NCBI RefSeq assembly: GCF_000424325.1
Contig: NZ_KE384165.1
Coordinates: 22,518-80,259 of the forward strand
Reading direction: 5' to 3'
DNA: 57,742 nt
DNA from: [Clostridium] clostridioforme AGR2157
Lineage (GTDB): Bacteria; Bacillota; Clostridia; Lachnospirales; Lachnospiraceae
Under the pieces are notes generated by a model, which had not been told where the DNA came from, ran no database searches, and was given only the letters and a program-made list of their open reading frames with translations. Position 1 is the first letter of the stretch, and each line of letters begins with the position of its first letter. Below are positions 1 to 57,742 of the stretch, piece by piece. The position numbers and the translations under genes were made by a program.

Positions 1-698
1 TAGCCTCCCTGGCTCCTGTTATTGTCGCGGCCTCCCTGATAGCCTCCCTGGCTCCTGGCTGTATCGCGGCTGTCCTGGGCAGTTTCCTGGGTTCCTGCCT
101 GAGTTCCGGCCTGAACCCCTGCCTGGGGTGCTGCGGACGGCTGGGGTGCTGCGGCTCTCTCTGAAACCGTATCCGCGGACTGGGCCTGCACCTGTGGTTT
201 GGCAGGCTCAGCCGGAGCTGCCTGTGGTGTCGTATGTGCTGCCTGTGGTGTCGTATGTGCTGCCTGTGGCGCTGCCGCCGGGGCAGGAGCCGTATGACCA
301 TGGTTTCCTCCCTGTGGTTTCGGAGGAACCGGACGCTTAATCTGCTGCTGGGCGTTCTGAGGGCGGAACACGGCTGTCAGCTTCTTCTTAGCCGGCTCAC
401 CCTTTGATGCGCTGTCCTGGCTCCTGGCAGCCTCTGCCTTAGGAGTCTCTGTCTTAGGCGCTTCCGTCCTTGGAGCTTCCACTCTGGGGGCCTCTGTTTT
501 AGGAGCCTCCGTCCTGTGCTCCGGTGCGGCAGGTTTTGCGTCCCTCTTAGGATTTGCAAAAGAGCGCACAATATTCTCCTGATCCTTTGTCACATTCGAT
601 GCTGCATACAATACAGCTGATTTATCTTTAGTCTTAATAATTTCCAATATCTCCTTACTGGTCTTGCCCAGTTCATTTGCCAGTTCACTTACTCTCAT
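1..698 (-). CDS. infB: Translation initiation factor IF-2, N-terminal part (cut by window edge)
   Basis: IF-2 is the GTPase that places initiator tRNA on the 30S subunit. Only the first 232 or so codons are in the window. The opening residues MRVSELANELGKTSKEIL match the IF2_N helical domain. After that comes a long low-complexity linker rich in Ala, Pro, Gln and Glu, with short repeats such as EAPKTEAPR and TPQAAHT. This disordered linker is normal for clostridial IF-2; the GTPase domain lies beyond the left edge. The ATG at 698 is preceded by GGAGG at 707-711. The start overlaps the end of ylxQ by 14 bases, so it is the last visible gene of the rimP-nusA operon. Confidence 0.93.
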   Translation of the reverse strand, partial: MRVSELANELGKTSKEILEIIKTKDKSAVLYAASNVTKDQENIVRSFANPKRDAKPAAPEHRTEAPKTEAPRVEAPRTEAPKTETPKAEAARSQDSASKGEPAKKKLTAVFRPQNAQQQIKRPVPPKPQGGNHGHTAPAPAAAPQAAHTTPQAAHTTPQAAPAEPAKPQVQAQSADTVSERAAAPQPSAAPQAGVQAGTQAGTQETAQDSRDTARSQGGYQGGRDNNRSQGG

Positions 699-1020
699 TC
701 AAGCTACCTCCGTTTATATTCATTCGTTCTACCATTGACTTTGCGAAACCTGCATCCTCCACTGACAGTGACGCCCTGAACTCCTGCCCCATGGCATGCC
801 CAAGTTCGTCCTTTGTTCCAAACAGATAGATTGGGACTTTATAGTAAGTACACATGTTGGTAAACTTTTTCTTCGTGTTGTCCGAAGCTTCTTCCGATAC
901 GATTACCAAATGGGACTTTCCGCTCTTTACTGATTTCTCCGTCGAAAATTCGCCGCTGACCACCTTCCTGGCCCTTGTCGCTAGGCCCACCAGGCTTAAC
1001 AGCCTTTTGTTATCTGCCAA
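685..1020 (-). CDS. ylxQ: L7Ae/L30e-family RNA-binding protein YlxQ
   Basis: Small ribosomal-protein-like protein of the L7Ae/L30e/Gadd45 fold. The sequence opens with a typical LLSLVGLATRARKVVSGE segment, which is the RNA-binding start of the family, and is about 111 residues long, as usual. The open frame extends further upstream, but the reading with a TTG start at 1020 is preferred: a GGAGATGG ribosome site sits just before it and the family motif begins right after it. The start lies 11 bases inside the end of ylxR and the stop lies inside the start of infB, so translation is probably coupled. Family members bind kink-turn RNA; the role in this organism is inferred. Confidence 0.85.
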   Translation of the reverse strand: MADNKRLLSLVGLATRARKVVSGEFSTEKSVKSGKSHLVIVSEEASDNTKKKFTNMCTYYKVPIYLFGTKDELGHAMGQEFRASLSVEDAGFAKSMVERMNINGGSLNESK

Positions 1021-1282
1021 GTTCTTCCATCTCCTTTTCCAGAGTTTCATACACCTCTTTGGGAATGGCCATCTTGAAGGAACGCTCCAGTCCCTTTCCC
1101 TTCACTGCCTTCTTCAGGCATTCCATTGATGGACACAGGTAAGCGCCCCTGCCGTTCTTGCGGCCTGTGGCATCCAACATAATCTCATCCTCGGCGGTTT
1201 TTATGACTCTTATCATTTCTTTCTTGCTCTTCATCTCCTGGCAGCCAATGCACTGCCTGAGCGGAACTTTTTTCATGCTCAC
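1010..1282 (-). CDS. ylxR: YlxR-family protein (RNase P modulator RnpM)
   Basis: Protein of 90 residues from the YlxR (DUF448) family, whose B. subtilis member is reported to bind RNase P RNA and was renamed RnpM. Visible signatures are RQCIGCQEMKSKKEMIRV at the N-terminus and GRKNGRGAYLCPSMECL in the middle, the conserved G-R-G-A-Y segment with Cys residues. The first start is GTG at 1282, eight bases after GGAG; an ATG six bases inside is the alternative. It lies between nusA (34-base gap) and ylxQ (overlap), the usual clostridial order. Confidence 0.9.
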   Translation of the reverse strand: MSMKKVPLRQCIGCQEMKSKKEMIRVIKTAEDEIMLDATGRKNGRGAYLCPSMECLKKAVKGKGLERSFKMAIPKEVYETLEKEMEELGR

Positions 1283-1316
1283 TTACATCACTCCTAACCT
1301 TCTCAGAGTATCCTTT

Positions 1317-2483
1317 TTACTGTTCGCTTCCGTCTTCCTGATAGTTTTCTTCATAATCCTGGTAGCTTTCTGATCCCTCCGGCTCTTCCTCATAGGTCTC
1401 AGACGACGTATCGCCGTACTGGAGTCCCATCTGCTCGAAGAGTCCCATTTCCCTGGCCTGGGTCTCACTCTTAATATCAATCTTAAAGCCCGTAAGCCTT
1501 GCGGACAGTCTTGCGTTCTGTCCCTCCTTGCCAATTGCAAGGGACAGCTGGTAATCCGGCACAATAACCTGTGCTTCCCGCTCTTCCTCGTCCGCCACAA
1601 CGCAGATGACCTTGGCAGGACTTAACGCGTTCTCAATCAGGTACGCAGGATTGTCATCCCAGTTAATGATGTCGATTTTTTCACCCTTTAATTCACTAAC
1701 AATGGAATTGACCCTGGAACCGTTGAGGCCCACGCATGCGCCTACCGGGTCCACATTGGCGTCATTGGATTTCACCGCAATCTTTGTCCTGGAACCTGCT
1801 TCCCTGGCAATGGCCTTGATTTCCACCGTACCGTCGCGGACCTCGGCCACCTCGGATTCAAAGAGGCGCTTCACCAGGTCCGGGTGTGTCCTGGACACAG
1901 AAACCCTGGGGCCCTTTGGCGTATCCTTTACCTCGATGACATATACCTTGACGCGCTCCGTCGGACGGAATGTCTCGCCCTTTACCTGCTCGCTTTCATT
2001 GAGGATGGCGTCCACCCTGCCCAGGTTAATGCTCACGTTCTTTCCCAGATAGCGCTGTACCACGCCGGTCATGACATCCTTTTCCTTCATAAAATACTCG
2101 TTGTACAGTGCCTTGCGTTCTTCCTCGCGTATCTTCTGCAGAATCACGTTCTTTGCGTTCTGTGTGGCAATACGGCCGAATTTCTTGGAATCCAGCGGAA
2201 TCTGTACCGTATCCCCAATCTCATACTTGGGGTTCAGCATCTTGGCGTCCGCCAGGCTCAACTCCAGACAATCGTCCTCCACGTTTTCCACAACCGCTTT
2301 TTCTGCATATACTGCAAAGTCACAGGTATTGGGGTTCACCGTGACCTTTACATTATCGGCTTTTCCGAAATGGTTCTTACAGGCAGTGAGTAAAGAGTTC
2401 TCAATGGCTTCAATGAGAGTATCTTTGGAAATGTTCTTCTCTTTCTCCAATACCTCCATTGCCTCTAACAGTTCCTTGTTCAT
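1317..2483 (-). CDS. nusA: Transcription termination/antitermination protein NusA
   Basis: NusA binds RNA polymerase and nascent RNA and controls pausing, termination and antitermination. The chosen start, ATG at 2483, follows GGAGGA with a 6-7 base spacer and gives 388 residues; an in-frame start six codons upstream has no better site. Domain order: polymerase-binding N-terminal domain (about 1-125, with MNKELLEAMEVLEKEK), S1 domain (about 130-200), then two KH domains (about 205-345; GACVGLNGSRVNSIV and SLAIGKEGQNARLSARL are the two GXXG-type loops). The last 40 residues are acidic and Tyr/Ser-rich. It is the second gene of the operon, 41 bases after rimP. Confidence 0.96.
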   Translation of the reverse strand: MNKELLEAMEVLEKEKNISKDTLIEAIENSLLTACKNHFGKADNVKVTVNPNTCDFAVYAEKAVVENVEDDCLELSLADAKMLNPKYEIGDTVQIPLDSKKFGRIATQNAKNVILQKIREEERKALYNEYFMKEKDVMTGVVQRYLGKNVSINLGRVDAILNESEQVKGETFRPTERVKVYVIEVKDTPKGPRVSVSRTHPDLVKRLFESEVAEVRDGTVEIKAIAREAGSRTKIAVKSNDANVDPVGACVGLNGSRVNSIVSELKGEKIDIINWDDNPAYLIENALSPAKVICVVADEEEREAQVIVPDYQLSLAIGKEGQNARLSARLTGFKIDIKSETQAREMGLFEQMGLQYGDTSSETYEEEPEGSESYQDYEENYQEDGSEQ

Positions 2484-2524
2484 GTTTATCCTCCTATCCA
2501 TGTCTCAGCATGTGAATGATCTAA

Positions 2525-2992
2525 CTAAAAATCCAGCGCAAGCCGTATCAGGGCAATGTCCGCTTTTTCAAATATCATCTGGCTTCCGTCTTCCATGGTC
2601 AGCGTCACAGTATTTTCATCATATGCACTGAGGGCGCCCGTAAATTCCTTTTGCTTGTTAAGCTGACGGTAAAGCCTTACATCCACATCCTTGCCCATGC
2701 TTCTTACGAAGTCCTTTTCCTTCTTAAGAGGACGGCCTAATCCCGGCGAACTGACTTCCAGGATATAACTGTCATCAATGAAGTCCTCTTTATCCAGCCA
2801 GTCGCTTAAAGCCCTGCTGATGACCTCACAGTCATCCACGGCAATCCCGCCTTCTTTATCTATATAAGCCCTCAGGTACCAGGTACCTGCTTCCTTTACA
2901 TACTCCACGTCTACCAGTTCAAAACCATGCTCTTCCATCAGTGGAAGGAGATGTTTCTCCACCCGGCTCTCATAGCTCTCCTTTTTTCCCAT
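2525..2992 (-). CDS. rimP: Ribosome maturation factor RimP
   Basis: RimP helps assemble the 30S subunit. The 155-residue length is typical. The N-terminal domain (about 10-84) includes GFELVDVEYVKEAGTWYLRA and DDCEVISRALSDWLD; the C-terminal SH3-like domain (about 87-154) starts at LEVSSPGLGRPLKKEKDF, the family signature. The ATG at 2992 follows an AGGTGG site. It heads the operon with nusA, ylxR, ylxQ and infB. A strong promoter and a perfect hairpin lie just upstream and may act as a leader. Confidence 0.96.
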   Translation of the reverse strand: MGKKESYESRVEKHLLPLMEEHGFELVDVEYVKEAGTWYLRAYIDKEGGIAVDDCEVISRALSDWLDKEDFIDDSYILEVSSPGLGRPLKKEKDFVRSMGKDVDVRLYRQLNKQKEFTGALSAYDENTVTLTMEDGSQMIFEKADIALIRLALDF

Positions 2993-3024
2993 CGTTCCAC
3001 CACCTTTCCTGTCTTTCCAAAACG

Positions 3025-3050
3025 AAAGAGTGGACTGGTGTCCACTCTTT
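3025..3050 (-). promoter_or_regulatory. Perfect hairpin in the 5' leader of rimP
   Basis: Arms AAAGAGTGGAC (3025-3035) and GTCCACTCTTT (3040-3050) enclose a 4-base loop. In the rimP transcript it forms a perfect 11-bp stem between the promoter (3081-3109) and the ATG at 2992. It is not followed by a U run on the minus strand, so it is a poor intrinsic terminator there. A hairpin of this kind before rimP fits a leader element or a transcript-stabilising stem; that role is inferred. Confidence 0.6.
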
Positions 3051-3080
3051 TATCAGTAATCTACATTAGTTATCGTATAC

Positions 3081-3109
3081 ACTATACCATCATGCCGCCG
3101 TAAATGCAA
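3081..3109 (-). promoter_or_regulatory. Promoter of the rimP-nusA operon
   Basis: Reading the minus strand, TTGCAT (3104-3109) and TATAGT (3081-3086) are 17 bp apart, close to the housekeeping sigma consensus. It lies about 90 bases upstream of the rimP start, in the only sizeable gap before the operon. Confidence 0.65.
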
Positions 3110-3168
3110 GCATTTTCAAGGATTTTATCGAAAATTTCCTTTAAATCGTGACAGTTCAGGGGCTTGCA

Positions 3169-4308
3169 TCAAAGCATTGCACGTCCTCTGCACCATGTCT
3201 GGAGTACGCTGTAATCATCATCCAGAACCACTAAATCTCCATCGCATCCGGCCGCAATCCTTCCTTTTCTGTGGTCCACGCCCAGACATCTGGCCGGATT
3301 GATGGTGCATGAATTAAGGGCAGTGTCAAAGGGCACCAGTGCCTGTTCCACCAGAATCTTAAGTCCCCTGTTCATGTTGAGGGTGCTTCCCGCAATGGTA
3401 TCTGTTCCCTTGAGGCGGGCCAGTCCGTCCTCTCCTATCTCAATGTCATGGCCGCCCAGCTGGTACTGTCCTCCCGGAGGGCAGTGCTTAGCCCTGAGGG
3501 AATCGCTGATCATGATGGAATAATCACGTCCCTTGGCTGTAAAGAAGTTGTTCAGGGCAGCCAGGTGGGAATGGCATCCGTCACAGATAATTTCCCCGTA
3601 GATATCCCTTACCCTGAGGGCAGTGCCTACCAGTCCCGGTTTGCGGTGATGGTAAGGCGTCATGCCGTTATATACATGGGTCATGGACGACGCACCGTTG
3701 GCAATGCCCAAAAGAGCCTGCTCGTAAGTGGCGGCCGAATGGCCCATGCTGACCACCACCCCGTGGGTGGAACAGTATCTGGTAAGCGCATGGTCCGGGT
3801 CCCGCTCCGGCGCCAGGGTGATATATTTGATAAGGCCCTCGGCTGCCTCCTGATATTTCTTAAACTGCTCCACGGATGCAGACGCAATGGCCTCAGGCGG
3901 CTGCGCCCCCTTGTACTCCATATCCAGGAACGGTCCCTCAAAATGGATGCCCAGGATTTCCGCCCCTTCGTAGCCCTCCTTCACCACAGCTGCCACATTG
4001 GCCACGGCCCTGGTGAGCACATCCGGCATCTGGGTCACGGTGGTGGGCAGAATGGCTGTGACGCCCTCCTCAGGTATCCGCTTCATCCAGTTGCGAAGTC
4101 CTTCCGGCTGGCCGTCGTTTGTATCAAAATCATATGCTCCGTGTGTGTGGATGTCAATGAAGCCCGGCACGATTCTCTTATCCCCGTAATCCTGGTCCGC
4201 CGTTCCCGCACCATACTCATGGATACGGCTGATGACTCCGTCCTCAATCTCCATCTGGGCTGCCATGAACTGTCCTGCTATCCAGACTCTCTTACCCTGA
4301 ATCCTCAT
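3169..4308 (-). CDS. nagA: N-acetylglucosamine-6-phosphate deacetylase
   Basis: Removes acetate from GlcNAc-6-phosphate, giving glucosamine-6-phosphate for amino sugar breakdown and wall recycling. It is an amidohydrolase-fold enzyme of about 379 residues, normal for NagA. Visible metal and substrate motifs are PGFIDIHTHG (His 54 and 56), GIHFEGPF, VVSMGHSAATYEQA, MTHVYNGM and MISDS near the end of the barrel. The ATG at 4308 is preceded by GGAG at a good distance; an ATG six codons upstream lacks a site. There is no nagB beside it. A promoter is visible just upstream and it appears to be transcribed alone. Confidence 0.93.
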   Translation of the reverse strand: MRIQGKRVWIAGQFMAAQMEIEDGVISRIHEYGAGTADQDYGDKRIVPGFIDIHTHGAYDFDTNDGQPEGLRNWMKRIPEEGVTAILPTTVTQMPDVLTRAVANVAAVVKEGYEGAEILGIHFEGPFLDMEYKGAQPPEAIASASVEQFKKYQEAAEGLIKYITLAPERDPDHALTRYCSTHGVVVSMGHSAATYEQALLGIANGASSMTHVYNGMTPYHHRKPGLVGTALRVRDIYGEIICDGCHSHLAALNNFFTAKGRDYSIMISDSLRAKHCPPGGQYQLGGHDIEIGEDGLARLKGTDTIAGSTLNMNRGLKILVEQALVPFDTALNSCTINPARCLGVDHRKGRIAAGCDGDLVVLDDDYSVLQTWCRGRAML

Positions 4309-4362
4309 ACTTTCTTCTCCTTCCATCTATGTGTGTTCTCTATATTAATTCCCTTAGTTATA

Positions 4363-4390
4363 AGTATATCACGTTAGAAATATTTTTCAA
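4363..4390 (-). promoter_or_regulatory. Promoter of nagA
   Basis: TTGAAA (4385-4390) and TATACT (4363-4368) on the minus strand are separated by 16 bp in a very AT-rich stretch, about 55 bases before the nagA start. Confidence 0.6.
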
Positions 4391-4473
4391 TATACTATTT
4401 AAAATAAAAAATATTTTTATTTCCACTAAAAAGATATATATAATCTCCGGAATATATAGGCTGAAAAAAGCGC

Positions 4474-4521
4474 AAAAAAGCAGGAGCCTGTATTACATAA
4501 AATATGCTTCACAGCCCCTGC
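4474..4521 (-). terminator. Terminator of hydG-hydF
   Basis: Arms GCAGGGGCTGT and ACAGGCTCCTGC (minus strand, 4480-4521) form a stem with one small mismatch, followed by six T at 4474-4479. It starts 14 bases after the hydF stop. Confidence 0.75.
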
Positions 4522-4534
4522 CTTATATCCGCCC

Positions 4535-5770
4535 TCATCCTTCCCGGCTGCCGTCCAGCAGCTCCGCTATCTCCGGAAATGGTTCCACGCTCCGCCTCAA
4601 TATACCCTGTATGTAAGCAATGGTTATGCCATAGTTGGTCATGGGAATTCCCTGGTCCTGGGCGCATTTCATTCTGTACTTCATCTCACGCTCATTCAGC
4701 ATGCATCCGCCGCAGTGGACAATCAGACGGAAGCTTGCAAGTTCATCCGGAAACTCTGTACCTGTGGCAAACACAAACTCCGGTTCTGTTCCAGTATACT
4801 CCCGTATCCACCTGGGCAGCTTTACGGTCCCGATGTCCTCGCACTGCCTGTGATGGGTGCAGCCCTCGGAAATCAGGATTCTGTCTCCCTTCCTGATGCT
4901 GTCCAGAGCCCTGACGCCTTGCACCATGGGCTCCAGGCTGCCTTTATAGCGGGCAAAGAGAATGGAAAACGAGGTCAGGAGAATATCCGCCGGCGTATCT
5001 GCACTGACCTTTGCAAATACCTGGCTGTCGGTGATGACAATTCTAGGCTTCTCCCCCAGAGAAGCCAGCGTGCCCTTCAGTCCGTTTTCCCTGACCACCA
5101 CGGACACTGCATCCGCTTCCAGGATGTCCCGTATGGTCTGCTGCTGGGGCAGAATCAGGCGTCCCTTGGGGGCCGCCTTGTCAATGGGCACCACCAGTAC
5201 GGCCAGGTCAGATGGGGAAAGCAGGTCTCCCACGATTTTCCGGCTGTTCTCCTGGGTCTTGCCCAGTTGTGCCAGACACTCCTTAAGCGCCGTAATACCC
5301 TGACCGGTATGGGCGCTGACAGACAGGACGGGAACCGATTCAGGAATCCCCTCCGGTCTCTGACCCAAAATCCCGTCCAAATCCGCCTTGTTGCAGACTG
5401 CCACGCAGGGAATCTGCTTTTCCCCTATCTTCTTCAGGAGGGCATAGTCCTCCGGAGCCGGGCCGTGACAGACATCCATCACCAGCACAGCCACATCTGT
5501 CTTGTTGAGTACCTGATAGCTCTTCCTCACCCTCAGGCTTCCCAGCTGGCCCTCGTCGTCAATGCCCGGCGTGTCAATCATCATCACAGGGCCCAGAGGC
5601 AGCAGCTCCATGGCCTTATATACAGGATCCGTGGTGGTTCCCTTCACGTCCGACACCACGGCCAGGTCCTGGCCCGTGACCGCGTTCAGCACGCTGGATT
5701 TGCCGGCATTTCTCCTTCCAAAAAATCCAATATGTATCCGGTCCGATGCCGGCGTATTGTTCATTCCCAT
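4535..5770 (-). CDS. hydF: [FeFe]-hydrogenase H-cluster maturation GTPase HydF
   Basis: HydF is the scaffold on which the 2Fe subcluster of [FeFe]-hydrogenase is assembled before transfer. The N-terminal half is a Ras-like GTPase: GRRNAGKSSVLNA (P-loop), GTTTDPV, DTPGIDD and CNKADLD. The C-terminal cluster-binding region has the family cysteines CTHHRQC and HCGGCM. Length is about 411 residues, as usual. Several ATG codons crowd the start; the one at 5770 has the best distance from GAGGAG. It follows hydG by 59 bases in the same operon. HydE, the third maturase, is not in the window. Confidence 0.94.
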   Translation of the reverse strand: MGMNNTPASDRIHIGFFGRRNAGKSSVLNAVTGQDLAVVSDVKGTTTDPVYKAMELLPLGPVMMIDTPGIDDEGQLGSLRVRKSYQVLNKTDVAVLVMDVCHGPAPEDYALLKKIGEKQIPCVAVCNKADLDGILGQRPEGIPESVPVLSVSAHTGQGITALKECLAQLGKTQENSRKIVGDLLSPSDLAVLVVPIDKAAPKGRLILPQQQTIRDILEADAVSVVVRENGLKGTLASLGEKPRIVITDSQVFAKVSADTPADILLTSFSILFARYKGSLEPMVQGVRALDSIRKGDRILISEGCTHHRQCEDIGTVKLPRWIREYTGTEPEFVFATGTEFPDELASFRLIVHCGGCMLNEREMKYRMKCAQDQGIPMTNYGITIAYIQGILRRSVEPFPEIAELLDGSREG

Positions 5771-5829
5771 GGACATCCGCTCCTCTTTCCCTGATTCATT
5801 GCCGATTAGTTACACGGTTAATTTCCCGC

Positions 5830-7251
5830 TTAAAACCTGAAATCCCTGACGCCCTGTTCAATCTTCACCAGGTTATCCCTGACAATCTGCTGCACCTTCT
5901 CCTTTGGTATGCTTCCGATTTCCTTCTCTATGAGCGCCTCACCGATGCGCCTTGTCTCCTCGGAGCTGTAATCCATGAGATACTCCTTCAACGTCATAAG
6001 GGCGTTGGGATGGCAGCAGTTTTGAATCTGTCCGCTCTTGCACAGGGACATGAAACGGTCGCCTGTGCGCCCTTCCCTGTAGCAGGCCGTACAAAAGCTG
6101 GGAATATATCCCATTCCCATGAGCCAGTTCACCACCTGGTCCAGGGTGCGGTTGTCGCTTACATCGAACTGGGCTGAACATTCATCCTCCGGCTCAGGTT
6201 CAAAGTAGCCGCCCACGCTTGTTTTGGAACCGCCGCTGATTTGGGAAATGCCCAGGTGCAGCACCCGTTCCCTGGTTTTCCGGCTCTCTCTGGTGGACAC
6301 AATCATGCCTGTGTAGGGAACCGCGATGCGGATGCAGGCAACCAGCTTGGCAAAGGTGTCATCATCGATTCCATTGTCAAAGGAATCCGGGTCAATGTCA
6401 TCCGCCCTTCGTATCCTGGGCACGCTGATGGTATGGGGTCCCACCCCGAACACTGCCTCCAGATGCTCTGCGTGCATTAAAAGTCCCGCAAATTCATACC
6501 GGTAAAGCTCCAGGCCAAACAGCACGCCGCAGCCCACGTCGTCGATACCTCCCATTTGGGCACGGTCCATTGCCTCTGTGTGGTAACAGTAATCATGTTT
6601 CGGCCCCGTGGGATGAAGCTTCTCATAGCTTTCCTTGTGATATGTCTCCTGGAACAGGATATATGTACCGATTCCCGCGTCCTTAAGCTTCCTGTAATTT
6701 TCCACCGTGGTGGCTGCTATGTTCACGTTGACGCGGCGTATGGCGCCGTTTTTATGCTTTATGCTGTAAATGGTGTCAATGGACTCCAGCATGTATTCAA
6801 TGGGATTGTGCACCGGGTCCTCCCCCGTCTCCAGGGCCAGGCGCTTATGTCCCATATCCTGCAGCGCCATAACCTCCCTGCGGATTTCATCCTGGGTCAG
6901 CTTCTTCCTTGGGATATGCTTGTTCCTGGCGTGGTAGGGACAGTACACGCACCCGTTGATGCAGTAATTGGACAGGTACAGGGGCGCAAACAGCACGATG
7001 CGGTTTCCGTAGAAATCCTTTTTAATCTGCTCCGCCAGCTCATAAATCTCCTGGTTCTTGTCCTCAAGGCCGCAATCCAGAAGCACCATGGCCTCTCTGT
7101 GGGTCAGGCCCCTGCGCTCCCTGGCCTTTGCCAGAATCTCATCAATCAGTTCCCTGTTGGTGCGGTTTGCCTCCCCGTAGGCAAGGGTCTCTTCAATTTC
7201 CCCGTGATGGATGAATTCCTCTGCATGGGGTGATTTTGGGTCGTAGTTCAT
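5830..7251 (-). CDS. hydG: [FeFe]-hydrogenase maturation radical SAM tyrosine lyase HydG
   Basis: HydG splits tyrosine to p-cresol, CO and cyanide and supplies Fe(CO)2CN units for the H-cluster. At 473 residues it has the full family length. The radical SAM cysteines are seen as CINGCVYC (Cys 97, 101, 104) followed by PYHARN. The C-terminal second-cluster region contains FCTACYREGRTGDRF and CCHPNALMTL, the CX2C...C pattern typical of HydG rather than ThiH. The ATG at 7251 follows GGAGAGG. It is followed by hydF in one operon. Upstream there is a tiny truncated ORF and a terminator. Confidence 0.96.
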   Translation of the reverse strand: MNYDPKSPHAEEFIHHGEIEETLAYGEANRTNRELIDEILAKARERRGLTHREAMVLLDCGLEDKNQEIYELAEQIKKDFYGNRIVLFAPLYLSNYCINGCVYCPYHARNKHIPRKKLTQDEIRREVMALQDMGHKRLALETGEDPVHNPIEYMLESIDTIYSIKHKNGAIRRVNVNIAATTVENYRKLKDAGIGTYILFQETYHKESYEKLHPTGPKHDYCYHTEAMDRAQMGGIDDVGCGVLFGLELYRYEFAGLLMHAEHLEAVFGVGPHTISVPRIRRADDIDPDSFDNGIDDDTFAKLVACIRIAVPYTGMIVSTRESRKTRERVLHLGISQISGGSKTSVGGYFEPEPEDECSAQFDVSDNRTLDQVVNWLMGMGYIPSFCTACYREGRTGDRFMSLCKSGQIQNCCHPNALMTLKEYLMDYSSEETRRIGEALIEKEIGSIPKEKVQQIVRDNLVKIEQGVRDFRF

Positions 7252-7341
7252 GTTCTTCCTCTCCTTTTCTTGCCGGGTCAGGGTCCATGGCCATGGCGGC
7301 CTCCGGTAACACTTCCCCGTCAGATGATTTATATAGTTTTA

Positions 7342-7386
7342 TCAGCTACCGATATTGGAGCCAATCACCACAATTCTTGTTTCCAT
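7342..7386 (-). pseudogene. Tiny ORF, possible start remnant of a hydrogenase-regulator gene
   Basis: A GTGAGGT site precedes an ATG opening 14 codons that read METRIVVIGSNIGS and then stop. The first nine residues resemble, from memory, the start of the TM1266-type iron-only hydrogenase system regulator, a gene often next to hydG/hydE/hydF. If so, it is the 5' stub of a deleted gene. With so few residues a chance match is possible, and it could also be a short leader peptide for hydG. Confidence 0.3.
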
Positions 7387-7409
7387 ATGATACCTCACGA
7401 TAATAAAGT

Positions 7410-7439
7410 AAAAAAGGATACGCCAAAAAGGCGTATCCT
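7410..7439 (-). terminator. Intrinsic terminator ending the small RNA unit
   Basis: Perfect 10-bp stem, AGGATACGCC / GGCGTATCCT with a 5-base loop, and five or more T immediately after it on the minus strand (7410-7414). It closes the transcription unit that starts near 7610. Confidence 0.85.
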
Positions 7440-7610
7440 GAACATACTGTCACATCTGTGTCCCCGCCTTCCCCTTCAGCCCTGCTTCAGGTCAGTCAAT
7501 CACATATCCTGCTATGGGATTTGCTGCCGCCGCTTTGCTGTGAGGCACTTGCCGTAAGACAGGCCTGTCAGCGCAGATACCAGTACTGTGTACCGTGGCG
7601 CACATCCGTT
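7410..7610 (-). ncRNA. Candidate small non-coding RNA of about 200 nt
   Basis: A strong promoter (7617-7645) and a strong terminator (7410-7439) frame about 200 bases with no open frame of useful length on the minus strand. The segment has short self-complementary patches (GACAGGCCTGTC, GGCAAGTGCC, CCTGAAGCAGG, ATCC...GGAT), suggesting a folded RNA. Length and isolation would suit 6S RNA or a similar housekeeping RNA, but I could not fit the 6S long-hairpin fold. It does not match the signatures I know for tmRNA, RNase P, SRP RNA, T-box or common riboswitches. It lies between the nucleoside transporter and hydG. Confidence 0.5.
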
Positions 7611-7616
7611 TTTCTT

Positions 7617-7645
7617 ATCTTACTACAGGCCAGGGGGACTGTCAA
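7617..7645 (-). promoter_or_regulatory. Promoter of the candidate small RNA
   Basis: On the minus strand TTGACA (7640-7645, perfect -35) and TAAGAT (7617-7622) are spaced 17 bp. It lies after the stop of the ABC permease and points into the gene-free stretch. Confidence 0.7.
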
Positions 7646-7721
7646 TCATTATTCCGTAAAGATTATCCAGCATTCCTTTGTCTCATTTCCGCAACGCTTT
7701 GGAACTGAAGGAGCGGGGCCC

Positions 7722-8663
7722 CTACCTGGCTCCCCTGATATACGGCTTACCCAATGCCTCCGGCGCGCTGTTTTTGCCGATGGAGCCCATAAGCGCAACC
7801 AGGGTTATGATGTAGGGCAGCATGGCCAGGGCCTGTGTGGGCAGGGGTACACCGATGGCCTGGAGGCGGATCTGAAGGGCATTGGCCGCGCCGAATATGA
7901 AGGCCGCACCCATCATTCCAAAGGGCACATACCGGCCCAGTATGACTGCCGCCAGGGCTATGTATCCCCTGCCTGATGTCATGTTCTCAGAAAAATTGCC
8001 CACCTGCACTAGAACCAGATACGCGCCTCCCAGTCCTCCCAGCAGGCCATTTAACAGCACGGCCGCCCACTGGTACCGGCGTACGGGTATACCGGCTGAA
8101 TCCGCAGCCCTGGGGTTCTCCCCGATTGCGGCAAAGGCCATTCCCTTTGATGTCCTGCTGTAAAACAGGGTGACCAGGATTACCAGCACATAGACCCCGT
8201 ATGTCAGTATATCCTGGCTGAACAGGGCGTTTCCTATCAGGGGTATATCCCCCAGAAAGGGAATCTTAAGCTTGGCAAACGGTTCTATCTGCTGATAGGA
8301 ATGGCCGCTTGACATCAGTTTATAGAGAAAGCTGGTGACTCCGGCCATGAATATATTGATGGCGATTCCGCTGACAGACTGGTCCTGGGCCAGCCTGATG
8401 GACAGCAGCCCGTGGATGGCGCTGACCATTGCCCCGCCTGCCATGCCGCACAAAAGGCCAATGGCCAGGCTGCGGGAATAAAAGGTTCCCGCAAAGGAGA
8501 AGAACGCTCCGCCCAGCATGACACCCTCCATGCCTATATTAAGGATTCCCGCTTTCTCGGATATGGTCTCCCCCAGTCCGGCGTAAATCAGGGGCACCGC
8601 CATTCTTACGGAAGCCGTCAGAAGGGCCGTCACGAAACCAACGGTCATGATTTGCGCTAGCAT
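7722..8663 (-). CDS. Nucleoside/purine ABC transporter permease (NupQ-like)
   Basis: Inner-membrane permease of the BPD_transp_2 family used by BMP-type nucleoside importers. The 313 residues form 8-10 hydrophobic segments. Signatures are GLGETISEKAGILNIGMEGVM near the N-terminus and the cytoplasmic loop MAFAAIGENPRAADSAGIPV that docks to the ATPase. The ATG at 8663 overlaps the stop of the preceding permease gene. It is the last gene of the transporter operon; substrate assignment rests on the BMP lipoprotein and the nearby amidohydrolase. Confidence 0.88.
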   Translation of the reverse strand: MLAQIMTVGFVTALLTASVRMAVPLIYAGLGETISEKAGILNIGMEGVMLGGAFFSFAGTFYSRSLAIGLLCGMAGGAMVSAIHGLLSIRLAQDQSVSGIAINIFMAGVTSFLYKLMSSGHSYQQIEPFAKLKIPFLGDIPLIGNALFSQDILTYGVYVLVILVTLFYSRTSKGMAFAAIGENPRAADSAGIPVRRYQWAAVLLNGLLGGLGGAYLVLVQVGNFSENMTSGRGYIALAAVILGRYVPFGMMGAAFIFGAANALQIRLQAIGVPLPTQALAMLPYIITLVALMGSIGKNSAPEALGKPYIRGAR

Positions 8664-9685
8664 GGTTTTTCCCCCTTTCTCTTCCTGTTAAACAACTCCC
8701 TGCCCAGAATCAGCAGCACAATCAGCCCCACCAGGATATTGACAATGGCTGACGGCACTCCCATCTGTCTCTGCATGGAATTCGCCCCCACCTCCAGGGC
8801 TGCAAACCCGATGGCAGCAAAGAGCACGCCCAGGGGATGGTTGGCGGCCAGAAGGGCAATAAGCACCGCTGTGTATCCGCACTCCCCGGAGATTCCCTCC
8901 AGAAGCTTTCTCTGCACGCCCATGACCTCCACGGCTCCTGCGATTCCCGCCAGACCGCCGCTTAAGAATGCGGAAATGATGATGTTCCTGACAACAGAGA
9001 TTCCATTGCAGGCAGCGGCCCGCTTGTTGAATCCCACCACCTTGATTTCATATCCCACCGTTGTCTTCTCCAGGATAAACCAGACAAGGAACACCATGAG
9101 CACGGCGATGATAAAGCCCGCGTGAAGCCTGGTGGGCTTTAAGAACCGGTAAAGGGTGACGGAAGGGTCCAGCTTGGGCGACTGGGGTATGCTTCCTGCC
9201 GGATCCATGAGGAAGGTCCTGACTGCAATACCCAGGAAATTGATGGCAATATAATTCAGCATAATGGTTACAATGATTTCCGATATCCCCAGCTTTGCCT
9301 TAAACATGGCTGCTATCAGCGCCCAGAGACCTCCAAAGACAAATCCCGTTAAGATGGCGCACAGGATACGGAGTACCCCGGGAATCCCGGTCCAGGTAAG
9401 GGCCGCCCACGCAGAGGCAAGGGCCCCTATGTAAAACTGTCCCTCCGCGCCGATGTTGAAAAAGCCGGTTTTAAACGCCACAGCGCATCCCAGACCCGTA
9501 AAAATCAGGGGAGTTGCCTTTACAAACACTTCCATGAACCCGTTTAAATTTCCAAATATGCCTTTAAAGAACATGGCATAAGCCTCTGCCGGGCTTGCGT
9601 CTGACAGCATGATAAGAACCGTCCACACGGCCACTGCGATGAGTCCGATGCCCGCTATCTCAAATATCTTTGATTTCCTATTCAT
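8657..9685 (-). CDS. Nucleoside/purine ABC transporter permease (NupP-like)
   Basis: Second permease of the importer, about 342 residues with multiple membrane spans. It carries the paired family motif FNIGAEGQFYIGALASAW and the loop VGYEIKVVGFNKRAAACNGI. The ATG at 9685 is preceded by AGGAGGCGG and overlaps the ATPase stop; the frame extends six codons upstream without a better site. Its partner is the permease that follows, with which it probably forms a heterodimer. Confidence 0.88.
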   Translation of the reverse strand: MNRKSKIFEIAGIGLIAVAVWTVLIMLSDASPAEAYAMFFKGIFGNLNGFMEVFVKATPLIFTGLGCAVAFKTGFFNIGAEGQFYIGALASAWAALTWTGIPGVLRILCAILTGFVFGGLWALIAAMFKAKLGISEIIVTIMLNYIAINFLGIAVRTFLMDPAGSIPQSPKLDPSVTLYRFLKPTRLHAGFIIAVLMVFLVWFILEKTTVGYEIKVVGFNKRAAACNGISVVRNIIISAFLSGGLAGIAGAVEVMGVQRKLLEGISGECGYTAVLIALLAANHPLGVLFAAIGFAALEVGANSMQRQMGVPSAIVNILVGLIVLLILGRELFNRKRKGEKPC

Positions 9686-11207
9686 TTGCCGCCTCCTTAG
9701 CAATACCGCCCATCAGCAGGCCAATCTTATGTACATCTGCCTCATCCCGGTTCAGGAGCCCTATGATACGGCCTTCATACATGACCGCGATGCGGTCGCT
9801 TACTCCCAGGATTTCATCCAGGTCAGCTGATATCAGCAGGACGCATCTGCCTGCATCCCTCTGCCTGAGAAGGATTTCATGGACAAACTGGGTGGCTCCG
9901 ATATCCAGTCCCCTTGTGGGCTGGCTGGCCACAATCAGGCCGGCTTTCTCAGATATCTCCCTGGAAAGTATGACCTTCTGCTGGTTTCCGCCGCTCATCA
10001 GCTTTACCGGTGTTTTGATGCCGCTTTTACCCGAGGTCTTGATGTTGTATTCAACCAGGGCCTCCCGGGCTCTCTTCTCCGCCTGTCTGTAGTCCAGCAC
10101 CATTTTCCTCGAAAACGGTTCCCGGTCAAAGTCCCTTAATATCAGATTATCTTCCACCGTCATGTCCATGACCAGGCTGTCGCCGTGACGGTCGTCGGAA
10201 ATATAGGAGATGCCGGCCCGAAACCGCTCCTTTACGCTGTCCTTTCGTATATCCCTTCCCTGGTATTCCATCTGTCCGCTGTTTATCCTGCGGATTCCTG
10301 TTATTACCTCGGCCAGTTCCTTCTGTCCGTTGCCTTCCACGCCCGCGATTCCCAGGATTTCTCCCCTGCGGATTGTAAGGCTTACGTGGTCTAAGGACAT
10401 CTTGGTGCTGTGCTTTTTGTGAAGGCACACATCCTTAAGGCTTAAGGCCGCCTCCCCGGCAGCGGATTCCCTTATCTCCCTTCCCTTCTTAAGCTCCCGC
10501 CCAATCATGCAGGCAGACAGTTCCTCCGGCGTTGTCTCCTTTGTCACCAGGCTCTTGACCTTCCGGCCATCCCGCAGCACCGTCACCCGGTCGCTGATAT
10601 CCATGATTTCCCCCAGCCGGTGGGTGATGATGATGATTCCATATCCCTCATCCCGCAGCCGTTTTAAGACCCCGAAGAAATTCTCCGTTTCCTGGGGGGT
10701 GAGAACGCCGGTGGGCTCGTCCAGAATCAGCAGGCTCACATCCCGGTACAGGGCCTTAAGAATCTCCACCCTCTGCTGCTCTCCCACGGAAAGGGTATGG
10801 ACAGGCGCTTCCGGGTTCACCGAGAGGCCGTAGGTTGCGGCAAGGCCCGTCAGTTTTTCCCTTGCCGACTTCCGGTCCGCCACGATGCCCTCCCCTTTCA
10901 GTCCCAGCATCACATTGTCCAGCACCGTCATTTTCTTAACCAGGGAAAAATGCTGGTGGACCATGCCAATTCCCCTGGCAATCGCCTCACCGGGCGACTT
11001 AAATTCCACATGTTCGCCTTTAAAACAGATTTCCCCTCTGTCCGCCTCGTAAATGCCAAACAGAATGTTCATAAGGGTGGTTTTGCCAGCCCCATTTTCC
11101 CCTAACAGCGCATGTATCTCCCCCTGCTCCACAGACAGGTCCACATCCTCGTTGGCATACACGCCTGCAAAGGATTTGGTTATATGCTTCATCTCAAGTA
11201 ATGGCAT
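9678..11207 (-). CDS. Nucleoside/purine ABC transporter, double ATPase subunit (NupO-like)
   Basis: Energy-coupling subunit with two ABC domains in one chain of about 509 residues. Domain 1 has GENGAGKTTLMNI (Walker A), VHQHFSLV, LSVGEQQRVEILKAL and LLILDEPT. Domain 2 is degenerate as in the sugar/nucleoside class: GVEGNGQKELAEVI for Walker A, SGGNQQKVILSREI as signature, and SQPTRGLDIGA in place of a classic Walker B. The ATG at 11207 has a suitable AAAGG site, whereas the ATG at 11216 touches it. It is part of the operon bmp lipoprotein-ATPase-permease-permease. Confidence 0.9.
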   Translation of the reverse strand: MPLLEMKHITKSFAGVYANEDVDLSVEQGEIHALLGENGAGKTTLMNILFGIYEADRGEICFKGEHVEFKSPGEAIARGIGMVHQHFSLVKKMTVLDNVMLGLKGEGIVADRKSAREKLTGLAATYGLSVNPEAPVHTLSVGEQQRVEILKALYRDVSLLILDEPTGVLTPQETENFFGVLKRLRDEGYGIIIITHRLGEIMDISDRVTVLRDGRKVKSLVTKETTPEELSACMIGRELKKGREIRESAAGEAALSLKDVCLHKKHSTKMSLDHVSLTIRRGEILGIAGVEGNGQKELAEVITGIRRINSGQMEYQGRDIRKDSVKERFRAGISYISDDRHGDSLVMDMTVEDNLILRDFDREPFSRKMVLDYRQAEKRAREALVEYNIKTSGKSGIKTPVKLMSGGNQQKVILSREISEKAGLIVASQPTRGLDIGATQFVHEILLRQRDAGRCVLLISADLDEILGVSDRIAVMYEGRIIGLLNRDEADVHKIGLLMGGIAKEAANE

Positions 11208-11297
11208 CCGTTCCATCCTTTCTTTCTAAACAGGGCCCGCACCCCCGGACACGCTCTGCTGCGGTTGGTTTGATGCAGGCCCCTTTCAGGAAATATC

Positions 11298-12416
11298 TTA
11301 TGCTCTGGGCTTGGTATCACATGGTACTTCAAACTCTCCGGATTCAATTGCCGCAATCTTATCGGAAATCTTCTGCTTCAGTTCATCGGGAACAGCGGAA
11401 TCCAGATTGTGGTAAGGAGCAACGCTCACTGCCCCGTCTGCCATTCCCAGCTGGTAGATGCCGCCCTCAAAGGTTCCGTCCGCAACGGTTTTAAAGGCCG
11501 CCTCAATCACCTGAGGGATATGGTAAACAGATGAGGAAAGGATGGTGTCGGGCGCCAGGTCATTCTGGTCATAGGAATCGCCTGTGGCGTAGACCTTTGC
11601 TTCCTTTGCCGCATTGATGGCTCCTGTTCCCGACTCGTTGGCACAGTGTCCGATTACATCCGCGCCATTATCAATCATGGCCTGGGCGGCCTCCTTGCCA
11701 AGGGCCGTATCGGTAAAGGAACCGGTCCATGCGGTCTGTACCTGGATGTCAGGGTTTACTTCCTTTGCCCCGTCCTCAAATCCGTTCATGATTTTCACAA
11801 GGGACGCGCCCTGAATCGGTCCGATGAAGCCCACCTTGCCGCTCTCGGACATGCCGGCTGCCAGCATTCCCATGATGTATCCGCCTTCCTCACACTTTGA
11901 CACATAGGAGGCCACATTGTCAGCAGACACCTCGCCCTCGGTCACAATGAATTTTGTATCCGGATACTGCTCCGCAACGTCCACTGCCGGGTCCCCGAAC
12001 TCATATCCATGGCCGATGACCACGTCATATCCGCTGGCCGCATAATCCGCAAAAGCAGCCTCAATGTCATCCGGTGTCAGATTCTCCGTATAGGTCACCT
12101 CACAGCCGTAATCCGCCTCCAGAAGCTTAAGCCCGTCATAGGCTGACTGGCACCAGCCCATATCATTGGCCGCGCCGGACAGGCACAGGGCCACCTTGTA
12201 TGTCTTGCCGTCCGCTGTCTGGCCCCCTTCCGCCCGGCCGTCTTCGGCCTGGTCCCCTTTTGCCTGGGTATCTCCGGCCTGGGCGCCCCCAGCCTGCTTA
12301 TCTGCTGCCTCTGTCTTTGCCGCTGTCTCCTTTGTTTCCCCGCTGCATCCGGTTAGGCCAAAGCCTGCCATGGATAATGCCAGGGCTGCTGCCGCTAAAC
12401 GCATTCTGTTTTTCAT
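11298..12416 (-). CDS. BMP-family substrate-binding lipoprotein (nucleoside type)
   Basis: Extracellular binding protein for the ABC importer. The start at 12416 gives a classic lipoprotein signal: MKNRMRL, a hydrophobic stretch, then a lipobox with LTGC at Cys 24. A Gln/Ala/Gly/Asp-rich linker follows, then the BMP domain, beginning KVALCLSGAANDMGWCQSAY and including GHGYEFGDP, FIGPIQGASLVKIMNGFE and GHCANESGTGAI. The open frame runs further upstream through a block of 14-bp repeats, but those codons lack any signal-peptide sense. Homologues bind nucleosides or purines; the exact ligand is not visible. Confidence 0.9.
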   Translation of the reverse strand: MKNRMRLAAAALALSMAGFGLTGCSGETKETAAKTEAADKQAGGAQAGDTQAKGDQAEDGRAEGGQTADGKTYKVALCLSGAANDMGWCQSAYDGLKLLEADYGCEVTYTENLTPDDIEAAFADYAASGYDVVIGHGYEFGDPAVDVAEQYPDTKFIVTEGEVSADNVASYVSKCEEGGYIMGMLAAGMSESGKVGFIGPIQGASLVKIMNGFEDGAKEVNPDIQVQTAWTGSFTDTALGKEAAQAMIDNGADVIGHCANESGTGAINAAKEAKVYATGDSYDQNDLAPDTILSSSVYHIPQVIEAAFKTVADGTFEGGIYQLGMADGAVSVAPYHNLDSAVPDELKQKISDKIAAIESGEFEVPCDTKPRA

Positions 12417-12462
12417 GTCTCTTCCCCTTCCTTTTTCCATAGATTTTTCATGTTTCCTCTTT

Positions 12463-12518
12463 GGTACTGCATAGTTGGTACTGCATAGTCGGTACTGCAT
12501 AATTGGTACTGAATCATC
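12463..12518. repeat. Four tandem 14-bp repeats between the MerR gene and the BMP lipoprotein gene
   Basis: GGTACTG starts at 12463, 12477, 12491 and 12505, giving a strict 14-bp period. The first three units, GGTACTGCATAGTT, GGTACTGCATAGTC and GGTACTGCATAATT, differ by one or two bases; the fourth is more diverged. The block lies in the short gap between two genes of the purine locus. It could be an array of regulator sites or a slippage product. Confidence 0.85.
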
Positions 12519-12530
12519 AGTCATGTGAAT

Positions 12531-13286
12531 CTATAACACCCGAATCTGCATGGCGGTGATAAAGTTTTCATTATCACTTTCCACGAACTGATCCAGAATA
12601 TTAAAATTAATGGCCTGAGCCCCCAGCTCAAGGTCCGGCCTGGCCTCCCTCAAACGCCGGATGGTATCCGGTACTCCCTCGTATCCGCCCAGATGGTATC
12701 CGCAGAGGAAGTCGCCTCCCTGGATAATCTGGATTCTGGACTGGTGTATGGTCTCTGGTATCTCCTCATCGTCCGGATACAGGTAGGCCCCAAAGTATTT
12801 CCGGTCCCCCTCATAAAAGGCAATGGTGGGATAAAAGTAAAAGGAATTTTCCCTGTACAGCAGCTCCTCGTCGCCTATGGAAATAAACTTCCGGTCCTCA
12901 AAATGCTTCACCGCAATCTCATCCAGGCGGATTCCATCCATCTCCTGTTCCATGAACTGGATTTTCCTCTGGATGGCCTCATCTATGTTGAGCAGCTCCT
13001 GCCACTGCCTGCGAAGCTCCTGGGAGCGCTGCTTCATGATGTCCACAGCCCTGTTGGAGTTTAAGCTGGTTCTGGATTTCTTGATTTCCTCCAGGGAATA
13101 GCCCAGACGGCGCATATAGGACACCTTTGCCAGCTCGTATATCTGGTCAAACTCATACTTTCTGCGCCCGTTTTTCTCATTGCGTTCCCTGGGGGAAAAG
13201 ATTCCGACGCTGTCATAATAGTACAGTGTCTGTATGTTAAGCCCGAATAGCTCCGCCAATTCCCCGATAGAAAAATATTCCTTCAC
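12531..13286 (-). CDS. MerR-family transcriptional regulator with C-terminal effector domain
   Basis: Residues 1-75 are a MerR winged helix: FSIGELAELFGLNIQTLYYY, then DSVGIFSPRERN and YEFDQIYELAKVSYMRRLGY. A coiled-coil dimer helix follows (about 80-120), then a domain of about 130 residues that looks like a GyrI-like small-molecule binding fold, as in BmrR-type activators. It sits between the amidohydrolase and the BMP lipoprotein, all in one direction. The promoter upstream of the amidohydrolase has a 19-bp spacer with a perfect dyad, the hallmark of MerR targets, so this protein probably activates its own operon in response to a purine or related ligand (inference). Confidence 0.88.
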   Translation of the reverse strand: MKEYFSIGELAELFGLNIQTLYYYDSVGIFSPRERNEKNGRRKYEFDQIYELAKVSYMRRLGYSLEEIKKSRTSLNSNRAVDIMKQRSQELRRQWQELLNIDEAIQRKIQFMEQEMDGIRLDEIAVKHFEDRKFISIGDEELLYRENSFYFYPTIAFYEGDRKYFGAYLYPDDEEIPETIHQSRIQIIQGGDFLCGYHLGGYEGVPDTIRRLREARPDLELGAQAINFNILDQFVESDNENFITAMQIRVL

Positions 13287-13350
13287 CTGCCAACCTTCTT
13301 TCCTTTTTCCTGCCAGATTCCCCGTTAGATTTGATGCCGGATTCCCTATT

Positions 13351-13398
13351 AGATAAATTCCCTGTCAGATAAATTCCCTGTCAAATAAAATCCCTGTA
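13351..13398. repeat. 16-bp tandem repeats at the 3' end of the amidohydrolase gene
   Basis: AGATAAATTCCCTGTC occurs twice head to tail (13351-13366, 13367-13382), followed by a diverged copy AAATAAAATCCCTGTA that is the last coding part and stop of the amidohydrolase. More degenerate ATTCCC units continue to the left. It looks like tandem duplication of the gene end. Confidence 0.8.
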
Positions 13399-14811
13399 AG
13401 CGCTGTGAGGCTCCCGGATGACCCTTGTACAAACAGCCTCTCCCTCCAGGGCCAGCTTTCTCTCGTCCACGCCTTTCAGGATGCCTTCTTTGTAAACAAT
13501 GTTTCCGTTAATCATCGTCATCCACACCGGTCCGGTAAGTCCCACTCTTGCCAGCAGGTTCTTCGGGTCGTGCAGGGCTCCCGCCAGCTCCAGTGTCTCT
13601 GTGTCAATCATGAACAGGTCCGCTGCTTTTCCCGCTTCCAGGGACCCCAGGTCGGTTCTTCCAAGGGTCTTTGCCCCGTTTACGGTGGCCACCTTTAACA
13701 TATCATAAGCGGAGGTGCATCCCCCTCTCTCCTTGGTGTGGTATGCCTGCATCAGGTAAGCCATGCGCAGGGCATCCAGCAGATTGGAACTGTCATTGGT
13801 GGCGGAACCGTCGCACCCCAGGCTCACCAGAATGCCTGCTTCCTGCATTTCCTTTATATTGAGAATCGGGAAGCCGCCCAGTACGGCCGGTGCCGGACAG
13901 TGGGAAACCCCTGTTCCGGTGGCTGCCAGAACCTTATACTCTTCCTTTGTCACTTCCCAGTCATGGGCGTACCATACATCCTCACCGATAAATCCCATCT
14001 CCTCACACCAGTCCATGGTGCGCTTGCCCCAGCGGGCCATCATGCCTTCGTTCTCTCCCTCGCCCAGATGGGTGTGCATCCTGACCCCCTTCTCCCTGGC
14101 CATGACCACGGTCTCGGCAAAGGTATCCCTGCGGCAGTTAATGGGCTGGCAGGGCGCCATGACTATCTGCTTCATGGAAAAGGGCCCGGAATCGTGATAC
14201 AGTCCAATCAGCCGGTCACAGTCCTTTAAGAACTCATCCGTTGTCTCCAGCATATTGTCGGGAATGGAGCTTCCTTCACCTCTGGGAAGGGTGTTGGTCC
14301 CCCTTCCGGCGTGGTACCGGATGCCCAAAAGCTCTGCCGCCTCCATCTGGCGGTCCACCGATGACTTGCCGGTCTTCCTGGTGTAGCAGTATTGGTGGTC
14401 AAAGGCGCATGTACAGCCGTGTTTAATCAAATCCGCAAAGGATGTAAGGGTAGAGTAGTAAATCACGTCGGAATCAATGTTCTGGAATATGCGGTAAATC
14501 TTATCAATCCAGTCCATCACCATCATGTTGGGATAGTCAATGGTCATGAGATTGCGCACAAAGGTCTGGAAAAAATGATGATGGGTGTTAATCAGGCCCG
14601 GATACACGAACTTTCCCTCTGCCCGGATTACCCGGACGTCCTCCTGATTCAGATTTTTTCCTGACGCCGGGTCCCCTCCATTCATCAGGTCCTTACCGAT
14701 TGCCAGTATCTTTGGCCCCTCAATCAGCATGTCCGCGTCCCTGTAAACCCGGTCTTCCCCGTCACAGGACACGATTGCCTTTGCATTCTTAATTAGAATC
14801 TTTTTGTCCAT
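13381..14811 (-). CDS. Amidohydrolase of the guanine/8-oxoguanine deaminase group
   Basis: Metal-dependent deaminase of the COG0402 family, 476 residues. It opens with the beta-sandwich strand ILIKNAKAIVSCD, followed by PGLINTHHHFFQTFVRNL with metal ligands His 77 and 79. Later come MHTHLGEGENE, YAHDWEVT, GVSHCPAPAV and SLGCDGSATNDSSNLLDALR, the ligands and catalytic Asp expected of 8-oxoguanine/hydroxyatrazine-type deaminases. The start at 14811 has an AGAGAGG site. Co-location with a nucleoside/purine importer supports a purine-base substrate; guanine, 8-oxoguanine or another base cannot be told apart from sequence alone. Confidence 0.87.
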   Translation of the reverse strand: MDKKILIKNAKAIVSCDGEDRVYRDADMLIEGPKILAIGKDLMNGGDPASGKNLNQEDVRVIRAEGKFVYPGLINTHHHFFQTFVRNLMTIDYPNMMVMDWIDKIYRIFQNIDSDVIYYSTLTSFADLIKHGCTCAFDHQYCYTRKTGKSSVDRQMEAAELLGIRYHAGRGTNTLPRGEGSSIPDNMLETTDEFLKDCDRLIGLYHDSGPFSMKQIVMAPCQPINCRRDTFAETVVMAREKGVRMHTHLGEGENEGMMARWGKRTMDWCEEMGFIGEDVWYAHDWEVTKEEYKVLAATGTGVSHCPAPAVLGGFPILNIKEMQEAGILVSLGCDGSATNDSSNLLDALRMAYLMQAYHTKERGGCTSAYDMLKVATVNGAKTLGRTDLGSLEAGKAADLFMIDTETLELAGALHDPKNLLARVGLTGPVWMTMINGNIVYKEGILKGVDERKLALEGEAVCTRVIREPHSAYRDFI

Positions 14812-14840
14812 TCCTTACCTCTCTTTCGGAAATATCATGC

Positions 14841-14869
14841 TGCAAAAAGGACCGGCTAGCCGGTCCTTT
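14841..14869 (-). terminator. Terminator hairpin between the symporter gene and the amidohydrolase gene
   Basis: Perfect palindromic stem of 12-base arms (AAAGGACCGGCT and its complement, 14846-14869) with five T on the minus strand right after it. It is about 120 bases downstream of the symporter stop. The MerR-type promoter (14889-14919) lies upstream of this hairpin, so the hairpin also falls in the leader of the amidohydrolase transcript. Confidence 0.8.
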
Positions 14870-14888
14870 CCGCTTGGCTCTTGAACCC

Positions 14889-14919
14889 ATTATATATCCT
14901 ATAGTCACTATAGCTTCAA
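14889..14919 (-). promoter_or_regulatory. MerR-type promoter with 19-bp spacer and internal dyad
   Basis: Minus strand: TTGAAG (14914-14919) and TATAAT (14889-14894, perfect -10) are separated by 19 bp. The spacer holds the perfect dyad CTATAG-TGA-CTATAG (14899-14913). Overlong spacers with a central dyad are the known target layout of MerR proteins, and a MerR gene is encoded in the unit this promoter reads. Confidence 0.7.
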
Positions 14920-14986
14920 GATCAATTTTGTTTTTATTATAAATTACTATATTCATATTAGTATATCTTATAAATACACAGGCCTA

Positions 14987-16180
14987 TCACAGCCCGCTTT
15001 CAATCTTCTGCCTCTTGATTCCATGTTTCTCGGCAAAGCCTGTAAGAATCATGGTCAGAGCCCCGTCACCGGTCACGTTGCAGGCGGTTCCGAAGCTGTC
15101 CTGAAGGGCAAAGATGGTAAGCATCAGGGCTGTTCCCGTTTCGTCAAATCCCAGCACGCCAGTAATCAGACCCAGTGAAGCCATGACCGTACCTCCTGGA
15201 ACACCGGGCGCTCCGATGGCGAACACGCCTAAAAGGGCGCAGAACAAAATCATGGTTCCCAGGGACGGAATGGTTCCGTAAAGAATCTTTGATATGGTCA
15301 TTACAAAGAAAACCTCTGTCAGAACAGAACCGCACAGATGGATGTTGGCAAACAGCGGAATGCCGAAGTCCACCATATCATCCCTGAGAGGCGGCTGTGA
15401 TTTCTTGGCACAGCGCAGGGCAACGGCCAGTGTGGCCGCAGACGACATAGTACCTACCGCGGTAATATAGGCAGGTCCGTAATTCTTTATGACATCCAGC
15501 GGATTCTTGCCTGAATAGGCGCCGCCGATGGCATACAGCAGGGCCAGCCAGATGTAATGACCAATCATGACAATGATGACCACCTGTATGAACACAGGAA
15601 GCTGTTTTGTAATGGTCCCCTCATAGGAAAGGGCGCAGAATGTAAACGCGATAAACACAGGAAGGATGGGAATTACCACCTTGGTAACAATGGACAGCAC
15701 AATCTGCTGGAACTCCTCCAGCACCTGGGAAATCACCGAGGCCTTGGTCCATGTGGCGGCCAGGCCCAGAAGCAGCGAGAACACCAGGGCGCTCATCACA
15801 GGCATAATTTGAGGTATATCCAGCTGGAACACGATTTCCGGCAAATCCTTTAACCCCTCCACCTCAGTGGCAATAGACAGGTGAGGAATCATAAGGAAAC
15901 CTGCTGTCATAGAAAAAAGGGCTGCTCCGATAGACGAAACATAGGCAATTATAATCGCAACTCCCAGCATTTTGGATGCATTGTTGCCCAGCCTTGTGAT
16001 GGAAGGGGCAATGAATCCGATGATGATAAGCGGCACGCAGAAAACAATGACCTGGTTCAGGATGTATTTGATTGTCACAACAACATGCATAAGGCCGCTC
16101 CCGGCCAACTGACCGAATATGATGCCCAGGATAACGCCCAAAAGCAACCGAAACGGTAAACTGCCTGTTATTTTTTTCAT
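14987..16180 (-). CDS. Sodium:dicarboxylate/amino acid symporter (DAACS family)
   Basis: Membrane carrier of about 397 residues with eight or so membrane segments. The sequence starts FRLLLGVILGIIFGQLAGSG, typical of the GltP/DctA/SstT fold, and contains the Ser-rich re-entrant region AVGTMSSAATLAVALRCAK and a second one near GAPGVPGGTVMASLG. The ATG at 16180 follows the desulfidase stop by two bases, with a GGAG site inside that gene, so the two are translationally linked. Coupling to a cysteine desulfidase suggests import of cysteine, serine or a related amino acid (inference). Confidence 0.9.
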   Translation of the reverse strand: MKKITGSLPFRLLLGVILGIIFGQLAGSGLMHVVVTIKYILNQVIVFCVPLIIIGFIAPSITRLGNNASKMLGVAIIIAYVSSIGAALFSMTAGFLMIPHLSIATEVEGLKDLPEIVFQLDIPQIMPVMSALVFSLLLGLAATWTKASVISQVLEEFQQIVLSIVTKVVIPILPVFIAFTFCALSYEGTITKQLPVFIQVVIIVMIGHYIWLALLYAIGGAYSGKNPLDVIKNYGPAYITAVGTMSSAATLAVALRCAKKSQPPLRDDMVDFGIPLFANIHLCGSVLTEVFFVMTISKILYGTIPSLGTMILFCALLGVFAIGAPGVPGGTVMASLGLITGVLGFDETGTALMLTIFALQDSFGTACNVTGDGALTMILTGFAEKHGIKRQKIESGL

Positions 16181-16182
16181 AC

Positions 16183-17460
16183 CTATTCTCCAATCATGAT
16201 TTTTATGATTTCCTCGTTGGTCTCCTTCATCCCTTCTTTTCCAAGGCGACCAACGTTCTTAAGTGTGGCCTCGACACCCTTGGTGACGATGCCGTCTCCC
16301 CCGTAAAACTGCTGACCGCGTATATACATGTTGTAGCCCAGAATTCCCGCATCCACTGCCGAGGCAATCTTGGCCGCGCAGGAAGCCTTTGCTCCGTCGC
16401 AGACAATACCCGACACAATGGCAAGGGCGTTCACAACCGTATGTACGACTTCCTCAAAACCGCCGCCGCACAGGTAAGCAATACCTGCTCCGGCGCCTGC
16501 ACCGGCACTGACAGCCCCGCAGTAAGCGGAAAGCCTGCCAATGGGCGTCTTCTGATGGATGGCCGTCAGGTTGGACAGGGCCAGAGCCCTGTACTTCTTA
16601 TCCTCATCCACCTTAAATTCTTGCGCATATACCAGCACGGGAACAGAGGCAGTGATACCCTGGTTGCCGCTTCCCGAATTGATGATGACCGGCAGTTCAC
16701 AGCCATTCATCCTGGCGTCAGAGCCTGCCGCGGCCATGGCCTTCGCCCTGGTGCGGACATCATTTCCAGACATTTCCAGAAGGACAGAGCCGATATTGGC
16801 GCCATAATCCCCTTTTAAACCCTCCTGTGCAATGGCCCAGTTGTACTTAATCTGGCGGTCCAATACTTCCCGGATGTCCTCGATGTCCACCGTATTGATA
16901 AAATCCCAGATATCCTCCATGTTGAGCAGGCTTCTGTCGGTCAGACCTTCCTCCTCCTCGCCTGCCACCTCTACCTGCTTAAGAATCTCCCCATTCTTTT
17001 CAATCAGCACGATATTGGTATGATAATTGGCGATACGGACCTTTGCGTAGGAATCCCCCTTATACAGAGTCACGATGATATCAAAGGTAATGCCGTTATC
17101 CACATGCTCCATCCTGATTTCCGTGTTATCCAGGAATTCCTTCATCTGTCCGGTCTGGTCTGGTGTAACTTCTGCAATCACCTCCAGTTCTTTGTCCGAA
17201 TCTCCCGCAACGATTCCCGCTGCTGCTGCTGCCGGAATGCCCTTCAGATGATTCGTGTTAGGCACGATAACTGACTTCACATTCTTGATGATGCTTCCGC
17301 TGGCTCCCACCACAACACGGTCCGGCAGCTCCCCCAGCACTTTCCTGGCTGTGGCGGCCGCATAGGCAAGGGCAATGGGCTCTGTACATCCCATGGCCGG
17401 AAGCAGCTCCTCCTTCAGAATTTGAACATAAGCTCCGTACTTAACATTTGTTTTCTCCAT
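16183..17460 (-). CDS. cyuA: L-cysteine desulfidase-family protein (CyuA/UPF0597)
   Basis: Predicted iron-sulfur enzyme that breaks cysteine into pyruvate, ammonia and sulfide; 425 residues. Visible family marks are LLPAMGCTEPIALAYAAA with Cys 25 near the N-terminus, VGASGSIIKNVKSVIVPNT, INSGSGNQGITASVPV, the cysteine of SAYCGAVSAGAGAGAG, and CDGAKASCAAKIASA, which together give the conserved cysteines of the family. It is transcribed with the symporter and diverges from a LysR regulator. Some members may act on other amino acids, so the substrate is probable, not shown. Confidence 0.88.
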   Translation of the reverse strand: MEKTNVKYGAYVQILKEELLPAMGCTEPIALAYAAATARKVLGELPDRVVVGASGSIIKNVKSVIVPNTNHLKGIPAAAAAGIVAGDSDKELEVIAEVTPDQTGQMKEFLDNTEIRMEHVDNGITFDIIVTLYKGDSYAKVRIANYHTNIVLIEKNGEILKQVEVAGEEEEGLTDRSLLNMEDIWDFINTVDIEDIREVLDRQIKYNWAIAQEGLKGDYGANIGSVLLEMSGNDVRTRAKAMAAAGSDARMNGCELPVIINSGSGNQGITASVPVLVYAQEFKVDEDKKYRALALSNLTAIHQKTPIGRLSAYCGAVSAGAGAGAGIAYLCGGGFEEVVHTVVNALAIVSGIVCDGAKASCAAKIASAVDAGILGYNMYIRGQQFYGGDGIVTKGVEATLKNVGRLGKEGMKETNEEIIKIMIGE

Positions 17461-17535
17461 AATGATTGTAATTCCTTTCCCATTTTAATTGATTATCCGG
17501 AAAATTACTATACATTTTGTATTGATTTCTGATTA

Positions 17536-17564
17536 ACATTAATGTACCATAAAACCATATGGTT
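17536..17564. promoter_or_regulatory. Dyads in the cyuA-lysR divergent promoter region
   Basis: Two perfect palindromes, ACATTAATGT (17536-17545) and AACCATATGGTT (17553-17564), lie in the AT-rich gap between cyuA and the divergent lysR gene. Such dyads are typical positions for LysR-type binding; the link to this regulator is inferred. Confidence 0.5.
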
Positions 17565-17628
17565 GTAAAATTTAATGTTTTTATGATATCGTTTAAATAT
17601 TTTTATATAGGCAAAGGAAGCACATAAT

Positions 17629-18516
17629 ATGGAGCTACGGGAGATTGCCGCCTTTATCCAGGTGGCACAGTTAAAGAGCTTTTCCAAGGCAGCCAAACAG
17701 CTGGGTTATTCCCAGGCAGCTGTCACCATCCAAATCAAGCAGCTGGAGCAGGAGCTGAACGTCCATCTCTTCGACCGCATCGGCAAACAGACCACCCTGA
17801 CCCATCAGGGAGCCCTGTTCTATGAACACGCGGTCTCTGTCATGAAGGAGCTGGAACATGCCAGGGATGCGGTCACCCATGTATCAGAGCTTACCGGAAG
17901 CCTGTGCCTGGGGACCATTGAATCCATTTGCGCCACCATATTCCCGGAGCTGTTAAGGGAATACCACCGGCTCTACCCCAAGGTCAACATAAGGCTCATC
18001 ACCGACTCCCCTGAGACGCTGTTGGAGATGATGAACAGCAATGCCATTGATATAGTGTATTTCCTGGATAAGCGTATGTATGACAGCAAATGGATAAAAG
18101 TCCTGGAGGAGCCGGAGGACATCGTGTTCGTCACCTCCTCCAGCCACCCCTTTGTGGGGATGGACAGCCTGGACCTGGACCTGGTCATAGACCAGCCCTT
18201 CATCCTCACTGAGAAAAACGCCAGCTACCGTTTCATCCTGGACCAGTACCTGGCTGCCCAGGGCAAGGAAATACACCCCTTTCTGGAGATTGGGAACACG
18301 GAATTCATCATCAGCCTGCTGAGAAAGAACCTGGGGGTTTCCTTTCTTCCGGAATTCACCATACACAGGGATATTATCAATGGCGGGCTGGCCGTGCTGG
18401 ATGTCAGGGATTTCTACATGAGGACCTGGCGTCAGATTGTTTACCACAAGGATAAGTGGGTCACCAGGGAGATGGATGCTTTTCTACGTCTGGCCAGTAC
18501 TGCGCTGCGTAATTAA
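17629..18516 (+). CDS. LysR-family regulator divergent from the cysteine desulfidase operon
   Basis: Length of 295 residues, normal for LysR. The N-terminal winged helix reads MELREIAAFIQVAQLKSFSK, then LGYSQAAVTIQIKQLEQEL and LFDRIGKQTTLTHQG. The co-inducer domain (about 90-290) includes GTIESICATIFPELL and LISLLRKNLGVSFLPEF-like segments. Divergent placement from cyuA and its symporter suggests it controls them in response to cysteine or another amino acid (inference). Confidence 0.9.
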   Translation: MELREIAAFIQVAQLKSFSKAAKQLGYSQAAVTIQIKQLEQELNVHLFDRIGKQTTLTHQGALFYEHAVSVMKELEHARDAVTHVSELTGSLCLGTIESICATIFPELLREYHRLYPKVNIRLITDSPETLLEMMNSNAIDIVYFLDKRMYDSKWIKVLEEPEDIVFVTSSSHPFVGMDSLDLDLVIDQPFILTEKNASYRFILDQYLAAQGKEIHPFLEIGNTEFIISLLRKNLGVSFLPEFTIHRDIINGGLAVLDVRDFYMRTWRQIVYHKDKWVTREMDAFLRLASTALRN

Positions 18517-18561
18517 TTGTGAATAGAGTGCCTGATATCTGCGTCAGGCGTGCTCCTCCGC

Positions 18562-18634
18562 AAAAAAGCAGCCCCGCGCGTCAGAATTTCATTCTGAAGG
18601 GAGTATATTCTCCCTGCCGCACATTGGCTGCTTT
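18562..18634. terminator. Multi-stem terminator between converging lysR and leuD
   Basis: Outer stem AAAGCAGCC (18565-18573) with GGCTGCTTT (18626-18634) encloses two further hairpins, TCAGAAT/ATTCTGA and GGGAG/CTCCC. The minus-strand product ends in six T, so it best serves leuCD; a pyrimidine-rich tail on the plus strand may let it end lysR too. Confidence 0.7.
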
Positions 18635-18643
18635 CTTCCTTTT

Positions 18644-19129
18644 CTATTGTCCGTTAATATAATTCACCAGGCCGCCTGCCGATATGATTTTCTGCATAAA
18701 GGGAGGGAACGACTGCCCCTTATAAGTCTCTCCCTTTGTCTTATTGGTAATGATTCCGCTGTCAAAATCAACTTCCACCTCATCCCCTGCCTCAATGGAC
18801 CTGGCCGCCTCCGCACACTCTATGATGGGAAGGCCGATGTTGATGGAATTCCTGTAGAAGATACGGGCAAATGTCTCCGCAATAACGCAGCTCACTCCCG
18901 CGCACTTGATGGCCATAGGCGCATGTTCCCTGGAGGAACCGCAGCCAAAATTCTTGTTGGCCACAATGATGTCTCCCTTTTGGACCTTATTCACAAACTC
19001 CCTGTCAATATCCTCCATACAGTGTTTTGCCAGCTCATGGCCCTGGGTGGCGTTTAAATATCTGGCCGGGATGATGACGTCCGTATCCACATTGTCACCG
19101 TATTTAAAAACGTGTCCGCATGCTTTCAT
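18644..19129 (-). CDS. leuD: 3-isopropylmalate dehydratase small subunit
   Basis: Swivel-domain subunit of the leucine-pathway isomerase, 161 residues, the short (archaeal/clostridial) type. Motifs: [16 protein letters not shown] at the N-terminus, [16 protein letters not shown] in the substrate loop and [18 protein letters not shown]. The ATG at 19129 has GGAG upstream. It follows leuC by 44 bases. Confidence 0.95.
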
Positions 19130-19173
19130 GTTCAGTCTCCTTTTCCTTTCACAATGATATTGCCTTTATTCCG

Positions 19174-20436
19174 TTAATCCAGCCGGCACGGGCAGATGAT
19201 TTTTCCCGCCACGGCACTTGCGGCAGCCACGGCCGGGCTGGCCAGATATACCTCTGAATCCACGTGTCCCATACGTCCCACAAAGTTACGGTTCGTTGTG
19301 GAAATACATCTCTCTCCGGCTGCAAGGATACCCATGTAGCCTCCCAGACACGGACCGCAGGTAGGTGTGCTCACCACGGCTCCCGCCTCAATGAAAATCT
19401 CCAGAAGCCCTTCTCTCATAGCCTGAAGGTAGATGGACTGGGTAGCCGGTATCACGATGCAGCGCACACCCTTGGCAATCTTCCTGCCCTTTAATACCTC
19501 CGCCGCGATTCTCATGTCCTCTATACGTCCGTTGGTACAGGAACCGATGACCGCCTGGTCCACCTTCACATCCCCTGCCTGGTCAATGGTCCTGGTATTG
19601 GAAGGAAGATGGGGGAAGGATACGGTGGGCTTTAACTCGGACAAGTCAATCACATATGTCTCATCATACTCCGCGTCCTCATCCGCCTTATATGCGGTAA
19701 ACCCGCGCTTTGAATGCTCCTTCATATATTCGGCGGCCAGTTCATCCACCGGGAAGATTCCGTTCTTTCCTCCTGCCTCGATTGCCATGTTGCAGATGGT
19801 AAAGCGGTCATCCATGGAAAGGTTCCTGATTCCCTCCCCCACGAACTCCATGGACTTATACAGGGCTCCGTCCACACCAATCATGCCGATAATATGTAAG
19901 ATTACATCCTTGCCGCTGACCCACTTGGAGGGCTTGCCCACCAGCTCAAATTTAATGGCAGAGGGCACCTTGAACCAAGCCCTGCCGGTCACCATGCCGG
20001 CTGCCATATCCGTGCTTCCCACCCCCGTGGAAAATGCTCCCAGCGCTCCGTATGTACATGTGTGGGAGTCCGCGCCTATGACCGCGTCACCGGCTACCAC
20101 CAGTCCCTTTTCAGGAAGAAGGGCATGCTCAATTCCCATCTCTCCCACATCGAAATAATTGGTTATCTCATGGCGGCAGGCAAACTCCCTGCAGCACTTG
20201 CAGTTCTCAGCCGACTTTATATCCTTGTTAGGGATAAAATGGTCCATAACCAGGGCAATCTTGTCCTTATCAAACACGGTCTTCCTGTCCATCTTCTTCA
20301 TCTCGTTGATGGCAACCGGAGAAGTGATGTCATTTCCCAGCACTAAATCCAAATCCGCCTCAATGAGCTGTCCCGCCTTCACTTCCTCAAGTCCTGCGTG
20401 GGCAGCCAGGATTTTCTGGCTCATGGTCATTCCCAT
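19174..20436 (-). CDS. leuC: 3-isopropylmalate dehydratase large subunit
   Basis: Aconitase-fold catalytic subunit with a [4Fe-4S] cluster, 420 residues. The cluster cysteines are seen in IGSCTNGR and [11 protein letters not shown]. Other motifs are [19 protein letters not shown]-like ([12 protein letters not shown]) and MDHFIPNKD. This is the shorter, homoaconitase-like class of LeuC common in Clostridia. The first ATG (20436) has GGAGG at 9 bases; two inner ATG codons are too far. It forms an operon with leuD and diverges from a LysR gene. leuA and leuB are not in the window. Confidence 0.95.
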
Positions 20437-20586
20437 AACTTATTTCCTCCTTCAATATCCTTCTCTATTAATTCTTTGAAATTATATCATCCGTGCTTTA
20501 CATTTTAGCATATGTATTGTTATAATAAAAATACATAATACGAATGGGATATATGAAAAAATGTTATATAGCAGGAGGGGGATTCC

Positions 20587-21468
20587 ATGGAACAGAACCT
20601 GTCCCAATACAAGATATTTTATGAAGTGGCCAAAGCAGGCAACATATCCAAGGCAGCAAAGGAACTTTACATCAGCCAGCCCGCCATCAGCAAGGCCATC
20701 AGCAAGCTGGAGGACAGCCTTGGCCTGTCCCTGTTTACCCGAAGCTCCCGTGGAGTACAGCTCACCTCTGAGGGTGAAATTTTATTCGAACATACCAGGG
20801 AGGCATTTGACGCCCTGGACCGGGGCGAACAGGAACTGAAGCGGATTCAGGAATTTGACATCGGCCACTTAAGGATTGGCGTGAGCAACACACTGTGCAA
20901 ATATATCCTGCTTCCCTACCTGAAGACCTTCATCGACCAGTATCCTCACATGAAGGTCACCATAGAGAGCCAGGCCACGGCCCAGACCCTGGCCCGGCTG
21001 GAGCAGCAGAAGATTGACCTGGGTCTGGTTGCCGAGCCCTCGGTCCGCCGTGACCTGGCCTTTATCCCGGTCATGGATATCCAGGACACCTTTGTCACCA
21101 CTCCCAGTTATCTGGAGAACCTGTATCTGAGGGAAGGACAGGACACCAGCCTGTTTGAGACCGGCAACATCATGCTTTTAGATACCAGCAACATGACCCG
21201 CCACCATGTGAACGAATACATGGCGGAAAACAACATCTGGCCCCATCAGATTCTGGAAGTAACCACCATGGATCTGCTGATTGAATTTGCCAAGATTGGC
21301 CTGGGCATTGCCTGTGTCATCAAGGAGTTGGTACAGAAGGAGCTGGACAGCGGCCTGCTGGTAGAGATTCCCCTGAATATCCCCATTCACCGCAGGACCA
21401 TTGGTTTCGCCTATCACCCTGCCAACCAGGCCATGGCCTTAAAAACATTCCTGGAGTTTTTGTACTGA
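20587..21468 (+). CDS. LysR-family regulator divergent from leuCD
   Basis: Protein of 293 residues. The DNA-binding domain reads YKIFYEVAKAGNISKAAKEL, then YISQPAISKAISKLEDSLG and LFTRSSRGVQLTSEGE; the effector domain includes LRIGVSNTLCKYILLPYL. It is transcribed away from leuCD, so it most likely senses a branched-chain pathway intermediate and controls leuCD (inference). A bidirectional hairpin terminator follows. Confidence 0.9.
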   Translation: MEQNLSQYKIFYEVAKAGNISKAAKELYISQPAISKAISKLEDSLGLSLFTRSSRGVQLTSEGEILFEHTREAFDALDRGEQELKRIQEFDIGHLRIGVSNTLCKYILLPYLKTFIDQYPHMKVTIESQATAQTLARLEQQKIDLGLVAEPSVRRDLAFIPVMDIQDTFVTTPSYLENLYLREGQDTSLFETGNIMLLDTSNMTRHHVNEYMAENNIWPHQILEVTTMDLLIEFAKIGLGIACVIKELVQKELDSGLLVEIPLNIPIHRRTIGFAYHPANQAMALKTFLEFLY

Positions 21469-21499
21469 TACTCCGAAAGTACGTATTCTGCATATATAA

Positions 21500-21542
21500 A
21501 ACAGGCGGATTCCTCAGCTTCCTACCGGGGCATCCGCCTGTT
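21500..21542. terminator. Terminator between converging lysR and ilvC
   Basis: Arms AACAGGCGGAT (21500-21510) and ATCCGCCTGTT (21532-21542) pair perfectly. The minus-strand product continues with a T-rich tail, so it ends ilvC; on the plus strand it may also end lysR. Confidence 0.8.
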
Positions 21543-21585
21543 CTTCATTATATCCGCCAATATCCTCGAATACAATTATGTAGCA

Positions 21586-22611
<1,026 letters not shown>

Positions 22612-22708
22612 TCAATTCCTTTGAACTTAAATCTTAAATGATATATGTTTAAGGCAACAAAACCGACGACTCTCTGTCCGCCTTTGGCCGCCCCCTTAAG
22701 CCTCTGTT

Positions 22709-23212
22709 TTATGGAAGCATCCTTATATCCTCTGCGCCTCTTTCCAGTCCTGTAAGGCCTGTGCGGGCCAGCTCCAGGATTTCATAATCCTCCAGCAGGT
22801 TAATAAGCGCATCCAGCTTGGACTGGTCCCCTGTCAGCATGACTGTCAGTGAATCCTTTCCCACATCCACAATGGTGGCGCGGAAGATACTGGATATGGC
22901 GCTGACGGACTGGCGGTCACTGGCATTGGCACGCACCTTCACCATCATCAGTTCCCTGTATACGGAACGGTCCGGCTGCAGTTCCTTGATATCCCTTACA
23001 TCCTCCAGCTTATTGAGCTGGTTCTTAATCTGTTCCAGGACGGTCTGGTCTCCCAGGGAAACCACAGTCATCCTGGAGTACCGCGGGTCAGCGGTGACAC
23101 CTACAGTCAGGCTCTCAATATTGTATCCGCGGCGGCTGAACAGCCCTGCTACACGGGCCAGCACACCTGCAGTATTGTCCACAAGCAGCGATAACACGAT
23201 TCTGTCGTCCAT
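22709..23212 (-). CDS. ilvN: Acetolactate synthase small (regulatory) subunit
   Basis: Regulatory subunit that makes acetolactate synthase sensitive to valine; 167 residues. The N-terminal ACT domain opens with LLVDNTAGVLARVAGLFSRR and GYNIESLTVG, and the C-terminal domain has DRSVYRELMMVKV. The gene for the catalytic subunit (ilvB) is not next to it; the upstream gap carries a strong promoter, so ilvN-ilvC form their own unit. Confidence 0.95.
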   Translation of the reverse strand: MDDRIVLSLLVDNTAGVLARVAGLFSRRGYNIESLTVGVTADPRYSRMTVVSLGDQTVLEQIKNQLNKLEDVRDIKELQPDRSVYRELMMVKVRANASDRQSVSAISSIFRATIVDVGKDSLTVMLTGDQSKLDALINLLEDYEILELARTGLTGLERGAEDIRMLP

Positions 23213-23275
23213 CTAATCCCACCCTCTCAGTTGATGGCAAGTGCAAAAGCAGCTGCCTTCTTAATAATAATTTCA

Positions 23276-23304
23276 ATCATAGCAACCATTGTTCTATTTG
23301 TCAA
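23276..23304 (-). promoter_or_regulatory. Promoter of ilvN-ilvC
   Basis: Minus strand TTGACA (23299-23304) and TATGAT (23276-23281) with a 17-bp spacer, about 65 bases before the ilvN start. Confidence 0.7.
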
Positions 23305-23337
23305 TTGCATAATAGGAATGGTTATTATGAGTTCAAG

Positions 23338-24006
23338 TTATAGTGACAGAAGCAACTCCCTCAATTCCTTCACTGTCCCCGCAATCCAGGCAGGTCTGCA
23401 CGCATCCATCTCCTGGCGGTCTCCATATCCGTAGAGTACGCCCACGCATTCCATGCCGCACTCCCTGGCCCCCAGGACATCGTGCTCCCTGTCTCCTACC
23501 ATCACACAGCGTCCGATTGTCTCATCGTCCGACTCCAGGCCGCACTGTTCCAGCACATAGCGGATTACATCCGCCTTGCGCACCCGCGTTTCCCCCATAT
23601 CGGCACCGCCGATGAAATCAAAATACTCCGCCATGTCAAAGTGCTCCAGTATCTTCTTGGCAAACTCCTCCGGCTTGGAGGTGGCCACCAACAGCACCCT
23701 CCCTGCTTCCTTCAGGGCTTCCAGCATTTCCTTTATGCCGGGATACTCCTTGTTCTGAACCCAGCCCCGTACGCTGAAATACTCCCGGTATACCTGCACC
23801 CCCTCCCATGCCTGCTCATCGGAAAAGCCGTAATACTTCTTATAGCTGTCCTTCAGAGGCGGCCCTATGAAAGGCGTCAGACTGTCCAGATCTTCTGTCT
23901 GTATCCCGAAATGCTCCAGTGCATACTGTACTGATTTGGTTATTCCCTCCTTAGGGTCTGTCAGGGTTCCATCCAAGTCAAATAAAATATAATCCTTACG
24001 GTTCAT
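23338..24006 (-). CDS. HAD-superfamily phosphatase (phosphoglycolate phosphatase-like)
   Basis: Haloacid dehalogenase-fold hydrolase of 222 residues with a helical cap (subclass I). Motif I is YILFDLDGTLTDPKEGIT (nucleophile and acid/base Asp), motif II is LLVATSKPEEFAKKIL and motif III/IV is VMVGDREHDVLGARECG. Such proteins act on phosphoglycolate, pyrophosphate or nucleotides; the true substrate cannot be read. The ATG at 24006 has GGAGAA at 8 bases; the in-frame GTG at 24012 is too close. It is 31 bases downstream of nudC, so co-transcribed. Confidence 0.88.
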   Translation of the reverse strand: MNRKDYILFDLDGTLTDPKEGITKSVQYALEHFGIQTEDLDSLTPFIGPPLKDSYKKYYGFSDEQAWEGVQVYREYFSVRGWVQNKEYPGIKEMLEALKEAGRVLLVATSKPEEFAKKILEHFDMAEYFDFIGGADMGETRVRKADVIRYVLEQCGLESDDETIGRCVMVGDREHDVLGARECGMECVGVLYGYGDRQEMDACRPAWIAGTVKELRELLLSL

Positions 24007-24037
24007 GGTCACTTCTCCTTTTATATGTGGCTGCCTG

Positions 24038-24871
24038 CTATATCTTCCCGTCCTTAAACGCCTTCATCATCTCGTGTCCCACACTGATATAAGGGCCGTA
24101 TTCCACGATTTCATCCCGTGTAAACCAGCCGGCCTCGCACAGCTCCTCTTCCTCCAGGCATATGGTGTCATCCCCATCCAGCTCCGCCGTAAATCCCACC
24201 ATCTCCGTATCTGAAAATGCCCAGGGCTGGCTTTTATAGTAGCGGATGTTCTTCACTCTAAGGCCCACTTCCTCCATGACCTCTCTGCGAACGCAGTCCT
24301 CAAAGGTCTCTCCTATTTCCACAAACCCGGCAATCAGCGCATAGTTTCGGTAAGCGCCTCTGGCATAGCGCGACATTAACAGCTTGTCCCCGTTGGTAAT
24401 GGCCACGATGACAGCCGGACTGATTTTAGGGTATTCCGTCTGCCCACAGGATGGACAGACAAGGGCGCGCTCCCTGACGCTGGGTTCTGTCTTCGCGCCG
24501 CAGCAGCCGCAAAACCGCCTGCTCTGCATCCACCGGTAGAGCTGGCTGCCCGTTATCCCCGCAAACGCCTGGTGAAGGGGTTCAAAATTCCGGAACACAG
24601 TCAGAGGCTCCATGTAAAAACCGCCGAATTCCGGCACTGTCATGTCCGTCACACAGTAATAGGCCCTGTCATCAATGGAAAACAGGTACTGTGCCTGTGC
24701 CGAAAAATCTCCTTCTTCCCTCAGCTCCCCGAAGTTGGGAATCGCACTCCCCTTTTCGCTTTTGAGAAGCATTACCTTATTATATTCGTAGTGAAGCAGG
24801 TAATCCCTGTCTTCCGGTTTCTTCCTCCTGAATACAGGGTCATATGTATGCGGTGCAATATCCTGAATCAT
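24038..24871 (-). CDS. nudC: NAD+/NADH diphosphatase NudC (RNA deNADding-type Nudix hydrolase)
   Basis: Hydrolyses NAD(H) and can remove NAD caps from RNA. The 277-residue chain has an N-terminal domain, a zinc ribbon (CGCCG and CPSCG, about 120-140), then a Nudix domain with GFVEIGETFEDCVRREVMEE. The NudC-specific SQPWAFS motif follows it. The ATG at 24871 is preceded by GGAGGC. It forms a unit with the HAD gene. Confidence 0.93.
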   Translation of the reverse strand: MIQDIAPHTYDPVFRRKKPEDRDYLLHYEYNKVMLLKSEKGSAIPNFGELREEGDFSAQAQYLFSIDDRAYYCVTDMTVPEFGGFYMEPLTVFRNFEPLHQAFAGITGSQLYRWMQSRRFCGCCGAKTEPSVRERALVCPSCGQTEYPKISPAVIVAITNGDKLLMSRYARGAYRNYALIAGFVEIGETFEDCVRREVMEEVGLRVKNIRYYKSQPWAFSDTEMVGFTAELDGDDTICLEEEELCEAGWFTRDEIVEYGPYISVGHEMMKAFKDGKI

Positions 24872-25008
24872 GCATTTAGCCTCCGTCCTTTACGGTCTGT
24901 TAATCCTAAACGTCCAGCCTGTAAAAATATATTTAGTGTCTATTGTATCACAGGAACGGTTCATTGTAAAACCTTCCTTTCAAATCAGCGAAGAAGGAAA
25001 TACCATGG

Positions 25009-25042
25009 AAAAAGGACGCCCTTATATCCGGAACGTCCTTTT
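25009..25042 (-). terminator. Terminator of the HPr-like gene
   Basis: Arms AAAAGGACG and CGTCCTTTT pair over 9 bp, with five T following on the minus strand, 7 bases past the HPr-like stop. Confidence 0.8.
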
Positions 25043-25048
25043 CACCTC

Positions 25049-25231
25049 TCAGTCATGAATCACAACATTCAATTCTTTATGAATCCCCAGGCTGAGAATT
25101 CCCAGTATGGACTTTCCGTCCACTATGCAGCTGCCGCAGCACACATCAATATCTTCCGGCTGCTTCTCGCTCTGCTGGACAAACCTTTTTACATCCTCTA
25201 CCGAATCAAACACGACTTCCTTTGTGGTCAT
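25049..25231 (-). CDS. HPr-like protein lacking the phosphorylated histidine
   Basis: Protein of 60 residues from an ATG (25231) with a good GGAGGTG site; the frame upstream adds six codons without support. The C-terminal half, GKSILGILSLGIHKELNVVI, matches the end of HPr-fold PTS carriers. The N-terminal region that should carry the active-site His-15 (as G-x-H-A-R-P) is absent, and a CCGSC cluster sits where the regulatory serine region begins. It is thus an HPr-fold protein that cannot work as a normal PTS phosphocarrier. It has its own terminator. Confidence 0.75.
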   Translation of the reverse strand: MTTKEVVFDSVEDVKRFVQQSEKQPEDIDVCCGSCIVDGKSILGILSLGIHKELNVVIHD

Positions 25232-25312
25232 ATAGGCACCTCCTGTCATTTTATACAGAAAGTCTTCCCATATCAGAAAGGCTTATACACGCCGAACCGT
25301 TTTTTAAGTGGC

Positions 25313-25453
25313 TTAAGCTTCCAGCGCCTGACTGGTGCTTCCTCCTACTGCGGCCAGGGCCTGCTTTCCCACAAAGCGGCCCACCACCATGGCATCCGCC
25401 GTATTATACAGCTGCTGGAAAAACGTTCCAAACAATATGGGAAATATCTTATA
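25313..25453 (-). pseudogene. MATE-family efflux transporter, N-terminal remnant
   Basis: Reading the minus strand gives about 46 codons with the unmistakable MATE N-terminal block FPILFGTFFQQLYNTADAMV followed by VGRFVGKQALAAVGG, then a stop at 25313-25315. An in-frame stop precedes it and no start is present. The rest of the roughly 450-residue transporter is gone. It occupies the gap between the SPFH gene and the HPr-like gene. Confidence 0.75.
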
Positions 25454-25481
25454 TCACGGACCTGCTTTTGTCCACTGGATT

Positions 25482-26432
25482 TTATTCTGCGGCCTCATCT
25501 TTTGCGGCTACCTCAGCTATGGATTTGGCCAGACCGGCAATTCCCTGGATATCCGAAGGAATGATAATCTTATTGGCCTTTCCGTTGGCGGCTGCCTGGA
25601 ACGCCTCCAGGCTCTTAAGCTGAAGGACTGCATTGTCAGCCCCTGCCTCTTTGATGAAGCGGATACCGTCTGCCGTAGCCTGCTGTACGGAACGGATGGC
25701 CTCTGCCTGTCCCTGGGCCTCCTTAATCTTCTTTTCCTTCTCAGCCTCCGCCTTTAAAATGGCTGCTTCCTTCTCAGCCTCCGCGTTCAGAACTGCTGAT
25801 TCCTTGTTGCCTTCCGCCACCAGAATCATGGACTTCTTCTCGCCCTCAGCCCTCAGGATGGATTCACGGCGCTCGCGCTCTGCCTTCATCTGTTTCTCCA
25901 TGGCCTCCTGGATGGCTGCCGGAGGAATGATGTTCTTAAGCTCTACCCTGGTCACTTTGATGCCCCATGGGTCCGTGGCAATATCCAGCGACTCCTGCAT
26001 CTTGGCATTGATGGTTTCCCTGGAGGTCAGTGTTTCGTCCAGCTCCAGGTCACCGATGATATTACGCAGGGTGGTGGCTGTCAGGTTCTCAATGGCAAGC
26101 AGCGGGCGCTCCACACCGTAGGCATACAGCTTCGGGTCCGTGATGTAGAAGAATACCACCGTATCAATCTGCATGGTTACGTTATCCTTAGTGATAACAG
26201 GCTGGGGCGCGAAGTCCTCAACCTGCTCCTTCAGGTTCACCTTCTTAGCCACACGGTCGATGAAGGGAACCAGGAAATGAATGCCCACGCTGTATGTGCC
26301 AAGGTAGGCACCCAGCCGCTCCACCACCAGCGCCTGAGCCTGGGGCACGATTCTGATACAGGTGGACAGAATGAATAAAATAATGACTGCAATGATGATG
26401 AACGTGATGAATCCTCCGATTGCTCCAAACAT
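25482..26432 (-). CDS. SPFH/band 7 membrane protein (stomatin/paraslipin type)
   Basis: Length of 316 residues. An N-terminal membrane segment (about 5-25) is followed by the band 7 domain (IRIVPQAQALVVERLGAYLG, then LKEQVEDFAPQPVITKDNVT) and an Ala/Glu/Lys-rich helix from about 190 to 260 with ILRAEGEKKSMILVAEGNKE-type repeats. Such proteins form large ring assemblies in membranes. It is 21 bases downstream of an NfeD-like gene, a classical pairing that supports a role in membrane organisation or protein quality control. Confidence 0.92.
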   Translation of the reverse strand: MFGAIGGFITFIIIAVIILFILSTCIRIVPQAQALVVERLGAYLGTYSVGIHFLVPFIDRVAKKVNLKEQVEDFAPQPVITKDNVTMQIDTVVFFYITDPKLYAYGVERPLLAIENLTATTLRNIIGDLELDETLTSRETINAKMQESLDIATDPWGIKVTRVELKNIIPPAAIQEAMEKQMKAERERRESILRAEGEKKSMILVAEGNKESAVLNAEAEKEAAILKAEAEKEKKIKEAQGQAEAIRSVQQATADGIRFIKEAGADNAVLQLKSLEAFQAAANGKANKIIIPSDIQGIAGLAKSIAEVAAKDEAAE

Positions 26433-26453
26433 ATGAATCCTCCTTGTGTTTCT

Positions 26454-26906
26454 TTATGCTTTTTCCACCTCATGTTCCTGCTTCGCCGCGGCTACCAGCA
26501 GCTTTGCCCCGCTGACAGCGGATATAACCACTACATCACCCGCTTCAAAGGTATTACCCTCCTCTGCCGCCCTGGCAAGCCAGATCTCACCGGCCAGGAT
26601 GGCAGTCCCTGTACCTGCCACATTATCAATACGGTCCTTGACCACGGCCTTACGGCCTGTAAGACTGTCAACATTGGTTTTTGTCCGCTTGCCGTACAGG
26701 TACTTGTAAGCAAAGGGACGGACCATGAGAAACAACACGAAGGACACTGCCACAAACACTGCCAGCTGGGGATACAGACCGCCTCCACACACCTGCACCA
26801 CCAGCGCCGCCAGGGAACCCCCGGCAAACCAGATGCTGGTCAGGGATGTGGTAACTCCTTCCACTACCAGAAAAACCACAAATGTGATAAGCCAAATAAG
26901 GGACAT
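26454..26906 (-). CDS. NfeD-family membrane protein
   Basis: Small membrane protein of 150 residues. The first 65 residues are hydrophobic (about three spans), followed by an OB-fold-like domain, with SLTGRKAVVKDRIDN and GEIWLARAAEEGNTFEAGDV, that is typical of short NfeD proteins. It precedes the SPFH gene in one operon; the two families act together in known cases. Confidence 0.9.
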   Translation of the reverse strand: MSLIWLITFVVFLVVEGVTTSLTSIWFAGGSLAALVVQVCGGGLYPQLAVFVAVSFVLFLMVRPFAYKYLYGKRTKTNVDSLTGRKAVVKDRIDNVAGTGTAILAGEIWLARAAEEGNTFEAGDVVVISAVSGAKLLVAAAKQEHEVEKA

Positions 26907-27139
26907 GTAAATCTCCTTTCATCTGCACAGAATATGGAGAAAATTGGTTACCTATTCTTATTGTATCATAGTCAGACTTAAAATCAATCAAGTGATTGTA
27001 AATTTATCATATTCTTAATATAATTGTAAGCAGTGCGAAAGGTTATGCGGCAGTTAAGGACGCCGCTGCTGTTATTATATGTTTTTGCAAACAGGTTATA
27101 CTTAACATAAACAAAATACACTTGATTAGGGGGCACAAC

Positions 27140-28153
27140 ATGAAACGCATACTCTTACTGGGAACAGGCGGCACCATTGCCTGCAAGCGCACCGATAAGG
27201 GGCTTAAGCCCGTCATTACATCGGATGAAGTCCTGTCCTATGTGCCTGACAGCCAAAGCTACTGTGAAATCCATTCCATCCAGCTGATGAACATAGACAG
27301 CACCAACATACAGCCCTGCCACTGGCTGGCCATTGAAAAGGCAATCGAGGAAAACTACGGCCAATACGACGGCTTTGTCATCACCCACGGCACGGACACC
27401 ATGGCTTATACGGCCGCGGCCCTGTCCTACCTGATTCAGCATTCGCCAAAGCCAATCATCATCACCGGGGCCCAGAAGCCCATTGACATGGAAAATACGG
27501 ACGCCAGGACCAACCTGGCCGACAGCCTTCTCTTTGCCTCCTGTCCCGGCGCCCACGACGTAAACATTGTCTTTGACGGCAAGGTCATCGCGGGCACCAG
27601 GGGAAAGAAAGAGTGGACAAAAAGCTATCACGCATTTTCCAGCATCAACTTTCCTTATGTGGCCATCATCCAGGACGGTCAGATTATATTCTATCTGGAC
27701 GACAAGGACAGGGACAAAAAGCAGGTCTGCTTCTACCGCCAAATGGACGGGGAGGTGGGGCTCATGAAGCTGATTCCTTCCATGGACGCTTCCCTGTTAG
27801 ATTATATGGCGGAGCATTACGATGCCGTCATCATAGAATCCTTTGGAGTGGGCGGCCTGCCTTCCTACCAGGACGGGGATTACCACGGCGCCATCGCCCG
27901 GTGGACAGGTCTTGGAAAGACCGTCATCATGACAACCCAGGTCACCAACGAGGGCAGCGACATGTCCGTCTACGAGGTGGGCCGGAGCATCAAACAGGAA
28001 TTCGGCCTTCTGGAAGCCTATGACATGACCCTGGAGGCAGTGGTCACTAAAATCATGTGGATACTTGGTCAGACAAAGGACCCGGCCCAGATACGCATGA
28101 TGTTCTACGAGACCGTGAACCGGGACATACTCTGGAAATGGAGTGAAAATTAA
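27140..28153 (+). CDS. Type I (cytoplasmic) L-asparaginase
   Basis: Hydrolyses asparagine to aspartate and ammonia; about 337 residues. The first catalytic Thr is in RILLLGTGGTIACKR and the second in VITHGTDTMAYTAAAL; PIIITGAQKPID and NEGSDMSVYEVG are further family segments. There is no signal peptide, in line with the cytoplasmic type I. The ATG at 27140 follows AGGGGG; an upstream TTG in frame is unlikely. It stands alone on the plus strand. Confidence 0.93.
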   Translation: MKRILLLGTGGTIACKRTDKGLKPVITSDEVLSYVPDSQSYCEIHSIQLMNIDSTNIQPCHWLAIEKAIEENYGQYDGFVITHGTDTMAYTAAALSYLIQHSPKPIIITGAQKPIDMENTDARTNLADSLLFASCPGAHDVNIVFDGKVIAGTRGKKEWTKSYHAFSSINFPYVAIIQDGQIIFYLDDKDRDKKQVCFYRQMDGEVGLMKLIPSMDASLLDYMAEHYDAVIIESFGVGGLPSYQDGDYHGAIARWTGLGKTVIMTTQVTNEGSDMSVYEVGRSIKQEFGLLEAYDMTLEAVVTKIMWILGQTKDPAQIRMMFYETVNRDILWKWSEN

Positions 28154-28204
28154 TATCCTAGCAGTAATCCTTTATCCCCTGGCACACCGGGACTCGTCCC
28201 ATTC

Positions 28205-28561
28205 CTATATCAGGCCCAGGGTACGGATGAGGTCCAGCCACAGCGTCAGGGTAAAGGCACTGCCGCAGGTCGTGATTGCCACCACACTGGAGCTCAGCAC
28301 GCCTTCATGTCCCATGTTCCGCGCCATTACAAAGCAGCTGACTGTTGTGGCAGACCCCAGCATCACGAGAATCGCCACCAGCTGCTGCTGCCGAAACCCC
28401 AGGTACACCGCGGCCGGAAGGAATATGGCGCAGAGGAGTACCAGCTTTACGGCGCTGGCACCCAAAGCCGCCCTGACCCCCTGTGATGCCTGTCTGAGGT
28501 CAAAGGACGCACCCATGGCCATCAGGCCCAGAGGCGTGGCCACTCCTGCCAGGCTGGACAC
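28205..28561 (-). pseudogene. AEC-family transporter, C-terminal remnant
   Basis: About 118 codons encode the last four membrane segments of an auxin-efflux-carrier family transporter: ATPLGLMAMGASFDLRQAS, then VAILVMLGSATTVSCFVMAR. Some 190 N-terminal residues are missing. The reading frame ends abruptly at about 28561, exactly where a headless HAD hydrolase starts on the opposite strand. One deletion that removed the 5' ends of both divergent genes explains the arrangement. Confidence 0.8.
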
Positions 28562-29144
28562 GGTTTTTTGCCGTGCTCCACGGACTCCAGAGAGCCCTCA
28601 GGGATATAACCGGGGAACACTGGGATATAAGCCGGCTTCTGCCGGTTCTGGGCATACCGGGGCTGGATGCATTTGAACGTCTGGGTATACATTCCCCCGA
28701 CCAGATATTCCGGATTTATCCCCGGTGGGAGCAGTATGAACAGGAGTATCAGTACACTGCCTATCTGTATGAGGGCATTGTACCCCTGTTGGATTTCCTA
28801 AAAAAAAGGGCTGCGGCCTGGGCATCATCACCTCCAAGACAATGCCCCAGTACACCTGCAGCTTCCTTCCCTTTCAGATATCCGAATATTTTCAGACCGT
28901 CATAACGGCCGATGACACAGTCCGCCACAAACCGGACCCGGAACCCATGCTTGAATATATGGAACGCACCGGGGTCTGTCCTCAGCAGATTCTCTACATC
29001 GGGGACAGCATCTACGACATGCAGTGCGCTTCCCGGGCCGGAGTTGACTCCTGCCTGGCTTTGTGGGGCTGCCACTGTCCTGATGGTATCTCATCCACCC
29101 ACCGTTTTGAGGAGCCGGCTGCCATGATACGCTGGCTTGAATGA
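28562..29144 (+). pseudogene. HAD-superfamily hydrolase, 5'-truncated and frameshifted
   Basis: Coding pieces VLHGLQRALRDITGEHWDIS, LYEGIVPLLDFLKKRG and, after a frame change, CGLGIITSKTMPQYTCSF, DDTVRHKPDPEPMLEYM and ILYIGDSIYDMQCASRAG form a HAD phosphatase. The N-terminal motif with the nucleophilic Asp is absent, lost at the junction near 28562. The frame change falls at a run of eight A (28800-28807). Without motif I the protein cannot be active, even if slippage restored the frame. Confidence 0.82.
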
Positions 29145-29152
29145 TGCTCTGG

Positions 29153-29220
29153 TTTGAATCTTTTGCCGCTTTGAATGATTTACCGCCTTAAATGATTCAC
29201 CGCCCCGAATCAGATTTCCC
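29153..29220. repeat. Degenerate 17-18 bp tandem repeats after the HAD pseudogene
   Basis: Four head-to-tail units starting at 29153, 29170, 29188 and 29205, of the form TTTGAATGATTTACCGCC, increasingly diverged. They lie between a pseudogene stop and the ECF gene promoter region. Confidence 0.65.
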
Positions 29221-29338
29221 CCTCAGCAGCGCCAGTCTGGACTGGTCAAATATTATCTAACTGGATATTTCACTCAGTCCACCTTTCCGCTATAGTAGGT
29301 ATCAGCATTTAAGCACTTCAACTTAAGGAGGTATCCCT

Positions 29339-29860
29339 ATGACGGAACGTTTCACTGCTAAAAAACTGGTGTTGTCCGCACTCTTCGCGGCACTGGCCTG
29401 CGTGGCCACCATGTCCATCCGCATCCCCACCCCCGGTACAGGCGGATACATCCACCCAGGCGACGCCATCGTGATTCTCTGCGGCGTGTTTCTGGACCCG
29501 GTATCCGCATTCCTGGCAGCCGGCATCGGCTCCTGCATGGCAGACCTGCTGGGAGGTTATTTCATCTATGTCCCCATTACCTTTGTCATCAAGGGCCTGG
29601 TGGCATTCTCGGCAAGCCGTGTCTGCCGCAGTTTAAGGGCCAGAGGAATGAGTCCGTACGCTGCCGTAGCCGGCTGCGGTGTGATTGACATTATTCTGGT
29701 GGCCGGAGGATACTGCCTGTGCGAAATCTTTCTGTACGGATTAGGGGCTGCCCTGGCCAGCGTTCCCAGCAACATCATCCAGGGAATCAGCGGCCTGATT
29801 ATCTCCAGCGCCCTGTATCCGGTCCTCCAAAAGCCTCTTTCCATGGCATTAAAGGCTTAG
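29339..29860 (+). CDS. ECF transporter S component (ECF-ribofla_trS/RibU-like family)
   Basis: Substrate-binding membrane subunit of an energy-coupling-factor vitamin importer; 173 residues with about five or six spans. The stretch IRIPTPGTGGYIHPGDAIVI and LAAGIGSCMADLLGGYFIYV is the family signature. The ATG follows AAGGAGG. No EcfA/EcfT genes are near, so it would share a common ECF module. The vitamin cannot be told: riboflavin, a pyridoxine-type and a thiamine-precursor carrier all occur in related groups. An ACTGG direct repeat around 29238-29265 upstream may be a regulator site. Confidence 0.85.
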   Translation: MTERFTAKKLVLSALFAALACVATMSIRIPTPGTGGYIHPGDAIVILCGVFLDPVSAFLAAGIGSCMADLLGGYFIYVPITFVIKGLVAFSASRVCRSLRARGMSPYAAVAGCGVIDIILVAGGYCLCEIFLYGLGAALASVPSNIIQGISGLIISSALYPVLQKPLSMALKA

Positions 29861-30017
29861 AGCGAGTCCAACATTTCAGCCACGGTCTCTCCATAAATGG
29901 GATGGCGCTTATAGGGCGCTGTCTCAGCCAGCACATCATCGCACTCCATGGCAAGCTCCTTATCCAGGTTTGTCAGCAGCCCGGGAAGGGCCTCCACTAT
30001 GGTTACCCGGATGCCAA
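29857..30017 (-). pseudogene. Pyridine nucleotide-disulfide oxidoreductase-like remnant
   Basis: About 53 codons, in a frame shifted from the cupin gene that precedes it, read IRVTIVEALPGLLTNLDKEL and end with KRHPIYGETVAEMLDSL. The first piece looks like the second beta-alpha-beta edge of an NAD(P)-binding domain, and HPxxxETV is the C-terminal signature of lipoamide dehydrogenase-like proteins. The some 150 residues that should lie between them are gone, so this is an internally deleted stub. Family assignment is tentative. Confidence 0.5.
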
Positions 30018-30023
30018 TGGCAA

Positions 30024-30356
30024 CTATACAAAATCCTCCCGCATGGGTTGAAAGATATCCAGAAGGATTCCGGCCTTCCTGCACATGCATCCGTGCTCCA
30101 CGCCGTCCAGCTTTAGCATGGTATCCCCTGCCCTCACTGTTTTTTTCTCACCGTCTATATTAAACTCGAATTCTCCGCTGACCACATATGTAATCTGGGA
30201 ATGGGGATGATGATGAAGACTGCCCACAGCTCCCTCCTCAAAGGTATTCTCCACACACATCAAATCCTTACTGTAAGCCAGAACCCTCCTGACAACCCCA
30301 GGCCCCGCCTGAACCGGCTCCGCATTCTCATGAAACACCCATCTTTCATCCAGCAT
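30024..30356 (-). CDS. Small single-domain cupin protein
   Basis: Protein of 110 residues; ATG at 30356 has GGAGA. The cupin metal motifs are visible: SLHHHPHSQITYVVSGEFEF (His-His-x-His-x(n)-Glu/Gln) and GDTMLKLDGVEHGCMC. Small cupins of this kind are enzymes or sensors of many functions; none can be chosen here. A gene remnant follows directly. Confidence 0.88.
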   Translation of the reverse strand: MLDERWVFHENAEPVQAGPGVVRRVLAYSKDLMCVENTFEEGAVGSLHHHPHSQITYVVSGEFEFNIDGEKKTVRAGDTMLKLDGVEHGCMCRKAGILLDIFQPMREDFV

Positions 30357-30488
30357 GTCACTGTCTCCTTCCATCATTCACTGCGGTCATCCGCAGTATA
30401 TTCTCCATTATACCAAGACCGCGGGGCCGCGGCTAGTCCCTGCCTCGTTGTTTTATGCACCTGAAAATGTATCTCCCGGCCAGGCTGA

Positions 30489-32009
30489 TTACGCCTCTTC
30501 AAATCCCACGCAGTGGAGGAATCTTGCAAATGCCCTCCGTCCCCTCTCATCGCATTTATAGACGCCTGCATCCTCCAGAACCCGTGCAAACACCTTTCCC
30601 ACTTCCTCCTGCAGAATGGGCCATACATTATCCCTCGTCACCAGGATGCCCTTTTCCTGATATCCGGGCAGGAATTCCTCCACCCAGTCAGCGTGTTTCT
30701 TAAGGACCTCATCCCTTCGTATATCCCTGCCATCCACCATGTACTCTCCCAGCATTGCCAGTTCCGTCTTAAGCCTGGAAGGCAGCACAGCCAGTCCCAT
30801 GACCTCAATCAGACCAATGTTCTCTTTCTTTATGTGATGCAGCTCCTGATGGGGATGGTATACGCCCAGCGGGAATTCCTCTGTGGTAATATTATTGCGC
30901 AGCACCAAATCCAGTTCAAAGGTATCCCCAACCTTCCTGGCAATGGGCGTAATGGTGTTATGAGGTTCTCCGTCTGTCTCGGCAAAGATAAACGCATCCT
31001 CATCCGTATAGCCTCTCCATGCTCCCAGCACAACATCCCCCAGTTCAATCAGCCTGTCCGGATCAGCTGCCCGAAGCCGCAGCACGGACATAGGCCAGAA
31101 TACGATTCCCGCCTCCACGTCCTCATACCCTTTTATGGAAAAGTGTTTCTCTATGGGCGCTTTTGCCATGGCAAAGGTATAATGTCCCCCCTGGAAATGG
31201 TCATGGCTCAGGATGGATCCTCCCACAATGGGAAGGTCTGCATTGGAACCCAGGAAATAATGGGGGAACTGCTTGATAAAGTCAAACAGCTTTCTGAATG
31301 CCGCCTTATCAATTTTCATAGGCACGTGCTGTCCGTTAAACACGATGCAGTGCTCATTATAGTACACATATGGGGAATACTGGAATCCCCACTGACTGTT
31401 ATTGATGGTAATGGGAATGATTCTGTGGTTATTCCGGGCCGGATGGTTGGTCCGCCCTGCATATCCCACGTTCTCCATGCACAGCTGGCATTTGGGATAG
31501 CCGCTCTGCTTAGCCAGCTTAGCCGCAGCAATGGCCTTTGGATCCTTTTCCGGTTTGGACAGGTTTACCGTAATATCCAAAGTACCGTAGCGGGTATCCG
31601 TGGTCCACTTCATATCCCTTGCAATGCGGTAACGGCGGATATAATCGGAATCCTGGCTAAAGCCATAATACCAGTCCGTTGCTTTCTCAGGGGACTCCTC
31701 ATAGCGTTTCCAGAATTCCTTCACCACCTCGCCCGGCCTTGGCATCAAACAGTTCATCAGCTTTGTGTCAAGAAGGTCCCGATAAACCACGCTGTCCTCC
31801 TTAAGCACGCCCGTGCCTGCAGCACAGTCCAGAAGCTCCTTTAAAATGGCCTCCAAATCCCCGCTCTCCACCGGCCCCTGGGGTTCTTCATACTCGTCCA
31901 TTCCCATCACATCCAGGATTTGGTTCCTGGCATAGATAGCGTCCACCTCAGATATGAGACCCTTATCCAGACCGTACTGTACCAATCCCTTAACCGCTTC
32001 ATAAACCAT
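30489..32009 (-). CDS. galT: UDP-glucose--hexose-1-phosphate uridylyltransferase (type 2 GalT)
   Basis: Transfers UMP between UDP-glucose and galactose-1-phosphate in the Leloir pathway. This is the long Firmicutes type, about 506 residues. Family segments include GLVQYGLDKGLISEVDAIYA, CQLCMENVGYAGRTNHPARN, VGGSILSHDHFQGGHYTFAM and YHPHQELHHIKKENIGLIEV. The ATG at 32009 has GGGAGGA at 7 bases, and the family sequence starts right after it; 30 further codons upstream are open but unlike the family. galK and galE are not adjacent. Confidence 0.94.
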   Translation of the reverse strand: MVYEAVKGLVQYGLDKGLISEVDAIYARNQILDVMGMDEYEEPQGPVESGDLEAILKELLDCAAGTGVLKEDSVVYRDLLDTKLMNCLMPRPGEVVKEFWKRYEESPEKATDWYYGFSQDSDYIRRYRIARDMKWTTDTRYGTLDITVNLSKPEKDPKAIAAAKLAKQSGYPKCQLCMENVGYAGRTNHPARNNHRIIPITINNSQWGFQYSPYVYYNEHCIVFNGQHVPMKIDKAAFRKLFDFIKQFPHYFLGSNADLPIVGGSILSHDHFQGGHYTFAMAKAPIEKHFSIKGYEDVEAGIVFWPMSVLRLRAADPDRLIELGDVVLGAWRGYTDEDAFIFAETDGEPHNTITPIARKVGDTFELDLVLRNNITTEEFPLGVYHPHQELHHIKKENIGLIEVMGLAVLPSRLKTELAMLGEYMVDGRDIRRDEVLKKHADWVEEFLPGYQEKGILVTRDNVWPILQEEVGKVFARVLEDAGVYKCDERGRRAFARFLHCVGFEEA

Positions 32010-32130
32010 AGAAATATCCTCCCTGTACACTCTTCCATCTAAGCGCAGCCACATGCCGCTGTTTTCTTCCATTATATCCCTCACACCCCGTAACCACAAT
32101 GCACTTTTTTACTTTTATATCCTGATTTCA

Positions 32131-32721
32131 TTAAAAGGCGCGGAATAAACGGTTCACCCGTCCCACCAGAATTCCTCCCAGAAGGCCAATCAGTGCTCCC
32201 GCCGCACAGCCTGCTGTCAACAGCACCGGCAGGTAGGAAAATACCCCAAATGTATTCACCACAAAAGCCGCCATCAGAAACTGTCCGATATTATGGGCCA
32301 CTCCTCCCAGTATGCTGACTCCCACCATTCCGAACAGCCTGAACCGCTTGCACAGGGCCATGACGGTAAGGCTCAGGGCAGTCCCTGCCAGGCCAAACAG
32401 GATGGCCGAAGGCGGTCCAAACAGAATGCCTGATAAGAGTATGCGCACCACGCTGATAAGAGCTGTCTCTTTTGTTCCCATGCAGTACAGTCCCACCATG
32501 GTCACCAGATTAGCCAGACCCAGCTTTACCCCGGGTGCTCCCAGATATACCGGCACCAATGACTCCACGTATCCCAGCACCAGGGCCAGGGCTGTCAGGA
32601 TCCCAAAAAGGGCTGCATTTCTGGCTGAGGTCCTTGGGGCTGGTTTTGTACCCGGGCCTTTATTTACCGTTACAGCTGATTTTTTATATGATTCTGTGAC
32701 TGTCTTTTTCTGATTCGGCAT
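32131..32721 (-). CDS. Gx-transporter family membrane protein (Hpre_diP_synt_I)
   Basis: Integral membrane protein of 196 residues with a basic N-terminal tail of about 35 residues and then five or six spans. Signatures: SLVPVYLGAPGVKLGLANLV and ISVVRILLSGILFGPPSAIL. Databases often call the family heptaprenyl diphosphate synthase component I, but it is related to ECF S components. It diverges from the FMN-binding-like and NusG-domain-II genes. The Listeria extracellular-electron-transfer locus has, as I recall, a similar pair (EetA/EetB), which suggests a redox role. Confidence 0.85.
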   Translation of the reverse strand: MPNQKKTVTESYKKSAVTVNKGPGTKPAPRTSARNAALFGILTALALVLGYVESLVPVYLGAPGVKLGLANLVTMVGLYCMGTKETALISVVRILLSGILFGPPSAILFGLAGTALSLTVMALCKRFRLFGMVGVSILGGVAHNIGQFLMAAFVVNTFGVFSYLPVLLTAGCAAGALIGLLGGILVGRVNRLFRAF

Positions 32722-32880
32722 GTGATCCTCCAGTCTTCATCGCGGCTTTTCATCCTTTCCCTGTGCTCTGTCCTCAACACGCATATAGTATACCATGCAT
32801 GACCCAAATCTTCCATAGCGCCTTAGATCGTTTGAAAATGGACACGAATGAATTATCACCGCTGCTTGTGTGAAAACTCA

Positions 32881-32909
32881 TTGTATGCAGTGGCGTATTG
32901 TGATAAAAT
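32881..32909 (+). promoter_or_regulatory. Promoter of the FMN-binding-like/NusG-II operon
   Basis: TTGTAT (32881-32886) and TAAAAT (32904-32909) are spaced 17 bp, about 85 bases before the ATG at 32992. Confidence 0.6.
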
Positions 32910-32991
32910 AAACAATATATCCCAACCCAGCGCCGTCCGCATATATTCCGCTCCGGCGCATACTACTATATTTTTTAAAGGAGTGTTTTTC

Positions 32992-33498
32992 ATGAAGAGA
33001 AATACCATCAGTTCCTATGCCAGAAGTTTGATTGGCATTGCTGTCATGGCAGCGTTGTCCTTAGCGGTAATTGCTGTATCAGACCCTTTGTATAAGGCCT
33101 TAAGAGGACCTGTGACCACGGCCCGCCCTGAGGTGCCTCTGGCCGACGGAATCTATACCTATGAAGCTCCGGAACCAGACTCAAACGGTTTCCGGGACAG
33201 AACCACCCTGACAGTATCCGATGGTATCATCGTATCCTGTATCTGGGATTCCTTTAACAGTGACGGGGAAAGCAAACAGAAGCTTTCCATGGAAGGCCAA
33301 TATATTATGACGCCGGATGGGCCTATATGGAAAGCCCAATCAGACAGCGTATGCCGGTATCTGATAGAACACCAGCGTCTGGCCGGTCTGGCTGGTGACG
33401 ACGGATACACCACTGACGCCGTGGCCTCAGTCAGCATCAACGTATATCCATTTATAAACGGAGTGGAGGAATGTCTGCGTCAGGCGGAAATCAAATGA
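32992..33498 (+). CDS. Membrane-anchored FMN-binding-like protein
   Basis: Length of 168 residues; ATG at 32992 after AAAGGAG. One membrane segment (about 12-30) is followed by an extracytoplasmic domain with DGIYTYEAPEPDSNGF, TLTVSDGIIVSCIWDSF and a C-terminal TTDAVASVSINVYPFINGVE. The last piece aligns with the flavin-attachment region of FMN-binding domains (usual form DAVSGATxTS), but here the G-A-T core reads S-V-S, so covalent FMN at a threonine is not expected in the usual way. The stop overlaps the next start (ATGA). Confidence 0.68.
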   Translation: MKRNTISSYARSLIGIAVMAALSLAVIAVSDPLYKALRGPVTTARPEVPLADGIYTYEAPEPDSNGFRDRTTLTVSDGIIVSCIWDSFNSDGESKQKLSMEGQYIMTPDGPIWKAQSDSVCRYLIEHQRLAGLAGDDGYTTDAVASVSINVYPFINGVEECLRQAEIK

Positions 33499-33845
33499 AC
33501 ATATTACAGAAACGAGACGTGATTCTGGCTGCTGCCATTCTATTGATCGCGGCTGCTGCCTTTAGCATCAGCCACTATATCCGCCGCACACCGGCAGCCA
33601 TTGCCCAGGTGTCTGCGAACGGAACCGTAGTGGAAACACTGGATCTCAGCAAGGATACGGAGATAACGGTTACCTCCTCCAACGGCGGCACCAACCACCT
33701 GATTGTAAAGGACGGTGAAATCTGGTGCAGTGAGGCCAGCTGCCCTGATAAGGTCTGTGTCCACCAGGGAAAAAAGCATTTAAACAGCGACACCATTGTG
33801 TGCCTTCCCAATCAGATGATTGTAACCATAACAGGCGGGGAATAA
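33495..33845 (+). CDS. NusG domain II-containing membrane protein
   Basis: Protein of 116 residues with one N-terminal membrane span (about 8-28, ILAAAILLIAAAAFSI) and an extracytoplasmic NusG_II (DUF1312) domain containing IVKDGEIWCSEASCPDKVC and VHQGKK. Starting at the ATG that overlaps the previous stop gives coupled translation; an ATG 24 bases earlier lies too close to its site. The domain occurs in small redox-linked membrane proteins; the close tie with an FMN-binding-like protein and a Gx transporter suggests one membrane redox module. Confidence 0.85.
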   Translation: MNILQKRDVILAAAILLIAAAAFSISHYIRRTPAAIAQVSANGTVVETLDLSKDTEITVTSSNGGTNHLIVKDGEIWCSEASCPDKVCVHQGKKHLNSDTIVCLPNQMIVTITGGE

Positions 33846-33861
33846 ATCCCCCGCCTGTTAT
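33828..33861 (+). terminator. Terminator of the NusG-II gene
   Basis: Arms ATAACAGGCGGGG (33828-33840) and CCCCGCCTGTTAT (33849-33861) pair perfectly; the stop codon lies in the loop. A T-rich tail follows on the plus strand. Confidence 0.75.
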
Positions 33862-33883
33862 ATTTATTTCTTCATTCTATGCT

Positions 33884-34264
33884 CTAAAACTTCTTAGTCT
33901 TACCCACTCCGGCCAGAGCTGTCTTGATATCATCAAAGCTCATTCCGCCCGCGGAATCAATGGTGGCAACCACGGCGCCCTCCACCAGAGGACAATCCAC
34001 CATCTCCACCTTCTTTCCCTCGAACATCTCAATGACCATCTCCGTGGTCATGACAGCGCTTCCCAAATCCACCAGAACAAGAACCCCGTCATCGGAATAT
34101 ACAGACTCTATGGCTGCCTGTATCTTCTCAAAGCTGGTTCCAAAGCCGCCGTCGTCCATGCCTCCGGCCGGCGCGATTCTTGCGCCGGGCGCCATGATGG
34201 AGGTCAGCTCCACCACACTTTTTGCCAGATTTTCACTGTGAGACACAATCACCAATCCTACCAT
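33884..34264 (-). CDS. dhaM: PTS-dependent dihydroxyacetone kinase, phosphotransferase subunit DhaM
   Basis: Passes phosphate from HPr to the ADP bound to DhaL. This is the short form of 126 residues with only the EIIA-mannose-like domain. His 9 in VGLVIVSHSENLAKSV is the phosphorylated residue; later come GGMDDGGFGTSFEKIQAAIE and LVDLGSAVMTTEMVIEM. It is the third gene of dhaK-dhaL-dhaM and the last of the glycerol regulon. Confidence 0.94.
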   Translation of the reverse strand: MVGLVIVSHSENLAKSVVELTSIMAPGARIAPAGGMDDGGFGTSFEKIQAAIESVYSDDGVLVLVDLGSAVMTTEMVIEMFEGKKVEMVDCPLVEGAVVATIDSAGGMSFDDIKTALAGVGKTKKF

Positions 34265-34331
34265 ATGTATTACTGCTCCTTTCAGCCGGACACGGTACCT
34301 CTATGCCGATATTTGTATCCGGTATCTGTCT

Positions 34332-34955
34332 CTATACCAGCCCCGCAATGACTTCCAGCATATAGGAATAAGAGGTGGCTCCCGGATCCTGATGCCCCAG
34401 TCCCCTCTCTCCCACATAGCTGGCCCGGCCTTTGGTCGCTGCCAGGTCCTTGGTGTGCTCTGCGCCTGCCCAGGCTGCCCTGACTCCGGCCTCCAGCACT
34501 TCCCTGGCGCTCTTTCCCTCTGCCGCCACGTCCTTCATGGCTTTCAGGGAAGGTACCATGGCATCCAGCATGGTGGCTTCCTCCACAGTGGCCTTTCCTC
34601 TTTGCTCCACTGCCTGTACAGCCGTATCCATCATTGACAGGAAATCAGCCATATCCATCTCTTCCTTTCCTGCCAGGGCCATGCCCGCCTTCATATAGGC
34701 CGAACCGTACAGGGGGCCGGAAGCGCCTCCCACAGTGGATACCAATGTCATGCCCACTGTCTTCAGAATGGTCCCTATATCCTTTCCCTCCAGGTCAGGA
34801 AGCTTTCCCTCCACCGCTGCAAATCCCCGCGCCATATTAATGCCATGGTCACTGTCTCCAATCGGCTGGTCCAGCTCTGTGAGATACTCCTTCTCGGCCT
34901 CCATTTTCAGACCGATTGCCTTGATGATCTCCAATACCTTTTTACTGTCTGCCAT
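34332..34955 (-). CDS. dhaL: Dihydroxyacetone kinase ADP-binding subunit DhaL
   Basis: All-helical subunit of 207 residues that keeps ADP as a cofactor and transfers phosphate to dihydroxyacetone on DhaK. The metal/ADP motif GDSDHGINMARGF is present, as are GGASGPLYGSAYMKAG and the C-terminal GHQDPGATSYSYML. It lies between dhaK and dhaM. Confidence 0.95.
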   Translation of the reverse strand: MADSKKVLEIIKAIGLKMEAEKEYLTELDQPIGDSDHGINMARGFAAVEGKLPDLEGKDIGTILKTVGMTLVSTVGGASGPLYGSAYMKAGMALAGKEEMDMADFLSMMDTAVQAVEQRGKATVEEATMLDAMVPSLKAMKDVAAEGKSAREVLEAGVRAAWAGAEHTKDLAATKGRASYVGERGLGHQDPGATSYSYMLEVIAGLV

Positions 34956-35008
34956 GATGACCCACCTTTCATTTCAATCTATTTTTTCTATGACCTCATA
35001 AATGCCTG

Positions 35009-35995
35009 TTACTTCCAGGCCGGCGTATCCGCCGGAGCATCCAAAAGCTCCCTCAGCTGGTCATCCAGCCGCAGAAGAGAGATGGAGAATCCCTGCATCT
35101 CGATGGAAGTCATGTACTCTCCCACAAAGGTCTTATAAACCTTGATTCCCTTTTCAGCCAACACATCCGAAACCCTGTTATTGATGATAAAAAGCTCCAT
35201 GAGAGGCGTTGCACCTGCTCCGTTGATCATCACAGCTACCTCGCGGCCCTCATAGTCAATGTCTCCCAGTATCTGTGCCAGAAGCATATCCGCCACCTGG
35301 TCCGCAGTCTTCATGGACTCCCTGTGGGTTCCCGGCTCACCATGGATCCCGATTCCCACTTCCATCTCATCATCTGACAGTTCGAATCCCGGCTTGCCTG
35401 CCGCGGGAACCGTACATGGTGCAATGGCTGCTCCCATGGTCCGCACATTGTCGATTACCTTCTGCGCCACTGCATGGACCTCAGCCAAGGAAGCGCCTGT
35501 CTCTGCCATGGCGCCTGCGATCTTATGTACAAACACGGTTCCGGCCACACCTCTGCGTCCCACTGTGTACAGACTGTCCTTCACCGCCACGTCGTCATTG
35601 GTCACCACATACTTCACGGTAATGCCTTCCATCTCAGCCATCTCAGCGGCCATCTCAAAATTCATCACATCGCCGGTATAGTTCTTGACTACCATGAGCA
35701 CGCCTGCATCCGTGGCAATGGCCTTGATTCCCTCATAAATCTGGTCCGGGGTAGGGGATGTGAACACTGCGCCGGCCACAGCCGCATCCAGCATGCCGCA
35801 TCCCACATATCCGCCGTGAGCCGGTTCATGCCCGCTTCCTCCTCCGCTGATCAGGGCCACCTTTCCTTCCTTCTTATTGGCTCTGACCACCACATTGCCG
35901 CAGTCCAGCTTTCTCAGATAACCCGGATACGCCTTAACCATACCCTGTATCATCTGATCCTCTACCAGCGCCACATCGTTGATAAATTTCTTCAT
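35009..35995 (-). CDS. dhaK: Dihydroxyacetone kinase substrate-binding subunit DhaK
   Basis: Binds dihydroxyacetone covalently through a histidine; 328 residues. Motifs are LISGGGSGHEPAHGGYVG at the N-terminus, VVKNYTGDVMNFEMAAEMAE, and VGIGIHGEPGTHRESMKTAD, which carries the active His. It is 53 bases before dhaL and follows the Cys-repeat peptide gene. Confidence 0.95.
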   Translation of the reverse strand: MKKFINDVALVEDQMIQGMVKAYPGYLRKLDCGNVVVRANKKEGKVALISGGGSGHEPAHGGYVGCGMLDAAVAGAVFTSPTPDQIYEGIKAIATDAGVLMVVKNYTGDVMNFEMAAEMAEMEGITVKYVVTNDDVAVKDSLYTVGRRGVAGTVFVHKIAGAMAETGASLAEVHAVAQKVIDNVRTMGAAIAPCTVPAAGKPGFELSDDEMEVGIGIHGEPGTHRESMKTADQVADMLLAQILGDIDYEGREVAVMINGAGATPLMELFIINNRVSDVLAEKGIKVYKTFVGEYMTSIEMQGFSISLLRLDDQLRELLDAPADTPAWK

Positions 35996-36047
35996 ATTGC
36001 GTAAACCCCCTTCTATTTAATAGGCTGCACCAAATGCGGGTATCCTG

Positions 36048-36239
36048 TTACTCGCCCAGACAGTTCATGTCGTTAAGTCCGCAGGTCTTGTCCCCGTCCT
36101 CCTCAACACAGTTCATGTCGTTAAGTCCGCAGGTCTTATCCTCCTTCCCTTCCAGGCAGTTCATGTCATTGAGTCCGCAGGTCTTATCCTCTTCCCCGGT
36201 AATTCCGTTCATGTTATTGATGTCCAGTTTCTTCTCCAT
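36048..36239 (-). CDS. Small acidic Cys-repeat protein, unrecognised family
   Basis: A gene of 63 codons with an excellent ribosome site (GGAGGGC five bases before the ATG at 36239). It encodes four tandem units of about 16 residues. Three contain DKTCGLNDMNC (C-x6-C), joined by short acidic links; the first unit is degenerate (KLDINNMNG) and lacks Cys. The DNA of the units is almost identical too, so they arose by recent duplication. There is no signal peptide or membrane segment. It lies inside the glycerol operon between DUF1667 and dhaK. A metal or cluster carrier, a redox peptide, or a multi-core modified peptide are all possible; no maturation enzyme is nearby. I do not recognise the family. 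Confidence 0.8.
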   Translation of the reverse strand: MEKKLDINNMNGITGEEDKTCGLNDMNCLEGKEDKTCGLNDMNCVEEDGDKTCGLNDMNCLGE

Positions 36240-36408
36240 TTAGAGCCCTCCTTCTTCTTCGGACGGCGCCCCATTCTGCCGGTCCGCCATCCATCAAACT
36301 ACAGTAAGCCGGCCGCCGCCTTATGGCAGCTGCCGACTGACCGGCGCGCCCCTGCTGATTCAGATGGAAACCATATTTCTGTCCCATCTCTCAGCCAGGA
36401 GCACACGA

Positions 36409-36768
36409 CTATAGTACTTCCTTGGTGGCCACTATATCAACTCCCGTGCCGGCCACGTCTGCCACGACCACATCTCCGATGTGGATGGGAGCCTTGACGG
36501 TTACGCCCTTTAAGGCCTTTACACACTGGAATATCTTATCCTTGGGTATATCTTCCCTGGTCTTGACAGATACCATGTCAGCCCGTCCGCCTTCCACCCT
36601 CACAGTGGAGGTGACGATTCGGGTCGGATTGGTCACTTCCTTGCGCGCATATGTCTCGCCCTTCTTGCATGTGTACCCTGTGATGGTCTTGATTTCCCCG
36701 TTTTCCAGTTCAACGGTCAGAGGACACCCCATAGGACAACCGATACAGATAAGTTCTCTCTTTTCCAT
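36409..36768 (-). CDS. DUF1667-domain protein of the glycerol-3-phosphate oxidation cluster
   Basis: Length of 119 residues. N-terminal cysteines in LICIGCPMGCPLTVELENG and TCKKGETYA suggest a metal or Fe-S site. The C-terminal half has RVEGGRADMVSVKTREDIPK. DUF1667 genes commonly follow glpA and a GlpB-like FAD protein in Firmicutes, and this one does so with a three-base gap, so it is likely the small third subunit, in place of GlpC. Confidence 0.9.
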   Translation of the reverse strand: MEKRELICIGCPMGCPLTVELENGEIKTITGYTCKKGETYARKEVTNPTRIVTSTVRVEGGRADMVSVKTREDIPKDKIFQCVKALKGVTVKAPIHIGDVVVADVAGTGVDIVATKEVL

Positions 36769-36771
36769 GGT

Positions 36772-38037
36772 CTATGCCTCCTCTACCTTTATTGTAATCT
36801 TCTTAATACCGGGATGCAACATCAATTTTTCCTTCTGGAGCTTTATCTCCTCCATCTCTCCCGGCGCCATGACCGGACGTTTCCTGTGCATTACCTGCTC
36901 ATCATCAAAGTATACGCCGATGTAGCAGTTTTTATAAACATTTCCAACACGGAAACGTACGATTTGTGTATCCTCCATGCGGTCCGGATGGATGGTGCAG
37001 GGAACCGTATAGCGTACCCCGTCCACGGCTCTTAACTCAATCTCCTGTCCTGACCCGGAGCGCCTGCCGTCCTTCACATATCTGGCTGCGTTCTTACCCG
37101 CTGCCGCTGCCTCCTCTGATACGAAATCCACCAAATCATGAACATGGAGCACGTTGCCGCAGGCAAATACGCCTTCGATATTGGTTTCCAGGCTTTCGTT
37201 CACCACCGGCCCTGATGTGACACGGTTCAATTCCACGCCCATTCCGTTAGACAGCTCATTCTCAGGAATCAGTCCCACGGAGAGAAGCAGAGTGTCACAG
37301 GTATAATCCTCCTCGGTTCCCGGTATAGGCTTACCCTTCTCATCCACAGCAGCCAGGGTGATTCCCTCCAGCCGCTCCTTTCCCCGTATGTCAACCACGG
37401 TATGGCTCAGCTTCAGCGGTATGCCGTAATCATCCAGACACTGTACGATATTACGTTTCAGTCCTCCGGAATAAGGCATCAGCTCTGCCACCACCTTCAC
37501 CTTGGCGCCCTCTAATGTCATACGCCTGGCCATGATAAGGCCGATGTCGCCGGATCCCAGGATAACCACTTCCCGCCCCGGCATGAAGCCCTCCATGTTC
37601 ACCAGACGCTGGGCCGTACCCGCGCAGTAGATGCCCGCCGGCCGGTAGCCCGGTATGTTGAGCGCCCCTCTGGAACGCTCCCTGCATCCCATGGCCAGTA
37701 TGACAGCCTTGGCCTGTATCTCAAACAGTCCCTCTACCCTGTTCATGGCTGTGACCACCTTGTCATGGCTGATATCCATAACCATGGTGTTTAACTTATA
37801 TTCTATATTCCTCTCATACACCTGTTTTTCAAACCTGGCAGCGTACTCCGGGCCTGTCAGCTCCTCCTTGAATGTATGGAGGCCGAATCCATTGTGGATG
37901 CACTGGTTTAATATGCCTCCCAGTTCCTTATCGCGTTCCAGGATCAGGATGCTCTCTATCCCGTTATCCCTGGCCGCTACAGCTGCAGCGAGACCCGCAG
38001 GACCGCCCCCGATTATGACAATATCATATTCCCTCAT
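36772..38037 (-). CDS. FAD-dependent oxidoreductase, GlpB-like partner of GlpA
   Basis: NAD(P)/FAD oxidoreductase of 421 residues. The FAD site IVIIGGGPAGLAAAVAARD opens it; the second nucleotide site is VVILGSGDIGLIMARRM, and the C-terminal FAD motif is NIEGVFACGNVLHVHDLVD. LGGILNQCIHNGFGLHTF near residue 45 contains a conserved Cys. It lies between glpA (17-base gap) and DUF1667. The trio most likely passes electrons from glycerol-3-phosphate to NAD or another carrier (inference). Confidence 0.9.
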   Translation of the reverse strand: MREYDIVIIGGGPAGLAAAVAARDNGIESILILERDKELGGILNQCIHNGFGLHTFKEELTGPEYAARFEKQVYERNIEYKLNTMVMDISHDKVVTAMNRVEGLFEIQAKAVILAMGCRERSRGALNIPGYRPAGIYCAGTAQRLVNMEGFMPGREVVILGSGDIGLIMARRMTLEGAKVKVVAELMPYSGGLKRNIVQCLDDYGIPLKLSHTVVDIRGKERLEGITLAAVDEKGKPIPGTEEDYTCDTLLLSVGLIPENELSNGMGVELNRVTSGPVVNESLETNIEGVFACGNVLHVHDLVDFVSEEAAAAGKNAARYVKDGRRSGSGQEIELRAVDGVRYTVPCTIHPDRMEDTQIVRFRVGNVYKNCYIGVYFDDEQVMHRKRPVMAPGEMEEIKLQKEKLMLHPGIKKITIKVEEA

Positions 38038-38054
38038 CTTGCGCGCGCCCCTTT

Positions 38055-39494
38055 CTATATTCTGTCCTTATTAGTTCCCACTACAAGCTTCGAATCCCCG
38101 CCGGCCTTTGTAATCTCCGTCATGGGAAGTCCCAGCTCACGGTGAAGCAGTTCCATGGACCTGGGGGTGCAGAACCCTGCCTGGCAGCGGCCCATTCCCG
38201 CCCTGGTCCTGCGCTTGATGCCGTCCAGGGAACGCGCCCCCAGGGGCCTGTGGATGGCATCCAGGATTTCTCCCTCCGTGACCATCTCGCAGCGGCAGAT
38301 GATATTGCCGTAAGCAGGATTCTGCTTGATCAGCTCTGCCTGCTCCTCTTTTGTAAGTGTATCCGGGTCCAGAATTCCCTTGCGGCTGCCGTTAAACTGC
38401 GGATTGGGCTCCAGTCCCAGCCTTTCCTTAAGGATTCCCGCCACCATTCTTCCAATGGCAGGACAGCTGGTAAGACCCGGAGACTCAATTCCCGCGCAGT
38501 CTACGAATCCAGACGCGTCCTCCAGCTCCTTTATGATGAACTCATGGTGATCCTCATGGGCCCTGAGTCCCGCAAAGGATGTGATGACCTGACGCATGGG
38601 AAGGTCCTTTACATTCATCCCTGCTTTTGCAATCAATTCGTCCAGTCCCTCCCTGGTGGTAGCCGTGGCCTCCTTATCCTCAATATCAATAGCCGTGGGC
38701 CCTACAATCAGGTTGCCATGGACCGTAGGGGAGACCAGGACGCCTTTTCCATACTTTCCCGGAAGGGCGAATATGGTGCGGCTCACATGATTTCCGGCGC
38801 TCTTATCCAGCAGGCAGTAGTCTCCCCTTCTGGGGGTTATGTGTATCTTTGTCCCGCTGACCATGTTGTGGAACTTGTCGGCATGGACTCCTGCCGCATT
38901 GACCACATAGCGGGTCTCATACACGCCCTGGTTTGTTTCCAGCGCCCATCCGCCCTCTATCCTGCGGATATCCGTCACCTCAGTGTTAAATTTAAAGTCC
39001 ACGCCGTTGGTATAGGCATTTTCCGCCAACGCAATGTTTAGATTAAAGGGACATACGATGCCTGCCGTAGGTGCATAGAGAACACCTGCCACCTCATCTG
39101 CCAGATTGGGCTCCATTTCTTTTATTCTTGCCTTATCCGTGATGATTTCCAAATCCTTTACACCGTTCTTAACCCCCCGCTCATACAGAGCTTTCAGGTC
39201 CGGCAGAGACTCCTCATCCAGACATACCACAAAGGAACCGCAGGGATTAAAGGGAAAATCCAGCTCCTTTGCCAGTTCAGGCATGATCTGGTTTCCTTCC
39301 ACATTCAGCCTGGCCATAAGCGAGCCTTCCGCCGCGTCATATCCGGCATGGACAATGGCACTGTTAGCCTTGGAAGTACCGCAGCACACATCCTCCTCCC
39401 GTTCCAGGACACAGGCATTCACCTTATACCGTGACAGCTCCCTGGCAGATGCAGCGCCGGACACGCCGGCCCCGATTATTATTACGTCATACAT
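38055..39494 (-). CDS. glpA: Anaerobic-type glycerol-3-phosphate dehydrogenase with C-terminal [2Fe-2S] domain
   Basis: Oxidises glycerol-3-phosphate to dihydroxyacetone phosphate. The DAO-type FAD domain begins DVIIIGAGVSGAASARELSR, and the domain spans about 1-370. The C-terminal BFD-like domain has the cysteines of IICRCEMVTEGEILDAI and AGMGRCQAGFC, which bind a [2Fe-2S] cluster. The ATG at 39494 has GGAAGG. It follows glpF across a terminator hairpin and leads the GlpB-like and DUF1667 genes. Confidence 0.92.
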   Translation of the reverse strand: MYDVIIIGAGVSGAASARELSRYKVNACVLEREEDVCCGTSKANSAIVHAGYDAAEGSLMARLNVEGNQIMPELAKELDFPFNPCGSFVVCLDEESLPDLKALYERGVKNGVKDLEIITDKARIKEMEPNLADEVAGVLYAPTAGIVCPFNLNIALAENAYTNGVDFKFNTEVTDIRRIEGGWALETNQGVYETRYVVNAAGVHADKFHNMVSGTKIHITPRRGDYCLLDKSAGNHVSRTIFALPGKYGKGVLVSPTVHGNLIVGPTAIDIEDKEATATTREGLDELIAKAGMNVKDLPMRQVITSFAGLRAHEDHHEFIIKELEDASGFVDCAGIESPGLTSCPAIGRMVAGILKERLGLEPNPQFNGSRKGILDPDTLTKEEQAELIKQNPAYGNIICRCEMVTEGEILDAIHRPLGARSLDGIKRRTRAGMGRCQAGFCTPRSMELLHRELGLPMTEITKAGGDSKLVVGTNKDRI

Positions 39495-39648
39495 ATGTTT
39501 TGTTCCCTTCCTTCTTTTTTTGTGAAAATACCGAATCCTCCCGGCATCTTCCTGCCGCCGCCCTCACCGGGCCGGTCTTTATTTTAAAACCGCCGGCCCG
39601 GTTTAAAAACAGCCAGCCCGGGCGGCCAACATTCAGCCCCGAAGGGTT

Positions 39649-39695
39649 AAAAAAAAGCGGAGCAAACAAGGCGTGTTTCCACACCCATTTGCTCC
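39649..39695 (-). terminator. Terminator hairpin between glpF and glpA
   Basis: Arms GGAGCAAA (minus strand, 39688-39695) and TTTGCTCC (39659-39666), with an inner GTGTGGAAACACG hairpin, are followed by eight T. It lies 41 bases after the glpF stop and about 155 bases before glpA. It may end part of the glpPKF transcripts, or serve as a second GlpP-controlled terminator for glpA. Confidence 0.82.
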
Positions 39696-39736
39696 ACTCT
39701 GTTCTCACGCAATCAATATTCTGTTAATACTATATG

Positions 39737-40450
39737 TTACATCCACGGAATTGCCTGATACAATAACACTGCCGCTACTGCGCCCACAACCGGTCCGATG
39801 ATGACAACCGGCGCATAGCCCCAGTTGGAATCGCCTTTACCCTTAATTGGCAGGACAGCATGTGCAAGACGTGGTCCAAGGTCACGTGCAGGATTGATGG
39901 CATAACCGGTCAGACCCCCCAGAGACATACCGATTGATACGATGATTCCGAATACAAGCAGTTTATCCACGCCTGGAGCAATGCCGGATACCTGGCCGAT
40001 GCCTTTGATTGCAAATACAAGTACGAATGTGCCAACTACCTCGCTTAAAATGTTGCGTCCCATGTTAGGAACGGATGGTCCTGTACAGAAGGTTCCCAGC
40101 TTGGTTGCCTCTGACTCGGTTGCGTCATACTGGTCCTTGAACAGAAGGTACACAATGACAGCGCCCACAAAAGCACCTGCGAACTGTGCAACAATGTATC
40201 CGGGAACAAGTCCCCATGCCATGCTTCCATCCACTGCCAGGGCAATGGTAAGTGCCGGATTGAAATGCGCGCCGGATGCGGCGCCGAAGATGAACGCTGG
40301 CAGCATAACCGCAAAGCCCCATGCAAAGGTAATCTGGATGGAACCAGCCCCCTTCATGCCTGATTTATTGAGCGTCACGTTTGCTACAACGCCGTCACCT
40401 AAGATGATCAGTATCATGGTCCCCAAAAACTCTGCAATATATGGTAACAT
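39737..40450 (-). CDS. glpF: Glycerol uptake facilitator (aquaglyceroporin)
   Basis: Channel of 237 residues with six spans. The two NPA boxes are SGAHFNPALTIALAV and YAINPARDLGPRLAH; the Asp after the second NPAR marks the glycerol-conducting type rather than a water-only channel. It is the third gene of glpP-glpK-glpF. Confidence 0.95.
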   Translation of the reverse strand: MLPYIAEFLGTMILIILGDGVVANVTLNKSGMKGAGSIQITFAWGFAVMLPAFIFGAASGAHFNPALTIALAVDGSMAWGLVPGYIVAQFAGAFVGAVIVYLLFKDQYDATESEATKLGTFCTGPSVPNMGRNILSEVVGTFVLVFAIKGIGQVSGIAPGVDKLLVFGIIVSIGMSLGGLTGYAINPARDLGPRLAHAVLPIKGKGDSNWGYAPVVIIGPVVGAVAAVLLYQAIPWM

Positions 40451-40555
40451 ATAATAACCCCCTTATCTGTATGGCATGGCCCCGGCCCCGGTGCCAAAGA
40501 GGCGCCGGACGCCGGGCAGCCTTGCCGAATCACACTGTTTCATACCCATATCTGA

Positions 40556-42722
<2,167 letters not shown>

Positions 42723-42752
42723 CGGTATCCCCCCTCACATAATTTCACCACT

Positions 42753-42801
42753 AAAAAGAGCATAGTTTTAAATCAACATTTCTGTCGTTTCACTATGCTC
42801 T
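42753..42801 (-). terminator. Leader terminator upstream of glpP (probable GlpP target)
   Basis: Arms AGAGCATAGT (minus strand, 42792-42801) and ACTATGCTCT (42757-42766) with a 25-base loop, followed by TTTTT. It lies between a good promoter (42844-42872) and the glpP ATG at 42722, where only an attenuator makes sense. Confidence 0.78.
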
Positions 42802-42843
42802 CATCATCTCAGCAACTTTATTCGCCTGTTTTCATCTGTTTCC

Positions 42844-42872
42844 AATATAGCACATTGCACATACAAATTCAA
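42844..42872 (-). promoter_or_regulatory. Promoter of the glpPKF operon
   Basis: TTGAAT (42867-42872) and TATATT (42844-42849) on the minus strand, 17-bp spacer. Transcription would begin near 42837, about 35 bases before the leader terminator. Confidence 0.68.
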
Positions 42873-42978
42873 TAGAGGATTTTCTTTTCTTGCATAATAT
42901 ACAATTTCTAATCAATTTGAGCACTTTTTTCATTAATATTCAACAACTTTTCAACACTGTTTTACCATTTTTTAGTTA

Positions 42979-43644
42979 TTATTTTAACAAAGTGACGATT
43001 TCATCTATGGTCTTGCTCCCCATCACAATCCTGCTGTCATTTATGATCATCATAGGCACCCGTTTAATATCATATTTGGCCACCAGGTCATCGTAAAGGG
43101 CCGCGTCAATCATCTCAGCCTCAATATTCGGATTCAGGAACGCAATCTGCTGGCAGGCTGTCACTACCAAAGGACAGTGATGGCACGCAAGGGACACGCA
43201 TATCTTTATATTCGTCCTCTTATCCAGCCGCTCAATCTTCTTTCTGGTACCCTTTGGCACCTCCTGTCCCGGCCCTGCCAGGTTATAGACAGCCAGCACA
43301 AAGGAGTTGATTTCCCTGCCTCCGGGCACCCCGTGAAAAGCAGCCCGCCCATAGGCCCCGTCCTTATACAGTCCTGTTACCGGCAGCCACGCCGTATTCA
43401 GTTCCAGCACCTGGTCCGCCTCATCCGGCCCGTATAACTCCAGCTCCAGGTTAGGGCTTACAGAAACGATTGCCCTGAGAAAGGAGGCCATCTCCCTGTC
43501 CTTTTCCCCGGACAGGTCCACCACAGCCCTGATTGTCACCCTTTTCTCCATCCTGCCAAAGATACCGGCCAGCTGCTCCTTAAGTCCCTGGTCCACCAGG
43601 CTGCTTTCTCCTGGAATCGTATTCAAATCAATCGTAACATCCAC
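42979..43644 (-). CDS. Stand-alone AhpF N-terminal-like double-thioredoxin-fold protein
   Basis: Length of 221 residues, matching only the N-terminal part of AhpF (two fused thioredoxin folds). The redox motif is CHHC in NIKICVSLACHHCPLVVTAC, and RVPMMIINDSRIVMGSKTID closes the second fold. The FAD/NADH domains of AhpF are absent. It follows ahpC by 4 bases, so it probably reduces AhpC, taking electrons from thioredoxin reductase or another flavoprotein (inference). Confidence 0.87.
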   Translation of the reverse strand: MDVTIDLNTIPGESSLVDQGLKEQLAGIFGRMEKRVTIRAVVDLSGEKDREMASFLRAIVSVSPNLELELYGPDEADQVLELNTAWLPVTGLYKDGAYGRAAFHGVPGGREINSFVLAVYNLAGPGQEVPKGTRKKIERLDKRTNIKICVSLACHHCPLVVTACQQIAFLNPNIEAEMIDAALYDDLVAKYDIKRVPMMIINDSRIVMGSKTIDEIVTLLK

Positions 43645-43648
43645 CTCC

Positions 43649-44215
43649 CTACAGCATTCCCACCAAATCCAGGCTGGGTGTCAGCGTCTCTTCTCCCGGC
43701 TTCCACTTTGCAGGACACACCTGGTCTCCATGTTCCTCCACGAACTGGGCGGCCTGAACCTTGCGCAGCAGCTCCCGGGCATTCCGGCCGATTCCCATGT
43801 CATGAATCTCATATGCCTTAATCCTGCCTTCCGGATTCAGGATAAAGGTACCCCGAAATGCCTGGCCTTCCTCCTCGTCCAGCACGCCGAACTCTCTGGC
43901 AAGCTTCCCGGCCGGATCTCCCAGCATGGGATAATGTATCTTTTTGATGGTATCCGAGGCATCCGCCCATGCCTTATGGACAAAATGGGTATCCTCCGAC
44001 ACCGAGTAAATCTCACACCCGGCTTCCTTAAATTCCTCATAAAAATCAGCCAGGTCCCCTAACTCCGTAGGGCACACAAAGGTAAAATCAGCCGGGTAGA
44101 AAAAAAATACAGACCAGTGTCCCAGTGTGTCCTCCCTGGTCACATCCATGAACTTTCCCTGATAAAACGCCTGTACCTTAAATTCCCCGATGGTCCTGTT
44201 AATCAGATTCCCCAT
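43649..44215 (-). CDS. ahpC: Peroxiredoxin AhpC
   Basis: Typical 2-Cys peroxiredoxin of 188 residues. The peroxidatic Cys is in YPADFTFVCPTELGD and the resolving Cys in HGDQVCPAKWKPGEET. IGRNARELLRKVQAAQFVEE is the usual C-terminal segment. The ATG at 44215 has AAAGGAGC. A dyad CTGATATCAG (44282-44291) lies upstream; no clear PerR box was seen. Confidence 0.95.
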   Translation of the reverse strand: MGNLINRTIGEFKVQAFYQGKFMDVTREDTLGHWSVFFFYPADFTFVCPTELGDLADFYEEFKEAGCEIYSVSEDTHFVHKAWADASDTIKKIHYPMLGDPAGKLAREFGVLDEEEGQAFRGTFILNPEGRIKAYEIHDMGIGRNARELLRKVQAAQFVEEHGDQVCPAKWKPGEETLTPSLDLVGML

Positions 44216-44372
44216 AAAAATGCTCCTTTCTCCAATTGTTAAGACAACAACTCCAGTTTCCTCATAAATTAACTGACTTTTCTGATATCAGTTTGATTGT
44301 AGCACAAGTTTTTGGCGAGGACAAGGGGGATGATATGGGGATACGCCGCGGTTGTCACTAAAAACACTCCTG

Positions 44373-45110
44373 TCAGCGCCCCCTGCGCATCTGCCGCACC
44401 AGCATCTTTGTTTCTCTGTCCACACGAAAGGACTCTGTAATCTTCTGGAGCGCTTTATTGTAAGTCCAGTCGTCCAGGCTGATTTGCTTTAGGTATTCCA
44501 TTACCTGGTCCGGGAATTTGATGAAATAGACAGAGACGGCCCAGGCTACGGCCATCTTGGCATAGTAACCTGTATGATGGACGCCGTCCAGCAGTTTTAG
44601 GGCGCGGTCCAGATGGTCCAGGTCTGTGTAATGGGATAACAGCATGACGGTTCCAAAGCGCAGCTTGTATTCCTCGCCGGATTGGAAATAAGGCTGGATG
44701 AACTGCCAGACCTCTTCCTTGTAACGGCCGGTGATTTTAAGGGAGCCGCAGAAAATGTCGCACACTGCCCAGTTATTGATGGCCGGGACGAAGTCGGTTA
44801 TGTATTCCCTGGCCGTATCCCAGTCACGGCAGCCTCCGCAGATACATAGCCCCCATATTATCATTTCATCGTAGAGAACGCCGCCTGTTCCCTGGCCCAT
44901 TTCCTTCCAGGCACACGATACCTCTTTTATGTATTCCTGCCATCCGCTCTTTTTCAGGTCTTTTGCGATTCCACGTAGCACAGGTGTGCGCACTCCCATG
45001 ATGCCGGTGATTCCCGGCAGAAGCCGGCAGTGGAATTCCCGGTACTCCGGGTCTGATGATTCTTCCAGTTTTATTCTTACGGTTTCACGTATGGTTATCT
45101 TCTCAGCCAT
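44373..45110 (-). CDS. AlkD-like DNA alkylation repair (HEAT-repeat) protein
   Basis: Protein of 245 residues made of HEAT-like helices. Matching segments are GVRTPVLRGIAKDLKKSG, NNWAVCDIFCGSLKITGRY, AVAWAVSVYFIKFPDQVMEY and WTYNKALQKITESFRVDRE. AlkD proteins remove positively charged alkylated bases. The start has GGAG at 6 bases. It lies upstream of ahpC but with its own spacing. Confidence 0.88.
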   Translation of the reverse strand: MAEKITIRETVRIKLEESSDPEYREFHCRLLPGITGIMGVRTPVLRGIAKDLKKSGWQEYIKEVSCAWKEMGQGTGGVLYDEMIIWGLCICGGCRDWDTAREYITDFVPAINNWAVCDIFCGSLKITGRYKEEVWQFIQPYFQSGEEYKLRFGTVMLLSHYTDLDHLDRALKLLDGVHHTGYYAKMAVAWAVSVYFIKFPDQVMEYLKQISLDDWTYNKALQKITESFRVDRETKMLVRQMRRGR

Positions 45111-45182
45111 TTTAATCTCCCGGTTTAAATGACAATGCTCCGCTGGGTTAAAGCGTGTTTTAGCCCTGCTTTCCGACGCGCT

Positions 45183-46460
45183 TTAGAGCAGAAATTCACT
45201 GAGTACAAAGTTGCTTACATCCATTCCCCATTCGGTCAGGGATATCCAGACGCCCTCGCGCTTTAAGAGTCCGCCCGCAATGAGCCGCTCTATTACAGGG
45301 CCGTATATGCCTTCTATTTTGACTCCGAACATGGATACGAAGTCTATCTCTGATATGCCCTTTGTCATGCGAAGTCCCAGGAACATGAATTCCTCCATTT
45401 TGGCTTCCCTGGTCAGTTCCTCCACAGGGCCTCTGAGAAGGGAAAGGGCTGAGGAGCCGCCTTCTTCGGAAAAATCCAGGTGCAGATAGGCGTCCAAATC
45501 ACGCTCGTTGGAGAAACGTGTTCCGTTCATTGAGGAGGACGATCCCAGGCCCAGACCCAGATAGGGGACTTCCCTCCAGTAGCCTGTATTGTGCAGGCAC
45601 TCCCTGCCAGGCTTGGCGTAATTGGATATCTCGTAACGGCCGTATCCCTGTTCAGCCAGAAAGGTCCTGGTAAAATGATATATGCGGTTCTCTGTCTCCT
45701 CGTCCGGAAGGGCGGGATAAAGGGCCGCTCTTTTTCCGGGAACGGGAGCCTGCTCCGTATGGCGGCCGCCCCGCGGGTGCAGAAAGCAGACATCATCTGT
45801 TTTAAGTCCGTCCCCCTCATCTTCCCGCTTTTCATAACGGTCCCAAAAGGGTGTCCCCTCCTCCACAATAAGGCTGTATGCGGATATGTGCTCCGGTTTC
45901 AGCATGGTCACCTTCTTAAGGGTGTTCTTCCAGCTCTCCAGTGTCTGGCCCGGAATGCTGCTCATCAGGTCCACATTCACGTTGGTGAACCCGGCCATGC
46001 GGGCGCACTGGTAGCTCTTCAGGAATTCCTCAAAGGTATGGATTCTCCCCAGGTCCTTAAGTTCCTGGTTGTCCGCGGACTGAAGGCCAATGCTCAGCCG
46101 GTTGATTCCTGCCGCACGGTAGATGTGAAGCTTGTTCTGAAGCAGCGTGCCGGGATTGACCTCAATGGTAATTTCGGCGTCTCCCGCTATGTCAAAATTC
46201 CTGTTCAGAGCCTGCATGATGTCCCTGATAAGACATGGTTCCATAACAGAAGGAGTGCCTCCTCCTATGAACACGGTCTTGACCTGGTATTCACGGCAGC
46301 AGGCACCCTGGACTTCTATTTCCCTGATTAGTTGTTCGGTATAAGCCTCATGGACAGACGCCAGCGCCCTGAAGGACAGGAAATCGCAGTAAAGACATTT
46401 CCTGGCGCAAAAGGGCACATGGACATACAGCTCCAAGGGCTTCCTCTGTAAGCTTGCCAT
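45183..46460 (-). CDS. hemW: Radical SAM heme chaperone/coproporphyrinogen-like protein HemW
   Basis: HemN-family radical SAM protein of 425 residues. The opening LELYVHVPFCARKCLYCDF gives the CX3CX2C cluster motif with the HemW start. Also seen are FIGGGTPSVM, GINRLSIGLQSADNQELKDL, GRYEISNYAKPGRECLHN and YLGLGLGSSSSMNG. Between EGTPFWDRYEKR and LPDEETE there is an insertion of some 30-40 residues with VCFLHPRGGRHTEQAP that most relatives lack. It is next to lepA, a common neighbour. Confidence 0.93.
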   Translation of the reverse strand: MASLQRKPLELYVHVPFCARKCLYCDFLSFRALASVHEAYTEQLIREIEVQGACCREYQVKTVFIGGGTPSVMEPCLIRDIMQALNRNFDIAGDAEITIEVNPGTLLQNKLHIYRAAGINRLSIGLQSADNQELKDLGRIHTFEEFLKSYQCARMAGFTNVNVDLMSSIPGQTLESWKNTLKKVTMLKPEHISAYSLIVEEGTPFWDRYEKREDEGDGLKTDDVCFLHPRGGRHTEQAPVPGKRAALYPALPDEETENRIYHFTRTFLAEQGYGRYEISNYAKPGRECLHNTGYWREVPYLGLGLGSSSSMNGTRFSNERDLDAYLHLDFSEEGGSSALSLLRGPVEELTREAKMEEFMFLGLRMTKGISEIDFVSMFGVKIEGIYGPVIERLIAGGLLKREGVWISLTEWGMDVSNFVLSEFLL

Positions 46461-46481
46461 GTTATGATTTATCCCACCTAT

Positions 46482-48296
46482 TTATTCGTCATCCAGCTTC
46501 AGCACACTCATGAATGCCTTCTGCGGAATCTCTACATTTCCAATCTGGCGCATGCGCTTTTTGCCTTCCTTCTGCTTCTCCAGCAGCTTTCTCTTTCGGC
46601 TGATATCGCCGCCGTAGCACTTGGCCAGCACGTCCTTGCGGACAGCCTTCACTGTCTCCCTGGCAATGATCTTGCCTCCGATGGCTGCCTGGATCGGTAT
46701 CTCAAACAGATGTCTGGGAATCTCATCCTTCAGCTTCTCGCACATCTTTCTGCCCCGTTCATAGGCGGAATCCGCATGTACGATGAAGGAAAGGGCGTCC
46801 ACCTCCTCACGGTTCACTAGGATATCCAGCTTCACCAGGCTGGAACGCTCATATCCCTTGAGCTCGTAGTCAAAGGAAGCGTATCCCCTGGAACGGGACT
46901 TAAGGGCATCGAAGAAATCATAGATGATTTCATTTAAGGGCAGCTCGTATTTCAGAAGGGCGCGGGTGGTCTCGATGTATTCCATGCCCAGGTAATTGCC
47001 CCTGCGCTCCTGGCAGAGCGTCATAATTGAACCTACAAATTCCGTGGTCACCATAATTTCCGCACTGACGATTGGCTCCTCCATGTACTCGATTTCCGTA
47101 GGATCAGGAAGGTTGGACGGATTAGTCAGCTCCATCATCTCGCCCGTGGTTTTGTGCACCCTGTATACAACGCCCGGGGCCGTTGTCACCAGGTCCAGGT
47201 TGTACTCGCGCTCCAGACGCTCTTCTATGATTTCCAGGTGCAGAAGCCCCAGGAAACCGCAGCGGAATCCAAAGCCCAGGGCAATGGATGTCTCCGGCTC
47301 GTAGAACAGGGAGGCGTCGTTGAGCTGAAGCTTTTCCAGCGCATCCCTTAAGTCATTGTACTTGGCTCCGTCCGCCGGATAGAGGCCGCAGTATACCATG
47401 GGCGTGACCTTCTTGTAACCTGGAAGGGGTGAGGCGCAGGGGTTGTCCCTGGACGTCACCGTATCGCCCACGCGTGTATCCCGTACATTCTTGATACTGG
47501 CAGTGATATAGCCTACCATGCCGGCGCTCAGCTCTTCACAGGGAATGAACTGGCCTGCGCCGAAATAACCCACCTCCACCACATCCTCCTCGGAGCCGGT
47601 GGCCATCATGCGGATGGGGGTTCCCCTTCTCACGGTTCCCTCCATGATGCGGCAGAATATGATGACTCCCTTGTAGGAATCGTAGGTGGAGTCAAAGATA
47701 AGGGCCTTTAAAGGGGCCTCGGGGTCACCTTTTGGGGCTGGTATCTTGTGGACTATGGCTTCCAGCACTTCTTCTATATTTACGCCAGTCTTTGCTGAAA
47801 TGTGGGGGGCGTCGCTGGCATCCAGGCCGATGACATCCTCGATTTCCGCTGCCACCCGCTCCGGCTCCGCGCTGGGAAGGTCGATTTTATTGATAACCGG
47901 AAACACATCCAGGTCATGGTCCAGGGCCAGGTATACGTTGGCCAGGGTCTGGGCCTCGATTCCCTGGGAGGCATCCACCACCAGTATGGCGCCGTCGCAG
48001 GCAGCCAGGCTTCGGGATACCTCGTAGTTAAAATCCACGTGTCCCGGGGTGTCTATCAGATTGAAAATGTACTCATTTCCATCCTGGGCCTTATATACGG
48101 TACGGACTGCCTGGGACTTGATGGTGATTCCCCTCTCCCGCTCCAGGTCCATATTATCCAGTACCTGCTCCTGCATCTCACGGCTGGTGAGAAGCCCTGT
48201 TTTCTCAATAATACGGTCAGCCAGGGTGGACTTGCCGTGGTCAATGTGTGCTATGATGCAAAAATTGCGAATTTTACTCTGGTCAACTGTTGGCAT
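46482..48296 (-). CDS. lepA: Elongation factor 4 (LepA)
   Basis: Ribosome-dependent GTPase of 604 residues that helps remobilise stalled ribosomes. G1 is [18 protein letters not shown]3 [14 protein letters not shown]4 NKIDLP. The C-terminal domain is present through to [19 protein letters not shown]-type basic residues. ATG at 48296 with GAGGA. Confidence 0.97.
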
Positions 48297-48369
48297 GCTT
48301 TATCCTCTTTCTGTGGTATTTCTTCACCGGAAGCTTGCGTGCATCCATATGGAAAACGCTTCCGTTCGC

Positions 48370-49770
48370 TTACTGAATTATACTATCTTTTCTATTTCCT
48401 TGCAACACCATATCCAGAAGTTCTGACAGGGGCTCCATGGCGTTTAAAGCCTCCTCATACGTGTTTGTCTGGGCTCCCACCTCGATCAGGCTGGACTTGG
48501 GACGCAGGTGTTCATTGTACCGAAGGCCCTTAAGGTATATCTTGCGGGTAAAGCCGGGATAATAGGCGGCGGCTCCCAGCTGCATCTGGAGGCTGAATGC
48601 CAGGTTATCCTCCCGGTATGGATTCTGCAGGTACTCAATAGGACCCTCCGGCGTCTGGCTCAGTCCGTTGAAAAACATAATCTGCGCCGTGTCCCTGCCA
48701 TCCACCTGGGTGACCAGATGCAGGTTTTCCCCCACCCCGTCCCTGTGGATATCCAGCACCACCTCGATGGAGGGATTCTGCTGCAGTATGTTCGTAATTC
48801 CTTCCAGAGCGTAATTATAGGCCTTGCTCCGGTCCAGCTGGCCGTTTTTCAAGTCATAAACCGATTTGTCGTGGTATACATTGTAACCCTTGGCCTCCAG
48901 AAGCCGGGTCAGGTAGTCCCCCACGCCCACCACGGTCTGTCCCGGGCCGGAATCCTTATAGGCCTCCTGGGAATGGGTGTGGTAAATAAGTATCTGTGGC
49001 TTGGAGTCATCCCCCTTCATGGTCATGTCACGGCTCAGCAGGTCCTTGGCATTCATCAGGTCACGGCCCGCCGTGGTGGAGGTATGGACACTGTAAAAAT
49101 GTTTTATGAGGAAATCGTAATCCATCAGCTGTTCCAATACATATGTATTGCCGGTAATGGGGCGCTCCAGTGTACCCGTTATGGTCTCCAGGGACTGGTT
49201 TGCCCCCTGTAATCCGGATGTTCCCATACTTCCCGCTCCGGCTGCCAGGTCCTGGCCCTGGGTACTGTCTGCTCCGGCAGCGCCCGCATCGGCAGTTCCC
49301 CCGCCCTGGACATTTCCCCCGCCCTGGATATTTCCCCTGTCCTGGGCAGTTCCTCCTGCGCCAGCTCCAGCGCCTGCTTCTCCTGAGGCCAGGATTCCTG
49401 GTTCCTCCGGAGTCTGCTGGCCGGATTCTTCATTGCCATACCAGGCAAGATACTGGTGTTCTTCATAAAATGTTTTTACCGCATTGTATTTGCGGTAAGC
49501 AGGATCCGGGTCATTGACGCCTGCATTGCCTCCCCAGTCATCCGGCCATGGGCCTGACACCACGGCAATATTTGCCGGATGGGCCTGGTTCCATATGGCT
49601 TCCACCAGCCATTGTCCACCTGCGCATATCATATCTCTGCAATCATTCTTTGTTATGCTTCCCGCGGCCCGGCTGATAAACCGGCCCCACAGGAGCATAA
49701 GCAGTATAAGGACCGTGCCGGCCAGAAACCGGCGCACGAGCCGGTCCACGCCTCCACGTCTTATTCTCAT
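48370..49770 (-). CDS. spoIIP: Stage II sporulation protein P
   Basis: Peptidoglycan amidase/endopeptidase needed for engulfment. About 466 residues: one N-terminal membrane segment (LAGTVLILLMLLWGRFI), a Gly/Ala/Gln-rich linker, then the SpoIIP domain with PQILIYHTHSQEAYKDSG, VVLDIHRDGVGEN and IEVGAQTNTYEEAL, which carry the catalytic zinc residues. The ATG at 49770 fits AGGTGA better than the ATG at 49782. It is next to gpr, the usual order. Confidence 0.94.
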   Translation of the reverse strand: MRIRRGGVDRLVRRFLAGTVLILLMLLWGRFISRAAGSITKNDCRDMICAGGQWLVEAIWNQAHPANIAVVSGPWPDDWGGNAGVNDPDPAYRKYNAVKTFYEEHQYLAWYGNEESGQQTPEEPGILASGEAGAGAGAGGTAQDRGNIQGGGNVQGGGTADAGAAGADSTQGQDLAAGAGSMGTSGLQGANQSLETITGTLERPITGNTYVLEQLMDYDFLIKHFYSVHTSTTAGRDLMNAKDLLSRDMTMKGDDSKPQILIYHTHSQEAYKDSGPGQTVVGVGDYLTRLLEAKGYNVYHDKSVYDLKNGQLDRSKAYNYALEGITNILQQNPSIEVVLDIHRDGVGENLHLVTQVDGRDTAQIMFFNGLSQTPEGPIEYLQNPYREDNLAFSLQMQLGAAAYYPGFTRKIYLKGLRYNEHLRPKSSLIEVGAQTNTYEEALNAMEPLSELLDMVLQGNRKDSIIQ

Positions 49771-49843
49771 CAATTCATTCACCTGTCATCATACTATTAT
49801 TATGATATGCAGGAACGCAAAGGATATTGCTTGTTTCGTAACC

Positions 49844-50854
49844 TTACGGAAAAACAGCCTGATGGATGCCCTCGGATATGGTGAAGCTTAACTGCTTCAC
49901 GGACTGGTCAATATCCGGAGGAGTGACGTAAAGAGGACCGAATTCCGGCTCCAACAGCTCCCGTATGAGCTGATACTGCCCGTCCGGGTCCATTTCCTCG
50001 ATCCAGCTCCCGGTTCCCCTGGTGCTCTCATTTTCCGCCAGCACTCCCACAAGGGCGGAGACGGTATCATGGACAATGGCTGCCGCCCCCACTACAGTGG
50101 GGACCCCAATGGCCATCACCGGCACTCCCAGGCTTTCCTTCGTCAGGCTGTGGCGGTGATTTCCAACCCCGGAGCCCGGATGGATTCCCGTATCCGTAAG
50201 CTGGATAGTTGTCCCCAGACGCCGCACGCTCCTGGCCGCCAGGGCGTCAATGGCAATAATCAGGTCAGGATGGGTTTCATGTATGATTCCCTTTAAAATC
50301 TCTGCCGTCTCCATGCCGGTCTGTGCCATGACTCCGGGCGCTATGCCGCTGATGGCGGGAAGCTTCCTGTCCTTCAGGAAGGTGTTTCCATACTGTCCGT
50401 CCAGATGCCTTGTTACCTGCAGGTTATCCAGCACCCTGGGGCCCAGGGAATCCGGGGTGACGGAGTCATTTCCCAGTCCTACCACCAGGACCGAGGGCAA
50501 ATCCTCCTCCCTGTACCCAATCATCTCTGCCATAAGCCTGCGTATCTGGCGGGCCAGTTCTTCCGATATCTCACTGTGGTAATCCTCGTCCGCCTTGGAC
50601 AGCCGGTCTGCCTCCAGGGTCAGGTAGGTCCCTCTGGGCTTTCCCATTGACTTGGCTCCCTGTTCATTCAGTATCTTTACCTCTGTCAGTTTAAGGCCGC
50701 TCTTTTGGTGATGCCATTCCTTGAGCCGGACTCCGGATACGTCTCCGCCTTCTCCCATGGAACTCTCACGCTGTTCCAGCGCCAGGTCCGTCCTTACCTG
50801 GAAGGTACCGGACGTGGCCTCATTGACAGCGTTTACAGCTTCATTGTCCTCCAT
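49844..50854 (-). CDS. gpr: Germination protease GPR
   Basis: Protease that degrades small acid-soluble spore proteins at germination, about 336 residues. It starts with a short propeptide ending near VRTDLALEQRE, followed by VLVVGLGNDSVTPDSLGPRV, ISGIAPGVMAQTGMETAEIL and LIIAIDALAARSVRRL. The ATG at 50854 has AGGTGG at 6 bases; an upstream GTG is less likely. Confidence 0.95.
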   Translation of the reverse strand: MEDNEAVNAVNEATSGTFQVRTDLALEQRESSMGEGGDVSGVRLKEWHHQKSGLKLTEVKILNEQGAKSMGKPRGTYLTLEADRLSKADEDYHSEISEELARQIRRLMAEMIGYREEDLPSVLVVGLGNDSVTPDSLGPRVLDNLQVTRHLDGQYGNTFLKDRKLPAISGIAPGVMAQTGMETAEILKGIIHETHPDLIIAIDALAARSVRRLGTTIQLTDTGIHPGSGVGNHRHSLTKESLGVPVMAIGVPTVVGAAAIVHDTVSALVGVLAENESTRGTGSWIEEMDPDGQYQLIRELLEPEFGPLYVTPPDIDQSVKQLSFTISEGIHQAVFP

Positions 50855-50934
50855 ATTCATCCACCTCACATATCATTCTTCCATCAGTTTCTGCGATTAT
50901 GGCCGGAAATATTCAAAAATTCGCCAAATATGAC

Positions 50935-50963
50935 TTGACATTCCGGGTCAGATTAGCTAGAAT
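50935..50963 (+). promoter_or_regulatory. Promoter of rpsT
   Basis: TTGACA (50935-50940) and TAGAAT (50958-50963) with a 17-bp spacer, about 90 bases before the rpsT start. Confidence 0.72.
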
Positions 50964-51051
50964 ACAATAGTATGTTTACATTGAACTGTCCGTGTCCAGG
51001 CTTTGATGGAAAACACAAAGATTATAATATGAAGAACGGAGGTGTATTTCA

Positions 51052-51315
51052 TTGGCTAACATTAAATCTGCAAAGAAGAGAATCTTAGTAAACGAGACTA
51101 AGGCTGCAAGAAACAAGGCGATCAGATCCAAGGTTAAAACTGCAATCAAGAAGGTTGACGCTGCTGTTGCTGCTGGGGACAAGGCTGCTGCCCAGGCTGC
51201 ACTGCTGGCTGCTACCACTGAGATTGACAAGGCTGCTACCAAGGGAGTATATCACAAGAATAATGCTTCCCGCAAGGTATCCCGCTTATCCAAGGCTGTT
51301 AATTCCATCGCTTAA
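51052..51315 (+). CDS. rpsT: 30S ribosomal protein S20
   Basis: S20 of 87 residues: ANIKSAKKRILVNETKAARN and YHKNNASRKVSRLSKAVNSI. It starts with TTG, preceded by GGAGGTG at 7 bases; a weak start codon may keep the level down, as in the rpsT genes of other bacteria that use TTG. It lies divergent from gpr. Confidence 0.96.
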   Translation: MANIKSAKKRILVNETKAARNKAIRSKVKTAIKKVDAAVAAGDKAAAQAALLAATTEIDKAATKGVYHKNNASRKVSRLSKAVNSIA

Positions 51316-51356
51316 TTTATAGAGATATTCATTGTTAAGGAATTTCAGACACTCTT

Positions 51357-51388
51357 CCTTCCGGACCAACCCACCGGGAGGTTTTTTT
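51357..51388 (+). terminator. Terminator of rpsT
   Basis: CCTTCCGG (51357-51364) and CCGGGAGG (51374-51381) pair, with one G-U, followed by seven T. Confidence 0.75.
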
Positions 51389-51471
51389 CTCTGAATGTTT
51401 ATTCTGAATCCCCATTTCATATGATGCATAAAATTACGATTCCGGCCCATACTATCATCGAGGTGATAGAT

Positions 51472-51621
51472 ATGGCATCCTACGTTTCCCCGAAAATTCG
51501 GGACAAATTCGAAACCCTTTCCGTTGACCTGAAAAACTGCATCCTGGAACGCAATGTGCACCTGGAAACATTGCAGGACCTGATTAAGGTTCTGGATGAA
51601 ATCGTGAAAGAGGGAAGTTAA
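51472..51621 (+). CDS. Small protein of 49 residues, unrecognised
   Basis: The ATG at 51472 follows GAGGTG at 6 bases and opens MASYVSPKIRDKFETLSVDL, then an amphipathic helix-rich end, ILERNVHLETLQDLIKVLDE. The frame runs 17 codons further upstream without a site. It resembles small Spo0E-like or helical regulator peptides only in size. The next small ORF follows after 23 bases. Confidence 0.55.
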   Translation: MASYVSPKIRDKFETLSVDLKNCILERNVHLETLQDLIKVLDEIVKEGS

Positions 51622-51644
51622 CAGCATCCAAAGGAGGCAGAATC

Positions 51645-51788
51645 ATGAATCATACCAAGAATCAGGATACAGCGGAAAACAGGGACTGTTCCAACGATAC
51701 GGACCATGTGAAGAAGGACAAGGGCGCTTATGCAGAGCCCCTGCCTGAGTCTTTCAGGCCGCGCCGTGACGGCCCTGGCGGAGAATAA
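51645..51788 (+). CDS. Small hydrophilic protein of 47 residues, unrecognised
   Basis: AAAGGAGG precedes the ATG at 51645 at a good distance. The product is very polar: MNHTKNQDTAENRDCSNDTD, then many Lys/Asp and an end with PESFRPRRDGPGGE. It has no hydrophobic core and would be disordered. It forms a pair with the ORF before it and is closed by a strong terminator. Many spore-formers have such small polar ORFs; its role is unknown. Confidence 0.55.
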   Translation: MNHTKNQDTAENRDCSNDTDHVKKDKGAYAEPLPESFRPRRDGPGGE

Positions 51789-51801
51789 GGCTTTAAAAGG
51801 G

Positions 51802-51851
51802 AAAATCCCAGACAGATAAGCGGTTGCCTGCTTTTTCTGCCTGGGATTTTT
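51802..51851 (+). terminator. Terminator of the two small ORFs
   Basis: AAAATCCCAG (51802-51811) pairs with CTGGGATTTT (51841-51850), and the plus strand continues with further T. It begins 14 bases after the stop at 51788. Confidence 0.82.
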
Positions 51852-51895
51852 CATTTTTCTTCCGGGTACCGGCTTTACATATTGTTACAAACCAA

Positions 51896-52090
51896 TCATT
51901 TCACGTACTTAATATAGGTCAGGGCTGCTTCCAGACATCCTTCCACCCCTGCCAGCCCGCTGTTAAGGCAGATATCATACGCAGCCATATCTCCCCACTG
52001 GGTGGTGGAATAATATTCATGGTATGCCTTGCGCCTCTTGTCCACTGCCAGGATGCCGGCCTTGGCCTCCTCTCTGGAGAGTCCGGGACC
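51896..52090 (-). pseudogene. Cytidylate kinase-like protein, C-terminal remnant
   Basis: About 64 codons in the minus frame read LSREEAKAGILAVDKRRKAY, then HEYYSTTQWGDMAAYDICLN and SGLAGVEGCLEAALTYIKYV. This is the C-terminal third of the cytidylate kinase-like family (AAA_26). No start or P-loop part is present; an in-frame stop precedes the fragment. It is the debris of a gene that stood between rpsT and the TIGR01440 gene. Confidence 0.75.
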
Positions 52091-52126
52091 ATTTTAATAT
52101 TCTATGATAGTAACCGGCTGCGGTCC

Positions 52127-52699
52127 TTACATATTCTCCTCGTCGTAGCGGGCCCTGATACCGCCGATAAACTTAGGTCTGGTCCTGGCGCATACCACAT
52201 GGGCGCTTCCTATCTCTTTTGTCTTAATCCGCACAGGGACTGCCACGTCCTTCATGTGCATGCCAATGAGGGTATCGCCTATATCAATTCCCGCATGGGC
52301 CTTGATGTGCTCCACTGCCACGGGATGTTCCAGGGTAGCATACGCAGCCGTGGCAAAAGAACCTCCGGCCTTTAGCTGGGGAACCACATTCACCGGTTCA
52401 TAGCCGTAAGCCTGAGCTGCCTCTGCCTCCAGAATCAGGGCACGGTTTAAATGTTCGCAGCACTGGGCAGCCAGATAGATTCCCTTTGGCTTTAGTGCCT
52501 GGTAAAGAGCCGTATACACAGCCATCCCTATCTCCGCGCTTGAGTGGGACCCAATCTTAAAGCTGTCTATCTCGCTGGACGAACAGCCTACCACCAGAAT
52601 CTGTCCCGGCTTCAGGCGGGCCACCTCCATAAGCTCCTCCAGCACCTGCCTGGCCTGAGCCCTTAAATCTTCCAGTTCAATTGTCTCCATCATATCCAT
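52127..52699 (-). CDS. TIGR01440-family (UPF0340/DUF436) protein
   Basis: Conserved Firmicutes protein of about 190 residues with no firm function. Signatures: ILVVGCSSSEIDSFKIGSHS, GIYLAAQCCEHLNRALILEA and ahagidIGDTLIGMHMKDVA-like (GIDIGDTLIGMHMKDVAVPV). Several ATG codons crowd the start; 52699 has a reasonable site. It is 20 bases after holA, probably co-transcribed. Confidence 0.88.
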   Translation of the reverse strand: MDMMETIELEDLRAQARQVLEELMEVARLKPGQILVVGCSSSEIDSFKIGSHSSAEIGMAVYTALYQALKPKGIYLAAQCCEHLNRALILEAEAAQAYGYEPVNVVPQLKAGGSFATAAYATLEHPVAVEHIKAHAGIDIGDTLIGMHMKDVAVPVRIKTKEIGSAHVVCARTRPKFIGGIRARYDEENM

Positions 52700-52719
52700 C
52701 GCCTTCATTCCTCTTATTT

Positions 52720-53700
52720 TTATTCATATTTGTTTGCTATGAGCAGTTCCACCGCCAGCCGGTCCTGCAGCTTACCGGTCTTAACGCCTTCCTCGGCATC
52801 CACACAGAGATTCACATAGGACAGGATCTGTTCCTTGGTAAATGTCTTGGCCTGCAGCATGATTTTTCCCACCACAAAGGGCTGAAGCTTGAGCCTGGAC
52901 GCTATGATGCTTTTATCCAACCCCTTTCCCATCAGGTCCTTGACCTGAAGGATTTGATTGAACTGCCTTGCTATCAGAAAAAGGATGCGCATGGGCGGTT
53001 CCTTCAGCGTCAGAAGATCCTCATAGAGATCCATGGCCTTGCGGGTCTGCCGTGCCGATATGGCTGTTATCATGTCAAATATCTTATTGGTTACCTGGGT
53101 GGTACAGATAGCCTCCACGTCCTCATCCGTGATTACCTCCCGGCCAAGAGTATAGCTTATAAGCTTTTCCAGCTCCGAGCTGATGTTCTCCATGTCATCC
53201 CCCGCCTTACTCAGGAAGAATTCCATGGTGCGGCCGGTAATCTTCTTACCGTTTTTAGACAGGATGCCTGCCGCCCATCTGGCAAGCTGGGCCGGTTCCT
53301 GATGGCCCAGTTCCGCAGCATAGCCGTATTTCTTCACTGCCTTATATAGTCTGCTCCTCTTGTCCACTTCCGATTCCACAAATACAAGACAGGTGGATTC
53401 GGGGATTCCTCCCATGTACTCAGTCAGCTCGTCCGCTCCTGGCCCGCCTTTAAAGAATCCGCTGTCCTCCATAAGTACAAGGCGCTTCTCCGCAAAAAAA
53501 GGCATGGTGTCCGCAAGGCCGATGATTTCGTTCACATTCATCCCTTTGCCTTCGAAATAATTATAATTCATGGTATCCCCGCCTGTAAGGGCTTCTCTCA
53601 GACGGCTCTTATAACTTTTCTTTAAGAAGGCCTCTTCACCGAACAGAAGGTATACAGGCTTAAATGTGCGGTCTTTTATATCCTGGTTTAATGTCTGCAT
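52720..53700 (-). CDS. holA: DNA polymerase III delta subunit
   Basis: Clamp-loader subunit that opens the sliding clamp; about 326 residues from the ATG at 53700. Segments: FKPVYLLFGEEAFLKKSYKS, LADTMPFFAEKRLVLMEDSG, LVFVESEVDKRSRLYKAVKK and ILFLIARQFNQILQVKDLM. Upstream the frame is open for 27 codons, but a promoter lies inside it. In related genomes comEC often lies upstream; here the accessory region begins instead. Confidence 0.93.
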   Translation of the reverse strand: MQTLNQDIKDRTFKPVYLLFGEEAFLKKSYKSRLREALTGGDTMNYNYFEGKGMNVNEIIGLADTMPFFAEKRLVLMEDSGFFKGGPGADELTEYMGGIPESTCLVFVESEVDKRSRLYKAVKKYGYAAELGHQEPAQLARWAAGILSKNGKKITGRTMEFFLSKAGDDMENISSELEKLISYTLGREVITDEDVEAICTTQVTNKIFDMITAISARQTRKAMDLYEDLLTLKEPPMRILFLIARQFNQILQVKDLMGKGLDKSIIASRLKLQPFVVGKIMLQAKTFTKEQILSYVNLCVDAEEGVKTGKLQDRLAVELLIANKYE

Positions 53701-53751
53701 GTAAAGGTCGTCCTTCCATATCCCGTCAATTGGCTGATGTTTTCCAGTTTC

Positions 53752-53781
53752 AGTATAACACAGGGCCAGGTGATTTGTCAC
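53752..53781 (-). promoter_or_regulatory. Promoter of holA
   Basis: GTGACA (53776-53781) and TATACT (53752-53757) on the minus strand with an 18-bp spacer. It starts a transcript about 60 bases before the chosen holA ATG. Confidence 0.5.
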
Positions 53782-54147
53782 TAGAGCATGTTTGAAAAGT
53801 GCTGCTTAAGGTACAAAGTTTCCTTGTTCATCTCCTGGATTTATAGTAGACTGAAGTCATGGAACATATATATGTAAGGAATTTTGTTCATGCCAAAAAA
53901 CGGGAGGCAAAAGGAAACTATGGGAGAAGAAAACTTAAAACTGAAAAGGACATCTTGAAAAGTCCCGAAAAAGCCTGTGAAATCAATGGTTTCATGGTAG
54001 AGAAAGGCGCTTACTACACCACTACTACACCATTTTTGAAAGAGCCTTGATTGACAAAAAATATTTGTTGAAGCGATTCTGCACTTCAAAATAAGGAAGT
54101 TGCATAAGGTATTTTTGGTTGGTGAATTATAAATTAGTAAATCATAT
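53782..54147. other. AT-rich stretch without a convincing gene at the core/accessory border
   Basis: Base composition falls sharply here. A 63-codon frame on the plus strand (53859-54050) and an 82-codon frame on the minus strand are open, but neither has a ribosome site or family resemblance. I see no clear att repeat or tRNA. Confidence 0.6.
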
Positions 54148-54176
54148 TTGACTAAAATTCAGCAATATGTTATAGT
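54148..54176 (+). promoter_or_regulatory. Promoter of the ATPase gene
   Basis: TTGACT (54148-54153) and TATAGT (54171-54176) with a 17-bp spacer, about 29 bases before the ATG. Confidence 0.65.
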
Positions 54177-54204
54177 TTAGAGAAAGTAAAATGGAGGTAG
54201 GCGT

Positions 54205-55614
54205 ATGTTTATTGGCAGAGAGTGTGAGTTAGCTTCCTTGAATAAATTATATACATCAGACAAGTTTGAGTTTGCCGTTATCTATGGTCGCCGTCGAGTA
54301 GGCAAGACTGCGCTCATTAATCAATTCATTAAGGATAAAAGAGCGCTGTATTTTATGGGTGTAGAGAGTAATGCTAAACAAAACCTGGAAAACTTAAGTA
54401 AAGATATTATGGAGTTTGGTACAGGCATTCGGGCAGAAACCGCTTTTTTATCTTTCCAGGCAGCATTAGAATATGTATTCCGGTTGGCGGAAAAAGAGCG
54501 TTTGATTCTGGCCATTGATGAGTATCCTTATGTAGCTCGTTCCTCCAAGAGTTTGGCCTCTACTTTGCAGCTTTTAATTGACAAATATAAGGACAACTCT
54601 AAACTAATGCTGATTCTTTGCGGTTCCTCCATGTCTTATATGGAAGATCATGTTCTGGCCTATAAAGCGCCGCTTTATGGCAGGCGAACAGCGCAGATGA
54701 AGATCTTACCTTTTGATTTTGCAGATGCCTGTCAATGCTTCAAAAACTTTTCTGCTGAGGATAAGGCTCTGATTTACGGTATTGTAGGTGGTACACCACA
54801 GTATCTTTTGCAAATGAATGATCGGTTAAGTGTTGAGGATAATATTAAGAATACATTTCTGAATGTGACATCCTCTCTTTTTGAAGAACCAGAAAATTTG
54901 TTAAAGCAGGAGGTACGAGAGCCAGCACTTTACAATGCGATTATTACTGCAATTGCAACCGGTGCTTCCCGCATGGCAGAAATTTCTACTAAGGTTGGGG
55001 AAGATAGTAGTGTTTGTGCTGGCTATCTAAAAAATCTGATAGCATTGGGATTGATTCAAAAGGAAACTCCTTATGGTGAAAAGGCCTCCCGAAAGTCAAT
55101 CTATTCTATTGATGATAATATGTATCGGTTTTGGTACCGGTTTGTGCCGGAAAACAATTCCATTATTGCTCGTGGAGCAGCTGACTTGGCATATAAACGA
55201 ATTGAACCATATCTGTCGGACTATATGGGCAGGGTGTTTGAGGAAATTTGCAAGCAGTATCTTTGGAAATTGCTTTTGAGCGGTGAATCCCTTGTGGAAT
55301 TCAAAGAACTCGGGCGCTGGTGGGGAACTGATCCATCTACCCGTAGCCAGACAGAGATTGATATTATGGGGGAGCAGGATAGAAATACCGCGTTATTTGG
55401 TGAATGTAAATGGATAAATGAGAAAGTGGATGTGGGGGTATTGGAGACTCTGATAGAACGAAGCCAGTTGTTTCATTATCAAAATGTACACTTATATCTG
55501 TTTGCAAAGAGAGGATTTACAAAAGGATGTGTGGATAAGGCGATGGAAACAAGAAATGTCACACTTGTAAGCTATGAAAATATTTTGGATAAGTTGGAAA
55601 AAAGTACTAATTAG
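54205..55614 (+). CDS. Archaeal-type AAA ATPase (ATPase_2 with DUF234 C-terminus)
   Basis: Length of 469 residues. Residues 1-210 form a STAND-like ATPase: MFIGRECELASLNKLY, AVIYGRRRVGKTALINQFI (Walker A), LILAIDEYPY (Walker B), ILCGSSMSYMEDH (sensor) and YGRRTAQMKILPF. A winged-helix part follows, with ASRMAEISTKVGEDSSVCAG, then a DUF234 domain with LGRWWGTDPSTRSQTEIDIM and ALFGECKW. The Asp of EIDI and the Glu/Lys of GECK form a PD-(D/E)xK-like pattern. The gene is much more AT-rich than its neighbours, so it is likely acquired. Function of the family is unclear. Confidence 0.9.
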   Translation: MFIGRECELASLNKLYTSDKFEFAVIYGRRRVGKTALINQFIKDKRALYFMGVESNAKQNLENLSKDIMEFGTGIRAETAFLSFQAALEYVFRLAEKERLILAIDEYPYVARSSKSLASTLQLLIDKYKDNSKLMLILCGSSMSYMEDHVLAYKAPLYGRRTAQMKILPFDFADACQCFKNFSAEDKALIYGIVGGTPQYLLQMNDRLSVEDNIKNTFLNVTSSLFEEPENLLKQEVREPALYNAIITAIATGASRMAEISTKVGEDSSVCAGYLKNLIALGLIQKETPYGEKASRKSIYSIDDNMYRFWYRFVPENNSIIARGAADLAYKRIEPYLSDYMGRVFEEICKQYLWKLLLSGESLVEFKELGRWWGTDPSTRSQTEIDIMGEQDRNTALFGECKWINEKVDVGVLETLIERSQLFHYQNVHLYLFAKRGFTKGCVDKAMETRNVTLVSYENILDKLEKSTN

Positions 55615-55671
55615 GCCACTTATAAATGATTTTTAGCGCAAAATGGCAAAATTTCTGCGTAGAAAAAACAC

Positions 55672-56025
55672 TTATGCCAAAGCTGGTATAAGCACAAGAT
55701 TTCTAATAGCAAGCCCAGCGGCAATGACTTCTTTGCCGTAGGCTGTTGGAAAATATTTATAAGTTCCCTGAACTCGTTCAATGATCCCGTGAAGGCGGAG
55801 CCTCTTGAATATTCTGGACATGGCGGAGGAACTGATATCTCCCAGATACTGGCGGATGTCTTTTCCCTGCATTCCAAAAGTCATGTATTCTCCACAGCTG
55901 ACGGCTTCAAGTACTCGCAGGTCACGCTCTGCAAAGAAATTAAGCCCCCGGTAGGAACGCTCATTTTCCATAATCGGACTGGTGACTTTTGTCAGATTCC
56001 CGTTGCCTTTGCTCATGTGAGATAA
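55672..56025 (-). pseudogene. IS-like multicopy protein family, C-terminal remnant
   Basis: The last 118 or so codons read KVTSPIMENERSYRGLNFFA, then ERDLRVLEAVSCGEY and a winged-helix-like RLRLHGIIERVQGTYKYFPT. This matches, from memory, the end of a multicopy family annotated as hypothetical protein or transposase, whose N-terminal start is present on the other strand at 57291. The reading frame is open into the recombinase remnant only by chance; the true upstream part is missing. Confidence 0.6.
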
Positions 56026-56090
56026 AGAAGTAAAAGAAGCGTAAAAAATTTTGCCGTTCCTATCCGGCTGACTGCCGGACAGGTCGGGCT

Positions 56091-57112
56091 TTATGCGTCG
56101 GGCAAATCTACCTTGCCGACGAAAGAATAATAGATTTCGATTTCCTGTCTGCGGAGCTTCCCCCGGCGTTTCCCGTCCAATGATTCCGATTCGTGGATAA
56201 CGATTTTCTCCACAAACTCCCGTAACAGGAGGGGTAAGTTCCTCAAAGCTGGTGTACTTGCGTACCACTTTCATAAACTTTTCAGCGTTTGCCGTGGCTT
56301 CCAGTGTCCTTGAAAGCTCGCCCTGCAGAACGGCGGCACGTTCTTTCAGTTCCTTTTGCTCGGCTTCATAGTCTGCCGACAATTCCGTGAAACGCTCGTC
56401 CGATATGCGCCCGGTCACGCTGTCCTCATACAGCCGCTTGAAGATAGCGGAGAGTTCCGCAATCCGTTTTTCTGCCGCTTCCAGTTCTTTCTTCTTGGCG
56501 GCGTTCCGGCGTTTGCTCCCGTCCTCGGTCTGCTCGGTCAAGAGCTTCATAAACCGTGCTTCATGCTTGGCAGCGTAGCTGGTGACTTGCCGCAGGCTCT
56601 CGGTCACTCCCTCGGTCAAAAGGTCAGTGCGGATAAAGTGCGCCGTACAGTCACGGGTGCGCTTCTTGTAGCTGCCGCATATGTAGCAGTCCTGCGCCGC
56701 TTGTCCGTCTGATACCTCTGTTGGTACATGACGCTTCCGCAATCCGCACAAAAGAGTATGCCGGAGAACAAGCCCACTTCATCATAGCGGTTGGGGCGTT
56801 TGCGCTGCTTGCGTAGCTCCTGCACCCGTTCCCATGTGTCACGGTCTATGATAGGCTCGTGGTGGTTCTCAAAGACTACCTGCTTTTCGGCGGGGTTCTC
56901 CTTGCTCTGCTTCACCTTGTAGGACACTTTCTCGGTCTTGAAGTTCACAAGGCAGCCCGTGTATTCCCGGTTTTCAAGGATATGCGCCACGGTGTTGGTC
57001 GCCCATTTGCACTCATAGCCGGGGTGGTAGCGGCGTGTGCTTCCCGTCCGGCGGTATTCCAGCGTTCCCGGCGTGGGGGTCTGCTGTTCCCCCCCTACAA
57101 ATGGAAAGTTGC
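56091..57112 (-). pseudogene. Large serine recombinase (TnpX/Tn4451 type), truncated and twice frameshifted
   Basis: C-terminal two-thirds of a large serine recombinase. Pieces in order: QQTPTPGTLEYRRTGSTRR, YHPGYECKWATNTVAHILEN, GLFSGILFCADCGSVMYQQR (zinc-ribbon), then a frame change near 56700, AQDCYICGSYKKRTRDCTAH, a long coiled coil (NAAKKKELEAAEKRIAELSA), RKYTSFEELTP, a second frame change near 56230, and LLREFVEKIVIHESESLDGK to a stop at 56091. The N-terminal catalytic domain with the active serine is gone. It is a dead remnant of a mobile element of the Tn4451/ICE class. Confidence 0.85.
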
Positions 57113-57290
57113 AATATTACTATTCCAACTACATCATACCGCAGCTTACAGCTGCAAACAAATTTAAAAACATAAAAGAATCATCCTGTTCGTAGATGCA
57201 CGTGCTATAATGCACATATACGGTATCTGTGTACCACTCTCCATCGGAAACTAAATTTCCCTGCAAGCATTCATACGAAAGGATGACCCT

Positions 57291-57742
57291 ATGAACACTA
57301 TTTTAGAGCAATACAAAGATAAAATCAACGGTATTTTTTCCTTTTTTGACAGGATTATCATCAAAGGGCATATTTTCCAGCTGTTTTCCCTTTCCGGGCG
57401 GAAATATTTCCTTTCCTGCCTTGACGTCCTGCTGAAGGATTTTTCCGCTTACGCCAATACGGTCACGGACGATATCGTCTCCCATGTGGAAAGCATGGCG
57501 GCATATGAAAACCGTCCCCTGGTCTACCTGACATCCTCCAAAATCCCAAAAGAGCAGACTGCCCTTGATATTCTGAAAACAAACCCCGTACCGGAAGGCC
57601 TTATCTGCATCCTCTCCGTTGTGGAAGGATGCCAGACTTTCCAGCCCCTTAAACAGCCGGACGGAAAGCTGGAACTTAAAACCGTTATGCGTAAATGCAA
57701 ATACTATTACTTTTATTACCTGGATAAAAATTTCGGCTTCAT
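57291..57742 (+). CDS. IS-like multicopy family protein, N-terminal part (cut by window edge)
   Basis: The ATG at 57291 opens 150 codons without a stop up to the window end: MNTILEQYKDKINGIFSFFD, RIIIKGHIFQLFSLSGRKYF, then LLKDFSAYANTVTDDIVSHV, VYLTSSKIPKEQTALDIL and KTVMRKCKYYYFYYLDKNFG. This pattern resembles a multicopy bacterial family with FDRxxxxG near the start and RKCxHLYHYW further on, often called hypothetical or transposase. A TATAAT (57206-57211) is upstream. Assignment is from memory and the element ends cannot be seen. Confidence 0.6.
   Translation, partial: MNTILEQYKDKINGIFSFFDRIIIKGHIFQLFSLSGRKYFLSCLDVLLKDFSAYANTVTDDIVSHVESMAAYENRPLVYLTSSKIPKEQTALDILKTNPVPEGLICILSVVEGCQTFQPLKQPDGKLELKTVMRKCKYYYFYYLDKNFGF

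Follow-up and report, generated by a model that had tools for sequence, protein, structure and literature searches.

A Cys-repeat peptide gene from [Clostridium] clostridioforme and its recurrent neighbour, an altered AhpF-type domain

The peptide gene and its surroundings

The DNA analysed here, a stretch of 57,742 nucleotides from [Clostridium] clostridioforme AGR2157 (the window), carries a run of genes in the order ahpC, ahpFn, glpP, glpK, glpF, glpA, glpB, DUF1667, peptide, dhaK, dhaL and dhaM. The peptide gene, the subject of this work, is referred to as PEP. The features of the run are as follows.

43649..44215, minus strand: AhpC peroxiredoxin (TIGR03137, E 1.4e-89; 298.9 bits, above the cut-off of 272)
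42979..43644, minus strand: AhpFn, a stand-alone AhpF-type double thioredoxin domain (CHHC active site, cis-Pro loop KRVPM)
42153..42722, minus strand: GlpP antiterminator (PF04309, E 1.8e-67)
40556..42151, minus strand: GlpK-like glycerol kinase (named from sequence and context)
39737..40450, minus strand: GlpF, MIP channel (Pfam)
38055..39494, minus strand: GlpA-like DAO flavoprotein with a BFD [2Fe-2S] domain (Pfam, NCBIfam)
36772..38037, minus strand: GlpB-like FAD/NAD flavoprotein, Pyr_redox_2 (Pfam, NCBIfam)
36409..36768, minus strand: DUF1667 protein (PF07892, E 6.2e-37)
36302..36343, minus strand: G+C-rich RNA hairpin between DUF1667 and PEP, with no T-run after it
36247..36253, minus strand: Shine-Dalgarno sequence AAGGAGG, 7-nt spacer before the PEP ATG
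36048..36239, minus strand: PEP, acidic Cys-repeat peptide gene, 63 aa (open reading frame, repeats, relatives, dN/dS)
36204..36227, minus strand: Cys-free N-terminal cap unit LDINNMNG, aa 5-12 (N[ML]NG conserved in a 32-row alignment)
36156..36188, minus strand: PEP Cys unit 1, DKTCGLNDMNC, aa 18-28 (from the sequence)
36108..36140, minus strand: PEP Cys unit 2, DKTCGLNDMNC, aa 34-44 (from the sequence)
36060..36092, minus strand: PEP Cys unit 3, DKTCGLNDMNC, aa 50-60 (from the sequence)
35009..35995, minus strand: DhaK (PF02733, E 2.5e-136)
34332..34955, minus strand: DhaL (named from sequence and context)
33884..34264, minus strand: DhaM-type EIIA (PF03610, E 1.8e-28)

The best NCBIfam match of the GlpA-like protein is type 2 glycerol-3-phosphate oxidase (E 3e-89, under the cut-off). 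Together with the GlpB-like and DUF1667 proteins, the GlpA-like protein with its BFD [2Fe-2S] domain may form a three-part dehydrogenase (window positions 36772-39494, minus strand). Genes for Gx-transporter-like, FMN-binding-like and NusG domain II proteins adjoin the operon at 32131-33845 and are kept in several relatives; the NusG domain II protein was named by Pfam and the other two by eye.

PEP is read from 36239 to 36048 on the minus strand as 63 codons that begin with ATG, and its product is MEKKLDINNMNGITGEEDKTCGLNDMNCLEGKEDKTCGLNDMNCVEEDGDKTCGLNDMNCLGE. A Cys-free cap is followed by three 16-aa units that each end in DKTCGLNDMNC and are spaced by exactly 16 aa. At the DNA level, copies 2 and 3 of the repeat differ from copy 1 by 3 and 4 bases, respectively, all of them at third codon positions. 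The longest word that the protein repeats has 12 aa, whereas 10,000 residue shuffles reached 6 at most.

The opposite strand is also open across PEP, with a similar frame of 69 aa (36034-36243). Among 21 pairs of PEP relatives, dN of the minus-strand protein was 0.01-0.13, and dN/dS was 0.01-0.22 in the 13 pairs whose dS was unsaturated. As can be seen, selection tracks the minus-strand PEP protein and not the opposite-strand frame. Since the gene is conserved at 47 loci (see below) and is under purifying selection, a chance origin is untenable, and PEP is confirmed as a real gene that encodes a conserved small protein.

An earlier note on this DNA had proposed a 63-codon gene with a strong ribosome site that encodes a real, functional and possibly undescribed peptide, and the start codon, the AAGGAGG with its spacer, the 47 loci and the low dN/dS values bear this out. 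The three DKTCGLNDMNC units that it described are there and are identical; the fourth unit, which it took for degenerate, is the cap LDINNMNG, conserved in relatives and not decayed. It also placed the gene correctly between DUF1667 and dhaK in the window, and the run is now seen to extend upstream through glpB-glpA-glpF-glpK-glpP to the AhpF-type domain and AhpC.

Folding of the intergenic RNA upstream of PEP (36240-36408, minus strand) was compared with that of shuffled sequences and gave a z of -6.3. Thirteen pairs of the central hairpin are kept in most of 7 genus sequences; no two-sided compensatory change was found among these seven, and the covariation term was unfavourable. Inspection by eye revealed no PerR-like box upstream of PEP.

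Relatives of the peptide and the repeat unit

Relatives of PEP were confirmed by tblastn at 47 loci, with identities of 56-95%. Their hosts are labelled mostly as Lachnospiraceae or as genera of this family, and a few are MAGs labelled Oscillospiraceae or Clostridiaceae. The peptide was found in 8 of the 17 genus genomes, in 5 of the 299 genomes of an even family sample (one of the five, G286, has a Cys-poor form) and in 2 of the 391 genomes of an even class sample (one of the two, G689, has a Cys-free form). The gene is therefore sparse. Profile searches of 391 class and 397 family genomes for a wider repeat family contributed just one weak relative, which is Cys-free. Nothing else was clear-cut, and five hits at E 0.024-0.049 (four within frames 357-708 aa long, the fifth in a broken frame) were left uncounted.

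No convincing relative of the peptide was found in Pfam, NCBIfam, PHROG or PDB. The best Pfam match of the window peptide was CFEM (E 0.33, under the cut-off), four peptides submitted to NCBIfam matched no family, the best PHROG match had an E of 0.57, and a 32-row profile retrieved no PDB match at E 1. A Pfam scan of 32 relatives gave an isolated match of one member to KH_DUF2096_C (E 0.0055), CFEM matches in four members (best 0.043) and one other single match at 0.086. AlphaFold2, run with the 32-row alignment, produced a model with a mean pLDDT of 57.8, a pTM of 0.16 and no assigned secondary structure; a model of such low confidence would be compatible with a disordered peptide but is not proof of one. 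The annotation libraries searched miss the family, probably because its members are short and repetitive. No published account was recognised, by title or abstract opening, in the literature on AhpF/AhpC, PDO, DUF1667, ranthipeptides and Lachnospiraceae Cys proteins, and the peptides apparently constitute an undescribed small-protein family. Mobile spread was considered and rejected: the window peptide had no match in plasmids, the Cys-poor relative had none in plasmids or phages, and viral contigs gave no match.

Two relatives occur in other settings. The Cys-poor one (L096:6039-6236, plus strand, 65 aa) has four repeat units with one lone Cys; it sits in an arsenic operon, flanked by genes for an ACR3-like transporter and an ArsD-like protein, and a relaxase-like gene lies upstream. 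The Cys-free one (L103:1393-1584, plus strand, 64 aa) is composed of N[ML]NG units and has a nucleoside-type permease before it and an HD-GYP-like protein after it (all of these neighbours were named by eye). Since no AhpFn of the kind that accompanies PEP was found in the genomes of these two relatives, the motif has another or a wider role.

A census of the repeat was taken from 49 distinct but related peptides of the loci, comprising 196 units; L054 and L059 (the same as L096) do not fit the pattern and are left out, and the L057 peptide is cut short of its cap. The units have the form x-x-[hydrophobic]-x-[ND]-[ML]-N-x or x-G-W-x-N-L-N-x. Both Cys residues of the C-x6-C pair are present in 136 units and both are missing from 60, while none of the 196 has a single Cys; many of the peptides are close kin, and the retentions and losses of the pair are therefore not independent events. 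There is no Cys outside the units in any of the 49 peptides. It follows from this split that the two Cys residues of a unit act as a pair.

Among the Cys-free units, 48 of 60 are N-terminal caps, e.g., LDITNMNG or GWGNLNG. Twelve peptides contain a single inner unit that lacks Cys, Y..A, H..G, A..S or A..G replacing C..C, and these peptides span several groups (the MAGs L022-L024/L028, Roseburia-like peptides, L044/L051, L055 and L099). N-M-N is retained even in units devoid of Cys. The number of Cys units per peptide is three in 36 peptides, two in 12 and four in one, and the mean net charge is -11.4. For a protein that has no predicted fold, the all-or-none behaviour of the Cys pair across 196 units gives a clean evolutionary record of its thiols functioning in pairs.

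Recurring neighbours and the AhpF-type domain

The neighbours of PEP were counted by tblastn in the 47 loci, with flanks of at most 6 kb. GlpK and GlpF were each found in 31 loci, GlpA and GlpB in 30, DUF1667 in 28 and DhaK in 16; AhpFn and AhpC lay within the flanks in 23 and 22 loci, respectively. There are two main arrangements: PEP either directly follows DUF1667 (24 loci) or lies beside ahpC-ahpFn, mostly divergently. Twelve loci (L033, L035, L037, L038, L039, L041-L044, L049, L051 and L055) contain Ahp genes but no glp or dha gene in the flanks; in L041 and L043, AhpC, AhpFn and PEP follow each other in line. Clusters that recur in at least 10 of the 47 neighbourhoods are limited to glp, dha, ahp and the reading frame on the strand opposite PEP. 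Ten other neighbours were scanned against Pfam and revealed no common theme, and none of the ten is a known maturase by Pfam name. ORFs of ca. 320 aa beside AhpFn, which fall into two groups and are reductase-like by length, were rejected as candidates, since the one scanned from each group was a DNA polymerase III delta and an SseB-like protein, respectively.

The glycerol setting of the peptide is thus common, not constant. DUF1667 is present in 16 of the 17 genus genomes and was rejected as the partner of the peptide, being too common. Six peptide-negative congeners (G002, G005, G013, G014, G015 and G016) have related glpB-DUF1667 genes; the glpA end is visible in five of them, and in G013 it is cut by the contig end. 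GlpB is 71-73% identical in those five and may therefore belong to a different operon lineage, which makes the contrast among congeners suggestive, not a controlled test. A glycerol-specific role was rejected as the main reading, in view of these six congeners and of the 12 Ahp loci with no glp gene in the flanks.

AhpFn follows the peptide more closely. Within the genus, a stand-alone AhpFn is present in 7 of the 8 peptide-bearing genomes (the G009 copy is broken by stops) and in none of the 9 others. Since ahpC-ahpFn often lies beyond the locus flank, AhpFn was also searched for genome-wide. It was found in 42 of 45 genomes with a peptide locus (a count that leaves out L009 and L011), being full-length in 40 and a fragment at a contig end in 2, one of which still shows CHHC and ERVPL. 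No AhpFn was found in the remaining three, G315, G333 and G327. G315 has AhpF only as a fused form elsewhere in the genome; G333 has only a fused AhpF, and the 1.8 kb of contig that remain upstream of its glpP contain no AhpFn; and the 4.6-kb contig of G327 stops just past ahpC. In G315 (C. porci; L161), a DNA-alkylation gene adjoins glpP with no ahpC-ahpFn between them, unlike in congeners, and the peptide is kept. A fused AhpF is additionally present in at least six of the peptide-bearing genomes.

As for linkage, AhpC or AhpFn is on the same contig as the peptide in 42 of 47 loci: inside the locus in 24, and with AhpFn 6.4-7.0 kb away in 18. In the five unlinked cases, the genes are on different contigs (L009, L015 and L031) or none was found (L012 and L030).

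In the family sample, the AhpF double-thioredoxin domain was detected at E 1e-15 in 54 of 299 genomes. An AhpFn with CxHC and [RK][VI]P is present in four of them, exactly the four genomes with a Cys-type peptide. Motifs were read in 19 of the other 50 (the remainder are known by frame length, G233 being a broken frame): [MK]SVP is found in 16 fused proteins and in the short frames from G031 and G220, G213 has RSVPC, and CxHC with [RK][VI]P occurs in none of the 19. In the class sample, where an AhpF-type domain was detected at E 1e-25 in 28 of 391 genomes, CxHC with R[VI]P was seen only in the window's own genome among the motifs read, which do not include that of the L192 domain. AhpFn, usually with AhpC, is a steadier partner of the peptide than the glycerol genes are. 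Genes that are linked may, however, be inherited or transferred together even if they do not interact.

The earlier note had suggested testing whether such peptides always lie beside glpA, DUF1667 and dhaK and held that the peptide could carry metal or an Fe-S/redox load for the GlpA-type complex. Neither constant company nor a special tie to this complex is supported by the counts given above, the 12 Ahp loci with no glp or dha gene and the six congeners. A redox role, which it also considered, is probable, with the AhpF-type domain as the recurring partner, and no maturase was recognised beside PEP, as it had said; its interpretation is, overall, partly supported.

At 221 aa, the AhpFn of the window aligns with the double-thioredoxin segment of TIGR03143 (E 4.7e-62, profile positions 343-554) and of TIGR03140 (E 3.3e-34). 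It has the double-thioredoxin domain with one CxxC that is expected of AhpF and lacks the fused FAD thioredoxin reductase; its scores of 210.3 and 118.3 bits are below the cut-offs of 687.65 and 502.9 because the flavoprotein half is absent. The nearest solved chains are 5h29 and 6il7, and 1zyn and 1hyu are also matched.

The AhpFn of peptide-bearing genomes, 43 in number, were set against 22 AhpF domains from other settings, 20 fused and 2 stand-alone; four of the fused ones belong to genomes that encode the peptide as well as a fused AhpF. Every one of the 43 AhpFn has CHHC, CQHC or CSHC, and its [RK][VI]P precedes a residue other than Cys. In each of the 22 other domains, the corresponding motifs are C[TSHA][MF]C and [MK]SVP, the latter mostly with Cys after it. 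In an unrooted tree, a single branch with support of 100/99 separates the two sets. Over the last 125 aa, AhpFn has a mean net charge of +2.3, compared to -3.25 for the fused and -2.0 for the two stand-alone domains. Of 22 group-specific positions, 12 lie in the catalytic half (from residue 149 on) and 10 outside it; at seven (110, 156, 181, 183, 188, 195 and 208) the two sets share no residue, and six of these seven are in the catalytic half. The cis-Pro loop of thioredoxin folds contacts substrates, and the change at AhpFn positions 194-198 therefore suggests that AhpFn uses a different redox partner than the ordinary AhpF domain. Stand-alone or short AhpF-type domains were also seen in three peptide-free genomes (L093, L094 and L095); the motifs of the first two are of the ordinary fused type, and the third looks like a broken fused frame.

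A possible role in peroxide reduction and known systems

In AhpF, electrons of NADH pass to the Cys pair of the flavoprotein, then to the double-thioredoxin domain and on to AhpC, as outlined in PMC12288474. We tentatively propose, at slightly under an even chance, that the PEP product is a flexible and acidic protein, multivalent in dithiols, and acts as a dedicated thiol-disulfide partner of AhpFn in AhpC peroxide reduction. Each 16-aa unit would form an intramolecular disulfide loop with its C-x6-C pair and open it again. AhpFn has no fused flavoprotein, and the acidic peptide would exchange electrons with the more positive AhpFn, the simplest form being a mobile carrier, or a reservoir, placed between AhpFn and a reductase of the cell; the L-x-N-M-N motif may be the docking piece. 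From the sequences we infer that the peptide would bind AhpFn and form disulfides, with AhpFn possibly the donor and possibly the acceptor of electrons. The GlpA-like enzyme may be linked to peroxide: in the window, the system would be attached to glycerol-3-phosphate oxidation, a plausible peroxide source, and if the GlpA-like enzyme makes H2O2 with stray oxygen, then a peroxidase in the same cluster makes sense.

A dedicated thioredoxin reductase for the system was considered and rejected. Two genes of the window's genome score above the cut-off of the TrxB family, and neither belongs to the PEP cluster; the first has a glycine-reductase-like gene set around it (named by eye) and the second unrelated genes, and the surroundings of both show no special donor.

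Among other explanations, the peptide might bind metal, its C-x6-C pairs and acidic linkers holding Zn, Fe or an Fe-S cluster, perhaps as a store or chaperone; this was the idea that the earlier note preferred. Four or more Cys, the number that a metal site would also require, are present in each of the 49 counted peptides, the linkers are acidic, the low-confidence model is structureless, and a ZIP-type transporter adjoins the locus in L044, with the same cluster in L051. However, no metal gene recurs, the recurring partner being a thiol oxidoreductase, and Cys-free inner units retain the remaining motif; nothing found points to a metal or Fe-S load, and C-x6-C is not known as an Fe-S spacing. 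We consider metal binding unlikely.

Alternatively, the peptide might be only a docking scaffold, with L-x-N-M-N tethering AhpFn or the AhpC decamer and disulfides that merely stiffen the loops. Retention of the motif in Cys-free caps and inner units, multivalency and opposite charge to the more positive AhpFn are in line with this. The strict pairing of Cys, with at least two pairs in 49 of 49 peptides, suggests that the thiols themselves matter, and a pure scaffold is likewise an improbable reading.

Tandem near-identical units in variable number, a small and possibly disordered chain and reuse of the motif in unrelated operons would also fit a multi-core RiPP, in which an enzyme encoded elsewhere would cross-link each unit as a core, with AhpFn as a thiol helper. 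Moreover, C-x3-D, the motif of ranthipeptides, is present in 121 of the 136 Cys units. In the remaining 15, N replaces D; there is no leader distinct from the units, and the clusters found in at least 10 of the 47 neighbourhoods include no maturase candidate (rarer clusters were mostly unscanned). We give this possibility little weight. Finally, an accessory subunit of the glycerol-3-phosphate enzyme GlpA-GlpB-DUF1667, to which the position of PEP directly after DUF1667 in 24 of 47 loci would point, is very improbable given the six congeners with glpB-DUF1667 and no peptide and the 12 peptide loci whose flanks contain Ahp but no glp genes.

Returning to the dithiol partner of AhpFn, there is a reasonable chance that the peptide is a new kind of redox carrier. 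A bolder version, which we hold possible but rather doubtful, is that a gene-encoded, unstructured multi-dithiol electron carrier or thiol reservoir does for a peroxidase system the job of thioredoxin or glutathione, with its own co-evolved AhpFn, within a wider L-x-N-M-N-G repeat family reused without Cys pairs in arsenic and transport operons. Many gut clostridia have no glutathione. Anaerobic gut clostridia must clear peroxide, and the peptide, should the proposal be true, would be an undescribed component of the AhpC system. What was a Cys-rich small ORF now reduces to a three-protein question for the test tube.

Thioredoxin, glutaredoxin and NrdH are small dithiol redox partners, as is proposed for the peptide, but no thioredoxin fold was seen in the latter, which has no family or PDB match and a structureless low-confidence model. 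Metallothioneins are small, Cys-rich and flexible, like the peptide; however, their Cys residues form C-x-C clusters, whereas those of the peptide are spaced as C-x6-C, and Pfam gave no metallothionein match. PDO (TIGR02187; solved as 1a8l and 2hls) is, like AhpFn, a stand-alone double thioredoxin fold of ca. 220 aa, but AhpFn matches TIGR02187 under the cut-off (E 6.2e-33) and is nearer to TIGR03143. Seven distant stand-alone hits in the class sample also differ from AhpFn, having CPHC and a VPK loop (GVPK in six). AhpF (TIGR03140) and the AhpF homolog (TIGR03143) share the double-thioredoxin domain with AhpFn, and the neighbouring AhpC is a normal TIGR03137 member. In contrast to AhpF, AhpFn has no flavoprotein domain in its polypeptide, carries CxHC and [RK][VI]P, and is accompanied by a Cys-repeat peptide that travels along with it.
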